Origin: Sycon ciliatum
Lineage: Eukaryota; Porifera; Calcarea; Leucosolenida; Sycettidae
Direction of reading: 5' to 3'
NCBI RefSeq assembly: GCF_964019385.1
Contig: NC_088643.1
Span: 14,237,300-14,301,299, forward strand
Length of the DNA: 64,000 nt
In this document: in pieces, positions 1-64,000 of the stretch
How positions within the stretch are numbered: position 1 is the first letter of the stretch
Layout: each line of letters begins with the position of its first letter
Notes under the pieces: model-generated
Database searches by the model: none
What the model was told of the DNA's origin: nothing
What the model saw: only the letters and a program-made list of their open reading frames with translations
Translations under genes and position numbers: made by a program

Positions 1-1330
1 CTCGGCGTCCAGAATGGGAGACGCTCGCTTCAGGAAGCCAATCCGCTGGTTAGCACGGGAAGCTAGGGAGCGGAGGTGGAAGGAGTAGCTCAGGGTGTCG
101 TCAAAGGTGACTCCCAGGAGTTTCAGCCGACTCTCTTCACTGACCGGTGTGCCGTCAAATGTTGCTCGAGGAGCTCCCAGGGCTGGCGATGGTGGCCTAT
201 AGACATAGCCTGCGTCTTGGAGGGCTCAAATTTGATCCTCCACTTATGTCCCCAACGGGAAAACACATCAATGCCCTGCTGGAGGAGCTCGGAGCCACAG
301 TCAATGTCAGCTCTTGATGTGAGGCAGTGGAAGAGAGTGGTGTCGTCAGCGTAGGCTGCTAGCTCCATACCTGGTGGGAGGTGGTCCTCGCCATCATTGG
401 TGTAGAGGATGAACAGGGTGGGGCCAAGGATACTGCCCTGCGGCACGCCAGCTTTGGTCGGGTACGGACTGGAAAGTTCACCTCCAACTGCAACCCTCAA
501 GTGACGATCAGTCAGGTAATCCCTCAGCCAAGCGAGAAGTGGACCAGTTACACCATAGCATTGTGCCTTGTGCAAAACGCCTACATGAGAGACGCGGTCG
601 AATGCGCCAGCCACATCAACTGCAATGACTCGAACTACACCACCTCTGGCTGCAACGCGACTCCATTGGTAGTTGAGTAGCGTGAGTATGTCCTGGGTGC
701 CGAATTGCGGAAGCCATACTGACTTTTCGATAAGATGTTGTGTGCCTCCAGGAACTGTCGGATTGAGTGGTTAATAATGGCCTCCATGACTTTTGAGAGG
801 AGGGAGATCGGGCGGTAGTTCTTAACATCAGACTTGGATTTTTTCTTGTGCACCGGCACAACCATTGCCGTCTTCCACATTGTAGGTTGCCGACCTTGGT
901 GGAAGGCCTGCGAAAAGAGCCGCGACACTGGTGCAGCCAGCTCTTTGCTGCATTGCCGGAGTACACGCCCGGGGATGCCATCTGGACCCGTGGCTTTGGC
1001 GGGGTGGAGTTGCCTCAGCTTCCGCTCAACCGTGCTTGGCCGAAAGTGGACATTGCGGAGTTGGGCTTGCGATCGGGGGCGGACTGGAGGGAGGCTGTTG
1101 GCTTGCAAGTCGTTGTCACCAAGACTGCACTTTGCGGAGAAATACTGCCCGAATGCTTCGGCCTTTTCGCTGCAGGTGGTGTGCTCAGTTCCGTTCGACG
1201 CACGCAGAACAGGTATGTCTGCAGAGCGGTGTCCTTGCCCACCTGCTCGCTTGACGGTTGTCCACCATTGTCGGCTGGAAAGGGCACCTTCTCTTATCTT
1301 TCGGCGGATACTGTAGGTATATCTCAAGAT
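1..1330 (-). pseudogene. Non-LTR retrotransposon (LINE) reverse transcriptase, frameshifted fragment
   Basis: On the minus strand the translation from about 1327 downward gives the fingers and palm of a LINE reverse transcriptase: KATGPDGIPGRVLR, then WKTAMVVPVHKKKSKSDVKNYRPISLLS, then SQYGF, then (new frame) VIAVDVAGAFDRVSH with the first catalytic Asp, GVPQGSILGPTLF, and AAYADDTTLF carrying the catalytic YADD box. A last frame continues with LLGVTFDDTLSYSFHLRSL and runs off the window at base 1. The frame changes near 695-705 and again near 190-215, so the copy is dead as assembled. No endonuclease domain is present upstream; homology stops near 1330, so it is 5' truncated. The motif order fits the Jockey/CR1-like group, but I cannot name the clade. 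Confidence 0.85.
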
Positions 1331-1818
1331 CCCTTATTGGCTGCAGCCATTGTAAGAATATAGATTATACATTATTATTCACGTTCATTCACCAAACGTG
1401 TCGCTGGTGTCAAAATAATAAGCTACAATTGTTGCAGATATGTTAGTTTGAACATGTTCATGTAATTATACACTTGCAGGTGTAGCATTCGGGATAATTC
1501 TCATAATGATATAGGCCACTGCCAATATAGATAATAATTATTATACAATTTGAAACTCGGATGTTGAGCCATAAATAATATGTAGAAGAGAAAAGGACAT
1601 ATGGATACGAGTTAAGAGTAACTATCCATCACTGTAACATGATACTATATACAGTCAGAAAGTGCAATAACTAGGCACAAAACTACATCAATTATTATAC
1701 AATTTGGAGATTTAGTAAACTTAGAGAATACAGAGGATAGAGAGAGAATGCATTATGGCGATCACTATGGACCGATTCCAGAAGGAAGACAGTTCAATCT
1801 GTTGACACTTGTATGTGC

Positions 1819-2628
1819 TTAGCAATTATACTTTCGACACTCCTTCTTGTGGCTGCAAGAATATCCAGTGATGATAAACGAATCACTCGCTGCCTCGAGC
1901 TTCCAGTCTTCAGTGCTGTTCGCACGTCTCAGATGCAGCGGGTGGTATATGCTGGCGGTACAGCCGCAAATGTCGGCGGCGTCCACTTCCGTGTCAATAT
2001 GGTGCACATAACTGAACATGTGCGTGGGAATGGTTTCATGCGTTGTGCTAAGCCGTTTGCACGCCCAATGATTCACACAGTTATCCTGGTGAGGGACATC
2101 CGGTTGCTTGGGCGCCAAGGGATGGTTTTGGTCTTTGCAGTAATAATCGAATTCCAGCTCATGGAGAGTACGTACAAGCGGTAGTGTTCTTCCATCAGGG
2201 CCGATGTATTCAGTTTCTGGTGCAGCATTAGATTGAACGCATGACACGTTGGCCTTTGCTGCTGGCATTGCTTGGGCGCTCTCTAGAAGATTGGCCCAGA
2301 ATGGACTCAGCATAGCCATAATGACAATAACGACACGATGACTGCACTCCTCCTATAAGACACATTTGCGTGGAAGATAGCACAACACAATTTGGCTGCT
2401 GAGATAAAGAATCAATTGGTAATGATATTACATGTGTACATTGTAGTACACAAACTGTAGCTAGAGTGACGATGTTGAACAGCACTAAAAGGCCCCATAC
2501 TCCCCACCTGAATGTTTCAGCCTTCAAGGCAGGTTGATATAATCAGGTCCACAGATTGTTTAAGCTTTGTAAAGATTTTATTCAAATTTCTCACTATGAG
2601 CCGGTTAAACAGCAGATCCTCTTACCAT
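1819..2628 (-). CDS. Secreted cysteine-rich protein, copy 1 (two exons)
   Basis: Unrecognised family. Gene model on the minus strand: start codon 2626-2628 immediately followed by donor GTAAGA, intron 2353-2625, acceptor CTTATAG, exon 2 from 2352 to the stop at 1819. The product is about 178 residues: M, then EECSHRVVIVIMAML..., a hydrophobic signal peptide ending around ESAQA, then a mature chain with nine cysteines (ASC-type, YYC, DNC, WAC, ICGC, YSC, KEC, YNC). The first sequon is NVS here and the second is NST in RRANSTEDW. This copy differs from copies 2-6 at about ten residues, for example CKDQNHPL for CNDQNHPF. An alternative is translation from MAML inside exon 2 without splicing. I infer secretion from the signal-like N terminus. 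The spaced IC-GC and YSC cysteines loosely recall cystine-knot cytokines, but no family is claimed. Confidence 0.7.
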
Positions 2629-2807
2629 GTTTCTGCTTTCGGTGAGAGCTGAGGAGTTGGTGTTCCCGACACAGAGCGTTGCTTATTCACAGGACAAGCA
2701 GCTACAACTTTCAACTCGCCTGATATTCTCTTTGCTTCGGGCGACTGGTCCGTCGAAAGTGAACTTATGGAGAAGATGAACTTGATGGTTTCCTCGAGAA
2801 CATTGAC

Positions 2808-2815
2808 TTTATATA
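2808..2815 (-). promoter_or_regulatory. TATA box of copy 1
   Basis: The minus strand reads CCTATATAAAG about 180 bases before the ATG at 2628. The same box is at the same distance in all seven units. No in-frame ATG lies between the expected transcription start and the start codon in this copy. Confidence 0.55.
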
Positions 2816-4302
2816 GGCCATGATGTCCAGCTGTAAGCAGCACGAATCCGGCGTAGATGAGTACGTTGGAAAAGGTGTATTGGGGCATTGGACAAATACA
2901 CGTTAACTGTTCTAAGAAAAGGGATTTCTAAATTTCGATTGTGCCTGTTACAATCAACGTGTTGCTGGAAACAATCAAGAAGTTGTCGCTCGCCAACTTT
3001 TGAAGAGGGTATGTTTGTAAAGTAGCTATTAGCTATAAGTAGCTATTCTTGGTGACGTGTGTGGCTAGCATGCGACTCAAATCAAGCAGATGCAAGTGTT
3101 TCAAAAGAGGGGATGCTGGAGCTGCACACCGCACAGATATTCCGTCACATGATAACCCGTGACCTGCCTTGCCCATCCATACTACTGGGTGATTCGATAG
3201 GACACTACGCGTCGATCAGACCACCCACCATTCACTTAGCAAGATGCCATGTTTCCACTCTTTGGGGGCCAGATCGTCAAACAGGGTGGAGGCTGTGGGC
3301 AAATTGAGTTCCAATTTATACCGCCCATTCGAGTGTATGTTCATCTTCATCCCGCGAGCAGATGTATACTCTCCAGGACACAAAAGTAACATGCATTGCA
3401 TGATCACTATTGTGTATTGCTGGGACTCGAAATGGCTGCCATTATGTTAGTTTTTATTCCAGCGGATCACCTCAAATACAATGACGTAAAGCACGGTCAC
3501 CGTCACTAATTTCTGCGAGTACACGTTAAATGAATACTAAATGGAAACCGGCCTCTCTGATAGTCCTACCTACACCAATCTACTATCTATTTACGTATCT
3601 GCCCACCTACCACTAACCTAAATATATACGTACATTGTACACACAGGCCTATATCTGCATTCACAACCTCTGCCATTGCTGACTGCCAAGTCGCATTACA
3701 GAAGTGCCACGTGAATCATGTACATGTACAGTCATGTATATACATGTACATCATCATAGTATGGATGCAGTCATAGTGTCGCACACACAACAAATACCAA
3801 TACTAGTGCATGCCAAACCATCTTCCTGTCTGAAAGTGTGCTCGGAAAGCTATAGTATTGTAATGTATGTGTATTTCGAAGGACATCATCTTGCAGCTTG
3901 GTTGTGCCATAAACATACACCACTCTACAGTCAAGAGAAATACGTACCTCAAACCACCCACCTGTATGGTAGGGCATTCCACCATCACCCGTTGCTCTGG
4001 GTGGTGCGGAAACCAGCAGGGATTAAAAAAAACCTTTGCCTTATAAGCTAACAGCACTGAAACCGACATTAACGTATTGCAAACACGTCATTTTTAAAGC
4101 CCATCTGTTTTCCCCCTAATCCCCGGAGCACAGTTTTCATCTAAATAGGCTAGATTTTGTTGGTCGTTTTTGGCAAAGGGATAGATAAGATGTCGCCTGA
4201 GAAATGGGCACTTTATCTTCACATTACTTTTTACCACTCACTACCAAAACTACCAGGGCACGTGATGACCTTCAACGCTTATCAGAATAGTATAAAGACG
4301 TA

Positions 4303-4502
4303 NNNNNNNNNNNNNNNNNNNNNNNNNNNNNNNNNNNNNNNNNNNNNNNNNNNNNNNNNNNNNNNNNNNNNNNNNNNNNNNNNNNNNNNNNNNNNNNNNN
4401 NNNNNNNNNNNNNNNNNNNNNNNNNNNNNNNNNNNNNNNNNNNNNNNNNNNNNNNNNNNNNNNNNNNNNNNNNNNNNNNNNNNNNNNNNNNNNNNNNNNN
4501 NN
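4303..4502. other. Assembly gap (200 N)
   Basis: A run of exactly 200 N. It lies in the 5' flank of inverted unit 1, so unit 1's junction with the unique DNA at 4503 is not resolved. Confidence 0.99.
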
Positions 4503-5184
4503 TTCCAGTCAGAGAATATCTATGCTGTGAGTAATGAGCCTTTAGAGCAATGCGAAAATTGACAGAGGACTGAACGCAGCGGATGTGTTCTAGAAGTTTG
4601 TTCCATTCCACAGATAAACTGAAGAGAGGGGTTTTAAGGAAATGGGCGCCAGAACGAGGTAAAACTATAGAGGACGGGTGACGACAACTAAGGGATACAT
4701 TAAATTTGAAACGAATTAGCAAAGACGGAAACTGGTAAAAGACATGATGAAAATACAGCAAGAACAGAATCTGACGACGCCACTGCAGGGATGACCAGTG
4801 ACCGGTGTGCGTGCTTGAGAAGCATTTCCTCGATTTCTGCTCCTCGTCTTTATCCTATGTACTGGTACATGTACCAAAATGGCTATCCATGAAACATACC
4901 AGAAAAGAGTACAATATTCTGCCAGTTTTTCTACCAGTATCATGGTTTCACCATTGCTACAGTAAGACTTAATATCGCTACCTGAGACCAGAGTACTAAT
5001 ATCAATCGCCAAAGCACCGTGAGTCAGCGTCGCCCCTGGGCGGTGAGACCAGAGGTGTTCGGCGTACTGGAAACGGAGCGTCTCTAGTCTGTACGTTTGT
5101 GCTATGATCCCTGGTGATGGTTTGGTCTGGAGAGCACTGTGTAAGTGGTGCTCTTCAGGCACAACCTTCCTCAGCTTACTCAGC
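4503..5184. other. Unique intergenic stretch between divergent units
   Basis: No homology to the repeat unit and no recognisable gene. A long minus-strand open frame (4716-5327) has no domain I recognise and overlaps the hammerhead ribozyme, so I do not call it. Confidence 0.4.
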
Positions 5185-5228
5185 CTCAACTGATGAGGGG
5201 TGAATTCCCCGAAACACTGTGTATTGAG
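5185..5228 (+). ncRNA. Type I hammerhead ribozyme (candidate)
   Basis: The plus strand has every hammerhead core element in order. CTCAA is the stem I 5' arm (5185-5189). CTGATGA is the core (5190-5196). GGGG-TGAATT-CCCC is stem II (5197-5210). GAA is the core (5211-5213). ACA-CTG-TGT is a short stem III hairpin (5214-5222). A at 5223 is the cleavage-site residue of a GUA triplet. TTGAG is the stem I 3' arm (5224-5228). The open end is stem I, so it is type I. A three-base-pair stem III is typical of retroelement hammerheads. Only one copy is seen here and no tandem monomer was found. No cleavage has been shown. Confidence 0.7.
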
Positions 5229-5375
5229 CAGGGAGCGGTGCTTTCTAAGTTTCTTGCAGGTGTGCCGAGTAGCAGGTTCAGTGGACGTCTCATGTGGCTC
5301 TGTGCATGGAAGTCCTGAGTCGGTCAAGTGATGTCAAGTCTAGTCGCAGGACAAGCGCCAGCCCTAGCATTCGCT

Positions 5376-5622
5376 CAGGTTGCTCAGCAAGCCTGAAGAC
5401 CGTGGCAGTAAAGACAAGAGAAAGCGAGGGAAGGGGCATAAAAGCAGCGAGGTCGATAGAAAGAAGAAAAGCAGGAGGCAAAGGATATGGAAGAAAGATT
5501 GTCCATTCCGTTCACTTCATACATCATGTCATGTTCCATTTGGGCAAATCCGGGCATTCCTCAGCAGGTTCAGGCGCGGAATAGCCGCCGCCACACTACT
5601 CTGCCCTGTGCCAGGTCCCTGA
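5376..5622 (+). other. Lysine/arginine-rich open frame, unassigned
   Basis: An open frame from 5380 reads SKPEDRGSKDKRKRGKGHKSSEVDRKKKSRRQRIWKK, a strongly basic low-complexity stretch. A plausible acceptor (TTGCTCAG) lies just upstream near 5390, so this could be a coding exon, but no partner exon or domain is visible. The composition alone could be chance in a purine-rich stretch. Confidence 0.15.
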
Positions 5623-5708
5623 TATGTGATCGATCTTCATTCGTCTCCAGCTTCAATCCCTTTGATGCGAGGTCCGTACTTAGTGTTGTTGGGAGTGTGG
5701 AAGGCGGA

Positions 5709-5911
5709 TAGGGTCCGGCGGATTCTGCTGGTAGAAAAATTGGCAGTATTCGGTGATTTTTCTGGTAAGTTTCATGCATGTTTGGTATGTGGATAAAGAA
5801 ATGGAGCAGAATTCGAGGAATTGCCCGCCATAAGGTTTGTATGGTTCTGCCAATTTCACTTCTTTTCGAGCAGAATCTGCCACCTTTTCGAGCAGAATCC
5901 CCCGGTCCCTA
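5709..5911. mobile_element. hAT-type MITE, 203 bp, with 8-bp target duplication
   Basis: The ends are imperfect inverted repeats. The left end reads TAGGGTCCGGCGGATTCTGC. The right end, reverse complemented, reads TAGGGACCGGGGGATTCTGC. The element is bracketed by the direct repeat AAGGCGGA (5701-5708 and 5912-5919). An 8-bp duplication and ends starting TAGG fit the hAT superfamily. It has no coding capacity. A related end, with TCGAGCATGATCCG then CCCCTAA, occurs near 6380-6407. Confidence 0.8.
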
Positions 5912-5919
5912 AAGGCGGA

Positions 5920-6580
5920 CAACCACGGGGTTTGTGCTCGCCCTTTGTTTGTCAGAAGTAGGATATCATGGCCATTTGGACTCCTTGTCCAGTCTGCAGA
6001 TGTGACCGAGTACAATCATGTAGTTGTATCCGAGAATCTCTTACCAGGCATCCGAAAAACAGAAGCAGATGCCCAATGAGGCTGTTATATACACAACTGC
6101 TATTGAAGGACCATACATGGCGCTTCTTGTCGATTTGGAGTAGTATTTTTTGCAGCCACTATAGGACATCTCCCAAAGGTTCAGCGTTTGCTCGTGAATT
6201 TGGTATTCCTCTTGCATATTATTGTCTTGTACTTCCACAAAGCTCCCAATCCACATCATGACAACTGTCTGAGTCCTTTTTTCATGACGATTATCTGTTC
6301 TTTTGGTCTTTTTGGTGTGAAGCATATGAAGCATAACTGGCTGTTTTCTCGAGCATCCGCTAGAGCATAATCTGGTCATTTTTCGAGCATGATCCGCTTA
6401 CCCCTAACAGAGGGACACGGAGAGGGGGGGGGGGGGGTGAGATATGGGGATTGTTAAAATGGATTTTGACACATGAAGGAATAGTTAGATGCACAAAAAT
6501 GTTAATATGGATAAAGGCTGGGCAAGTCGAGAGCCGTGGCAAGAGCTTTAAATGTCCGCCAATCGCCTTACGCACGGAAT
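5920..6580. other. Non-coding stretch with a MITE-like end and a G tract
   Basis: No gene recognised. A lone end resembling the 5709 MITE sits near 6380-6407, followed by a homopolymer G tract at about 6424-6437. Confidence 0.4.
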
Positions 6581-8102
6581 TATTTTATCCCTGTGTGCCT
6601 CAGCCAAGTAAAATCTTTCCCAGTAGGTGAAAGATATGTCACGGAGATTACGGGGAAATGCAGATAGGCTGTAAAGACGTGTTTGTAGTGCATTGATATC
6701 GGTTTCAGTGCTGTAAACTTAGAAGGCAAGTCAAAACTCTGGCCAAGCAGGATGATCGCAAGAGAAGCAGGTGCTGGCGGAATGCGCAACCATACAGGTG
6801 GGTGGGGGGGCTGATTTCCGTCTTGAATGCAGGGTGATGCGTATTTCTCGCACAACCAAGCTGGAAGGTGATATCCTTTGAAATGCACAGAACTAGCCTT
6901 TCGGGCAAACTTTCAGAGAAGACGAGGGATTGGTATTTTTCGGTATTGTTTGTGTGTATGGATGTGTTTGTGTACATACATGCATGACGTGGCCCTTCTG
7001 CATTGCGACTAGGAAGTCAGCAATAATGACAGACGTCGTAACGTTAAATGGAGATGTACAGTGTACATGTACATGTACGTACGCATGTACCAGTGAAACT
7101 ACAGATGTAGGTGGTGGTAGTGGTGGTGGTGGGGTTACTAGCAAAACAATTAAGGTTACTGGCACTAGTAGGTAAGCAGATGCATCGATTGGTAGCAGGT
7201 AGGTAGGGTTATCAGGGAAGTAGGTTGCCATTGGAATTGACTAGAAACAAGTACGTAGATTCCCAAATTGAAGACAAAAGCAAGACCCCTGAGAACGACA
7301 TTGAGTAGTTTGATTGTGCATCTTCTGATCTTGTCCCGCCTCATCATATCAGATTTACATATGCACAGTCTTGAATGGTTAAAAGTGTATGTGTGGCAAG
7401 AAAGATTCAGCTTATTGTTTTTTTTTTGATGATCCAATGGAATACTAACACATGGCCGTAATTCGTGTCCCCGTATTGCACAGCAATGACCACTGAAATG
7501 CATGTCGCATTTGTGTCTTGAGGCGTACATGTATGCTTCTTTTGATGCAATGATGGGCTGAAGAGGAACACACACTGGCATGGGCACGTCGAACACAATC
7601 CACGTTAGTTTTGCCCACAAACCCCAACTTGTTTGACGATCTGGCCAATTGCTTTATGCAACCAGCCCCACAAAAAGTGGAAACATGGCATCTTGCTAAG
7701 TGAATGGTGGGTGGTCTTATCGAAGCGTAGTGTCCAATCGAATCACCCCGTAATATCGATGGGCAAAGCACGTCAGGGGTTATCATGTGACGGAATATCT
7801 GTGTGGCGAGTGACTCCAGCATCCCCCTTTTGAGGAACTTACATCTGCTTGATTTGAGTCGCATGCCAGCCACAAACTCCACCAGGAATAGCTACTTTAC
7901 AAACCTACCCTCTTCAAAAGTTGGAGAGCGACAACGTTTTGATTGTTACCAGCACCACGTTGCTTGGAACAGGCACAATCGAAAATTAGAAATCCCCTTT
8001 TCTTAGAACAGTTAACGTGCATTTGTCCAATGCCCCAATACACCTTTTCCCACGTACTCATCCACGCCGGATTCTTGCTGCTTACAGCTGGACATCATGG
8101 CC

Positions 8103-8110
8103 TATATAAA
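8103..8110 (+). promoter_or_regulatory. TATA box of copy 2
   Basis: TATATAAA in the context GGCCTATATAAAGTC, 187 bases before the start codon at 8290. Its spacing puts the transcription start near 8130 and gives a 5'UTR of about 160 bases. Confidence 0.55.
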
Positions 8111-8289
8111 GTCAATGTTCTCGAGGAAACCATCAAGTTCATCTTCTCCATAAGTTCACTTTCGACGGACCAGTCGCCCGAAGCAAAGAGAATATCAGGC
8201 GAGTTGAAAGTTGTAGCTGCTTGTCCTGTGAATAAGCAACGCTCTGTGTCGGGAACACCAACTCTTCAGCTCTCACCGAAAGCAGAAAC

Positions 8290-9114
8290 ATGGTAAGAGG
8301 ATCTGCTGTTTTACCGGCTCATAGTGAGAAATTTGAATAAAATCTTTAAAATTTAAAGGCTTAAACAATCTGTGGACCGGATTATATCAACCTGCCTTGA
8401 AGGCTGAAACATTCAGGTGGGGAGTATGTGGCCTTTTAGTGCTGTTCAACATCATCACTCTAGCTACAGTTTGTGTACTACTTGAAGTACAATGTACACA
8501 TGTAATATGATTACAAATTGATTCTTTATCTCAGCAGACAAATTGTGTTGTGCTATCTTCCACGCAAATGTGTCTTATAGGAGGAGTGCAGTCATCGTGT
8601 CGTTATTGTCATTATGGCTATGCTGAGTGCATTCTGGGCCAATCTTCTAGAGAGCGCCCAAGCAATGCCAGTAGCAAAGGCCAACTCGTCATGCGTTCAA
8701 TCTACTGCTGCACCAGAAACTGAATACAACGGCCCTGATGGAAGAACACTACCGCTTGTACGTACTCTCCATGAGCTGGAATTCGATTATTACTGCAACG
8801 ACCAAAACCATCCCTTTGCGCCCAAGCAACCGGATGTCCCTCACCAGGATAAATGTGTGAATCATTGGGCGTGCAAACGGCTTAGCACAACGCATGAAAC
8901 CATTCCCACGCACATGTTCAGTTATGTGCACCGTATTGACACGGAAGTGGACGCCGCCGACATTTGCGGCTGTACCGCCAGCATATACCACCCGCTGCAT
9001 CTGAGACGTGCGAACAGCACGGAAGACTGGAAGCTCGAGGCAGCGAGTGATTCGTATATCATCACTGGATATTCTTGCAGCCACAAGAAGGAGTGTCGAA
9101 AGTTTAATTGCTAA
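8290..9114 (+). CDS. Secreted cysteine-rich protein, copy 2 (two exons)
   Basis: Exon 1 contributes only ATG (8290-8292) and ends at the donor GTAAGAGG. The intron is 8293-8580 with acceptor GTCTTATAG. Exon 2 is 8581-9114. The junction is in phase 0 and gives MEECSHRVVIVIMAMLSAFW, a basic then hydrophobic leader, with predicted cleavage after LLESAQA. The mature chain (about 146 residues) has nine cysteines, an odd number that would suit a disulfide-linked dimer. Sequons are NSS and NST. An in-frame stop (TAG of the acceptor) directly precedes exon 2, which supports an exon boundary there. The protein is identical to copy 3. The nearest AATAAA is about 785 bases after the stop (near 9899). 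Function unknown. Confidence 0.72.
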
Positions 9115-10077
9115 GCACATACAAGTGTCAACAGATCGAACTGTCTTTCGTCTGGAATCTGTCCATGGTGATCGGCATGTAATACATTCTCTCTCTACCC
9201 TCTGTATTCCCAAAGTTATCCAAATCTCCAAATTGGACAATTTATCTAATTTGGCAGTGGCCTATATCATGATGAGAATTATTCCGAATGCTACACCTTC
9301 AGACAATTACATGCACATGTACTTCAAGTACATATTGTCAATTACTTTACGTTTGGGCTTGGTTTAAATCTGGCTTTGGAAAATTATATTTTGCAATTTC
9401 TATCAGGTTCAGCCTCATTTCCTCTGTGCTGCGCTGATGAGTAAAGAAAGAATGGAACAGCTCTGTTCTCTGAGTACTGTCAATTACATGTATATACTGG
9501 CATATCTGCAAAAATCGTAGCTGACTTTTTGACACCAGCGACTAGTTTGATGAATTTATGTATGGATTGCACAACACTTTCAGCTCGTGCTTAACTTGGT
9601 TGCGCTCACCTTCCTGTCCTTATATATTTTTTTAATAATTTACAACCTTCCCCGTTGGAAGGCTGTTGGAGTGAGCATCTGATATGTACTAGAGTTGATT
9701 GTCAGTTAGGTGTAGAACGTCAGTACCGCTGGTCAGTGTCGTGCAATGTTATCGCATGAGCTGGTTGTCAAGTACTAAGTAGCTGGTGGTGATAGTGGAC
9801 ATTATAGTGTAACTTGTAGCTCTTTTGGTCCTCTTTTCGTCTTATAGCTTAATTATTGGCTCTCCACCCGAGTCTAACCTAAATATGTAATAGATAAAAA
9901 TAAAAAAAGTGTGAAGGACTGGCTTTCCCAAGTCCCGTAACATGGCAGCCCCTGTTGCGGCCGAGCCGCCCCTTCACAGCTAAGGTCCTGTGCACAATTG
10001 GTCAAGTCAAATAGTTAGTTCCGAAGTACGAGTCGTACAAATCAATAGTACAGCAGAAAAGGAGCAGCAAACACGTA

Positions 10078-10325
10078 GGCGAGAGAGATAGACAGACAGA
10101 GAGAGATAGACAGGCAGAGAGAGATAGAGACAGGCTGAAAGAGAGAGACAGCGATAGAGATAGATAGATAAATAGATAGATAGATAGATAGAGAGAGAAT
10201 AGAGATTAGAGATGAGAGAGAGAGTGATACACACAGACAGAAAGAGAAAGAGCGAGAAAGATAAAGATAGAGAGATACACGCACCGTCACAGAGAGGAAT
10301 AGAGAGAGAAAGAGTGAGAGATAGG

Positions 10326-10387
<62 letters not shown>

Positions 10388-10425
10388 GATAGGGAAGAGA
10401 GAGAAGGAGAGAAAGAGTCTAGGAA
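10078..10425 (+). repeat. GA/GATA/GACA microsatellite of unit 2
   Basis: Interrupted purine-rich repeat of GA, GATA and GACA motifs. It creates long artificial Ser/Leu-rich frames on the minus strand. Confidence 0.9.
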
Positions 10426-12144
10426 GGTGTGTTGATTAGCAATGGGTGTTGGTGTTGACGGTAGAGGTGGGAAAACTGGCAAGATGTGCACGATATGGTA
10501 AGGGTTGACAGGTTTGATGGCAACAGTCAGATGTCTGACTGCAAGCGTTGCAATCAGGCAGGCCTGGTGCTTTAATCCCTTCCCTGAGCCTCTCCAAATG
10601 TCACTGTCATAATCGGGGAGAGGGCCAGTCATGCTCTCAGGCTTTCCATTTTCCAATCCCAATATTCTCAGTTCCAGGAAATATAACAGGACTCCAGTCA
10701 CCCATTCCGCACCCTTACCATACAATACGACACAACTTTAATTCAGACCCAAGTTACGAGCACAAGCAACAGAGATAGCAATTCAGAAATCAATGCTGAA
10801 CAGCGAGCTATAAACCAGATCGCGTGGAAAGAAGTTTTAGCCCTTTGAGGCCCATAGTAAGCGAGCAGCCAGCACTGAGCTTGAGTGGTAAAGGCACAAT
10901 AAAGCTATTCATAACCTAGACGCTTTAACGCCACAGCCAACACCTGATTGGGGCAGAAATACACACAAGTACTCCAGCAATACACGGACATGACGTCACC
11001 AATACAAATGCAGTAGTCTCTTTATAATCCAGCACAATTTCTTCTGCGGAGATTCTCATGAATTAGCGAGGGATCTGGATTAGCAAATCTGATACTGCTG
11101 CAATGTGCATGAAGAAGACAATTTGGTTAGTGAAAGTTGTGCTTGTTCAAAACATTAACGGGTGGTGAAGGTGCGATTGGAACTTGAATGAAGAAATACT
11201 GATGTGTTGATGTGATGAGGGTGTGAAACACATGGCAGCACTCCCTACATCCAGCTTTTAACAGGGAACTTTACTTGGCGTTTAAACGCATCAAACAATC
11301 ACTCCCACATGGAACACTCGCAAAACTACAAACTGAGACATCTACAATACAATGAACATTTCAGCTACGTCTACATGTTTAGGTAGTGATGATCTCCTAA
11401 TATGTAATGGCTACTGACTAATGTGTCGAGGCATACATCCATTACATTAATTTTGTCGCCCACACTGGATATGATCAGAAGTACGCGTTCACTTCTTCAA
11501 CAATTATTTTAAGAACGAGTTCTGTGTGCAGTCGAACGTGTTCTGCGTTATCTGCGCGTACATCAGAGTATAATCAGTCATTGTATATGTACGTGTATAC
11601 ATGTAAGTTCACTTTACACCAGGGTTCGGAATGTAACTGTTAGTGGCACTGGACATCCTGGCGTGGTCGCCAGAAAGGACACAGTCACCAGTACGTCTTT
11701 ATACTATTCTGATAAGTGTTGAAGGTCATCACGTGCCATGGTAGTTTTGGTAGTGAGTGGTAAAAAGTAATGTGAAGATAAAGTGCCCATTTCTCAGGCG
11801 ACATCTTATCTATCCCTTTGCCAAAAACAACCAACAAAATCTAGCCTATTTAGATGAAAACTGTGCTCCGGGGATTAGGGGGAAAACAGATGGGCTTTAA
11901 AAATGACGTGTTTGCAATACGTTAATGTCGGTTTCAGTGCTGTTAGCTTATAAGGCAAAGGTTTTTTTTAATCCCTGCTGGTTTCCGCGCCACCCAGAGC
12001 AACAGGTGATGGTGCAATGCCCTACCATACAGGTGGGTGGTTTGAGGGACTGATTTCTCTTGACTGTAGAGTGGTGTATGTTTATGGCACAACCAAGCTG
12101 CAAGATGATGTCCTTCGAAATACACATACATTACAATACCCAAT

Positions 12145-12192
12145 GCTGTAGACAGCAAGCTGTTTCGGCCATAAAGGCCTCATCAGTACAGC
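12145..12192 (-). ncRNA. Type I hammerhead ribozyme, monomer 1
   Basis: Minus strand, in order: GCTGTA (stem I), CTGATGA core, GGCC-TTTAT-GGCC (stem II), GAA core, ACAG-CTTG-CTGT (stem III hairpin), C as cleavage-site residue (GTC triplet), then TACAGC completing a six-base-pair stem I. Cleavage is predicted between 12151 and 12150. Confidence 0.88.
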
Positions 12193-12381
12193 TACGAGCT
12201 AAATAGGCCGAGCTACCAGCCATGGTGCAAAGGAGGCACCACAGACATTAAGGTAGCTCGTCGCTCTAGCGCCAGAGTGCTCAAACTACAAAATGCAGCG
12301 GGCATTGCGCGATGCAGCAGCACTAGAGCAGCCTACTGAGAGTGCTCAACAAGGCGAAAGCCGAGGAGCGTGATACCCAAT

Positions 12382-12429
12382 GCTGTAGACAGCAAGCTGT
12401 TTCGGCCATAAAGGCCTCATCAGTACAGC
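12382..12429 (-). ncRNA. Type I hammerhead ribozyme, monomer 2
   Basis: Identical to the motif 237 bases to its left. Two cleavages on the minus-strand transcript would release one exact 237-nucleotide monomer with ends suitable for circularisation. Confidence 0.88.
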
Positions 12430-13139
12430 TACGAGCTAAATAGGCCGAGCTACCAGCCATGGTGCAAAGGAGGCACCACAGACATTAAGGTAGCTCGTCG
12501 CTCTAGCGCCAGAGTGCTCAAACTACAAAATGTAGCGGGCATTGCGCGATGCAGCAGCACTAGAGCAGCCTACTGAGAGTGCTCAACAAGGCGAAAGCCG
12601 AGGAGCGTGATACCCAATGCATACATTACAATACTATAGCTTTCAGACACGAAGATGGTTTGGCATGCACTAGTATTGGTATGTGTTGTGTGTGCGACTC
12701 TATGACTGCATCCATACTATGATGATGTACATGTATATACATGACTGTACATGTACATGATTGACGTGGCACTTCTGTAATGCGACTTGGTAGTCAGAAA
12801 TGGCAGAGGTTGTGAATGCAGATATAGGCCTGTGTGTACAATGTACGTATATATTTAGGTTAGTGGTAGGTGGGCAGATACGTAGATAGATAGTAGATTG
12901 GTGTAGGTAGGATTATCAGAGAGGCCAGTTTCCATTTAGTATCAATTTAACGTGTACTCGCAGAAATTAGTGACGGTGACCGTGCTTTACGTCATTGTAT
13001 TTGAGGTGATCCACTGGAATAAAAAATAACATAATGGCAGTCATTTCGAGTCCTAGCAATGCACAATAGTGATCATGCAATGCATGTTACTTTTGTGTCC
13101 TGGAGAGTATACATCTGCTCGCGGGATGAAGATGAACAT

Positions 13140-14240
13140 ACACTCGAATGGGCGGTATAAATTGGAACTCAATTTGCCCACAGCCTCCACCCTGTTTGAC
13201 GATCTGGCCCCCAAAGAGTGGAAACATGGCATCTTGCTAAGTGAATGGTGGGTGGTCTGATCTACGTGTAGTGTGCTATCTAATCACCCAGTAGTATGGA
13301 TGTGCAAGGCAGGTCACGGGTTCTCATGTGACGGAATATCTGTGCGGTGTGTAGCTCCAGCATTCCCTCTTTTGAAACACTTGCATCTGCTTGATTTGAG
13401 TCGCATGCTAGCCACAAACGTCACCAAGAATAGCTACTCATAGCTAATAGCTACTTTACAAACCTACCCTCTTCAAAAGTTGGCGAGCGACAACTTCTTG
13501 ATTGTTTCCAGCAACACGTTGCTTTTAACAGGCGCAATCGAAATTTAGAAATCCCTTTTCTTAGAACAGTTAACGTGCATTTGTCCAATGCCCCAATACA
13601 CCTTTTCCAACGAGCTGATTGTTTTTTGTTTTTTTTGATGATCCAATGGAATACTAACACATGGCCGTAATTCGTGTCCCCGTCATTGGACCACTGAAAT
13701 GCATGTCGCATTTGTGTCTTGAGGCGTACATGTATGCTTCTTTTGATGCAATGATGGGCTGAAGAGGAACACACACTCGCATGGGCACGTCGAACATAAT
13801 CCACGTTAGTTTTGCCCACAAACCCCAACTTGTTTGACGATCTGGCCAATTGCTTTATGCAACCAGCCCCACAAAAAGTGGAAACATGGCATCTTGCTAA
13901 GTGAATGGTGGGTGGTCTTATCGAAGCGTAGTGTCCTATCGAATCACCCGGTAATATTGATGGGCAAAGCACGTCAGGGGTTATCATGTGACGGAATATC
14001 TGTGTGGTGAGTAACTCCAGCATCCCCCTTTTGAGGAACCTACATCTGCTTGATTTGAGTCGCATGCCAGCCACAAACTCCACCAGGAATAGCTACTTTA
14101 CAAACCTACCCTCTTCAAAAGTTGGCGAGCGACAACGTTTTGATTGTTACCAGCACTACGTTGCTTGGAACAGGCACAATCGAAAATTAGAAATCCACTT
14201 TGCTTAGAACAGTTAACGTGCATTTGTCCAATGCCCCAAT
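13140..14240 (+). repeat. Tandem duplication of the promoter-proximal segment
   Basis: The segment from the TGTTTGACGATCTGG landmark to the exon-1 upstream region occurs twice in this unit, once ending near 13615 and again ending near 14240. The two versions differ, for example GCCCCCAAAGAGTGG in the first and CCCACAAAAAGTGG in the second. The first version is the only one in units 1, 4, 5 and 7. The second is the only one in unit 2. Both are present here and in unit 6. Confidence 0.75.
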
Positions 14241-14303
14241 ACACCTTTTCTCACGTACTCATCAACGCCGGATTCTTGCTGCTTACAGCTGGACATCATG
14301 GCC

Positions 14304-14311
14304 TATATAAA
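14304..14311 (+). promoter_or_regulatory. TATA box of copy 3
   Basis: TATATAAA, 187 bases before the ATG at 14491. Confidence 0.55.
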
Positions 14312-14490
14312 GTCAATGTTCTCGAGGAAACCATCAAGTTCATCTTCTCCATAAGTTCACTTTCGACGGACCAGTCGCCCGAAGCAAAGAGAATATCAGG
14401 CGAGTTGAACGTTGTAGTTGCTTGTCCTGTGAATAAGCAACGCCCTGTTTCGGGAACACCAACTCTTCAGCTCTCACCGAAAGCAGAAAC

Positions 14491-15307
14491 ATGGTAAGAG
14501 GATCTGCTGTTTTAGCGGCTCGTATAGTGAGAAATTTGAATAAAATCTTTAAAATTTAAAGGCTTAAACAATCTGTGGACCTGATATATCAACCTGCCTT
14601 GAAGGCTGAAACATTCAGGTGGGGAGTATGGGGCCTTTTAGTGCTGTTCAACATCATCACTCTAGCTACAGTTTGTGTACTACAATGTACACATGTAATG
14701 TCATTACAAATTGATTCTTTATCTCAGCAGACAAATTGTGTTGTGCTATCTTCCACGCAAATGTGTCTTATAGGAGGAGTGCAGTCATCGTGTCGTCATT
14801 GTCATTATGGCTATGCTGAGTGCATTCTGGGCCAATCTTCTAGAGAGCGCCCAAGCAATGCCAGTAGCAAAGGCCAACTCGTCATGCGTTCAATCTACTG
14901 CTGCACCAGAAACTGAATACAACGGCCCTGATGGAAGAACACTGCCGCTTGTACGTACTCTCCATGAGCTGGAATTCGATTATTACTGCAACGACCAAAA
15001 CCATCCCTTTGCGCCCAAGCAACCGGATGTCCCTCACCAGGATAAATGTGTGAATCATTGGGCGTGCAAACGGCTTAGCACAACGCATGAAACCATTCCC
15101 ACGCACATGTTCAGTTATGTGCACCGTATTGACACGGAAGTGGACGCCGCCGACATTTGCGGCTGTACCGCCAGCATATACCACCCGCTGCATCTGAGAC
15201 GTGCGAACAGCACGGAAGACTGGAAGCTCGAGGCAGCGAGTGATTCGTATATCATCACTGGATATTCTTGCAGCCACAAGAAGGAGTGTCGAAAGTTTAA
15301 TTGCTAA
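14491..15307 (+). CDS. Secreted cysteine-rich protein, copy 3 (two exons)
   Basis: ATG at 14491-14493, donor GTAAGAGG, intron 14494-14773 (280 bases), exon 2 14774-15307. The encoded protein is identical to copy 2 although the DNA differs at scattered silent and intronic sites, for example ACTGCCGCTT for ACTACCGCTT. The signal peptide, nine mature cysteines and both sequons are present. The near identity indicates recent duplication or gene conversion. Function is not recognised. Confidence 0.72.
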
Positions 15308-16269
15308 GCACATACAAGTGTCAACAGATCGAACTGTCTTTCGTCTGGAATCTGTCCATGGTGATCGGCATGTAATACATTCTCTCTCTACCCTCTGTAT
15401 TCCCAAAGTTATCCAAATCTCCAAATTGGACAATTTATCTAATTTGGCAGTGGCCTATATCATGATGAGAATTATTCCGAATGCTACACCTTCAGTCAAT
15501 TACATGCACATGTACTTCAAGTACATATTGTCAATTACTTTACGTTTGGGCTTGGTTTAAATCTGGCTTTGGAAAATTATATTTTGCAATTTCTATCAGG
15601 TTCAGCCTCATTTCCTCTGTGCTGCGCTGATGAGTAAAGAAAGAATGGAACAGCTCTCTTCTCTGAGTACTGTTAATTACATGTATATACTGGCATATCT
15701 GCAAAAATCGTAGCTGACTTTTTGACACCAGCGACTAGTTTGATGAATTTATGTATGGATTGCACAACACTTTCAGCTCGTGCTTAACTTGGTTGCGCTC
15801 ACCTTCCTGTCCTTATATATATTTTTTTATAATTTACAACTTTCCCCGTTGGAAGGCTGTTGGAGTGAGCATCCGATATGTACTAGAGTTGATTGCCAGT
15901 TAGGTGTAGAACGTCAGTACCGCTGGTCAGTGTCGTGCAATGTTATCGCATGAGCTGATTGTCAAGTACTAAGTAGCTGGTGGTGATAGTGGACATTATA
16001 GTGTAACTTGTAGCTCTTTGGTCCTCTTTTCGTCTTATAGCTTAATTATTGGCTCTCCACCCGAGTCTAACCTAAATATGTAAAAGATAAAAATAAAAAA
16101 AGTGTGAAGGACTGGCTTTCCCAAGTCCCGTAACATGGCAGCCCCTGTTGCGGCCGAGCCGCCCCTTCACAGCTAAGGTCCTGTGCACAATTGGTCAAGT
16201 CAAATAGTTAGTTCCGAAGTACGAGTCGTACAAATCAATAGTACAGCAGAAAAGGAGCAGCAAACACGT

Positions 16270-16521
16270 AGGCGAGGGAGATAGACAGACAGAGAGAGAT
16301 AGACAGGCAGAGAGAGATAGAGACAGGCTGAAAGAGAGAGACAGCGATAGAGATAGATAGATAAATAGATAGATAGATAGATAGATAGAGAGGAATAGAG
16401 ATTAGAGATGAGAGAGAGAGTGATACACACAGACAGAAAGAGAAAGAGCGAGAAAGATAAAGATAGAGAGATACACGCACCGTCACAGAGAGGAATAGAG
16501 AGAGAAAGAGTGAGAGATAGG

Positions 16522-16601
<80 letters not shown>

Positions 16602-16640
16602 TAGGGAAGAGAGAGAAGGAGAGAAAGAGTCTAGGAAGGT
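16270..16640 (+). repeat. GA/GATA microsatellite of unit 3
   Basis: Same composite tract as in unit 2, with a longer uninterrupted GA run (about 16525-16572). Confidence 0.9.
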
Positions 16641-19377
16641 GTGTTGATTAGCAATGGGTGTTGGTGTTGACGGTAGAGGTGGGAAAACTGGCAAGATGTG
16701 CACGATATGGTAAGGGTTGACAGGTTTGATGGCAACAGTCAGATGTCTGACTGCAAGCGTTGCAATCAGGCATGCCTGGTGCTTTAATCCCTTCCCTGAG
16801 CCTCTCCAAATGTCACTGTCATAATCGGGGAGAGGGCCAGTCATGCTCTCAGGCTTTCCATTTTCCAATCCCAATATTCTCAGTTCCAGGAAATATAACA
16901 GGACTCCAGTCACCCATTCCGCACCCTTACCATACAATACGACACAACTTTAATTCAGACCCAAGTTACGAGCACAAGCAACAGAGATAGCAATTCAGAA
17001 ATCAATGCTGAACAGCGAGCTATAAACCAGATCGCGTGGAAAGAAGTTTTAGCCCTTTGAGGCCCATAGTAAGCGAGCAGCCAGCACTGAGCTTGAGTGG
17101 TAAAGGCACAATAAAGCTATTCATAACCTAGACGCTTTAACGCCACAGCCAACACCTGATTGGGGCAGAAATACACACAAGTACTCCAGCAATACACGGA
17201 CATGACATCACCAATACAAATGCAGTAGTCTCTTTATAATCCAGCACAATTTCTTCTGCGGAGATTCTCATGAATTAGCGAGGGATCTGGATTAGCAAAT
17301 CTGATACTGCTGCAATGTGCATGAAGAAGACAATTTGGTTAGTGAAAGTTGTGCTTGTTCAAAACATTAACGGGTGGTGAAGGTGCGATTGGAACTTGAA
17401 TGAAGAAATACTGATGTGTTGATGTGATGAGGGTGTGAAACACATGGCAGCACTCCCTACATCCAGCTTTTAACAGGGAACTTTACTTGGCGTTTAAACG
17501 CATCAAACAATCACTCCCACATGGAACACTCGGAAAACTACAAACTGAGACATCTACAATACAGTGTACATTTCAGCTACGTCTACATTTTTAGGCAGTG
17601 ATGATCTCCTAATATGTAATGGCTACTGACTAATGTGTCGAGGCATACATCCATTACATTTGTCACATACACTGGATATGATCAGAACTAGGCATTCACT
17701 TCTTCAACAATTATTTTAAGAACGAGTTCTGTGTGCAGTCGAACGTGTTCTGCGTTATCTGCGCGTACATCAGAGTACAATCAGTCATTGTATATGTACG
17801 TGTATACATGTAAGTTCACTTTACACCAGGGTTCGGAATGTAACTGTTAGTGGCACTGGAAATCCTGGCGTGGTCGCCAGAAAGGACACAGTAACCAGTA
17901 CGTCTTTATACTATTCTGATAAGCGTTGAAGGTCATCACGTGCCCTGGTAGTTTTGGTAGTGAGTGGTAAAAAGTAATGTGAAGATAAAGTGCCCATTTC
18001 TCAGGCGACATCTTATCTATCCCTTTGCCAAAAACGACCAACAAAATCTAGCCTATTTAGATGAAAACTGTGCTCCGGGGATTAGGGGGAAAACAGATGG
18101 GCTTTAAAAATGACGTGTTTGCAATACGTTAATGTCGGTTTCAGTGCTGTTAGCTTATAAGGCAAAGGTTTTTTTTAATCCCTGCTGGTTTCCGCACCAC
18201 CCAGAGCAACGGGTGATGGTGGAATGCCCTACCATACAGGTGGGTGGTTTGAGGGACTGATTCTCCTGACTGTAGGGTGGTGTATGTTTATGGCACAACC
18301 AAGCTGCAAGATGATGTCCTTCGAAACACACAATACTATAGCTTTCCAGGGCAAACTCTCAGACAGGAAGATGGTTTGGCATGCACTAGTATTGGTATGT
18401 GTTGTGTGTGCGACTCTATGACTGCATCCATACTATGATGATGTACATGTATATACATGACTGTACATGTACATGATTGACGTGGCACTTCTGTCACGTG
18501 ACTTGGCAGTCAGCAATGGCAGAGGTTGTGAATGCAGATATAGGCCTGTGTGTACAATGTACGTATATATTAAGGTTAGTGGTAGGTGGGCAGATACGTA
18601 GATAGATAGTAGGTTGGTGTAGGTAGGATTATCAGAGAGGCCGGTTTCCATTTAGTATCAATTTAACGTGTACTCGCAGAAATTAGTGACGGTGACCGTG
18701 CTTTACGTCATTGTATTTGAGGTGATCCACTGGAATACAAACTAACATAATGGCAGTCATTTCGAGTACTAGCAATGCACAATAGTGATCATGCAATGCA
18801 TGTTACTTTTGTGTCCTGGAGAGTATACATCTGCTCGCGGGATGAAGATGAACATACACTCGAATGGAAGTGTATAAATTGGAACTCAATTTGCCCACAG
18901 CCTCCACCCTGTTTGACGATCTGGCCCCCAAAAAGTGGAAACATGGCATCTTGCTAAGTGAATGGTGGGTGGTCTGATCGACGCGTAGTGTCCTATCGAA
19001 TCACCCAATAGTATGGATGAGCAAGGCAGGTCACGGGTTATCATGTGACGGAATATCTGTGCGGTGTGCAGCTCCAGCATCCCCTCTTTTGAAACACTTG
19101 CATCTGCTTGATTTGAGTCGCATGCTAGCCACACACGTCACCAAGAATAGCTACTTATAGCTAATAGCTACTTTACAAACATACCCTCTTCAAAAGTTGG
19201 CGAGCGACAACTTCTTGATTGTTTCCAGCAACACGTTGATTGTAACAGGCACAATCGAAATTTAGAAATCCCTTTTCTTAGAACAGTTAACGTGCATTTG
19301 TCCAATGCCCCAATACACCTTTTCCAACGTACTCATCCACGCCGGATTCTTGCTGCTTACAGCTGGACATCATGGCC

Positions 19378-19385
19378 TATATAAA
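19378..19385 (+). promoter_or_regulatory. TATA box of copy 4
   Basis: TATATAAA, 185 bases before the ATG at 19563. This copy has short upstream ATGs in its 5'UTR (ATGCTAG and ATGTTGTAG near 19469-19492). Confidence 0.55.
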
Positions 19386-19562
19386 GTCAATGTTCTCGAG
19401 GAAACTATCAAGTTCATCGTCTCCCAAAGTTCACTTTCGACTAATCGCCCGAAGTAAAGAAATATCTTCATGCTAGTTGCATGTTGTAGCTGCTTGTCCT
19501 GTGTATAAGCAACGCTTTGTGTCGGGAACACTAACTCTTCAGCTCTCACCGAAAGCAGAAAC

Positions 19563-20379
19563 ATGGTAAGAGGATCTGCTGTTTTAGCGACTCGTATAGT
19601 GAGAAATTTGAACAAAATCTTTAAAATTTGAAGGCTTAAACAATCTGTGGACCTGAGTTATAAAACTGCCTTGAAGGCTGAAACATTCAGGTGGGGAGTA
19701 TGGGGCCTTTTAGTGCTGTTCAACATCATCACTCTAGCTACAGTTTGTGTACTACAATGTACACATATTTTATGATTACAACTTGATTCTTTATCTCAGC
19801 AGACAAATTGTGTTGTGCTATCTTCCACGCAAATGTGTCTTATAGGAGGAGTGCAGTCATCGTGTCGTCATTGTCATTATGGCTATGCTGAGTGCATTCT
19901 GGGCCAATCTTCTAGAGAGCGCCCAAGCAATGCCAGCAGCAAAGGCCAACTCGTCATGCGTTCAATCTACTGCTGCACCAGAAACTGAATACAACGGCCC
20001 TGATGGAAGAACACTACCGCTTGTACGTACTCTCCATGAGCTGGAATTCGATTATTACTGCAACGACCAAAACCATCCCTTTGCGCCCAAGCAACCAGAT
20101 GTCCCTCACCAGGATAAATGTGTGAATCATTGGGCGTGCAAACGGCTTAGCACAACGCATGAAACCATTCCCACGCACATGTTCAGTTATGTGCACCGTA
20201 TTGACACGGAAGTGGACGCCGCCGACATTTGCGGCTGTACCGCCAGCATATACCACCCGTGGCATCTGAGACGTGCGAACAGCACAGAAGACTGGAAGCT
20301 CGAGGCAGCGAGTGATTCGTATATCATTACTGGATATTCTTGCAGCCACAAGAAGGAGTGTCGAAAGTTTAATTGCTAA
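19563..20379 (+). CDS. Secreted cysteine-rich protein, copy 4 (two exons)
   Basis: ATG at 19563-19565, donor GTAAGAGG, intron 19566-19845, exon 2 19846-20379. The protein matches copies 2 and 3 except for AMPAAKA in place of AMPVAKA and a tryptophan replacing leucine in IYHPWHLRR. The leader, nine cysteines and both sequons are intact. Its 5'UTR carries minimal upstream ORFs, including Met-Leu-stop, which could lower translation; that is an inference. Confidence 0.72.
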
Positions 20380-20832
20380 GCACATACAAGTGCCAACAGA
20401 TCGAACTGTCTTTCGTCTGCAATCTGTCCATGGTGATTGGCATGTAATACATTCTCTCTTTATCCTCTGTATTCCCAAAAGTATTGAAATCTCTAAATTG
20501 TACAATTATTATCTCTATTGGCAGTGGCCTATATCATGATGAGAATTATTCCGAATGCTACACCTTCGAGACAATTACATGCACATGCACTTCAAGTACA
20601 TTATTGTCAATTACTTCACGTTTGGGCTTGGTTTAAATCTGGATTTGGAAAATTATATTTTGCAATTTCTATCAGATTCAACTTCCTCTGTGCTGCGCTG
20701 ATGAGTCAAGAAAGAATGGAACAGCTCTGTTCTCAGATTGAGTACTGTCAATTACATGTACATACTGGCATATCTGCAACCATCGTAGCTTACATTTTGA
20801 CACCAGCGACAAGTTTGATGAATGTATAATTA

Positions 20833-21744
20833 TATTATTATTATTATACGCATTTCCGCGGCAGCGTCAATCAAGCAGTTATGCTTGATCCACACTTTCG
20901 CTTATGCTGGACATTGAAACAGAGCAGATGTAGATAATATCTCCTAGAGAATGGGGCTCTACAAACCAATGACCAAAGTTAGTACTTCAGTAACATAGAG
21001 TAACATGGAGCGTCATAAAATATGAGTTTATAAGGGTGCCATGACTGTTTCTACTCGTGACGAGGGTGTGCACAAACACTCTTCACCAGCGCGTTTCATG
21101 CTGGACGGTCCGCAGCAATCCGCTCCAGACGGCGCAAGTCCTCTGCACTCCGCAGCTGCCCATTATCCGACTGGAACAGATCGGTGTGAAGCTTTATTGG
21201 CAGTGTCCCCCAGTGTCACCCTCGGCCTCCCACGGTACCTCCCCTCGAGTCAACAACACCAAAAACTGAGTGGACAGAGCTGGGTCGAGCTGTAGACAGG
21301 GTTGACGAGCGCTGGAGGACATCCCGAAAGCTGGGCTCACTTCTGGGTGACATTGAGGATGTGACACGGCGCAGGCAATTGGCCGAGGCTGCTTTTCGAT
21401 CCATGTGATCTCTTTGGAAGCGCCGAGGACTGATCCGAGAGCCTCTGCGTTTGAGGTTGTACTGCGCCTTTATCCTGCTGATACTGCTGTACAATTCAGG
21501 CACCTGGGGCCTGACGGTTGCTAGCGAACGCTCCCTGGACGCTTTCCATAGAAGGCAGCTCTGGTCACTTCTCGGCATCACATGGCCACAGGAAATTAGT
21601 AATTTGGCTTTGAATGCCCAATGCGGAGCGGAGCCAGTGTCACACTTGATCCAAAATTCACGCTGGAGCCTATTCGGGCATGTGCTTCGCCTGGGTAAGG
21701 ACACGCCAGCACGATTGAGCATGGGACTTTCAGGCACCCGAGGG
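20833..21744 (+). pseudogene. LINE ORF2 C-terminal fragment inserted in unit 4
   Basis: The plus strand encodes a LINE reverse-transcriptase C terminus. It reads RVDERWRTSRKLGSLLGDIEDVTRRRQLAEAAFRSM, a stop (TGA near 21406), then SLWKRRGLIREPLRLRLYCAFILLILLYNSGTW, then SLDAFHRRQLWSLLGITWPQEISN and GHVLRLGKDTPARLS. The LLYNSGTW and DAFHRR..L..LLGI..P blocks are standard for this region. The fragment is bounded by GTATAATTA on both sides (20824-20832 and 21745-21753), a candidate target duplication. It is truncated at both ends and interrupted. Confidence 0.8.
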
Positions 21745-22264
21745 GTATAATTACATAGATTGCACAACACTTTCAGCTCGTGCTAATCTTGGTTGCGCTC
21801 ACCTTCCCGTCCTTACATTTTTTCTATAATTTACAACCTTCCACGTTGGAAGGCTGTTGGAGTGAGCATCCGATATGTACTAGAGCTGCTTGCCAGTTAG
21901 GTGTAGAACGTCAGTACCGCTGGTCAGTGTCGTGCAATGTTATCGCATGAGCTGATCGTAAAGTACTAAGTAGCTGGTGGTGTTAGTGGACATTATAGTG
22001 TAACTTGTGCTCTTTGGTCCTCTTTTCTTCTTATAAATTAATTCTTGGCTCTCCACCCGAGTCTAACCTAAATATGTAATAGATAAAAATAAAAAAGTGT
22101 AAAGGACTGGCTTTCCCAAGTCCCGTAACATGGCACCCCTGTTGCGGCCGAGCCGCCCCTTCACAGCTAAGGTCCTGTGCACAATTGGTCAAGTCAAATA
22201 GTTAGTTCCGAAGTACGAGTCGTACAAATCAATAGTACAGCAGAAAAGGAGCAGCAAACACGTA

Positions 22265-22507
22265 GGCGAGAGAGATAGACAGAGAGAGAGAGATAGACAG
22301 GCAGAGAGAGATAGAGACAGGCTGAAAGAGAGAGACAGCGATAGAGATAGATAGATAAATAGATAGATAGATAGATAGAGAGAGAATAGAGATGAGAGAG
22401 AGAGAGAGATAACACAGACAGAAAGAGAAAGAGCGAGAAAGAAAAAGATAGAGAGATACACGCATCGTCACAGAGAGGAATAGAGAGAGAAAGAGTGAGA
22501 GATAGGG

Positions 22508-22545
<38 letters not shown>

Positions 22546-22605
22546 AAGAAAGAAAGAGAGATAGAGAGAGATAGGGAAGAGAGAGAAGGAGAGAAAGAGT
22601 CTAGG
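22265..22605 (+). repeat. GA/GATA microsatellite of unit 4
   Basis: Same composite tract, with a different number of repeats from units 2 and 3. Confidence 0.9.
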
Positions 22606-24545
22606 AAGGTGTGTTGATTAGCAATGGGTGTTGGTGTTGACGGTAGAGGTGGGAAAACTGGCAAGATGTGCACGATATGGTAAGGGTTGACAGGTTTGAT
22701 GGCAACAGTCAGATGTCTGACTGCAAGCGTTGCAATCAGGCATGCCTGGTGCTTTAATCCCTGCCCTGAGCCTCTCCAAATGTCACTGTCATAATCGGGG
22801 AGAGGGCCAGTCATGCTCTCAGGCTTTCCATTTTCCAATCCCAATATTCTCAGTTCCAGGAAATATAACAGGACTCCAGTCATCCATTCCGCACCCTTAC
22901 CATACAATACGACACAACTTTAATTCAGACCCAAGTTACGAGCACAAGCAACAGGAATAGCAATTCAGAAATCAATGCTGAACAGCGAGCTATAAACCAG
23001 ATCGCGTGGAAAGAAGTTTTAGCCCTTTGAGGCCCATAGTAAGCGAGCAGCCAGCACTGAGCTTGAGTGGTAAAGGCACAATAAAGCTATTCATAACCTA
23101 GACGCTTTATCGCCACAGCCAACACCTGATTGGGGCAGAAATACACACAAGTACTCCAGCAATACACGGACATGACGTCACCAATACAAATGCAGTAGTC
23201 TCTTTATAATCCAGCACAATTTCTTCTGCGGAGATTCTCATGAATTAGCGAGGGATCTGGATTAGCAAATCTGATACTGCTGTAATGTGCATGATGAAGA
23301 CAATTTGGTTAGTGAAAGTTGTGCTTGTTCAAAACATTAAGGGGTGGTGAAGGGGCGATTGGAACTTGAATGAAGAAATACTGATGTGTTGATGTGATGA
23401 GGGTGTGAAACACATGGCAGCACTCCCTACATCCAGCTTTTAACAGGGAACTTCACTTGGTGTTTAAACGCATCAAACAAACACTCCCACATGGAACACT
23501 CGGAAAACTACAAACTGAGACATCTACAATACAATGAACATTTCAGCTACGTCTACATGTTTAGGCAGTGATGATCTCCTAATATGTAATGGCTACTGAC
23601 TAATGTGTCGAGGAATACATCCATTGAATTTGTCACCTACACTGGATATGATCAGAAGTACGCGTTCACTTTTTCAACAATAATAATTTTAGGAACGAGG
23701 TCTGTGTGTAGTCGAACGTGTTCTGCGTTATCTGCGCGTACATCAGAGTACAATCAGTCATTGTATATGTACGTGTATACATGTACGTTCACTTTACACC
23801 AGGGTTCGGAATGTAACTGTTAGTGGCACTGGACATCCTGGCGTGGTCGCCAGAAAGGACACAGTAACCAGTACGTCGTGTATAGTATTCTGATAAGCGT
23901 TGAAGGTCATCACGTGCCATGGTAGTTTTGGTAGTGAATACTAAAGAGTAATGTGAAGATAAAGTGTCCATTTCTCAGCAGAAATCGTACCTATCCCTTT
24001 GCCAAAAACAACTAGCAAAATCTAGCCTATTTAGATGAAAAGTGTGCTCCGGAGATTACGGGGGAAACAGATGGGCTGCAAAAACGACATGTTTGCAATA
24101 CGTTAATGTCGGTTTCAGTGCTGTAAGCTTATAAGGCAAAGGTTTTTTTAATCCCTGCTGGTTTCCGCACCACCCAGAGCAACAGGTGCTGGTGGAATGC
24201 CCTAGCATACAGGTGTGTGGTTTGAGGGACTGTTTTCTCTTGACTGTAAAATGCCGTGGTGTATGTTTATGGCACAACCAAGCTGCAAGATGATATCCTT
24301 CGAAATACACAATACTAAAGCTTTCCAGGGCAAACTCTCAGACAGGAAGATGGTTTGGCATGCACTAGTATTGGTATGTGTTGAGTGTGCGACTCTATGA
24401 CTGCATCCATACTATGATGATGTACATGTATATACATGACTGTACATGTACATGATTGACGTGACACTTCTGTAATGGGACTTGGTAGTCAGCAATGGCA
24501 GAGGTTGTGAATGCAGATATAGGCCTGTGTGTACAATATAGGTAT

Positions 24546-25062
24546 TTATCACTCTCTTATTATTGACCCCCACAGAAACTTGTGATCTCTAAGCGGTCAA
24601 ATATCAGCATATATTGACCGCTTATATTGACCACTTATTATTGACCACTTAGCCTGAGGACTTGGAACTTTTTCCTCTATTTAGAAAAAAATCAGAACTG
24701 AAAGAAGAAAAATCTGAAGCCAAATGCTGGGATTTGAACCCAAACTGTCAGATTCTCAGTCAATGAACTTGGGGAACATACTACAAGAGACAACTGAAAA
24801 CTTCGGTTTACACAGAAGTAATGTCCAATGTAAACGGCATAATGTACATACTATTATACTATTACAATAGTATTCCTTTCTTCCTATAGCAAAGCAAAAA
24901 CAGTTTTAGGTATGCTATGTCGTGATAAATCTATTATTGCCCTCCTAATCGGTCAATATATGAAATATAGACCTCGTAAAAGACCTCGGGGGACCTCGGT
25001 CTTTTACTCGTTCTATATTTCATATATAGACCTCTTTAATCGTGCAATAATAGATACATATT
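24546..25062. mobile_element. Non-autonomous insertion with tRNA-like block and terminal hairpin
   Basis: About 515 bases are present here and absent from unit 7 at the same site (TATAGGTATATATTAAGG near 37987). On the minus strand it has GGGTTCAAATCCCAGC (24728-24743), a tRNA T-arm/B-box-like block, preceded by an anticodon-arm-like segment. The right 125 bases (about 24931-25055) fold on themselves: ATCTATTATTGC pairs with GCAATAATAGAT, and TATATGAAATATAGA pairs with its inverted copy across a GACCTCGG centre. The left part repeats ATTGACC/TATTGACCACTT. No coding capacity. I cannot assign a superfamily. Confidence 0.6.
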
Positions 25063-25867
25063 AAGGTTAGTGGCAGGTGGGTAGATACGTAGATAGATAG
25101 TAGATCGGTGTAGGTAGGACTATCAGAGAGGCCGGTTTCCATTTAGTATTTATTTAACGTGTACTCCCAGAAATTGGTGACGGTGACCGTGCTTTACGTC
25201 ATGTATTTGAGGTGATCCACTGGAATAAAAACTAACATAATGGCAGCCATTTCGAGTCCCAGCAATGCACAATAGTGATCATGCAATGCATGTTACTTTT
25301 GTGTCCTGGAGAGTATACATCTGCTCGCGGGATGAAGATGAACATACACTCGAATGGGCGGTATAAATTGGAACTCAATTTGCCCACAGCCTCCACCCTG
25401 TTTGACGATCTGGCCCCCAAAGAGTGGAAACATGGCATCTTGCTAAGTGAATGGTGGGTGGTCTGATCGACGCGTAGTGTCCTATCGAATCACCCAGTAG
25501 TATGGATGGGCAAGGCAGGTCACGGGTTCTCATGTGACGGAATATCTGTGCGGTGTGCGGCTCCAGCATCCCCTCTTTTGAAATACTTGCATCTGCTTGA
25601 TTTGAGTCGCATGCTAGCCACAAACGTCACCAAGTATAGCTACTTATAGCTAATAGCTACTTTACAAACCTACCCTCTTCAAAAGTTGGCGAGCGACAAC
25701 TTCTTGATTGTTTCCAGCACCACGTTGATTGTAACAGGCACAATCGAAAATTAGAAATCCCCTTTTCTTAGAACAGTTAACGTGTATTTGTCCAATGCCC
25801 AAATACACCTTTTCCCACGTACTCATCCACGCCGGATTCTTGCTGCTTACAGCTGGACATCATGGCC

Positions 25868-25875
25868 TATATAAA
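25868..25875 (+). promoter_or_regulatory. TATA box of copy 5
   Basis: TATATAAA, 185 bases before the ATG at 26053. A Met-Leu-stop upstream ORF (ATGTTGTAG) lies at about 25971. Confidence 0.55.
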
Positions 25876-26052
25876 GTCAATGTTCTCGAGGAAACCATCA
25901 AGTTCATCGTCTCCCAAAGTTCACTTTCGACTAATCGCCCGAAACAAAGAAATATCTTCAAGCGAGTTGAATGTTGTAGCTGCTTGTCCTGTGAATAAGC
26001 AACGCTCTGTGTCGGGAACACCAACTCTTCAGCTCTCACCGAAAGCAGAAAC

Positions 26053-27051
26053 ATGGTAAGAAGATCCGCTGTTTTGACGGCTCGTATAGTTCTCATTGTA
26101 AATATATACATGTAGTTAGAAATTTGAGTAGAATCCTTAAAATTGGAAGGTTCAAACAATCTGTGGACCTGATAATATCGACCTGCTCTGAAGGCTGGAA
26201 CACTCCATTTGGGAGCATGGGGCCTTTAAGTTTTATCGGTGTTCTGAATATCACCCAAGCTGTGACAGTAGTACATGTACCTGACTGGAAGTCGCTAACA
26301 GACCCAGGACACCTAGGAGAATACCCGCAAGGCTTTTAATTTTACTTTTTGAGCATACCCGGCGCTGGTATTGGTATTGGTCAATTTGCTTCAACATCAT
26401 CACTCTAGCTGCAGTTTGTGTACTGCAGTGCATGCATGTAATATCATTTGCAAATTGATTCTTTATCTCAGCAGACAAATTGTGTTGTGCTATCTTCCAC
26501 GCAAATGTGTCTTATAGGAGGAGTGCAGTCATCGTGTCGTTATTGTCGTTATGGCTATGCTGAGTCCATTCTGGGCCAATCTTCTAGAGACCGCCCAAGC
26601 AATGCCAGCAGCAAAGGCCAACTCGTCATGCGTTCAATCTACTGCTGCACCAGAAACTGAATACAACGGCCCTGATGGAAGAACACTACCGCTTGTACGT
26701 ACTCTCCATGAGCTGGAATTCGATTATTACTGCAACGACCAAAACCATCCCTTTGCGCCCAAGCAACCGGATGTCCCTCACCAGGATAAATGTGTGAATC
26801 ATTGGGCGTGCAAACGGCTTAGCACAACGCATGAAACCATTCCCACGCACATGTTCAGTTATGTGCACCGTATTGACACGGAAGTGGACGCCGCCGACAT
26901 TTGCGGCTGTACCGCCAGCATATACCACCCGCTGCATCTGAGACGTGCGAACAGCACGGAAGACTGGAAGCTCGAGGCAGCGAGCGATTCGTTTATCATC
27001 ACTGGATATTCTTGCAGCCACAAGAAGGAGTGTCGAAAGTTTAATTGCTAA
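26053..27051 (+). CDS. Secreted cysteine-rich protein, copy 5 (two exons)
   Basis: ATG at 26053-26055, donor GTAAGAAG, intron 26056-26517 (462 bases, class B, unlike the 273-288-base class A introns of copies 1-4 and 6), exon 2 26518-27051. The protein keeps the whole framework. It has SPFW and LLETAQA in the leader and DSFIITGYSC near the C terminus. The exon is nearly identical to the other copies while the intron is largely different, so exon and intron have separate histories. Confidence 0.72.
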
Positions 27052-28014
27052 GCATATACATGTACAAGTGTCAACAGATCGAACTGTCTTTCGTCTGCAA
27101 TCTGTCCATGGTGATTGGCATGTAATACATTCTCTCTTTATCCTCTGTATTCCCAAAAGTATTGAAATCTCTAAATTGTACAATTATTATCTAATTCGGC
27201 AGTGGCCTATATCATGATGAGAATAATTCCGAATGCTACACCTTCGAGACAATTACATGCACATGTACTTCAAGTACATTATTGTCAATTACTTTACGTT
27301 TGGGCTTGGTTTAAATCTGGCTTTGGAAAATTATATTTTGCAATTTCTCTCAGGTTCAGCCTCATTTCCTCTGTGCTGCGCTGATGAGTAAAGAAAGAAT
27401 GGAACAGCTCTGTTCTCTGAGTACTGTCAATTACATGTACATACTGGCATATCTGCAAAAATCGTAGCTGACTTTTTGACACCAGCGACTAGTTTGATGA
27501 ATATATGTATGGATGGCACAACACTTTCAGCTCGTGCTTAACTTGGTTGCGCTCACCTTCCCCTCCTTATATTTTTTCTATAATTTACAACCATCCACGT
27601 TGGAAGGCTATTGGAGTGAGCATCCGATATGTACTAGGGATGATTGCCAGTTAGGTGTAGAACGTCAGTACCGCTGGTCAGTGTCGTGCAATGTTATCGC
27701 ATGAGCTGATTCTCAAGTACTAAGTAGCTGGTGGTGTTAGCGGACAATATAGTGTAACTTGTAGCTCTTTGGTCCTCTTTTCGTCTTATGAATTAATTCT
27801 TTACCCTCCACCCGAGTCTAACCTAAATATATAATAGATAAAATTAAAACAAGTGTAAAAGACTGGCTTTCCCAAATCCCGTAACATGGCAGCCCCTGTT
27901 TCGGCCGAGCCGCCCCTCCACAGCCAAGGGCCTGTGCACAATTGGTCAAGTCAAAAGGTTAGTTGCGAATTACGAGTCGTACAAATCAATAGTACATCAG
28001 AAGGGGAGCAGCAT

Positions 28015-28133
28015 ACACGCAGGCGAGAGATAGCCAGACAGAGAGAGACAGAGACAGAGAGAGATAGAGACAGGCGGAGAGGGAGAGTGAGAGAGATAGA
28101 GACAGATACACTGATAGAGAGAGAGAAAGACAG

Positions 28134-28178
<45 letters not shown>

Positions 28179-28690
28179 TAAGGAGAGATAGACAGGCAGA
28201 GAGAGAGAGTAAGAGACAGGAAGAGAGAGAGAGAGAGGCGAAGAGAGAGATAGATGGATAGATAGATAGATAGATAGATAGCTCTTTCGAGGACCACACC
28301 GTCACCCAACTTTCCGTGTGTAGATAGATCGATTGATAGATAGATAGAGAGAGGGAGAAAGCGAGAGAGAAAGAGCCAGGCCGAGAAAGATGGACAGGCA
28401 GAGAGAGATAGACAGGCAAGTAGAGAGAGAGAGAGAGAGGCGGGGAAAGAGAGACAGCGAGAGAGGTAGATAGATAGATAGATAGAGAGAGAGAAAGAGA
28501 GAGAGAGGGAGAGAGAGAGAGGGAGAGAGAGAGAGAGAGAGAGAAAGAAGGAGAGAGAGATAATAGAGATTAGAGATAGATAGATACACATAGAGAGAAA
28601 GATGGAGAAAAAGAGAGAGAGATAGGGAGAGAGAGAGAGATGGAGAGAGAGAGATATGGAAGAGAGAGAAGGAGAGAAAGAGTCTAGGAA
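28015..28690 (+). repeat. GA/GATA/GACA microsatellite of unit 5 with internal segment
   Basis: A long composite tract interrupted at about 28280-28325 by GCTCTTTCGAGGACCACACC and following sequence, which also occurs inside the unit 6 tract (about 35500-35540). Confidence 0.9.
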
Positions 28691-29870
28691 GGTGTGTTGA
28701 TTAGCAATAGGTGTTGGAGTTGATGGTAGAAATGGGAAAACTGGCTAGATGTGCACGATACGGTAAGGATTGTCAGGTTTGATGGCAACAGTAAGATGTC
28801 TCACTGCTAGCGTTGCAATCAGGCATGCCTGGTGCTTTAATCCCTTTCCTGAGCCTCTCCAAATGTCACAGTCATAATCAGGGAGGGGACCAGCCATGGT
28901 CTCAGGATTTCCAATCTCCAATCCCAATATCCTCAGTTCCCGGAAATATAACAGGCGTTCAGTCACCCATTTCGCACCCTCACCACACAATACGACACAG
29001 CTTTACTTCATACTCAAGTTACGAGCACAAGCAACAGGAATAGCAATTCAGAAATCAATGCTGAACAGCGAGCTATAAACCAGATCGCGTGGAAAGAAGT
29101 GTTAGCCCTTTGAGGCCCATAGTAAGCGAGCAGCCAGCACTGAGCTTGAGTGGTAAAGGCACAATAAAGCTATTCATAACCTAGACGCTTTAACGCCACA
29201 GCCAACACCTGATTGGGGCAGAAATACACACAAGTACTCCAGCAATACACGGATATGACGTCACCACTACAAATGCAGTAGTCTCTTTTTAATCCAGCAC
29301 AATTTCTTCTGCGGAGATTCTCATGAATTAGCGAGGGATCTGGATTAGCAAATCTGATACTGCTGCAATGTGCATGAAGAAGACAATTTGGTTAGTGAAA
29401 GTTGTGCTTGTTCAAAACATTAACGGGTGGTGAAGGTGCGATTGGAACTTGAATGAAGAAATATTGATGTATTGGTGTGATGAGGGTGTGAAACGCATGG
29501 CAGCACTCCCTACATCCAGCTTTTAACAGGGAACTATACTCGGTGTTTAAACGCATCAAACAAACACTCCCACATGGAACACTCGGAAAACTACAAACTG
29601 AGCCATCTACAATACAGTGTACATTTCAGCTTCGTCTACATTTTTAGGCAGTGATGATCTCCTAATATGTAATGGCTACTGACTAATGTGTCGAGGCATA
29701 CATCCATTACATTTGTCACCTACACTGGATATGATCAGAAGTACGCGTTCACTTCTTCAACAATAATAATTTTAGGAACGAGATCTGTGTGTAGTCGAAC
29801 GTGCTCTGCGTTATCTGCGCGTACATCAGAGTACAATTAGTCATTGTATATGTACGTGTATACATGTAAG

Positions 29871-30199
29871 GAAATTAGAGGCCACATGCCACGTACTGCT
29901 CTTTTCTCTCCGAAACTCAACACTTGCAAGCCAGATATGAAAGAAAGAAAAAATCATCAGTCACACCACCGGGACTCGAACCAGGGACCTTGCTATTCGC
30001 CAGCAATGCTCTAACCAACTGAGCTACAGTATGACTCTTATCCACAGTGATGGTAAATCTATCCTTCTTCGATCAATCCATGTCTGCCTTGCATCATACT
30101 GGCAACTCACAGTAAGAGCAGTACGTGGCATGTGGCCTCTAATTTCCTAACACTTTGTGAAATTCTCCGTGAAGTCCAAATTTGAAATAGCATTGTATG
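29871..30199. mobile_element. Foldback insertion with tRNA-like core
   Basis: Perfect 34-bp inverted repeats lie at 29870-29903 and 30114-30147 (left arm begins GGAAATTAGAGGCCACATGC). They enclose a complete tRNA-like sequence. A further 52 bases follow the right arm. CATGTAAG flanks the whole insertion at 29863-29870 and 30200-30207, an 8-bp candidate target duplication; other units have it once. The arms' perfection suggests a recent insertion. The 52-base right extension is unexplained by a simple MITE model. Confidence 0.7.
29962..30033 (-). other. tRNA-like sequence (probably not a functional tRNA)
   Basis: On the minus strand: acceptor CATACTG/TGGTGTG, D arm GCTC-AGTTGGTTA-GAGC, anticodon arm TTGCT-GGCGAAT-AGCAA, short variable region, T arm CCTGG-TTCGAGT-CCCGG. 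A box (TAGCTCAGTTGG) and B box (GGTTCGAGTCC) are excellent. Position 33 is G instead of the invariant U. The anticodon triplet CGA would mean serine, but the long serine variable arm is missing. I read it as a tRNA-derived mobile-element module. Confidence 0.7.
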
Positions 30200-32432
30200 C
30201 ATGTAAGTTCACTTTACATGAGGGTTCGGAATGTAACTATTTGTGGCACTGGACATCCTGGCGTGGTCGCCAGAAAGGACACAGTAACCAGTACGTCGTG
30301 TATAGTATTCTGATAAGCGTTGAAGGTCATCACGTGCCATGGTAGTTTTGGTAGTGAGTGGAAAAGAGTAATGTGAAGATAAAGTGCCGATTTCTCAGGC
30401 GAAATCTTATCTATCCCTTTGCAACTTACAACTAGCAAAATCTAGCGTATTTTAATAGATAAAAATTGTGCTCCGGAGATTAGGGGGAAAACAGATGGGC
30501 TGTATAAACGACGTGTTTGCAATACGTTAATGTCGGTTTCAGTGCTGTAAGCTTATAAGGCAAAGGTTTTTTTTAATCCCTGCTGGTTTCCGCACCACCC
30601 AGAGCAACAGGTGCTGGTGGAATGCCCTACCATACAGGTGGGTGGTTTGAGGTACGTATTTCTCTTGCCTGTAGAGTGGTGTATGTTTATGGCACAACCA
30701 AGCTGCAAGATGCTGTCCTTCGAAATACACATACATTACAATACTATAGCTTTCCGAGCAGACTTTCAGACACGAAGATTGTTTGGCATGCACTAGTATT
30801 GGTATGTGTTGTGTGTGCGACTCTATGACTGCATCCATACTATGATGATGTACATGTATATACATGACTGTACATGTACATGATTGACGTGACACTTCTG
30901 TAATGCGACTTGGTAGTCAGCAATGCCAGAGGTTGTGAATGCAGATATAGGCCTGTGTGTACAATGTACGTATATATTAAGGTTAGTGGTAGGTGGGCAG
31001 ATACGTAGATAGATAGTAGATTGGTGTAGGTAGGACTATCAGAGAGGCCGGTTTCCATTTAGTATCAATTTAACGTGTACTCGCAGAAATTAGTGACGGT
31101 GACCGTGCTTTACGTCATTGTATTTGAGGTGATCCACTGGAATACAAACTAACATAATGGCAGTCATTTCGAGTCCTAGCAATGCACAATAGTGATCATG
31201 CAATGCATGTTACTTTTGTGTCCTGGAGAGTATACATCTGCTCGCGGGATGAAGATGAACATACACTCGAATGGGCGCTATAAATTGGAACTCAATTTGC
31301 CCACAGCCTCCACCCTGTTTGACGATCTGGCCCCCAAAGAGTGGAAACATGGCATCTTGCTAAGTGAATGGTGGGTGGTCTGATCTACGTGTAGTGTGCT
31401 ATCTAATCACCCAGTAGTATGGATGTGCAAGGCAGGTCACGGGTTCTCATGTGACGGAATATCTGTGCGGTGTGTAGCTCCAGCATTCCCTCTTTTGAAA
31501 CACTTGCATCTGCTTGATTTGAGTCGCATGCTAGCCACAAACGTCACCAAGAATAGCTACTCATAGCTAATAGCTACTTTACAAACATACCCTCTTCAAA
31601 AGTTGGCGAGCGACAACTTCTTGATTGTTTCCAGCAACACGTTGCTTTTAACAGGCGCAATCGAAATTTAGAAATCCCTTTTCTTAGAACAGTTAACGTG
31701 CATTTGTCCAATGCCCCAATACACCTTTTCCAACGAGCTGATTGTTTTTTTTTTTTTTGATGATCCAATGGAATACTAACACATGGCCGTAATTCGTGTC
31801 CCCGTATTGCACAGCAATGACCACTGAAATGCATGTCGCATTTGTGTCTTGAGGCGTACATGTATGCTTCTTTTGATGCAATGATGGGCTGAAGAGGAAC
31901 ACACACTGGCATGGGCACGTCGAACACAATCCACGTTAGTTTTGCCCACAAACCCCAACTTGTTTGACGATCTGGCCAATTGCTTTATGCAACCAGCCCC
32001 ACAAAAAGTGGAAACATGGCATCTTGCTAAGTGAATGGTGGGTGGTCTTATCGAAGCGTAGTGTCCTATCGAATCACCCGGTAATATCGATGGGCAAAGC
32101 ACGTCAGGGGTTATCATGTGACGGAATATCTGTGTGGTGAGCAACTCCAGCATCCCCCTTTTGAGGAACTTACATCTGCTTGATTTAAGTCGCATGCCAG
32201 CCGCAAACTCCACCAGGCAAGCTACTTTACAAACCTACCCTCTTCAAAAGTTGGAGAGCGACAACGTTTTGATTGTTACCAGCACCAAGTTGCTTGGAAC
32301 AGGCACAATCGAAAATTAGAAATCCCCTTTTCTTAGAACAGTTAACGTGCATTTGTCCAATGCCCCAATACACCATTTCCGACGTACTCATCCACGCCGG
32401 ATTCTTGCTGCTTACAGCTGGACATCATGGCC

Positions 32433-32440
32433 TATATAAA
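32433..32440 (+). promoter_or_regulatory. TATA box of copy 6
   Basis: TATATAAA, 187 bases before the ATG at 32620. Confidence 0.55.
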
Positions 32441-32619
32441 GTCAATGTTCTCGACGAAACCATCAAGTTCATCTTCTCCATAAGTTCACTTTCGACGGAC
32501 CAGTCGCCCGAAGCAAAGAGAATATCAGGCGAGTTGAAAGTTGTAGCTGCTTGTCCTGTGAATAAGCAACGCCCTGTGTCGGGAACACCAACCATTCAGC
32601 TCTCACCGAAAGCAGAAAC

Positions 32620-33436
32620 ATGGTAAGAGGATCTTCTGTTTTACGGCTCGTATTGTGAGAAATTTGAATAAAATCTTTAAAATTTAAAGGCTTAAACAAT
32701 CTGTGGACCTGATTATATCAACCTGCCTTGAAGGCTGAAACATTCAGGTGGGGAGTATGGGGCCTTTTAGTGCTGTTCAACATCATCACTCTAGCTACAG
32801 TTTGTGTACTACAATGTACACATGTAATATCATTACAAATTGATTTTTTATCTCAGCAGACAAATTGTGTTGTGCTATCTTCCACGCAAATGTGTCTTAT
32901 AGGAGGAGTGCAGTCATCGTGTCGTCATTGTCATTATGGCTATGCTGTGTCCATTCTGGGCCAATCGTCTAGAGAGCGCCCAAGCAATGCCAGCAGCAAA
33001 GGCCAACTCGTCATGCGTTCAATCTACTGCTGCACCAGAAACTGAATACAACGGCCCTGATGGAAGAACACTACCGCTTGTACGTACTCTCCATGAGCTG
33101 GAATTCGATTATTACTGCAACGACCAAAACCATCCCTTTGCGCCCAAGCAACCGGATGTCCCTCACCAGGATAAATGTGTGAATCATTGGGCGTGCAAAC
33201 GGCTTACCACAACGCATGAAACCATTCCCACGCACATGTTCAGTTATGTGCACCGTATTGACACGGAAGTGGACGCCGCCGACATTTGCGGCTGTACCGC
33301 CAGCATATACCACCCGCTGCATCTGAGACGTGCGAACAGCACGGAACACTGGAAGCTCCAGGCAGCCAGTGATTCGTTTATCATCACTGGATATTCTTGC
33401 AGCCACAAGAAGGAGTGTCGAAAGTTTAATTGCTAA
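32620..33436 (+). CDS. Secreted cysteine-rich protein, copy 6 (two exons)
   Basis: ATG at 32620-32622, donor GTAAGAGG, intron 32623-32902 (class A), exon 2 32903-33436. Substitutions specific to this copy are MAMLCPFWANRL in the leader (an extra Cys and an Arg within the hydrophobic core), KRLTTTHE, and STEHWKLQAAS after the second sequon. The nine mature cysteines and both sequons remain. The leader changes might weaken secretion, which makes this copy the most likely to be decaying; that is an inference. Confidence 0.7.
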
Positions 33437-33596
33437 GCATATACATGTACAAGTGTCAACAGATCGAACTGTCTTTCGTCTGCAATCTGTCCATGGTGAT
33501 TGGCATGTAATACATTCTCTCTTTATCCTCTGTATTCCCAAAAGTATTGAAATCTCTAAATTGTACAATTATTATTAATATTGGCAGTGGCCTATA

Positions 33597-34492
33597 AAGG
33601 GCCACAACCAGCTAAAACATGTCTTAGGGTGAAAATTTTCAAATTTTGTTTTCCTCCAGAAAACAGTTCTTGGAACCTTACTTGACCTCTTGAAGGTGAT
33701 ACAGGGCAGAAAAGTACAAGTGCCCCAAACACCGCTTTCAAAATATGTACTTTGAAATAGAAAATGACAGTTTTCGCACAGTCTGACACAAAGAGACAAA
33801 CTATTACTTAGTGGCTTTTGTGGCGGAGCACAATACAACGGAACCAAAGATGTTGACACCGACTTGAGCATGTCAACGACATCAGTTCAAAGGCATTGCC
33901 CAAGTTCTTCCTGGAAAGCAACACGATGCGCTGGGCGGCGTTGCACTTGCATACTCTTTCGATTCTGGCAGTGACACTTTCGATCGTCGCCTGCGTTTCC
34001 GAGACTGCGTCAGACGCCTCATGAGAGCTGAACGCAAGTAACGTCGTAAGGCAGCCGGTTCGCCGCCTAAATGATTATGTACTAGCCCACAACTTGTGCC
34101 TCTTCGCTACTGGAGACGACGGGGACGATTCAGCTTCGCTGTCGACATCAACATCAATGAGATCCCAACAAATTGTCAGCGTCGCTCTGCAGACCCGCCG
34201 CCACGGACTTGCAGACACCTGAACAAACCTGGGCCATGCACAGCGATCGTCTGTCCCTGCGAGCTGCTCTAGTATCACTAGATGCCGACATTGTCAGTCT
34301 TTGCTCACCAGCTACTTGAAGTAGAACGCCAAACAAGTGTTTGAACAAAATTTGAGAAGATGATCGCCACATCATGAATCATTTTGACTGAAGTGCAGAG
34401 TGAACGCGCTCCAAAAAAACATTTTTTTCATTTCGTCATTTCCCAACTTTTTTACGAAACCCCAAAGACATGTTTTAGCTGATCGCGGCCCA
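33597..34492. mobile_element. DNA transposon with ~30-bp terminal inverted repeats
   Basis: An 896-base insertion interrupting the GGCCTATATCATGATG sequence that is continuous in the other units. The left end reads AAGGGCCACAACCAGCTAAA then ACATGTCTTAGGG. The right end reverse complements to TGGGCCGCGATCAGCTAAAA then CATGTCTTTGGGG. The flanks allow a TA (or TATA) duplication. Interior frames (for example 33575-33871 minus) show no transposase motif, so the element is non-autonomous or degraded. Confidence 0.75.
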
Positions 34493-35307
34493 TATTATCA
34501 TGATGAGAATTATTCCCAATGCTACACCTTCGAGACAATTACATGCACATGTACTTCAAGTAAATTATTGTCAATTACTTTACGTTTGGGCTTGGTTTAA
34601 ATCTGGATTTGGAAAATTATATTTTGCAATTTCTATCAGATTCAGCCTCATTTCCTCTGTGCTTCGCTGATGAGTACAGAAAGAATGGAACAGCTCTGTT
34701 CTCTGAGTAGTGTCAATTACATGTACATACTGGCATGTCTGCAAAAATCGTAGCTTACTTTTTGACACCAGCGACAAGTTTGATAAATTTATATATGGAT
34801 TGCACAACACTTTCAGCTCGTGCTTAACTTGGTTGCGCTCCCCTTCCCCTCCTTATATTTTTTCTATAATTTACAACCTTCCACTTTGGAAGGCTATTGG
34901 AGTGAGCATCCGAGATGTACTAGAGCTGATTGCCAGTTACGTGTAGAACGTCAGTACCGTTGGTCAGTGTCGTGCACTGTTATCGCATGAGCTGATCGTA
35001 AAGCACTAAGTAGCTGGTGGTGCTAGTGGACATTATAGTGTAACTTGTAGCTCTTTGGTCCTCTTTTCGTCTTATAAATTAATTCTTTACCCTCCACCCG
35101 AGTCTAACCTAAATATTTAATATATAAAATTAAAACAAGTGTAAAAGACTGGCTTTCCCAAATCCCGTAACATGGCAGCCCCTGTTGCGGCCGAGCCGCC
35201 CCTCCATAGCCAAGGTCCTGTGCACAATTGGTCAAGTCAAAAGGTTAGTTGCAAATTACGAGTCGTACAAATCAATAATACAGCAGAAGAGGAGCAGCAT
35301 ACATGCA

Positions 35308-35634
35308 GGCGAGAGATAGACAGACAGAGAGAGACAGAGACAGAGAGAGATAGAGACAGGCGGAGAGGGAGAGGGAGACAGATAGAGAAAGATACACTGA
35401 TAGAAAGAGATAGACAGACAGAGAGAGAGAGACAGGCAAAGAGAGAAAGCCAGGCAGAGAGAGTAAGAGACTGACGGAGAGAGAGAGATAGATAGATAGA
35501 TAGCTCTTTCGAGGACCCCACCCAACTTTCCGTGTATAGATAGATAGATAGATTGGTAGATAGAGAGAGGGAGACAGCGAGAGAGAAAGAGCCAGGCAGA
35601 GAAAGATGGACAGGCAGAGAGAGATAGACAGGCA

Positions 35635-35712
<78 letters not shown>

Positions 35713-35736
35713 GAGAAAGAGAGACAGCGAGAGAGG

Positions 35737-35768
<32 letters not shown>

Positions 35769-36055
35769 AAGAGAGAGAGGGAGAGATAGAGAGAGAGAGA
35801 GAGATAGAGAGAGAGAGATTGAGAGAGAGAGAGAAAGAGGGAGAGATAATAGAGATTAGAGATTAGAGAGAGATATACACACAGAGAGAAAGAGAAGGAG
35901 AATAGAGAAAGAGAGAGAAAGATAAAGAGAGCGACAGAGATACACGCACACACAGAGGAAGAGGGAGAGAAAGAGGAGAGAGATAGGGAGAGAGAGAGAT
36001 CGAGAGAGAGAGAGAGAGAGATGGAAAAGAGAGAAGGAGAGAAAGAGTCTAGGAA
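35308..36055 (+). repeat. GA/GATA microsatellite of unit 6
   Basis: Contains an uninterrupted GA run of about 70 bases (35637-35708) and the same internal non-repeat segment as unit 5. Confidence 0.9.
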
Positions 36056-38805
36056 GGTGTGTTGATTAGCAATAGGTGTTGGAGTTGATGGTAGAAATGG
36101 GAAAACTTGTTAGATGTGCACGATGCGGTAAGGATTGTCAGGTTTGATGGCAACAGTAAAATGTCTCACTGCTAGCGTTGCAATCAGGCAGGCCTGATTC
36201 TTTAATCCCTTCCCTGAGCCTCTCCAAATGTCACTATCATAATTGGGGAGAGGGCCAGCCATGCTCTCAGGATTTCCAATTTCCAATCCCAATATCCTCA
36301 GTTCCCGAAAATATAACAGGAGTCCAGTCACCCATTCCGCACCCTCACCACACAATACGACACAACTTTACTTCAGACTCAAGTAATAGTTACGAGCACA
36401 AGCAACAGGAATAGCAATTCAGATATCAATGCTGAACATCGATCTATAAACCAGATCGCGTGGAAAGAAGTATTAAAGCGAGCAGCCAGCAATCAGCTTG
36501 AGTGGTAAAGGCACAATAAAGCTATTCATAACCTAGACGCTTTAACGCCACAGCCAACACCTGATTGGGACAGTAATACACACAGGTACTTGAACTCCAG
36601 CAATACACGGACATGACGTCACCACTACAAATGCAGTAGTCTCTTTATAATCCAGCACAATTTCTTCTGCGGAGATTCTCATGAATTAACGAGGGATCTG
36701 GATTAGCAAATCTGATACTGCTGCAATGTGCATGAAGAAGACAATTTGGTTAGTGAAAGTTGTGCTTGTTCAAAACATTAACGGGTGGTGAAGGTGCGAT
36801 TGGAACTTGAATGAAGAAATACTGATGTGTTGATGTGATGAGGGTGTGAAACACATGGCAGCACTCCCTACATCCAGCTTTTACCAGGGAACTTTACTTG
36901 GCGTTTAAACGCATCAAACAAACACTCCCACATGGAACACTCGCAAAACTACAAACTGAGACATCTACAATACAATGAACATTTCAGCTACGTCTACATG
37001 TTTAGGCAGTGATGATCTCCTAACATGTAATGGCTACTGACTAATGTGTCGAGGCATACATCCATTACATTTGTCACATACACTGGATATGATCAGAACT
37101 AGGCATTCACTTCTTCAACAATTATTTTAAGAACGAGTTCTGTGTGCAGTCGAACGTGTTCTGCGTTATCTGCGGGTACATCAGAGTACAATCAGTCATT
37201 GTATATGTACGTGTATACATGTAAGTTCACTTTACACCAGGGTTCGGAATGTAACTGTTAGTGGCACTGGACATCCTGGCGTGGTCGCCAGAAAGGACAC
37301 AGTAACCAGTACGTCTTTATACTATTCTGATAAGCGTTGAAGGTCATCACGTGCCATGGTAGTTTTGGTAGTGAGTGGTAAAAAGTAATGTGAAGATAAA
37401 GTGCCCATTTCTCAGGCGACATCTTATCTATCCCTTTGCCAAAAACGACCAACAAAATCTAGCCTATTTAGATGAAAACTGTGCTCCGGGGATTAGGGGG
37501 AAAACAGATGGGCTTTAAAAATGACGTGTTTGCAATACGTTAATGTCGGTTTCAGTGCTGTGAGCTTATAAGGCAAAGGTTTTTTTTAATCCCTGCTGGT
37601 TTCCGCACCACCCAGAAAACCAGGTGATGGTGGAATGCCCTACCATACAGGTGGGTGGTTTGAGGTACGTATTTCTCTTGCCTGTAGAGTGGTGTATGTT
37701 TATGGCACAACCAAGCTGCAAGATGATGTCCTTCGAAATACACATACATTACAATAGCTTTCCGAGCACACTTTAGCTTTCACACTTTCAGACACGAAGA
37801 TGGTTTGGCATGCACTAGTATTGGTATTTGTTGTGTGTGCGACTCTATGACTGCATCCATACTATGATGATGTACATGTATATACATGACTGTACATGTA
37901 CATGATTGACGTGGCACTTCTGTAATGCGACTTGGTAGTCAGCAATGGCAGAGGTTGTGAATGCAGATATAGGCCTGTGTGTACAATATAGGTATATATT
38001 AAGGTTAGTGGCAGGTGGGTAGATACGTAGATAGATAGTAGATCGGTGTAGGTAGGACTATCAGAGAGGCCGGTTTCCTTTTAGTATTTATTTAACTTGT
38101 ACTCCCAGAAATTGGTGACGGTGACCGTGCTTTACGTCATGTATTTGAGGTGATCCACTGGAATAAAAACTAACATAATGGCAGCCATTTCGAGTCCCAG
38201 CAATGCACAATAGTGATCATGCAATGCATGTTACTTTTGTGTCCTGGAGAGTATACATCTGCTCGCGGGATGAAGATGAACATACACTCGAATGGGCGGT
38301 ATAAATTGGAACTCAATTTGCCCACAGCCTCCACCCTGTTTGACGATCTGGCCCCCAAAGAGTGGAAACATGGCATCTTGCTAAGTGAATGGTGGGTGGT
38401 CTGATCGACGCGTAGTGTCCTATCGAATCACCCAGTAGTATGGATGGGCAAGGCAGGTCACGGGTTCTCATGTGACGGAATATCTGTGCGGTGTGCGGCT
38501 CCAGCATCCCCTCTTTTGAAATACTTGCATCTACTTGATTTGAGTCGCATGCTAGCCACAAACGTCACCAAGTATAGCTACTTATAGCTAATAGCTACTT
38601 TACAAACCTACCCTCTTCAAAAGTTGGCGAGCGACAACTTCTTGATTGTTTCCAGCACCACGTTGATTGTAACAGGCACAATCGAAAATTAGAAATCCCC
38701 TTTTCTTAGAACAGTTAACGTGTATTTGTCCAATGCCCAAATACACCTTTTCCCACGTACTCATCCACGCCGGATTCTTGCTGCTTACAGCTGGACATCA
38801 TGGCC

Positions 38806-38813
38806 TATATAAA
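38806..38813 (+). promoter_or_regulatory. TATA box of copy 7
   Basis: TATATAAA, 185 bases before the ATG at 38991. The Met-Leu-stop upstream ORF seen in copy 5 is present at about 38909. Confidence 0.55.
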
Positions 38814-38990
38814 GTCAATGTTCTCGAGGAAACCATCAAGTTCATCGTCTCCCAAAGTTCACTTTCGACTAATCGCCCGAAACAAAGAAATATCTTCAAG
38901 CGAGTTGAATGTTGTAGCTGCTTGTCCTGTGAATAAGCAACGCTCTGTGTCGGGAACACCAACTCTTCAGCTCTCACCGAAAGCAGAAAC

Positions 38991-40188
38991 ATGGTTAGAA
39001 GATCCGCTGTTTTGACGGCTCGTATAGTTCTCATTGTAAATATATACATGTAGTTAGAAATTTGAGTAAAATCCTTAAAATTGGAAGTTTCAAACAATCT
39101 GTGGACCTGATAATATCGACCTGCTCTGAAGGCTGGAACACTCCAGTTGGGAGCATGGGGCCTTTAAGTTTTATCGGTGTTCTGAATATCACGCAAGCTG
39201 TGACAGTAGTACCTGACTGGAAGTCGCTAACAGACCCAGGACACCTAGGAGAATACTCGGCAAGACTTTTAATTTTACTTTTTGAGGATAACCGGCGCAT
39301 GTATTGGGACACCGGTATGTAGATTATTCCATAATTTGATTACAAATCCAGTGAATAATCACTTGCTGAAATTGCGATTAATTGAACCTAACATTACTGC
39401 AACCAATGTGCGCAAAGGATGTTATCGGCATTGGCATAATGGGCCTTAAAAGGAGTGGAAATTGAAATACTCCAAGGCATTTGATGCAGTAGTAAAGTGT
39501 TGAATATGTCGCCAATGGTCAATTTTCTTCAACATCATCACTCTAGCTGCAGTTTGTGTACTGCAGTGCACACACGTAAAATCATTACAAATTGATTCTT
39601 TATCTCAGCAGCAAAATTGTGTTGTGCTATCTTCTACGCAAATGTGTCTTTTAGGAGGAGTGCAGTCATCGTGTCATTATTGTCGTTATGGCTATGCTGA
39701 GTCCATTCTGGGCCAATCTTCTAGAGAGCGCCCAAGCAATGCCAGCAGCAAAGACCAACGCGTCATGCGTTCAATCTACTGCTGCACCAGAAACTGAATA
39801 CAACGGCCCTGATGGAAGAACACTACCGCTTGTGCGTACTCTCCATGAGCTGGAATTCGATTATTACTGCAAAGACCGATTCCATCCCTTGGCGCCCAAG
39901 CAACCGGATGTCCCTCACCAGGATAACTGTGCGAATCATTGGGCTTGCAAACGGCTAAGCACAACGCATGAAACCATTCCCACGCACATGTTCAGTTATG
40001 TGCATCATATTGACACGGAAGTGGACGCCGCCGACATTTGCGGCTGTACCGCCAGCATATACCACCCGCTGCATCTGAGACGTGCGAACAGCACGGAAGA
40101 CTGGAAGCTCGAGGCAGCGAGTGATTCGTATATCATCACTGGATATTCTTGCAGCCACAAGAAGGAGTGTCGAAAGTTTAATTGCTAA
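38991..40188 (+). CDS. Secreted cysteine-rich protein, copy 7 (two exons)
   Basis: ATG at 38991-38993, then donor GTTAGAAG, weaker than the GTAAG donors of the other copies. The intron is 38994-39654 with acceptor TCTTTTAG, and exon 2 is 39655-40188. The protein resembles copy 1 in several places (SPFW, CKD, DNC, VHHID) and has the unique stretch CKDRFHPLAPK. The first sequon is NAS. All nine mature cysteines are kept. If the altered donor is not used, intron retention adds an early stop, and translation could then start only from MAML in exon 2. Confidence 0.68.
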
Positions 40189-40569
40189 GCACACACATGT
40201 ACAAGTGTCAACAGATCGAACTGTCTTTCGTCTGCAATCTGTCCATGGTGATTGGCATGTAACACATTCTCTCTTTATCCTCTGTATTCCCAAAGGTATT
40301 CAAATCTCTAAATTGTACAATTATTATCTCTATTGGCAGTGGCCTATATCATGATGAGAATTATTCCCAATGCTACACCTTTGAGACAATTACATGCACA
40401 TGCACTTCAAGTACATTATTGTCAATTACTTTACGTTTGGGCTTGGTTTAAATCTGGATTTGGAAAATTATATTTTGCAATTTCTATCAGATTCAGCCTC
40501 ATTTCCTCTGTGCTGCAATGAAGAGTCAACAAAGAATGGAACAGCTCTGTTCTCAGATTGAGTACTGTC

Positions 40570-40733
<164 letters not shown>

Positions 40734-40799
40734 ATCTGCGCATAAAATCTAGACTGACAACCTGCTTGTTAAATCATGCACCTGCTTTCAGGCGTAAAA

Positions 40800-41105
40800 A
40801 CCCTGTTGTAGAGGTCTCAGTCCTCATTTGTTAGACTTACCTGTCTTTATAAATGTAACTTACTCTCCCCCTCTCTCTCTCTCTCTCCCTCTCTCTCTCT
40901 TTCTCACTTGATCTCCCTCCCTCCCTAGCTGCATTCCTATCGACGCCTGGTCGTAGGCTATGATTCCGAGACCTCCGGTCGGATGAGCCTCGCCAACCAC
41001 ATCGGCACATCGCCCCTACTCCCCTTTGTCTTGTTGTCCAGTGTCATTTCAGTTGTCCTCTTCGCCTGATTATTAGTAGGGCTGTGTTTTTTATAAAAAA
41101 AATGT
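40800..41105. repeat. Dispersed repeat block with CT tract
   Basis: The segment TGTTGTAGAGGTCTCAGTCC followed by TCATTTGTTAGAC and CTGTCTTTATAAATGTAACTT (about 40805-40865) recurs at about 43045-43102. In both places it is immediately followed by a CT microsatellite. The rest, to about 41105, ends in an A-rich run and looks like retroelement 3' sequence, but I cannot name it. Confidence 0.5.
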
Positions 41106-41738
41106 AGATACTGGCATATCTGCAACAATCCTAGCTTACATTCTGACACCGGCGACAAGTTTGATGAATGTATATATGGATTGAACAACACTTTCAGCTC
41201 GTGCTTATCTTGGTTGCGCTCACCTTACCCTCCTTATATTTGTTCTACTTCAAGTATAATTTTCAACCTTCCACGTTGGAAGGCTGTTGGAGTGAGCATC
41301 CGATATGTACTAGAGCTGATTGCCAGTTAGGTGTAGAACGTCAGTACCGTTGGTCAGTGTCGTGCAATGTTATCGCATGAGCTGATTGTTAAGTACTAAG
41401 TAGCTGGTGGTGTTAGTGGACATTAATTATAGTGTAACTTGTAGCTCTTTGGTCCTCTTTTCGTCTTATAAATTAATTCTTGGCTCTCCACCCGAGTTTT
41501 GACCTAAATCTGTAATAGAAAAAAATAAAAAGCGTGAAAGTTTGGCTTTCCCAAGTCCCGTAACATTCCACCCCTTTTGCGGCCGAGCCGCCCCTCCACA
41601 GCCAAGGTCCTGTGCACAATGGGTCAGGTCAAAAGGTTAGTTGCGAAGTACGAGCCGTACAAATCAATAGTCCAGCAGCAGAGGAGCAGCACACACGCAG
41701 GCGCCAGTTAGACAGGGAGAGAGACAGACAGATAGGCA

Positions 41739-41938
41739 NNNNNNNNNNNNNNNNNNNNNNNNNNNNNNNNNNNNNNNNNNNNNNNNNNNNNNNNNNNNNN
41801 NNNNNNNNNNNNNNNNNNNNNNNNNNNNNNNNNNNNNNNNNNNNNNNNNNNNNNNNNNNNNNNNNNNNNNNNNNNNNNNNNNNNNNNNNNNNNNNNNNNN
41901 NNNNNNNNNNNNNNNNNNNNNNNNNNNNNNNNNNNNNN
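41739..41938. other. Assembly gap (200 N)
   Basis: A run of 200 N separating the GA tract of unit 7 from the SPRY exon. The gap probably reflects the microsatellite, so the end of the array and any unit 8 are unknown. Confidence 0.99.
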
Positions 41939-41939
41939 C

Positions 41940-42455
41940 GTGAAAGGTAGTCCTCGTGCGTTGTTGGTGTCCGATCCTCCAAAGTTTGATGGAAGTCGCT
42001 GCGGCAATCAAGTGAAGATCGGTGATGATGGTCACTCCCTAAGAACGAGAAACATCGTCAATAGTTGCTGGTCATCGGCATGTACGGAACCTATGGGGAC
42101 CAAAACTGGTATCAGTACATTGAAGATGAGGATTGACAAGACCGAACGTGGTAACGTCTTTCTCTCTGCCTGCTCAGCAAGCAAGCCTATCCTGGAACAT
42201 TACCAGCAGAACAGGGAAACGTGTTTCGGTTGGTATGGCGTCGGCACAGTGGCGTATCACACTGAAGCAGTAACAGCCCTCAGTCAGCCCTGGCAGACCG
42301 GCGACATCATTCATCTAACAGTTGATCACGATCGGCACACCCTCACCGGTGTGCAGACGAGAACGGGCGCCACGGAAACCATCTCGAATGTCACCGGTGA
42401 CCTGTACTGGATTATTTCGCTCTACAATGTTGGTGATCAAATCACTCTGATTTGA
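41940..42455 (+). CDS. SPRY-domain protein, C-terminal exon (partial)
   Basis: The open frame emerges from the gap without a start codon and ends at a TGA at 42453-42455, giving 171 residues. It reads as most of a SPRY/B30.2-type beta-sandwich: WSSACTEPMGTKTGISTLKMRID, then CFGWYGVGTVAYHTEAV, then WQTGDIIHLTVDHDRHTLTG, and the diagnostic end NVTGDLYWIISLYNVGDQITLI. SPRY domains are protein-interaction modules found in TRIM, RanBPM and many other proteins. The upstream domains that would identify the family are in or beyond the gap. The frame is clean and its codon usage looks coding. Confidence 0.8.
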   Translation: MKGSPRALLVSDPPKFDGSRCGNQVKIGDDGHSLRTRNIVNSCWSSACTEPMGTKTGISTLKMRIDKTERGNVFLSACSASKPILEHYQQNRETCFGWYGVGTVAYHTEAVTALSQPWQTGDIIHLTVDHDRHTLTGVQTRTGATETISNVTGDLYWIISLYNVGDQITLI

Positions 42456-42769
42456 TTTCAGGGGGAGGGCCATTCCGATGAAGTTTCTTTTACCCACATC
42501 CAGGGAAAGCAAGTTTAGCATCTGCGACTGTGAAAGGGAATACTTACAAACTGCAACTAGATGACTGTGTAAGCAAGATGTCTGTGCTACAATTCGCAGA
42601 TTTCCTGGATTGGTTGGACCATGTGGTCCTCGATCTGTTAGACTTCCTTACTCATAGTATCTTACACTGATTAGATGCCTACTTGATATGATACTATTCT
42701 ATAAATGGAATAAGAGATGAAACAATGTAAAAGTCGCCTGTGATGGCTATGGCTTGTCCAGCATCATCT

Positions 42770-42772
42770 CCC

Positions 42773-42832
<60 letters not shown>
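42770..42832 (+). repeat. Poly-C followed by CT microsatellite
   Basis: A C homopolymer of about 13 bases joins a CT repeat of about 48 bases, roughly 310 bases after the SPRY stop codon. Confidence 0.9.
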
Positions 42833-42836
<4 letters not shown>

Positions 42837-43098
42837 TTTCCCCCTCTGAGTTCCTATCAGTTGCTGTGAACACCTTGAGTGGAGAGCGCTTGCTCGAGCG
42901 TTGAACCCGGGTTCTTAATCCACCATTCCCAGTTCGCAAGGCTGGGCGGGGTTGTGAGAAGGCTTTCATTTAATCTTTTCTTATTATTTCTGATTATTTC
43001 TGCTTTTCATCTCATTACAAAAATTCTGTGCATTTTCTCCATCTGTTGTAGAGGTCTCAGTCCTCATTTGTTAGACATACCTGTCTTTATAAATGTAA

Positions 43099-43101
<3 letters not shown>

Positions 43102-43168
<67 letters not shown>
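43102..43168 (+). repeat. CT microsatellite
   Basis: Perfect CT repeat of about 66 bases following the second copy of the dispersed TGTTGTAGAGGTCTCAGTCC block. Confidence 0.95.
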
Positions 43169-43171
<3 letters not shown>

Positions 43172-43396
43172 AACAAATGAAGAGACATGCGCTGGACCTG
43201 TATCAGTATACAATGGAACTTCGGTACACGGCGAAAGCGCACATCAAAGCCTTTAAGGGACATTAAAATCGGCACACTCAGGTACTCTCCCGTTCCGGCC
43301 ATTGAAATCCAACCTGGAGTATAGTATTGCAGCGTTCGAGTGCCCAGAACAATGTATGTAGTGCTAGTGCTGCGTATCACCTGGCTCTATTCTAAA

Positions 43397-43845
43397 TGTA
43401 CACTCGAACGTCTGTTATCTGGGCACCTTGGGACCGGGCACTGCCCGTATCTCAGATTTGCCCATATCTCAGATTTGCCCGTATCTCAGATTTGCCCATA
43501 TCTCAGATTTGCCCGTATCTCAGATTTGCCCATATCTCAGATTTGCCCATATCTCAGATTTGCCCGTATCTCAGAATAACTCATCTACCATGTATGATAT
43601 CAGTTTTTGAAGAAGTCTATTTTGAACGTATTGCACATGTGCAGCGGATAAGAAAAAGGATCTATTGATGAAGATGCATAGTTTACATCGGTTGGCAGTG
43701 ACAAGTATGCACTTGCCCATATGAAAAAAAAGTTCAAACCCCCAAATTCGAAGCATTTTTGCCATAGGAACTCAAGCTAAAGGTGCCCGGTAGAGAGACG
43801 TGCCCGTATCTGGGGCGTCTGGACAAGAGCTAGAGTTTGACTCTA
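43397..43845. mobile_element. pogo/Tigger-like non-autonomous element (candidate)
   Basis: The left end ACTCGAACGTCTGTTATCTG then GGCACCTTGGGACCGGGCAC resembles the ends of pogo-type elements. The right end, reverse complemented, gives a diverged inverted match with CAGATACGGGCAC and ACCGGGCACC near 43785-43825. The interior carries the 17-bp minisatellite. No transposase is visible. Exact ends are uncertain. Confidence 0.45.
43443..43576 (+). repeat. 17-bp minisatellite, 8 copies
   Basis: Unit GCCCRTATCTCAGATTT repeated eight times, with the R position switching between G and A. The last copy is truncated. It is derived from the GCCCGTATCTGGGGCG-like terminal repeat of the surrounding element. 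Confidence 0.95.
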
Positions 43846-44135
43846 CCTGTATGTACATGGGGTTGGATTTTTCAAGCCAATTCTGTACATTTTTATATTT
43901 TTATTCATATTTTATTAGGGCAGTCCCCACAGACACAAGGTCGTCTGTATATCCGAAGTAAAACACTGTATAACAGGATGGGTGAGACTGCAGTGTCTTC
44001 CAAAAAGTACTTTCTATCCGATGCAAAAGGAGAAAAAGTATGTTATATCCACTGTACGTACTGTATGTTGAAGTGTACTTGAAAAGCAAGGCTTTCTACA
44101 GCTCATGCATGAATCTTCAAACCCTGATAACGAAT

Positions 44136-44571
44136 AAGGGTTTCCAGATTATTCGCAAGAAATTGCGTATTATCGAGATACAAGATACTGGTCCAAATCC
44201 AAAAATGATGGTATGCGAAAAATTTCTAAAAAATATTCAAAAAATCACTCAAAACCCGAGAATTATCTACCCGTTGCGATGGCAACGATGACGTAATATA
44301 TGCATGACAGTGCTGAGCTCAGATCAGAGGCCGCGTGCACTGACGTCGACATTTTTCAGGCCCATCGTGGCACGTGATTGGTGCCTTTGCCGGACTTTGG
44401 TCCCCCAGATTTTCAAAACACCTCAAAAAGAGGTCTAAAAAAGGTAGAATTTGGCAAAATTTTCCGGAAAATTGTCGAATTTGCGAAAATTCACGGGAAA
44501 ACAGCAAAATTCGAAAAAATTCCAAAGATCCAAAAACACCCCATTATTCAAACATAATCTGGAAACCCCTA
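44136..44571. mobile_element. hAT-type MITE, 436 bp
   Basis: The left end is AAGGGTTTCCAGATTAT. The right end reverse complements to TAGGGGTTTCCAGATTATG. Direct repeats ATAACGAAT flank it (44127-44135 and 44572-44580), so the duplication is 8 or 9 bp. The interior is AT-rich with many GAAAATT motifs and no coding frame. Confidence 0.75.
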
Positions 44572-44580
44572 ATAACGAAT

Positions 44581-45107
44581 GCATGAGCATTTCCCTCGTG
44601 TGCAAGTGTGAACAGCCCAGTGCCTTTCACTGAACACCACAGCGCACTTCCAAAGGACCAAAGCATACGAATCCGCACGGAAGTTCTAGTCGGACATGCT
44701 GCATGTAAAAGCGGAAACTTCGGTGGCGTAACATTTTCGGTATTCTCCAAAATCGACGGAGGGAAATTTTCGGTAAAACCCGTTTTCCAGGTAAGTCTAC
44801 TAGTACTACATGTATACAGTACCGGTAGTACCGAAATTTTCGGTGCGTTTTATTTTCGGTAAAAATTGTCGGCATCGAAGTTACGGAAATTAAAACATCA
44901 CCGAAAATTTCTGCTTATAAAAGTACATTGTAGCATGCTAGTGTCCCAGACAGCAGGATTGGGTGTCTGCAACGACAACAGTAGCTAGAGTTAGGCCCGG
45001 AACCGTGTTATAACGGATTCAAGTTACGCAAATGCAACTTTAGATTTCTGGCAAGTGGTGGATCTGGTTGCCTGGTGATACAAGTAGATTATAAGTATTA
45101 TGCCCAT

Positions 45108-45138
<31 letters not shown>

Positions 45139-46011
45139 GCACACACACACACACACAGTAGCAATGCCATCATTAAACTTATAGAGCAACTTGCTGTTTT
45201 TTATTTCCTTCACGCACAATATGCAAGAAATGGATTTTATCAGAATCAAGACCAGACGCGAGTTGCCAAGCAATGACTAATAAGGCGCAGTGCGCATGCC
45301 AACACCGAACGCAAAGTAAGAAGCGGCACATGACGGCGGTGCTACAGTCTAGTACAGTCACGTATCTGAGCAGTGAACACCACCGGTTTCTAGTTTATGG
45401 CACATCGGCAGCATCGCGTGTGGTAGACACTGATAGAGAAAAGAACCCAAATACGCATACTTCGTGCCACTGAATACAGGCACCGGACTAGAAACTGAAT
45501 CACCTCAAGGACGAATAAAGGCGCGTATATGAACAGAGGGAGCGACTTGTTCGCCGCTCGCATCTGCATGCATTGCTAAGTCAAGGTGTCTCCCATCTGC
45601 AAATGTCATGGCAAGCAGGTCGGTGGTGGCATTGACCTCTTCGCTATTGTGAGAGAAAACGAGTATAAGACGGCAGACTAATCAAAGTGCTATGAATGGA
45701 GCGTGGAATGCGGAAATCAAAGTACCCGAAAGTAGAGGGCAACGGCCATTGCTCTGCAAGGCACTGAGCAGGATTGGCACAAACACGGCACACACGTTCA
45801 GACCCTCGTACACACAGATCGGAGGTATCCGCCAACACCCCTCTGCCTGGTCAGGGCAGCTTGAAGGTGATGGCATCATTCGTCTGGGTCGAGGGCCTGG
45901 AACTTGAACGCGGTGGATGCCCGTAGCCTGCACGACTGGGCAATGCCGGACTGCCCACAGAAAGAACACAATCCCTATCAACAGTCTCACACGAGAAGAG
46001 AATTTGAGTCC
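44581..46011. other. Intergenic stretch
   Basis: No gene recognised. Holds several TTTTCGGT motifs (44730-44910), a CA microsatellite and the 3' flank of the DsbA-family gene. Confidence 0.4.
45112..45158 (+). repeat. CA microsatellite
   Basis: CA repeat with one ATG interruption near 45137. Confidence 0.95.
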
Positions 46012-46245
46012 TTAGGTCTCCGTGCTGCTGTCCAGCAACTTGTCGAAAATCGCGGCCATGGTGGACGGCGGCATATCCCCGGAGAAGGCCAGCTTGAGCT
46101 CGGGATTTCGATTGGACGTCATGATGGTGAACGGCAGCTTGGGCACGCCGATTTCTTGCACGGTCTGCTTGTACGCGGCAATGATTTGCTGCTGGATCTC
46201 GGCGTTTTGCATGTGTGCCAAGGCACCTTCCTTGTCGATGTTCAC
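46012..46245 (-). CDS. DsbA-family oxidoreductase, last exon
   Basis: Minus strand, acceptor GTTGTTGTAG at 46246-46255, then 77 codons and TAA at 46012. It reads VNIDKEGALAHMQNAEIQQQIIAAYKQTVQEIGVPKLPFTIMTSNRNPELKLAFSGDMPPSTMAAIFDKLLDSSTET. This is the C-terminal part of a DsbA-like thioredoxin fold. The helical insertion ends before GVPKLPFTIM, where the cis-proline loop of the family is GVPxxP. The FSGDMPPSTMAAIFDKLL end corresponds to the family's SGAQPxExLxxxLE. It joins in phase 0 to the exon at 47568-47750. Confidence 0.75.
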   Translation of the reverse strand: MNIDKEGALAHMQNAEIQQQIIAAYKQTVQEIGVPKLPFTIMTSNRNPELKLAFSGDMPPSTMAAIFDKLLDSSTET

Positions 46246-46292
46246 CTACAACAACGCCCAGTAGAAAGAGAACACAAACAGAGGCTCCGTTA

Positions 46293-47055
46293 TAGGCATT
46301 TCCCAAATCGGCCCGTTTTTTCGCCTAATCGGCTAAGAGAATGTCCAATTTCGGCCATATTATGAGCCCAAAAGTCAGAATTCGGCTCAAAGCAGTATTG
46401 GAATTCACCGCTCGCAGTACAGTGTACATCTACATGCACGCTTTAGAGGCACTAAAACATCGGTTTTCGGGGAATTCAGGGCAAAATTCGCAAATTCGGC
46501 GCAATTATCGGATATTTCTTCATATACAAAAGAGAAAGACCGAGGAACTACAAGTTACGCTCTACTGTCCACTAACACCACCAGTTACTTTTAAACACAC
46601 AATCAGCTCATGCGATAACATTGCACGACACTGACCGACGGTACTGACGTTCTACAACCAACTGGCTAACAGCTCTAGCACATCTTGGATGCGCACTCCA
46701 ACAGCCTTCCAACTTGAAAGGTTCTAAGTTATAGAAATAGCATAAGGAAGGGAAGTTCCTCGGTCTTTCTCTTTTGTATAAATTAAACCATGGCTCTCCA
46801 TCTGAGTCTATTTCTTCATAGCCATTGATTTCGTCGTCTTTTCCTGTTCACCAGTTTTCGTTAATGCCTAACGTCAGAGTCACCTTTCGCAGCATTATGG
46901 TTACAGGGATTGTATTTGCATACTGCTGAGGCACAAAAACATCGATTTTCGGCGAATTCAGTGCGAAAAATGCATATTCGGCCAAAGGATCGGTGATTTC
47001 TTCAAAACCACAGTTTTCGGCGAAATTTTCGGCCGGCCGATTTGGGAAATGCCTA
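46293..47055. mobile_element. hAT-type element, 763 bp, in DsbA-gene intron
   Basis: Perfect terminal repeats TAGGCATTTCCCAAATCGGC at both ends, and an 8-bp target duplication CTCCGTTA (46285-46292 and 47056-47063). It sits only 44 bases upstream of the last exon's acceptor. The interior (about 46515-46810) contains a segment homologous to the 3' flank of the gene-array units, partly in inverted orientation. No transposase. Confidence 0.85.
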
Positions 47056-47289
47056 CTCCGTTACAACCTAAAACTAACCTGAAATGCGCCATTTTCACCA
47101 TTCTATTTCACGTACTGGCTCGTGTCATGCTAAATTCTATTCGCCTAGAAACATAGACGTGCACAGCATTTTCCCAGATACATGTAAGTTGCACCGCTTT
47201 TACACTAAACGTCAAAGGATAGGAAGGGGTGCAAACTACAATCAAGCGAGATGTATTACTAATGTGAATAGATTCACTAGTTGAGGGAA

Positions 47290-47380
47290 AGGAAAAGGGA
47301 AAAGTCTGAAGAAAAAATTGACTGGTACCACCAGGACTCGAACCAAGGACCTTCACCAAGGACCTTCGCTTGAGGCCGAG
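47290..47380 (-). repeat. tRNA-derived SINE remnant
   Basis: The minus strand has AAGGTCCTTGGTTCGAGTCC then TGGTGGTACC followed by a T-rich run. This is a T-arm/B-box with flanks like those of the tRNA-like core at 29962-30033 (CCTGGTTCGAGTCCCGGTGGT then TTTTTTCTT). The A-box half is missing. AAGGACCTTC is locally duplicated. Confidence 0.5.
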
Positions 47381-47403
47381 TGAGCGAGTGAGAGTAAGTG
47401 TGC

Positions 47404-47408
<5 letters not shown>

Positions 47409-47486
<78 letters not shown>
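47409..47486 (+). repeat. GA microsatellite
   Basis: GA repeat with a GGGGGG interruption near 47441. Confidence 0.95.
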
Positions 47487-47493
<7 letters not shown>

Positions 47494-47567
47494 GAGTGTG
47501 CGAGTCAGGAAAATATTGTTCTTCTACAAATCCTATACAACTTCAAAGGAACTTGCACAGATCCTAC

Positions 47568-47750
47568 CTTTTCTGCACATCTCAACAAGAAATTGATATC
47601 ACTGATGAGCTCTCCATTGGCCAGGTTACCCTCAAAGAGCACTTCAACCAGCTCAGTCTGTACTGCAGGGCTGATCTTTCCAGCGTAGTCAACAAGGCAA
47701 TGTGAGTACACGGTATTCCCCAGCCGCCTGTCCGCATCCAAGTTCAAACC
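47568..47750 (-). CDS. DsbA-family oxidoreductase, middle exon
   Basis: Minus strand, acceptor GACGTGCAG, 61 codons in phase 0 at both ends, donor GTAGGA after GCAGAAAAG. It encodes GLNLDADRRLGNTVYSHCLVDYAGKISPAVQTELVEVLFEGNLANGELISDINFLLRCAEK. The NTxxxH and LVEVLFEGNLANGELISD blocks match the family pattern NTxxAHRL...LxxAYFxEGxDIxD of the FrnE/DsbA-like group. The phase agreement with both neighbouring exons strongly supports the model. Confidence 0.78.
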
Positions 47751-48899
47751 CTGCACGTCGGTAGCCCAGCCGGGCCAAACACACAACACATAGGCAGGAC
47801 ATTGCACTATTATAAGTGTTATCCGCACCGAACACCAGAGTACTCAATAGATCATCTAGTCTACGTCGATAGCTCATGCAGGAGTACCATCATAACTTCA
47901 TAGGCAATTACAAACCGCACGTACAGCACTGTCGGTCGCCGAAGAACTCGGAGATCGGCCTCCAAGCCTACAGTCTATTCATTGGAAACTGGCACCCTCA
48001 CTTTTTGGTGTCTCTCTCACATAGTTGTAGATATCGTGAAAACAACAGTACATCCTGCGTTGTGTGACCCGTGCAATTACTCCTTGCCACATTTGAGGCC
48101 AGAAAAGTCCAAGAACAGGGAAATAGAAATTCAGCCAGGTTTTACAAAATTAGGACAGGTATGCCATGGCAAACTGTATGGAGAAGCAGATCCAAAACCC
48201 AGATTTTTGATCCTCAGTTCGGCCCAAATCCGACTTTCAAAAGCCAGCGGGCCAGTTTCCAATGAATGGACTGTAGACCATTCTTATGTTCATGTGCTAC
48301 AGTCTATGCACAGTTGAGTCACCGTGTATACACTGGTACGCTGTGCTTGGTGAAATTCCAGCCTGTTCATTCTACGGTGCCCAACAGCACCAGCGAAAAG
48401 CCAGGCAGCCAGAAGAGCAGACCTTGTGCTTTACCAGAACATGTAGTCAGTGGGTTACGGGTCTCCTGGAATTCATTGCAGGTTTGTGTACTCGAATAGC
48501 AAGAGGGGGTGACCATCGTCCTCACTATGTCGAGCTCATTGAAACAGGTCTCTGACACCTCCTTCTGGTCAACGGTCAGAATAGGGCTTGAAAGTGAACC
48601 ATCAGAAATCAACCTCTTAGCCTGGTAAACGACACATTACGACTTTTGGGTCCGCTCTGCCCACAGCGAAGTACAGTGTGTGTGGTGGGTAGGCCCCTTG
48701 TGAAGCATGCAGGTGTATACTGTTTCTGTACCAGGAGTGGGTCCCTGACCGGGAGGGCCCAGTCTAGTCACGACTGGCCAATGCGTCACCATGCCGTGAA
48801 GAAAACCACCCAAGTGAGTTTGGATCCATACAGATACAGGATCCAGAAAGGCAGCGCTGTTGTCATGAGTCTTCGCCTATTGCGGTTGGTCGGAGGTTA

Positions 48900-49869
48900 A
48901 TTTGGAGAAAAATAGCAAACCAAAAGAGCAAGGAGAAGCAATCGCGGAGGCGTTTGAAGCATGTTGCTGCAAATTATACGGCGTGAGTACACCTCCCGCA
49001 ACACCTAAGTCTGTTCAGAAGCGTGGCGCTGATGTTTCCACTCCGAATTGATGGAAAATCATCAGCGAATGCAACAAGATCGCCAAAGGCAGTAGCAGGC
49101 TGCCTCCTGGTGGGATGCAGCGCTTGTTGGTGAAGTTTCCTGGCCAAAACTTGAGCGAGCGCGTCGTCCAGTAGATAATGCAGCGCAAAGCGAAGCGATC
49201 CGACTCACGGACGGGTACGGTAGCTGGCGAAACTGACATTCTCCAGCCAGTGACTGCGAATGCACAGGAGTAACGGCATGTCATGCTCAGCAAAGACGGC
49301 GTGTTTGACTCGATGCGTCAGAAGCTATGGTGGTTTTACCGTAACTCAGGAAACCTGTGGCTGGCCTCAGGCACAACGGCGCGCAACCCCACACTGCAAG
49401 AGCAAACCTGAAGCACTGGTCATTGCAAGGGAAAAAGAAAGGATTCAACATCGTTGTTGTTACACAGCCGCCTCAATTGCCCGACCTAAATTGCAATGAC
49501 CTGGTGTTCTTTGCCAGCTTGCAGTGCGACACTGGGCTCGTCACAAAGGAGAATGTCGCCGATTTGATGGAGGCTGTGAAGAAATGTTGGTCTGAGTACC
49601 CTGCGGAGCGGATGGAGAGTGTGTGGAGATGTCTCTTCGCATCTTTCAAAGGCATCATCAAGAGCCGCGGTGACAACACGTATTCACACCACACCGGAGC
49701 ACGGGCGAGCTCGAAGACGAAATCTGCTGCGAATCGCCACGACCTGAGATTTCCAAAGCGACTTGTGACGAGCGCTGAGAAAGTCCGCGATGAAATGGCC
49801 GCCAGAATTGCAGCACCAAGCGAGGAAACCGCTGAATCCACAGACTCCTCGCCAGATGAGAGCGACTAA
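48900..49869 (+). pseudogene. mariner-type DDE transposase, broken
   Basis: The clearest part (49357-49869) reads LRHNGAQPHTARANLKHWSL, then VVVTQPPQLPDLNCNDLVFFASLQ, then MEAVKKCWSEYPAERMESVWRCLFASFKGIIKSRGDNTYSHHTGA, and a Ser/Asp-rich tail ending ESD-stop. This is the C-terminal half of a Tc1/mariner-superfamily transposase of the type with PDLNxxDLxFF. The block that should read DNAxPHT is HNGAQPHT, so the second catalytic acid is lost. Upstream (48900-49260) frames such as TPKSVQKRGAD and GGMQRLLVKF are interrupted by stops. It lies in the DsbA-gene intron on the opposite strand. Confidence 0.75.
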
Positions 49870-50091
49870 TTTTCCTCTCAATGTGATGATAGCTGTCGCT
49901 GTACAAAATATTGTGAACACACAATCTGTCTTTGTGCTGTACTACAACTTGAAACTGAACCGCACATTTCAATAAGTCGGAGGAAGTAATTATGATGGCA
50001 TTCGCTGAATCTCTTTGTCCAAGGTCAAATCACAGACATAGCATGGTGTACTGTGGTCAAAATAAATTATGATAGACACACATTATAAAGT

Positions 50092-50370
50092 AGCACCTCG
50101 GCTCCATTTTCAATGTCGATTTTCCATGCCAACACAAAGGTACAGGTAGGTGAAAGAAAAGACCTCTTCACCAAGAATGAATGTCCACAAGCGATCAAGT
50201 CGAGCAGGAAAACAAATTTCGAGGGCTCGATTGGGAAAATTCAAAAGTCGTCTGCATGCTCGGCTCAATCATTTCTTGACGCTCATTCTTGGTGAACAGG
50301 TCTTCTCTTTCAATCACCTTCGTTTTGGCATCGAAAACTCTTCATCAAAAATGAAGCCGGAGTGCCCCTT
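50092..50370. mobile_element. Foldback MITE with ~90-bp inverted arms
   Basis: The left arm (from GCACCTCGGCTCCATTTT through GGTGAAAGAAAAGACC to TTCACCAAGAATGA) is matched inverted by the right arm, from TCATTCTTGGTGAACAGGTC to GAAGCCGGAGTGC. The loop is only about 80 bases. It ends about 30 bases from the donor of the DsbA-gene exon at 50400. Confidence 0.75.
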
Positions 50371-50399
50371 TAGCACTCCATGTGCAGTAGTCAACCTAC

Positions 50400-50613
50400 C
50401 ATTTCATCGCAGAGTTCGAAGAGCGTTCCCTCGCGCCGCTGAGCCTTGCCCGCCGCTTCTTCGCCGGCCACATTGCGCATCCACTCGACGAACGGCATAC
50501 CCTCGTCCGGCGCACTTTCAAAGAGAAAGTACGGTTGCCAGCTCAACAGGAACTCGGCGCGGTCACAGCGCTGAGCCATGGCCGCCTCCAGGTGACGCTT
50601 AGCAACCCAACAC
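50400..50613 (-). CDS. DsbA-family oxidoreductase, active-site-proximal exon
   Basis: Minus strand, acceptor TTTCTGCAG, starting with the last base of a split codon, then CWVAKRHLEAAMAQRCDRAEFLLSWQPYFLFESAPDEGMPFVEWMRNVAGEEAAGKAQRREGTLFELCDEM, donor GTAGGT. CWVAKRHLE matches the second half of the family's CPWCYVGKRRLE redox motif. WQPYFLFESAPDEGMP matches WRPFLLxPxxPxEGxP. The first half of the motif (CPW) must be in an upstream exon that I could not find between 50614 and the right edge. The three exons give 209 residues, so only a short N-terminal exon is missing from the usual ~220-residue protein. Likely role: thiol-disulfide or glutathione-dependent redox enzyme. Confidence 0.78.
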
Positions 50614-50954
50614 CTGCAGAAACAGTAGAACATTGCCAAAACAATTGGTACCGTACTATCCAGAGTATGAGCCGCACTAGAGTATAAGCGGCACCCAGTT
50701 TTTTGTCACGAAATCCAGACATCAACCCTGTATATCATCACCATTCATTATGTCATTTGACCATTGTAGTGTAAGGGCGCGTTACCGCGATGAAATTGAG
50801 CTACGGAAGCCAAAGTTTCAGCGATTTTGATTTCGTGGGTTCGCACGCGCGCGCTTGGGCAGCTAGCTGCTGGCACGGCAATTGTACTTCTTTCTTGTTG
50901 CGCTTCACTTGCCGTTCCCTTCTCTAGCTCTTCTTGCACTAGCTGGATCAGTGG

Positions 50955-51944
50955 ATGCTCGAGTTGAACATGAGCCGGAGAACCTGCTTCACTGTTGATG
51001 CTGCGCTGGATCTTCTTCTCAGAGAAGATGAAGCTGAGTTTTATGGCGATGACGAGTGTGCGAGTGATGGCGCAGGGAGCGAAAGTGAAGATAGTTCTGA
51101 CAGCAGCGATGACGAACGAGAACATTTCCTTGCTGCGACAATCGACACAGCTAGTGCAGCAATGGACTTCATGTCTTTGGACAGCTCGCACGCCGCTCCA
51201 CAGGCAACTTCTAGTAGCAGTAGCCCCTCTGAAGCCATGCAGACTGGTGAAGCGGCTGAACACAATCGCAATTATTCGTGCGGATGCAGCCTGAATTGTT
51301 TTAGGAAGTTTGACGAGGCAGATGTTGAAGTGAATGTGCTGAATATGAAGGAGCTCGAGCGACCTGAGAGTGACCTGATTATACTGGGACTGCTCGAGTC
51401 AGGTCGACACGAAATTGCTTTGTCCCACAAGCCAGGAGAGAAGAGACAGCGACAGCGCTTTCGCTATTCATTCCAGGGAGTTGAAATTTGTGTTGCTGCA
51501 TTCAGGACTTTGTACGACATCAGTGAGAAGCGGCTAAAGAACTTGAGAAAGCACCTCCATGAGCATGGTGTCACAGCAAGAGTACATGGTAACCGTGGGC
51601 GGAGGCCGCCCAATGCACTGGAATTTGCTGATGTCAAGAATTGCCTTGACTTCATCAAGCGACACGCTGATGTCTATGGTATCCCACACCCAGCCCCTCT
51701 TCGCGGCCGTGATGATGTACCTCCTGTTTTCTTGCCAGCTCACCAGACATACAAAGAAGTCCATGCAGAATTTGTGGCACTGTGTAAGTCAGAGGGATGG
51801 AGAGCTATAGCGGAGTCTACTTTCCGCAGCTTGTCGCAAGCACGCCAGGAGTATTTGCACAAGGAGATACGGCCGTTTGTTGCTGTGGAGCATCAAGACA
51901 CTCTCTGCCCTGCCCCCGCTGCTTCTAGTCAGCTCTCGCCTTGA
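50955..51944 (+). CDS. Transposon-borne protein, truncated (uncharacterised family)
   Basis: A 329-residue ORF. An acidic, serine-rich N terminus (DSSDSSDDERE, residues 45-55) is followed by a cysteine pair CGCSLNC (about 108-114). A conserved core follows: KRQRQRFRYSFQGVEICVAAFRTLYDISEKRLKNLRKHLHEHGVTARVHGNRGRRPPNALEFADVKNCLDFIKRHADVYGIPHPAPLRGRDDVPPVFLPAHQTYKEVHAEF. I recall this core (DIS..L..L..H...HG...R.HGN..R.P.NA...) in many uncharacterised invertebrate proteins with a transposase-like C terminus; that is memory, not a search. The frame diverges after TFRSLSQARQEYL and stops, so the C-terminal half is missing. The copy is probably inactive. Confidence 0.6.
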   Translation: MLELNMSRRTCFTVDAALDLLLREDEAEFYGDDECASDGAGSESEDSSDSSDDEREHFLAATIDTASAAMDFMSLDSSHAAPQATSSSSSPSEAMQTGEAAEHNRNYSCGCSLNCFRKFDEADVEVNVLNMKELERPESDLIILGLLESGRHEIALSHKPGEKRQRQRFRYSFQGVEICVAAFRTLYDISEKRLKNLRKHLHEHGVTARVHGNRGRRPPNALEFADVKNCLDFIKRHADVYGIPHPAPLRGRDDVPPVFLPAHQTYKEVHAEFVALCKSEGWRAIAESTFRSLSQARQEYLHKEIRPFVAVEHQDTLCPAPAASSQLSP

Positions 51945-52434
51945 AACTGAGAAGAGAGTGCATATGAACCCGGTCACCTGGTGCTTGGGGAACAATGTTT
52001 GTTGCTGTTACTGTAACTTCCGTTGCAACTATTTGCCAAAAGCCACATTCTGGGTCCGCTTCTTGCGTAGTACTCCATGGTGGATGACTCCCTAGTTACT
52101 GTGTACATAACAAAGATTTCAACAGGTTGTTCTTTCAATTTTGTCTTTTGACTGTAACTGTGTACACATGCTGTACTTTGGCTGAGATATTCTCCATGGC
52201 TATTGCAACCAGTCTCCTCTGGCTGAATGTCTAGGAGTTTCTTACCCCCCTTATCTACATGTCCGCATTTTCCGTAAAAAACGAGCCCACGGCAGGAGCC
52301 GTAACTTTGATTAGAGTTGGCCAAATTGAGTCAATTTTTTTTATTCGATTTCTACAATCACTGGCAACCTGAAAATGCCATCAGCTGAATTTTGTTGAAA
52401 ATCACCATAAGGGCCCTTTTCGCGTGCTCTGCTT

Positions 52435-52456
52435 GCTCCGGCCTCGAGGCCGGAGC
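52435..52456. repeat. Perfect 22-bp palindrome
   Basis: GCTCCGGCCTCGAGGCCGGA followed by GC reads the same on both strands. A second small hairpin, GTTTCACT...AGTGAAAC, lies just downstream (about 52467-52489). Confidence 0.9.
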
Positions 52457-52646
52457 AGACCGAGCAGTTTCACTTTTTCACAGTGAAACCTGGCGGAAAC
52501 ATCAATTTCGGTCCCAAATGATCACGTGCATACCCTTTTGGGTTGGACTCGTCGTACAGTACACAGTGACCCATACACATTTTGAAGAGTGAACCAAGTT
52601 TGGCATATTTTTCACAAAATATGCTCTGTTTCTGGAGTACCGTTTG

Positions 52647-53071
52647 GTTGGCATGAGGCTGCTCCATGTGCACCAGCTGTTTGATCCTGTTCTAGATCGT
52701 ACCAACCAAACGCACCCTAAACCACACTGACTTTGGCATGAGGCTGTTCCATGTGCACTAGCTGTTTGATCCTGTTCTAGATCGTACCAACCAAACGCAC
52801 CCTAAACCACACTGACTTTGGCATGAGGCTGTTCCATGTGCACCAGCTGTTTGATCCTGTTCTAGATCGTACCAACCAAACGCACCCTAAACCACACTGA
52901 CTTTGGCATGAGGCTGTTCCATGTGCACCAGCTGTTTGATCCTGTTCTAGATCGTACCAACCAAACGCACCCTAAACCACACTGACTTTGGCATGAGGCT
53001 GTTCCATGTGCACCAGCTGTTTGATCCTGTTCTAGATCGTACCAACCAAACGCACCCTAAACCACACTGAC
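52647..53071 (+). repeat. 85-bp tandem repeat, 5 copies
   Basis: Five consecutive 85-base units starting at 52647, 52732, 52817, 52902 and 52987, each beginning TTTGGCATGAGGCTGTTCCA and containing GTACCAACCAAACGCACCC. The first unit is slightly diverged; the last four are nearly identical. They lie just inside the right end of the 2.5-kb transposon. Confidence 0.95.
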
Positions 53072-53128
53072 TTTTCGGGGTGAATTACGAGTGTTTTAAG
53101 TGCGGTTAATACTCCGGAAACGACGGTA

Positions 53129-53965
53129 TATAACTTCACTCCTTCCCTTCTGTCTGCCTGCTAGCCCCCATAATCTTTACCCTATTGTGCGCACGTCAGC
53201 ACTAGTAAGCATAAATGAACATTGGTGAAACCGCTGGTGAACAACGTCAACTCATGTGCATGCCCGTCCGTATCATCAAGGTCCTGCAAGGAGGCCATAC
53301 GGGCACTCCAGGTGCATGACAATCGAAATTCTAAAAGCACACTACAACACTAGAGCCATGGCAAAGCACTGAGGAGGAAGCCAATATCAGCCCATGGGCA
53401 GTCTTGCACATCGTGACCTGCGACAGGTCACAAGAGCTTGGCTGTCATCCATGCGCATGCAAGGACAAGGAGACACGAAAAGGCGATTTCAACGCGAAAG
53501 CAACACGATTCCTGTGCACAAGAAGAACGTGGTGGTGAGCAGTTGGTAGGGCTGCATGCTGCTGCCCCGCACACAGCGAGATGACAAAAGCATGTAGGAT
53601 ACTGACGCAGCACCACACCGTGCTCTCCGCTGAGTCTCACGACTCGACTATCACCACGACGACAGTATGGAGGGCTGCCACTTGTTCCAATTTCTCAGAA
53701 ACACTCTGATTTGTACGTTGTTCCGACAAACCGACCGAAAACGATCTTCCCTTTCTTACTAGGATTGCTCACGAGAATGCCCTGCTCTGCTGTTTCAGAC
53801 TCCTAGAATCCGAAATATGCTTTGGCTTAAAAAGGGAGCGCCGCTTCCTTACCTTATTTTTATTCCCGTAGCTATGCAGAAGACGTTACTTCAGTAACGC
53901 CTGGCGCTAGCCAGGGTCCACACAGCTTTAATTTGGTGTTTGTTTGTTTGTTTGTGTCACGCCTG
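53129..53965. other. Intergenic stretch, nothing recognised
   Basis: No domain, repeat or RNA gene was recognised. A GTTT tract occurs at about 53938-53954. Confidence 0.4.
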
Positions 53966-53969
53966 GCGC

Positions 53970-54450
53970 CATCCCGTATCTGTCCCGTACCGTACCGTAC
54001 CATCAAACACAGCTGGCCACATACAGCTGACCGCAATATTCAAATAGGGCTTTCAAACACAAGATCATAACGTGAAGCAACTTGGAAGAATGAGTATGAA
54101 TGCGAAGTGTATGGGGGAATGCATGTAGGGCGATAGTGCGGGTTCGAATCCCAAGTAGTGCCTGAAAAAAAAGGAGAATTGAAAAATTTTTAACATCCCT
54201 TTTCATTTTTTGCCGTCATCAAGGCGTTAGACGGTGTCGTATTACCCTCGACCGTACCTGTCCCGTACCTATCCCGTACCGTACCGTACAATCAAAGACG
54301 GCTGGCCACAATGTATAATAATATAATAGGGCTTTCAAATATGTATGCGAAGTGCATTGGGGGATGCATGCAGGGCGATAGTGCGGGTTCGAATCCAAGG
54401 TTATGTCTAAAAACAAAAAGTATAAACTTATAAGAATTTATAACATCCCT
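53970..54450 (+). repeat. Tandem pair of tRNA-B-box-containing repeats
   Basis: Two related copies, about 53970-54215 and 54249-54450. Each starts with CCCGTACCGTACCGTAC, passes CAGCTGGCCACA-like and ATAGGGCTTTCAAA segments, and then has GGGCGATAGTGCGGGTTCGA followed by ATCC, a strong B-box/T-arm motif. Each ends with an A-rich stretch and a TTAACATCCC- or TTATAACATCCC-type tail. They look like SINE-like elements. No clear A box is seen. Confidence 0.55.
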
Positions 54451-54459
54451 ATGCTTTTT

Positions 54460-55159
54460 TTGTCTAGGTCATGAAGGGAAAAAAGCATAGCGTAGGGCCC
54501 TGAGCTTCCAAGCTCTCTCGTTTATTTTTACTGAAGACACAACCTGCTGGTAAGAAGAGGGGAGAGAAGTAGCAGGACAACACAACAACGGGGAAGGGTA
54601 GAGACTCCAAGAAGGAACCTGTGCTGGTGCGGCAAGCCACTGCTCCTCGGCCCCTGGCCGCGGGATACCCACAGACCCCATTCAGACAGACACTGTCCAG
54701 AGCTACGAATTGTTCATAACTCTGAATCACATACAGGCATGTACATCGTAAGTGGCAGGGGTAGAGATCCGGAATATGATGTCACTCTTTACACAAAATT
54801 GGCAAAAATGTAGCAACATTTCCACCAAAATCACCCGCAGCGTGCCCCATAGACCGAGGTGGCCAGCGTGACTTCCGTGGTTCGGATAACAGAGATACAA
54901 AGGTACTGTAGTACTGGGAAACGTTCCTGGGTATGTTTTGCAGGCATACAATTGAACCGTTAACGGTTCACCACTACAATGCTGACAAGAAATCCACCCG
55001 CTTCCTAAGTGTGTCCACAGTGTTCGTACCGGAGATTCTGGATGTAATGTATGTGCGCGCACCAACTTACGGTACAATATCCTGATGCCCTGCACGCATG
55101 AGTGCACCCACCCACAATACCCATTGCCACGACTTGTCTGAGTCCTAGGAGGCTGAGAT
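54460..55159. other. Intergenic stretch, nothing recognised
   Basis: Open frames on the minus strand (54464-54730 and 54727-55221) show no family features. Not called as genes. Confidence 0.4.
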
Positions 55160-55163
55160 TTAA

Positions 55164-55775
55164 CCCTTTGAGGCCCATAGTACGGATATATCCGTACCAG
55201 TGTACAGTGCATACTTTTCAAAGCGCAACCTGGCGTAACTCGGCCGTCCCTTGACCAAATCGGACAATCGAAAGGGATATCGACATTAGAATTGTCTCAG
55301 CTATCGGCTCGAAAAAACCCGAAAGCGATCCGAGTTCGGAGAGCGGAGATACGAGACTCGAACTAAATTCGCTCAGCAGAGTCAACTCGAGCGCGTGCAT
55401 TTTGAACTCGTTTTTAGGGGTTTTCCCTGACTCGCGGCCCACGCAGCTACAGATAGTTCACGTCATCGCAAAGGCATGTTTCTCAGCTCTCCAGTAAAAA
55501 AAATTTGAGCGATCTGCGATGCAATTTGTTGAAATGGCAGAGAATTTGAGTTGGGCGCTCGCAATGCTGGCTTTGGAGCGCCGTATCGCGCTGCGGCGCT
55601 GGTTCTGTGGATCGAGTGATGTATTGCTGGCTATCGCTGTATTCCTCTGGCCAAGAGCTTTCCAGAAAGCCCAAGATCACCAAAATCGGCCAAAGGACAC
55701 CAAAGTTACGACCAGATAAGTACCCGGGCTTGCGTATGCAGTGCATTTCTTGAAATAATTGTGGGCCCTAAAGGG
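55164..55775. mobile_element. piggyBac-type MITE, 612 bp
   Basis: Flanked on both sides by TTAA (55160-55163 and 55776-55779). Left end CCCTTTGAGGCCCATAGTAC; the right end reverse complements to CCCTTTAGGGCCCACAATTA. TTAA duplication and CCCTTT ends are the piggyBac signature. A subterminal palindrome GTACGGATATATCCGTAC lies at about 55181-55198. No transposase frame. Confidence 0.85.
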
Positions 55776-55779
55776 TTAA

Positions 55780-56154
55780 ACGAGCTGAAAATCAGGCTTG
55801 CACTGAGTACCAAGCTGCGGTCAGACAAAAGTCGAGGTAAGTACTCGGTGAACTGGTATGCCGATGAGTTAGTAACGGTGCATTGCACACACATGCAGCA
55901 TTCAATGAGTCATACTACCACCTGGCAGCAACTACTTGTCACGTGACACTATGCAGAGAATGTTCCAGGCCCGTGTGATTTTGCAATCAAAAACAATTCA
56001 CATTTTTAAATTTATAATTATAATCTTTATTGTCACGAAGTCGAAAAGGAGAATCACGGACGCCCAGAATGAACCGCAGGGTCGCTAACTACGCCCGCAT
56101 AATGACAACTAGAAACGCAATGAATATCACCAAAAATCACCGGTTCGAGGCGAC
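55780..56154. other. Intergenic stretch, nothing recognised
   Basis: AT-rich in its second half. No gene or repeat identified. Confidence 0.35.
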
Positions 56155-56715
56155 ATGGAGGAAAGAACACCACTAACTGTTACAATGGTTGATCTGTACC
56201 TGTATTTCAGCTACCACGAAAACCTGAAGTACATTTTGGTAAGACTGGATAACGGCATTCATTCGGCTTCGTTATTCTTATTACAAGCAGTCTATATTCC
56301 AGCACACAACAAAATGGAGCAAAATTATCACTCCAGGTATTTCAGGGAACATGATTGTCAACAACAGACGTCAAGGGAGTGCATTTGGGGAGCAGCGGTA
56401 AACCTGAAAGCCCAGTGCGTTGACGTACAACTAACTTACCAGGGTCATGATGTGTCGGAGAGAAGGTGTATGGTGATCAGCGGTGAACTCGCTTCTTCGC
56501 CTGCTTCGCCCATTGCGCCCGGCGACCTGCTCCGACCTGTTTTTTTCTTTCTTTTCTTGTTCCCCAGTGGTGGTGCTCTGCTAAGCTATAAGGACGAGTC
56601 CACTGCGACGTTTCGACAACTCCACCGATCGATCCAACGCGTTTGTGACCAAGCTTGGCCTGGGTGTCTCTCTCTGAGCCAGGTTACCAAACCTTTTGTT
56701 TCCAACGAAGTGTAA
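56155..56715 (+). other. Open reading frame of 186 residues, unassigned
   Basis: An ATG-initiated open frame with no domain I recognise. It includes a hydrophobic stretch PVFFFLFLFPSGG (about residues 127-140) that may be translation of a pyrimidine tract with an acceptor-like TTTTCTTTCTTTTCTTGTTCCCCAG near 56542-56565. It may hold a real exon starting after that acceptor, or be chance. Confidence 0.2.
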
Positions 56716-57557
56716 CACAGATATTCCCACGATATACAGGTATCGCTAGGCTGTGACAGAGACGAGAGAGAGAGTCTCACTCTCTTGACTTCAGCAGTTC
56801 AACGACGTCGCTGGCGCAGATTTTGCGAGGATTTTATGCACACACAGACAAAACAGTACAATCAGTAGTACATGCTTGACGTGATGTAGATTGCAGTGCA
56901 GACAAGTGCATCATACAGTTCCGCATGATTATTTTCACTGGATATGAAAATCAGAAAGGCATGCGCCTCGCGTGCATGCAGCGTCGGGTGTTGTTGGACA
57001 TCTACGCGTCGCTCAGCTTCACAAGCCTTCAGTGCTTCACTTCTGACATTCACTGACTGTCTTCTTTTCTATTCAGTCTGCAGACTCCACGCAGTCACTG
57101 GCACCAGTGCATGCATGCAGGGACAGTGTCTGCATGCAGTGACAGTGTCTGCAGTCCGTGCGTGCGGTCGGGTAGGCGCTTCTGGATCCTTCGACTTCGA
57201 CAAGGCCGCCGGCTATATACAACTGTACATCATCATGTACATAATTGTACTAGCGGCGCTAGCGCTGTCAGTGTAGTGCGTAGATCTACGTTGACTTGTT
57301 GATCGATTGACAGGCAGATCTACAACGCGGAGCACTGTGTTGAAAAACAGTGCTCCTGATTGTTAGATTGGCAGCATGAAACAAGGTGGAGGACAATGAT
57401 TATGTGTTCGGAAACAGTGACCTTACTACAACCTAACTTACAATAGACCCTTTGCACAATAACGGTCACGTGATCCGAGACGGGGCATCCTCTTCGATTT
57501 TTGTGCAGAGTATCAGTTGTTGAGCATGGTGGAACACTGTATTTTTCCATTTTGGAG

Positions 57558-57708
57558 ATGGAGGAGAGAGTGTCGAGTGGTTTGCCATCGATGGCTGTGG
57601 AACCCGTGGACGAACTGTCAAATGAAGATCGGTTGTGTAAGGAACTGAACAGTTTTCTGCTGAATGAGGGTGCGTATCTGTCTGGAAAACGAAGGAGTTG
57701 TTGGAGCG
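57558..57708 (+). other. Possible first coding exon, unassigned
   Basis: MEERVSSGLPSMAVEPVDELSNEDRLCKELNSFLLNEGAYLSGKRRSCWSG, followed by a consensus donor GTAAGT. A pyrimidine-rich acceptor (TCTCCTCTGTCGATGTAG) lies at about 57781-57798. No domain recognised. It lies opposite and upstream of the THAP-like pseudogene and could be unrelated. Confidence 0.2.
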
Positions 57709-58111
57709 GTAAGTTTTCCGCATTCAGTGGATATTTCGGATTACTGTAGATTGAAATTTATTTTTATTTTCTCTACCTTCTCTCCTCTGTCGATGTAGAG
57801 AACACTTCTCCATGCAGAACCCTGATGCTCCTAGAACTAAGAAGGGCACCACTTCCTCGAGTGTACCTTCATCATGCCCAACATTTCATGCGTCCCAGTG
57901 GATGAGTGATGAACCTCTGTTTCCCAGAGTGAGTGCCACACCATGCTTGCTCGTCTCCAACGCAGGGGCGAATCGCCGATGACAGTGAAGAGGGAGCTGA
58001 TGGAGTAGTACTAGTGAACAAGCCCGTGGATAGTGTCCATGAGTTTTACTTTGGTGGCTATGTGCATAATGTGAAAGTCTGTCATATCGTGCACACAGCC
58101 ACAGCTCGAAC

Positions 58112-58460
58112 TCAGATGACTTTCTCCACACACCTGAGCGATGAGGCAGCGTCTCTCTCCACTTCAACAACAGCAGCTCGAGCAGCGCCAGCAAGCAGTC
58201 GATCTTCCAATAGCGAAGACAGGGATGGGTCATGCCTTTTTCTCAAGCTCCAGAGTCTCTTGGCAGGGCGTTCCATATCTTCGCAAAAGCAAGGATGAAA
58301 GTCGTCATGGACAAAGTGTTCCGAGCACAACACTGTAAACGATATCGCAGCACTGCGGCCCTCGGTACCCGGCCCTCTTCTCGCCAGATAGCCAGGATTC
58401 CAGAGTGTGGAATGCCAGCATCACCAGGGAACGCATGGAAAGACAAGTGGGTTCCTTAGA
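58112..58460 (-). pseudogene. THAP zinc-finger domain, frameshifted
   Basis: Minus strand. One frame reads LSFHAFPGDAGIPHSGILAIWREEGRVPRAAVLRYRLQC, matching the THAP pattern FHxFPxD...W...RRE. After a one-base shift near 58335, another frame reads LCSEHFVHDDFHPCFCEDMERPAKRLWSLRKRHDPSLSSLL, with the diagnostic CSEHF and a terminal PSL. The first zinc ligands (CxxC) are not clear. A CSN-like codon run lies upstream near 58480, interrupted by stops. THAP is a DNA-binding domain of P-element-like transposases and host regulators. A sequencing error at the shift cannot be excluded. Confidence 0.65.
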
Positions 58461-58992
58461 CTAACGTTAGGGATGACGGTTGCTGCAAACAAGAACCCAA
58501 CAGTGGTCCTTGGAAAGCGTTTCGGGACTTCTTCCTTCAGAACTAGAAAAACTTGAAAATGAAAAAGGCTGGGGAGTACATACATGAACATCGCGTCGGG
58601 ACCGTGAAAACACAGCCTGTCACAGGAAACTTGATCACGTCCTGCAGCAAAACCGTGCATGCTGGTTGCATGCCAAGTGTGCAGCGCGTGCACAGCATGC
58701 CCCGTCTCGACCCCTCTCGCTTATTGCGCAAAGGGTCTATGTACCTAAGTCCTTCCACACTGTTTCCGAACTCAGTGTCCGAGGCTCCCCCTTGTTTCAT
58801 GCTGTCAATCTAACAATATGCGTGAACTATAACAAGGTTTATCTAATACTAGTACTAGTTTTGAACTAGTATTGGGTTATAATTATTATTATATTAAATT
58901 ATCCTGACTACATATTATACAACCATCATCGGTTGGCAGAGTCCGAGGTCTTGACGACCGTTTGAGCCGTATGGCGTCTGGCCCCGGTTCGG
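58461..58992. other. Intergenic stretch, nothing recognised
   Basis: Short open frames on both strands without family features. An AT-rich run lies at 58860-58915. Confidence 0.35.
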
Positions 58993-59183
58993 ACTGGCTT
59001 TCCCAAAGATGCCATAATTTTCGCAACTAATAAATTTACTTATGCTTTTACCCATACGTACCATTAGGTCAAGGTTGCGGAAAAGTTGCGAAGACAGTAG
59101 TTCGCAAAGTGAATAAAGTTGCGTCTTCTTCCAAAACAACGAAAAGCGAAAAAAGCGGCGAGCATCTTTGGGAAAGGGCTAGT
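58993..59183. mobile_element. MITE, 191 bp
   Basis: Left end ACTGGCTTTCCCAAAGATGC. The right end reverse complements to ACTAGCCCTTTCCCAAAGAT then GC. No clear target duplication was found, so the superfamily is open. No coding capacity. Confidence 0.7.
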
Positions 59184-59252
59184 GGACCGTATGCGTGTTA
59201 AAACAAAATGGCGTCACGATTTATTGAAAGTGGTATAGTTGGTGGTACGAGT

Positions 59253-59937
59253 GTTCAAACCTATTTGAACTTCATACTGTTCGTCTTCTTTTTGACATGC
59301 TCTCTTTCCATCGTCCTTAGCTTTTGTTTGTTGAGAGCTGTTTTGGCGTTCTCCTATACCTCTGGGGGATGCCAAGTGATGGTTTTGAGAGGCTGGTGAT
59401 GGCTGTGAGCGAGAGTTTGCCGATTGGCGTCGTCCTCGCTATAGCGATGAAAATACTAGTTACTGCGCACCTGGCAGATATCACAACACGTCGGAGCGTC
59501 CAGGAGCAAAGGAATCTTGGGTTTTCACTGGAATCTAGTTCCTCCAGTATCGTGTAGCCCACCGTCGGTGAATGGCGGTCCAGAAAGGTCGAACCTGGTC
59601 TTCTGCAGCATCTCGCAGTCCTGCGAGGCACACTGAATACGCCTGTCATGTATTCTACAAATAAAAATCACGAAGTAGTGGACTTTACAGTGATGAGTCT
59701 ATCCTATATGCTGCAAAAGACGCAGGAAATGTGACTGGTGTCCGTACACTGGACGCCAATATCATCCCAGTCTTCTCCTGCAGGATCTGTTTGACATTGA
59801 CATACCGGTATGCAGTGGGTCGACATTGGCCTGGTTTTGGCAGCTATCTGCCTGGGTGGATGTAGCAGGTTTGCATTGGCGCGTCCAGTCCGACATTTTC
59901 TTTGCTTGTAACTGTGGAGTACCGGCAGGGTTTGAGA
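59253..59937 (+). repeat. Left arm of a 3.5-kb inverted-repeat structure
   Basis: About 685 bases matched in inverted orientation by 62026-62718. The outer tip is itself palindromic (GTTCAAACCTATTTGAAC). The arms are highly similar in their outer ~450 bases and more diverged inward. A 110-residue open frame (59317-59649 minus) is shared with the other arm but matches no family I know. Confidence 0.85.
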
Positions 59938-60969
59938 GGTTGCTCGTGCTGTGAACACATCTCTACTGCCTGTCTCGTCCTGGAAGTGCCGTCTCGCCGC
60001 TTCCTTGCTCTACAGTCACGCCGTTATTTCGCTTTGTTTCGTGGTGCAGCTCAAAGCCTGCCCAAACAACTGTGAGCTCGCAACATGGTATGGACAAATT
60101 GCACTACTCATGCTGGTTAACTAAAACCGGGATAGTCGAGTAAGCGAGTTCACTCCCTGGGCCATGGCAAGATCTGTTCAGCGCGGGCTATTCCAACCTC
60201 CAAGTGCATAGTCACCGATCGATCCATGCGATGGTGGTTGACCTACAAAGAGCCAAGGTCTACGAGTACTACTATTGGATGCTGTCTACATGCAGTCAAC
60301 AAAATCAAAGTACCTCAGTATGCCCCAGAATAGGGCATGTGCATCTATAGCATGACACAACAGGGGTTCTGGCGGCACCTGTCAAACAAGCAGTAGCGAC
60401 TAGTGCCAGCTACCTACTGGAGGCTAGCCGCTACAGTCTGTCACTGGAGATAATTATTATGTTCACTGTTTAGACTGAGCACAATCAATGATGCCCAATC
60501 AATCTGCCCAATGTGTGTTCTGTTCCACCTAATTATAACGGCCCATCGCATCAACCCTACTACACGCACATGTCGTCACTCTAGCACGACTTGTGTTATT
60601 ATTGTTTATTTTGATTCGCACGATAAATAGAGCACAATAAACGTTAACTTGACCGAAGGTTAAAGGCGACTGCAGATAGAGGAACAGATCGAGGTACAGG
60701 TACCGGCATCAATACAGTATCAGAGAGAAACAAACAAAAATGAGAGGTACGCAGAAAAAACTCTCGTAAGCCCAAGGGGAAGTGGTTGATGAGGGATGAA
60801 TGCACTCTCCACGCTCATCTACACTGTTCGTGGAAATGCGCACATACATACAATAATACAACATAGCAATAGCATGCACAGAACCGAACAATTTCATGTT
60901 CACACATGCAAGCACAGACCTGAACATTAGTACCAAAAGCCGATACAGACAATATCCCCATACACACAG

Positions 60970-61012
<43 letters not shown>

Positions 61013-62025
61013 GTCCCATGTATGCGCCCGTGGCGAGAAAAGCACGCAAATCTACAAATGCACTAGATGTGAACCCACAGATTTTCTTTTATAGCAACGA
61101 TAGCGGATCTGATTCTGAATGAAACACACACACAATACAATCATTGAATGCCCATCCGCAGATGATGGCAGGTCCTGAAAGAACAGGCAGTGTTCCAGTG
61201 ATCATGGTGATGGGGAACAGAACTTCGAGTGGCAAGTGAGGTATACACACACACACACGTGCGTGCGCGGGCACACACTAAAGTATTCAGAAATATAATC
61301 GACATCGTAGTATTCATTGGTTGGGGAATGGAAAGGAAAATAAAACATTGCTGTAGGTTATTGTTGTAAGGACACTGGGAGCACAACAGAAAGGTAAGCA
61401 ACTTGCTTTGAAGCAAAGAAAGTTATTATTCCACGGATCTCAGAAGGAAGGAACGTTCCAGAATGCTGCACTGGCAACAGGCGGCCTGCATGTGCGCGGC
61501 CCCTGCAGTCGGTCCAGCTGCCGGCCTTGCAGTGCTGAAAAGAATGTGCAGTACAGCATGTCACATAGTATCGCAGCCTGGACAAATAGGCGCTGGGAAG
61601 TCCTAGTTATGTGCTCACCTACACCACGATGCACCAATCTTCTGAGCTACTTTGGCAACAACTTTGTCCACTTGAGACTCCCATGGGCTGAGCCAGTTGT
61701 TGAGGGCTGCACCAAGGTGGACGGGAATGACCGCTAATGGCAAGGCAATCCATGACACACAGTCACTAGGGCATCGTCAACATGGCGCTGAGGCTGGATC
61801 GATAAAATCAACCTTTAGGCTGCCGCGGGGTTGACGAGGCCGCTGTCTCGAAGCTAGTCAGTCAGCCTGGTCACCGCCATTGACGAACCAGTCGCCACCG
61901 CCAGCAGTGGCGGTAGGCTGTGACAAGTGTGGTGCAATATTGTCAGCAAATTCAGTACTCAGGATAAGATGAGTGACAAAGGGAAAGTTGTGTTTGATAA
62001 TATTGAAGTGAACAGGGATGATCAC
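59938..62025. other. Spacer of the inverted-repeat structure
   Basis: About 2.1 kb between the arms. It includes a CA microsatellite (about 60973-61010) and an AC tract near 61247. No transposase or other gene recognised. A frame at 61408-61737 plus is open but uncharacterised. Confidence 0.5.
60973..61010 (+). repeat. CA microsatellite
   Basis: CA dinucleotide repeat of about 38 bases. Confidence 0.95.
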
Positions 62026-62718
62026 AAACCCTGCGCGTACTCCACCGTGAGTTACAAGAAAATTCCGGACTGGACAACGAGCAAACACCAACCTGCTACA
62101 TCCAACCAGGCAGATACTATTACGATAGCTGCCAAACCAGGTCAATGCCGACCTACTGCATAATGTCAATGTCAAACAGATCCTGCAGGAGAAGACTGGG
62201 GTGTTGGCGTCCAGTCACTGAGTGTACAGACACCAGTCACATTTCCTGCGTCTTTTGCAGCATACAGGATAGACTCATCACTGTTAAGTCCACTACTTCG
62301 TGATTTTTATTTGTAGAATACATGACAGGCGTATTCAGTGTGCCTCGCAGGACTGCGAGATGCTGCAGAAGACCAGGTTCGACCTTTCTGGACCGCCATT
62401 CACCGACGGTGGGCTACACGATGCTGGAGGAACTAGATTCCAGTGAAAACCCAAGATTCCTTTGCTCCTGGACGCTCCGACGTGTTGTGATATCTGCCAG
62501 GTGCGCAGTAACTAGTATTTTCATCGCTATAGCGAGGACGACGCCGATCGGCAAACTCTCGCTCACAGCCATCACCAGCCTCTCAAAACCATCACTTGGC
62601 ATCCCCCAGAGGTATAGGAGAAAGCCAAAACAGCTCTCAACAAACAAAAGCTAAGGACGATGGAAAGAGAGCATGTCAAAAAGAAGACGAACAGTATGAA
62701 GTTCAAATAGGTTTGAAC
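62026..62718 (-). repeat. Right arm of the 3.5-kb inverted-repeat structure
   Basis: Inverted copy of 59253-59937, ending with the same GTTCAAATAGGTTTGAAC tip. The 110-residue frame is here at 62322-62654 plus with two residue changes. No flanking direct repeat is obvious. Confidence 0.85.
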
Positions 62719-63400
62719 CAGGGAGTCGTAAAAGCCCGGGAGAGGACACGGGATGCGCGCACGCGGACGATGTTTGCCTCGGCCAGAAAGTGAAGCACGC
62801 TAGGCCGGCGCGGCCGGATCTGCTCGATCCACGGCGCTGTGCTCGTCTTCAGGCAGGGAGTCCAAAAATACCAATATTTTACAACTCGTTGTTGACACCA
62901 TTATCCGAAACTGGTGGCGAAGGAAGGATAAACATGATTGTATGTCTGTCAGACTCAGTACACATGGTACATGGGTGGGGAGTTGAGTGTGTGTGTGGGA
63001 GGGGGGGGGGGGGGGGGGGGAGGCGTGTGTATGTCCACATGTGCTTGTACTTTTGTGTGTGTTTGTACAGTGTTTGTGTGTGTGCTTGTGTGTGTGCGCG
63101 CGAACGTGCGTGTGCATTTTTGTGCACAATTCCGTTATGAAGTACAAATGATAGGTTTACCTTTTGTACACTCGCCAAGACTTCCGTTTCCTAAACGGCT
63201 CAAGTCACCGCGTACTCAGTATACGAGTAGAAAAGTGTTGAAATTATCAAGATTTATAAATAACGACCTGCAACCATGTACAATGTAGATAGATAGGGAA
63301 CACACATTGATTGTTTTTAAAAGAATCCAGGCATTATCATGAATCATGGAACGAGTGCGTAATAATGCTCTATGTTGCGTTTTGACGATGCTGAAGGAAG
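62719..63400. other. Non-coding stretch with G tract and GT-rich DNA
   Basis: Poly-G run at about 63001-63021, then GT-rich low-complexity sequence to about 63120. No gene recognised. Confidence 0.5.
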
Positions 63401-63429
63401 GGAGCCGTTGCGATTCACTCACAACACAC

Positions 63430-64000
63430 GCACAGAAGTCCACTCGACTGCAATTTCAGTGCAATTTCTGACACAAATTCATAAATCCACGAGTACGCCG
63501 AGGAAGCTCAGCGGATCTCCACAAGAACTTTCGCCCATCACCTGCAATGGAATATGGGCTGTATGATACGACCAGCGGTTAACACGGGAAGTGGCGTCAT
63601 TTTCCACAAATCTCGTTTCATTCACAACCATTTGACTGCAATTCAGTGCAATTTCTGCCGCAAATTCAACTCCACGAGTACGAGGAAGCTCAGCGGATCT
63701 CAACACGAACGTTCGCCCATCACCTGCAATGGAATATGGGCTGTATGATACGACCAGCGGTTAACACGGGAAGTGGCGTCATTTTCCACAAATCTCGTTT
63801 CATTCACAACCATTTGACTGCAATTCAGTGCAATTTCTGCCGCAAATTCAACTCCACGAGTACGAGGAAACTCAGCGGATCTCAACACGAACGTTCGCCC
63901 ATCACCTGCAATGGAATATGGGCTGTATGATACGACCAGCGGCTAACACGGGAAGTGGCGTCATTTTCCACAAATCTCATTTCGTTCACCCCAACTCAAA
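63430..64000 (+). repeat. 182-bp satellite, at least 3 units, continues past the edge
   Basis: GGAATATGGGCTGTATGATA occurs at 63549, 63731 and 63913, giving a 182-base period. The first unit is more diverged (CAATTTCTGACACAAATTC for CAATTTCTGCCGCAAATTC). Because 182 is not a multiple of three, the open frames here cycle through all three frames and are not genes. Confidence 0.92.

Follow-up and report, generated by a model that had tools for sequence, protein, structure and literature searches.

The 64,000-nt stretch of the Sycon ciliatum genome analyzed here (hereafter, the window) contains a short tandem insertion that is very probably a non-autonomous, metazoan-type non-LTR retrozyme, probably copied into DNA from a circle of monomer RNA. 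Retrozymes of this kind are already known; the new part is the anatomy of their insertion, as read from the junctions and the internal variants of dispersed copies. Across these copies, the arrays are dispersed through the genome, end at a fixed 3′ position, begin at variable 5′ positions, are flanked by target duplications, have gapless seams between units, and rarely combine different variants in a single array. The junction pattern, as far as genomic DNA can report it, fits target-primed reverse transcription proceeding round a monomeric RNA circle, with copying apparently initiated at the base of hammerhead stem I.

Structure of the insertion and its empty sister sites

Two units of 237 bp stand in tandem at positions 12136–12372 and 12373–12609 of the window and differ from each other at a single position (12296 C versus 12533 T). 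Tandem Repeats Finder delimits the array at 12136–12620 with a period of 237 and 99% matches, which bears out the two tandem monomers described in the initial annotation of this DNA. The insert is flanked by a direct repeat, for which the same annotation had given a length of 14 bp: the repeat is indeed perfect, but it is 15 bp long (CATACATTACAATAC, at 12125–12139 and 12620–12634) and includes a 4-base microhomology. The microhomology, which at the left junction reads ATAC and closes the 15-mer, is common to the target and to the element repeat, and therefore 11–15 bp of the direct repeat represent target DNA.

Strictly between the two repeats lie 480 bp (12140–12619, minus strand; 2 × 237 + 6), with the RNA sense running from 12619 to 12140. 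RNA positions are numbered here from the first base after the predicted ribozyme cut (+1). In RNA sense, the first (5′) unit (12388–12619, minus strand) begins at about RNA position 6 and comprises 232 of the 237 nt, and the second (12151–12387, minus strand) is full from predicted cut to predicted cut, with 237 nt and a G+C content of 54%. It is followed by a 3′ tail (12136–12150, minus strand) that reaches 11–15 nt past the second predicted cut and consists of TACAGCATTGG and the target-shared GTAT; this is the usual end of arrays in the family (37 of 40).

The insert interrupts a repeat of which other copies are present in the window, and these sister copies are empty, as had been proposed. 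In all five close copies (left flank 91–98% alike), the insert is absent at the aligned site, and the 15-bp target sequence is represented once, being intact in two copies, reduced by nine alignment columns in another two, and reduced by five in the remaining one. For a sixth, partial copy (6610–6889, 71% alike), the alignment ends just before the insertion site. The 15-bp repeats and the empty sister copies together thus indicate an insertion with target duplication. Local satellite duplication or an assembly artefact, with no mobile element involved, had been named as an alternative at the outset; other tandem repeats do occur in the window, but the dispersal of the copies, the target duplication, and the five empty sister sites leave this explanation with a negligible probability.

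The element lacks coding capacity, the longest stop-free stretch being 54 codons when the unit is read round as a circle. The monomer RNA is highly self-paired (z of −2.43 versus shuffles, a stability matched by 3 of 200 of them), and 66% of its bases are paired in the circular minimum fold. A Pol III B box was absent from the element at up to two mismatches, and A-box-like strings in it were only weak. The exact hammerhead 25-mer was absent from viral_contigs, a collection that is a poor place to look for an animal element.

Predicted hammerhead ribozymes

Judged by its motifs, each unit is the carrier of a type I hammerhead on the minus strand, the type being assigned by strand order (open at stem I). 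In agreement with the initial annotation, which had described complete ribozymes in both monomers, the predicted stems as well as CUGAUGA, GAA, and GUC are present in both units. The inner part of stem I comprises 6 bp, stem II 4 bp with the loop UUUAU, and stem III 4 bp with a CUUG loop. The first core (inner stem I, stems II and III) is located at 12145–12192, with the predicted cut at 12151/12150, and the second at 12382–12429, with the predicted cut at 12388/12387, both on the minus strand. In four of five constrained folds, an outer stem I of five pairs (GCUCG/UGGGU), three of them G-U, is formed beyond a 2 × 2 internal loop; with this outer part, the two candidate hammerheads extend over 12138–12199 and 12375–12436 (minus strand) and are identical in letters.

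A scan of the window with a motif descriptor yielded three matches, namely both units and a site at 5190, compared to none in 60 windows simulated with a first-order Markov model. The Rfam scan of the window that the initial annotation had proposed turned out less favorably: at the gathering score it reported tRNA only, all hammerheads fell below that score (Hammerhead_3 at 25.9 bits versus 48.5, RAGATH-1 at 17.2 versus 56.3), and the type I model was not listed. The catalytic fold differs from the free minimum in isolated pieces, and in five longer contexts it lies 0.6–4.4 kcal/mol above the minimum and is the lowest-energy fold in none. Stems I and III are built of near-identical strands and therefore have competing pairings. 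Among 102 units of the family, the core pattern is intact in 95, and variability averages 0.0084 in the hammerhead versus 0.0174 elsewhere.

Dispersed copies in the genome

A search of the 538-Mb genome (313 contigs) with a two-unit query returned 88 match pieces. The genome-wide search for other copies suggested in the initial annotation was thereby answered with dispersed copies at 40 loci, a number that gives the loci read (40 scored among 1,324 first-look candidates) and not the total copy number. The best array was read at each locus, namely in the window and at all of the 39 further loci listed; second pieces in L013, L015, L016, L035, and L039 were left out of the counts. The two-unit query selects for a matching phase and for lengths of roughly two units and above, and the range of array lengths, 1.92 to 6.29 units, applies to the 40 arrays so chosen.

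A separate 200-kb sample (20 stretches of 10 kb from contigs 1 to 3, 5,000 positions of it being N) contained no array of the 237-nt family and a single 25-nt match. This match (L048, 292–316; 96%) corresponds to the last bases of the element and ends at RNA +13, and it is perhaps an extremely 5′-truncated insertion, observed as a single case.

Insertion junctions

In 37 of the 40 arrays, the RNA-sense 3′ end falls between +13 and +16. The exceptions, as aligned, are L037 (+9), L041 (125), and L035 (204), and L041 has an apparent deletion just before the usual end. Since the two-unit query might favor a particular phase among arrays with two to three units, whereas phase hardly matters for longer ones, the ten arrays of at least 3.05 units were counted separately, and nine of them end at +14 or +15. 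Following GGG (+10 to +12), T is found in all 37 anchored arrays and then A in 36 of them, with target DNA next. The UA at the 3′ junction is common to the element and to its TA-rich targets, in which the A+T fraction of the flanking 30 bases is 0.74 on one side and 0.69 on the other, compared to 0.55 farther off.

Exact duplications of at least 9 nt flank 22 of 38 arrays, L035 and L041 having been dropped before this count. In 100 shuffled pairings, for which flanks of different loci were combined, the corresponding number averaged 2.1 and never exceeded 5. In the other 16 of the 38 arrays, no duplication of at least 9 nt was found, and in nine of the 38 it is shorter than 7 nt. The identification of the window element as a retrozyme, put forward in the initial annotation, is thus supported at the level of genomic sequence by the dispersed copies, the preservation of most cores (95 of 102), the duplications far in excess of shuffled expectation, and the empty sister sites.

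The 5′ ends of the 38 arrays are scattered over unit positions 1 to 231, though not fully evenly (Rayleigh p of about 0.003; Kolmogorov–Smirnov p of 0.13), with positions 76–155 holding three of the 38. The closeness of the 5′ end to the predicted cut in the window copy had been taken as the mark of a cleaved or circular RNA. That reading of the 5′ end is rejected because the 5′ ends scatter; it is the 3′ end that is fixed.

Variants within arrays and the ligation seam

Nine positions with common variants were compared within the 38 arrays that have two or more full units. All 38 arrays agree internally at RNA 135 (shuffles: mean 21.1, maximum 28) and at RNA 215 (shuffle maximum 35); agreement was found in 36 arrays at both RNA 175 (shuffle maximum 30) and RNA 87, in 35 at RNA 94 (shuffle maximum 22), and in 34 at each of RNA 18 and RNA 32. 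At RNA 93, the agreement in 35 of 38 arrays is no higher than the shuffle maximum. RNA 15 shows no agreement (24 of 38, versus a shuffled mean of 26.0), as expected if the last base is target-derived. With RNA 15 excluded, standing variants are mixed within one array in 11 cases; across 200 shuffles, this happened 93.2 times on average and never fewer than 79 times. At four sites taken together, 34 of the 38 arrays contain one haplotype and four contain a mixture. Mean identity is 0.985 within arrays and 0.972 between arrays. For 55 of 100 units, the nearest or tied nearest unit lies in the same array (shuffled labels: mean 5.2, maximum 13), and the units are monophyletic in just 12 of the 38 arrays. 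Among 194 array-columns in which units differ, the minor letter is rare elsewhere in 129 and common elsewhere in 65; in 50 of the latter, it is the majority letter of the family, and RNA 15 accounts for nine of the remaining 15. Across the cut/ligation seam (RNA 230 to 12), none of the 102 units has a gap or an insertion.

These observations bear on how a multimer could have arisen. Template jumping is familiar from the R2 literature, which speaks for a reverse transcriptase moving between separate cleaved linear monomers; such jumping predicts mixed haplotypes and scarred seams, and the single haplotypes in 34 of 38 arrays and the 0 of 102 scarred seams make it extremely unlikely. Together with simple satellite growth, it was rejected on the grounds of haplotypes, seams, and dispersal. 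Uniform arrays would also result if unequal crossing-over or replication slippage had enlarged a monomer or short multimer after its retrotransposition. This is highly unlikely too, given that unequal crossing-over requires more than one unit at the outset and that the non-integral lengths, the fixed 3′ end, and the outer duplications place the multimer inside the insertion event.

A further alternative retains the retrozyme but takes as the template, in place of the ligated circle, a multimeric RNA that was transcribed from some existing array and stayed linear and uncleaved. Arrays in the genome reach 6.29 units, multimeric RNAs are reported for axolotl (PMC7229834), and uniform source arrays would yield agreement within each new array. 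Such a template would need several hammerheads to be left uncut, and an extra reason would have to be found for a single internal start among several identical positions. In addition, the minor letters, rare elsewhere in 129 of 194 columns and equal to the family majority in 50, look like late private changes and not like patterns passed on from unit to unit of a source array. A linear multimer template is thus considered unlikely, and copying from a monomer circle remains the preferred explanation.

Proposed insertion mechanism

For copying from a monomer circle, the following series of steps is envisaged. The genomic array would be transcribed (from the minus strand in the window), and its hammerheads, to judge from their intact motifs, would cut the RNA into 237-nt monomers, which a host ligase may close into circles, as suggested by published relatives. 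A reverse transcriptase from another retroelement would nick TA-rich DNA, and the target 3′ end (…TA) would pair with the UA at RNA 13–14, at the base of stem I, where copying would begin. Copying would then cross the ligation seam and continue for about two to six rounds of the circle (as gauged from the arrays sampled) to a variable stop, and joining of the second strand would leave the target duplication, mostly of 7–16 nt where visible. From a start at +13/+14, several units could not be templated by a cut linear monomer, though they could be by an uncut multimer.

We also propose, tentatively and with somewhat less than even confidence, that the hammerhead has a double role: it would set the size of the RNA and, re-formed in the circle, would present stem I as the 3′ landmark of the reverse transcriptase for a TA-primed rolling start. 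If this is true, the start shared by the two families, whose best 111 nt are about 71% alike, would hold as a rule among the retrozymes of the genome analyzed and would provide junction-level evidence for ribozyme-made RNA circles as insertion templates. In the literature searched, no such junction evidence for ribozyme-made circles was found, and neither the fixed 3′ end 13–16 nt past the cut nor one-haplotype arrays were encountered in the portions examined. A circular-template model was set out in 2020, according to which primed circular RNA should give tandem cDNA (PMC7229834, in part); in the literature examined, this model of how animal retrozymes enter DNA is not accompanied by junction data (PMC7229834). 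The present arrays offer a countable signature, namely a single 3′ end beyond the ligation seam, 5′ ends that vary, arrays of one haplotype each, and TA-ended targets, which makes the circular-template model testable in other retrozyme genomes. The signature also suggests a short 3′ landmark (the hammerhead plus about 12 nt) by which the partner enzyme might be sought.

Comparison with known ribozyme-bearing elements

The closest likeness is to the metazoan non-LTR retrozymes of Acropora, Mytilus, and axolotl, compared here by description (PMC7229834). Shared features are one type I hammerhead per unit, dispersed and non-coding copies, units of a few hundred bp arranged as dimers to multimers, and a highly self-paired RNA. 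Target duplications exceed 4 bp in both (15 bp in the window, compared to 4 bp in LTR retrozymes), and the predicted 4-bp stem III, judged by sequence, is likewise of a kind that might work as a monomer. Animal non-LTR retrozymes are given there as about 170–400 nt long, and the 237-bp unit falls within a range of about 150–450 bp for metazoan retrozymes. The known metazoan elements have a G+C content under 50% in the same source, in contrast to the 54% of the window unit; low G+C is a reported tendency and is not taken as defining. Duplications of 15 bp have also been described for the hammerhead repeats of Nematostella vectensis and were likened there to those of LINEs (PMC4918200, in part); this comparison, again by description, involves a different host.

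Penelope-like elements and Terminons, according to PMC7229834 and PMC7761336, resemble the window element in carrying type I hammerheads in tandem. Unlike the non-coding window unit, they encode a reverse transcriptase, and their hammerheads are minimal, whereas stem III in the window comprises 4 bp and a CUUG loop. Assignment to the Penelope-like elements was rejected since the window element encodes no reverse transcriptase. Plant LTR retrozymes, as described in PMC4918200 and PMC7761336, are likewise non-coding, ribozyme-bearing retroelements, with circular RNA on their side of the comparison. They differ in having type III hammerheads, a length of about 700 bp, LTRs, and 4-bp duplications, and an assignment to this class was set aside in view of the type I hammerhead and the 15-bp duplication in the window.

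A second retrozyme family and other hammerhead-like repeats

The 200-kb sample contained a second retrozyme family, represented by an array of about 1.5 units of 228 nt (L053, approximately 3184–3531), with identical letters in the 120-nt overlap between units. Its G+C content of 47.8% lies under 50%, as in the known metazoan retrozymes (PMC7229834, in part). The array sits inside a AATACTAT microsatellite, and its target duplication therefore cannot be told. The unit is alignable with the 237-nt family along its length, the figure of 71% being for the best 111 nt, and its 3′ end reads GAG and then TA, at a position homologous to the GGG and TA of the 237-nt family. Out of 14 hammerhead pairs compared between the two families, nine are unchanged, four have compensatory changes, and one is broken. 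Just 3′ of the L041 array of the 237-nt family, a further L053-like hammerhead is followed by CGCAGATTGAGTA and then by TATATA.

A third hammerhead-like motif in the window (5185–5228, plus strand) has a stem II of GGGG/CCCC, a GUA triplet, and a stem III of 3–4 bp; Rfam lists no hammerhead at this position. The repeat that bears it is not tandem in the window, and another copy, from the 200-kb sample (L049, approximately 8938–9223, minus strand), is 80% alike over 311 nt and identical from CTCAA through the hammerhead. This repeat is perhaps a second kind of hammerhead-bearing repeat.

Other features of the window

Reverse transcriptase fragments are located at 123–1333 on the minus strand (RVT_1, best E-value of 5.6e-23) and are LINE-like by look; the fragment at 126–770 has 3,580 homologues at an E-value of 0.001 or better. 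Among the 120 of these that were listed, two are labelled with a source: an EukProt protein bearing an scpid identifier, a prefix that PMC6526912 employs for the calcareous sponge Sycon ciliatum, and a protein assigned to a Bacteroidota metagenome assembly. There was no sign that the reverse transcriptase at 123–1333 serves the retrozyme. Runs of exactly 200 N at 4303–4502 and 41739–41938 are probably scaffold gaps. Weak matches below the Pfam cut-off were obtained for SPRY (41943–42452, plus strand; E-value of 0.035) and DSBA (47508–47843, minus strand; E-value of 0.00075).

Between about 8500 and 40300, the window contains six direct units, spaced approximately 5–7 kb apart, each with an open reading frame for a 177-aa cysteine-rich protein (93–100% alike). 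No Pfam family was assigned to this protein in the two copies scanned, its AlphaFold model is poor (mean pLDDT of 37.2), and two homologues were found. An inverted partial copy of the same unit is located near 1700–4200.
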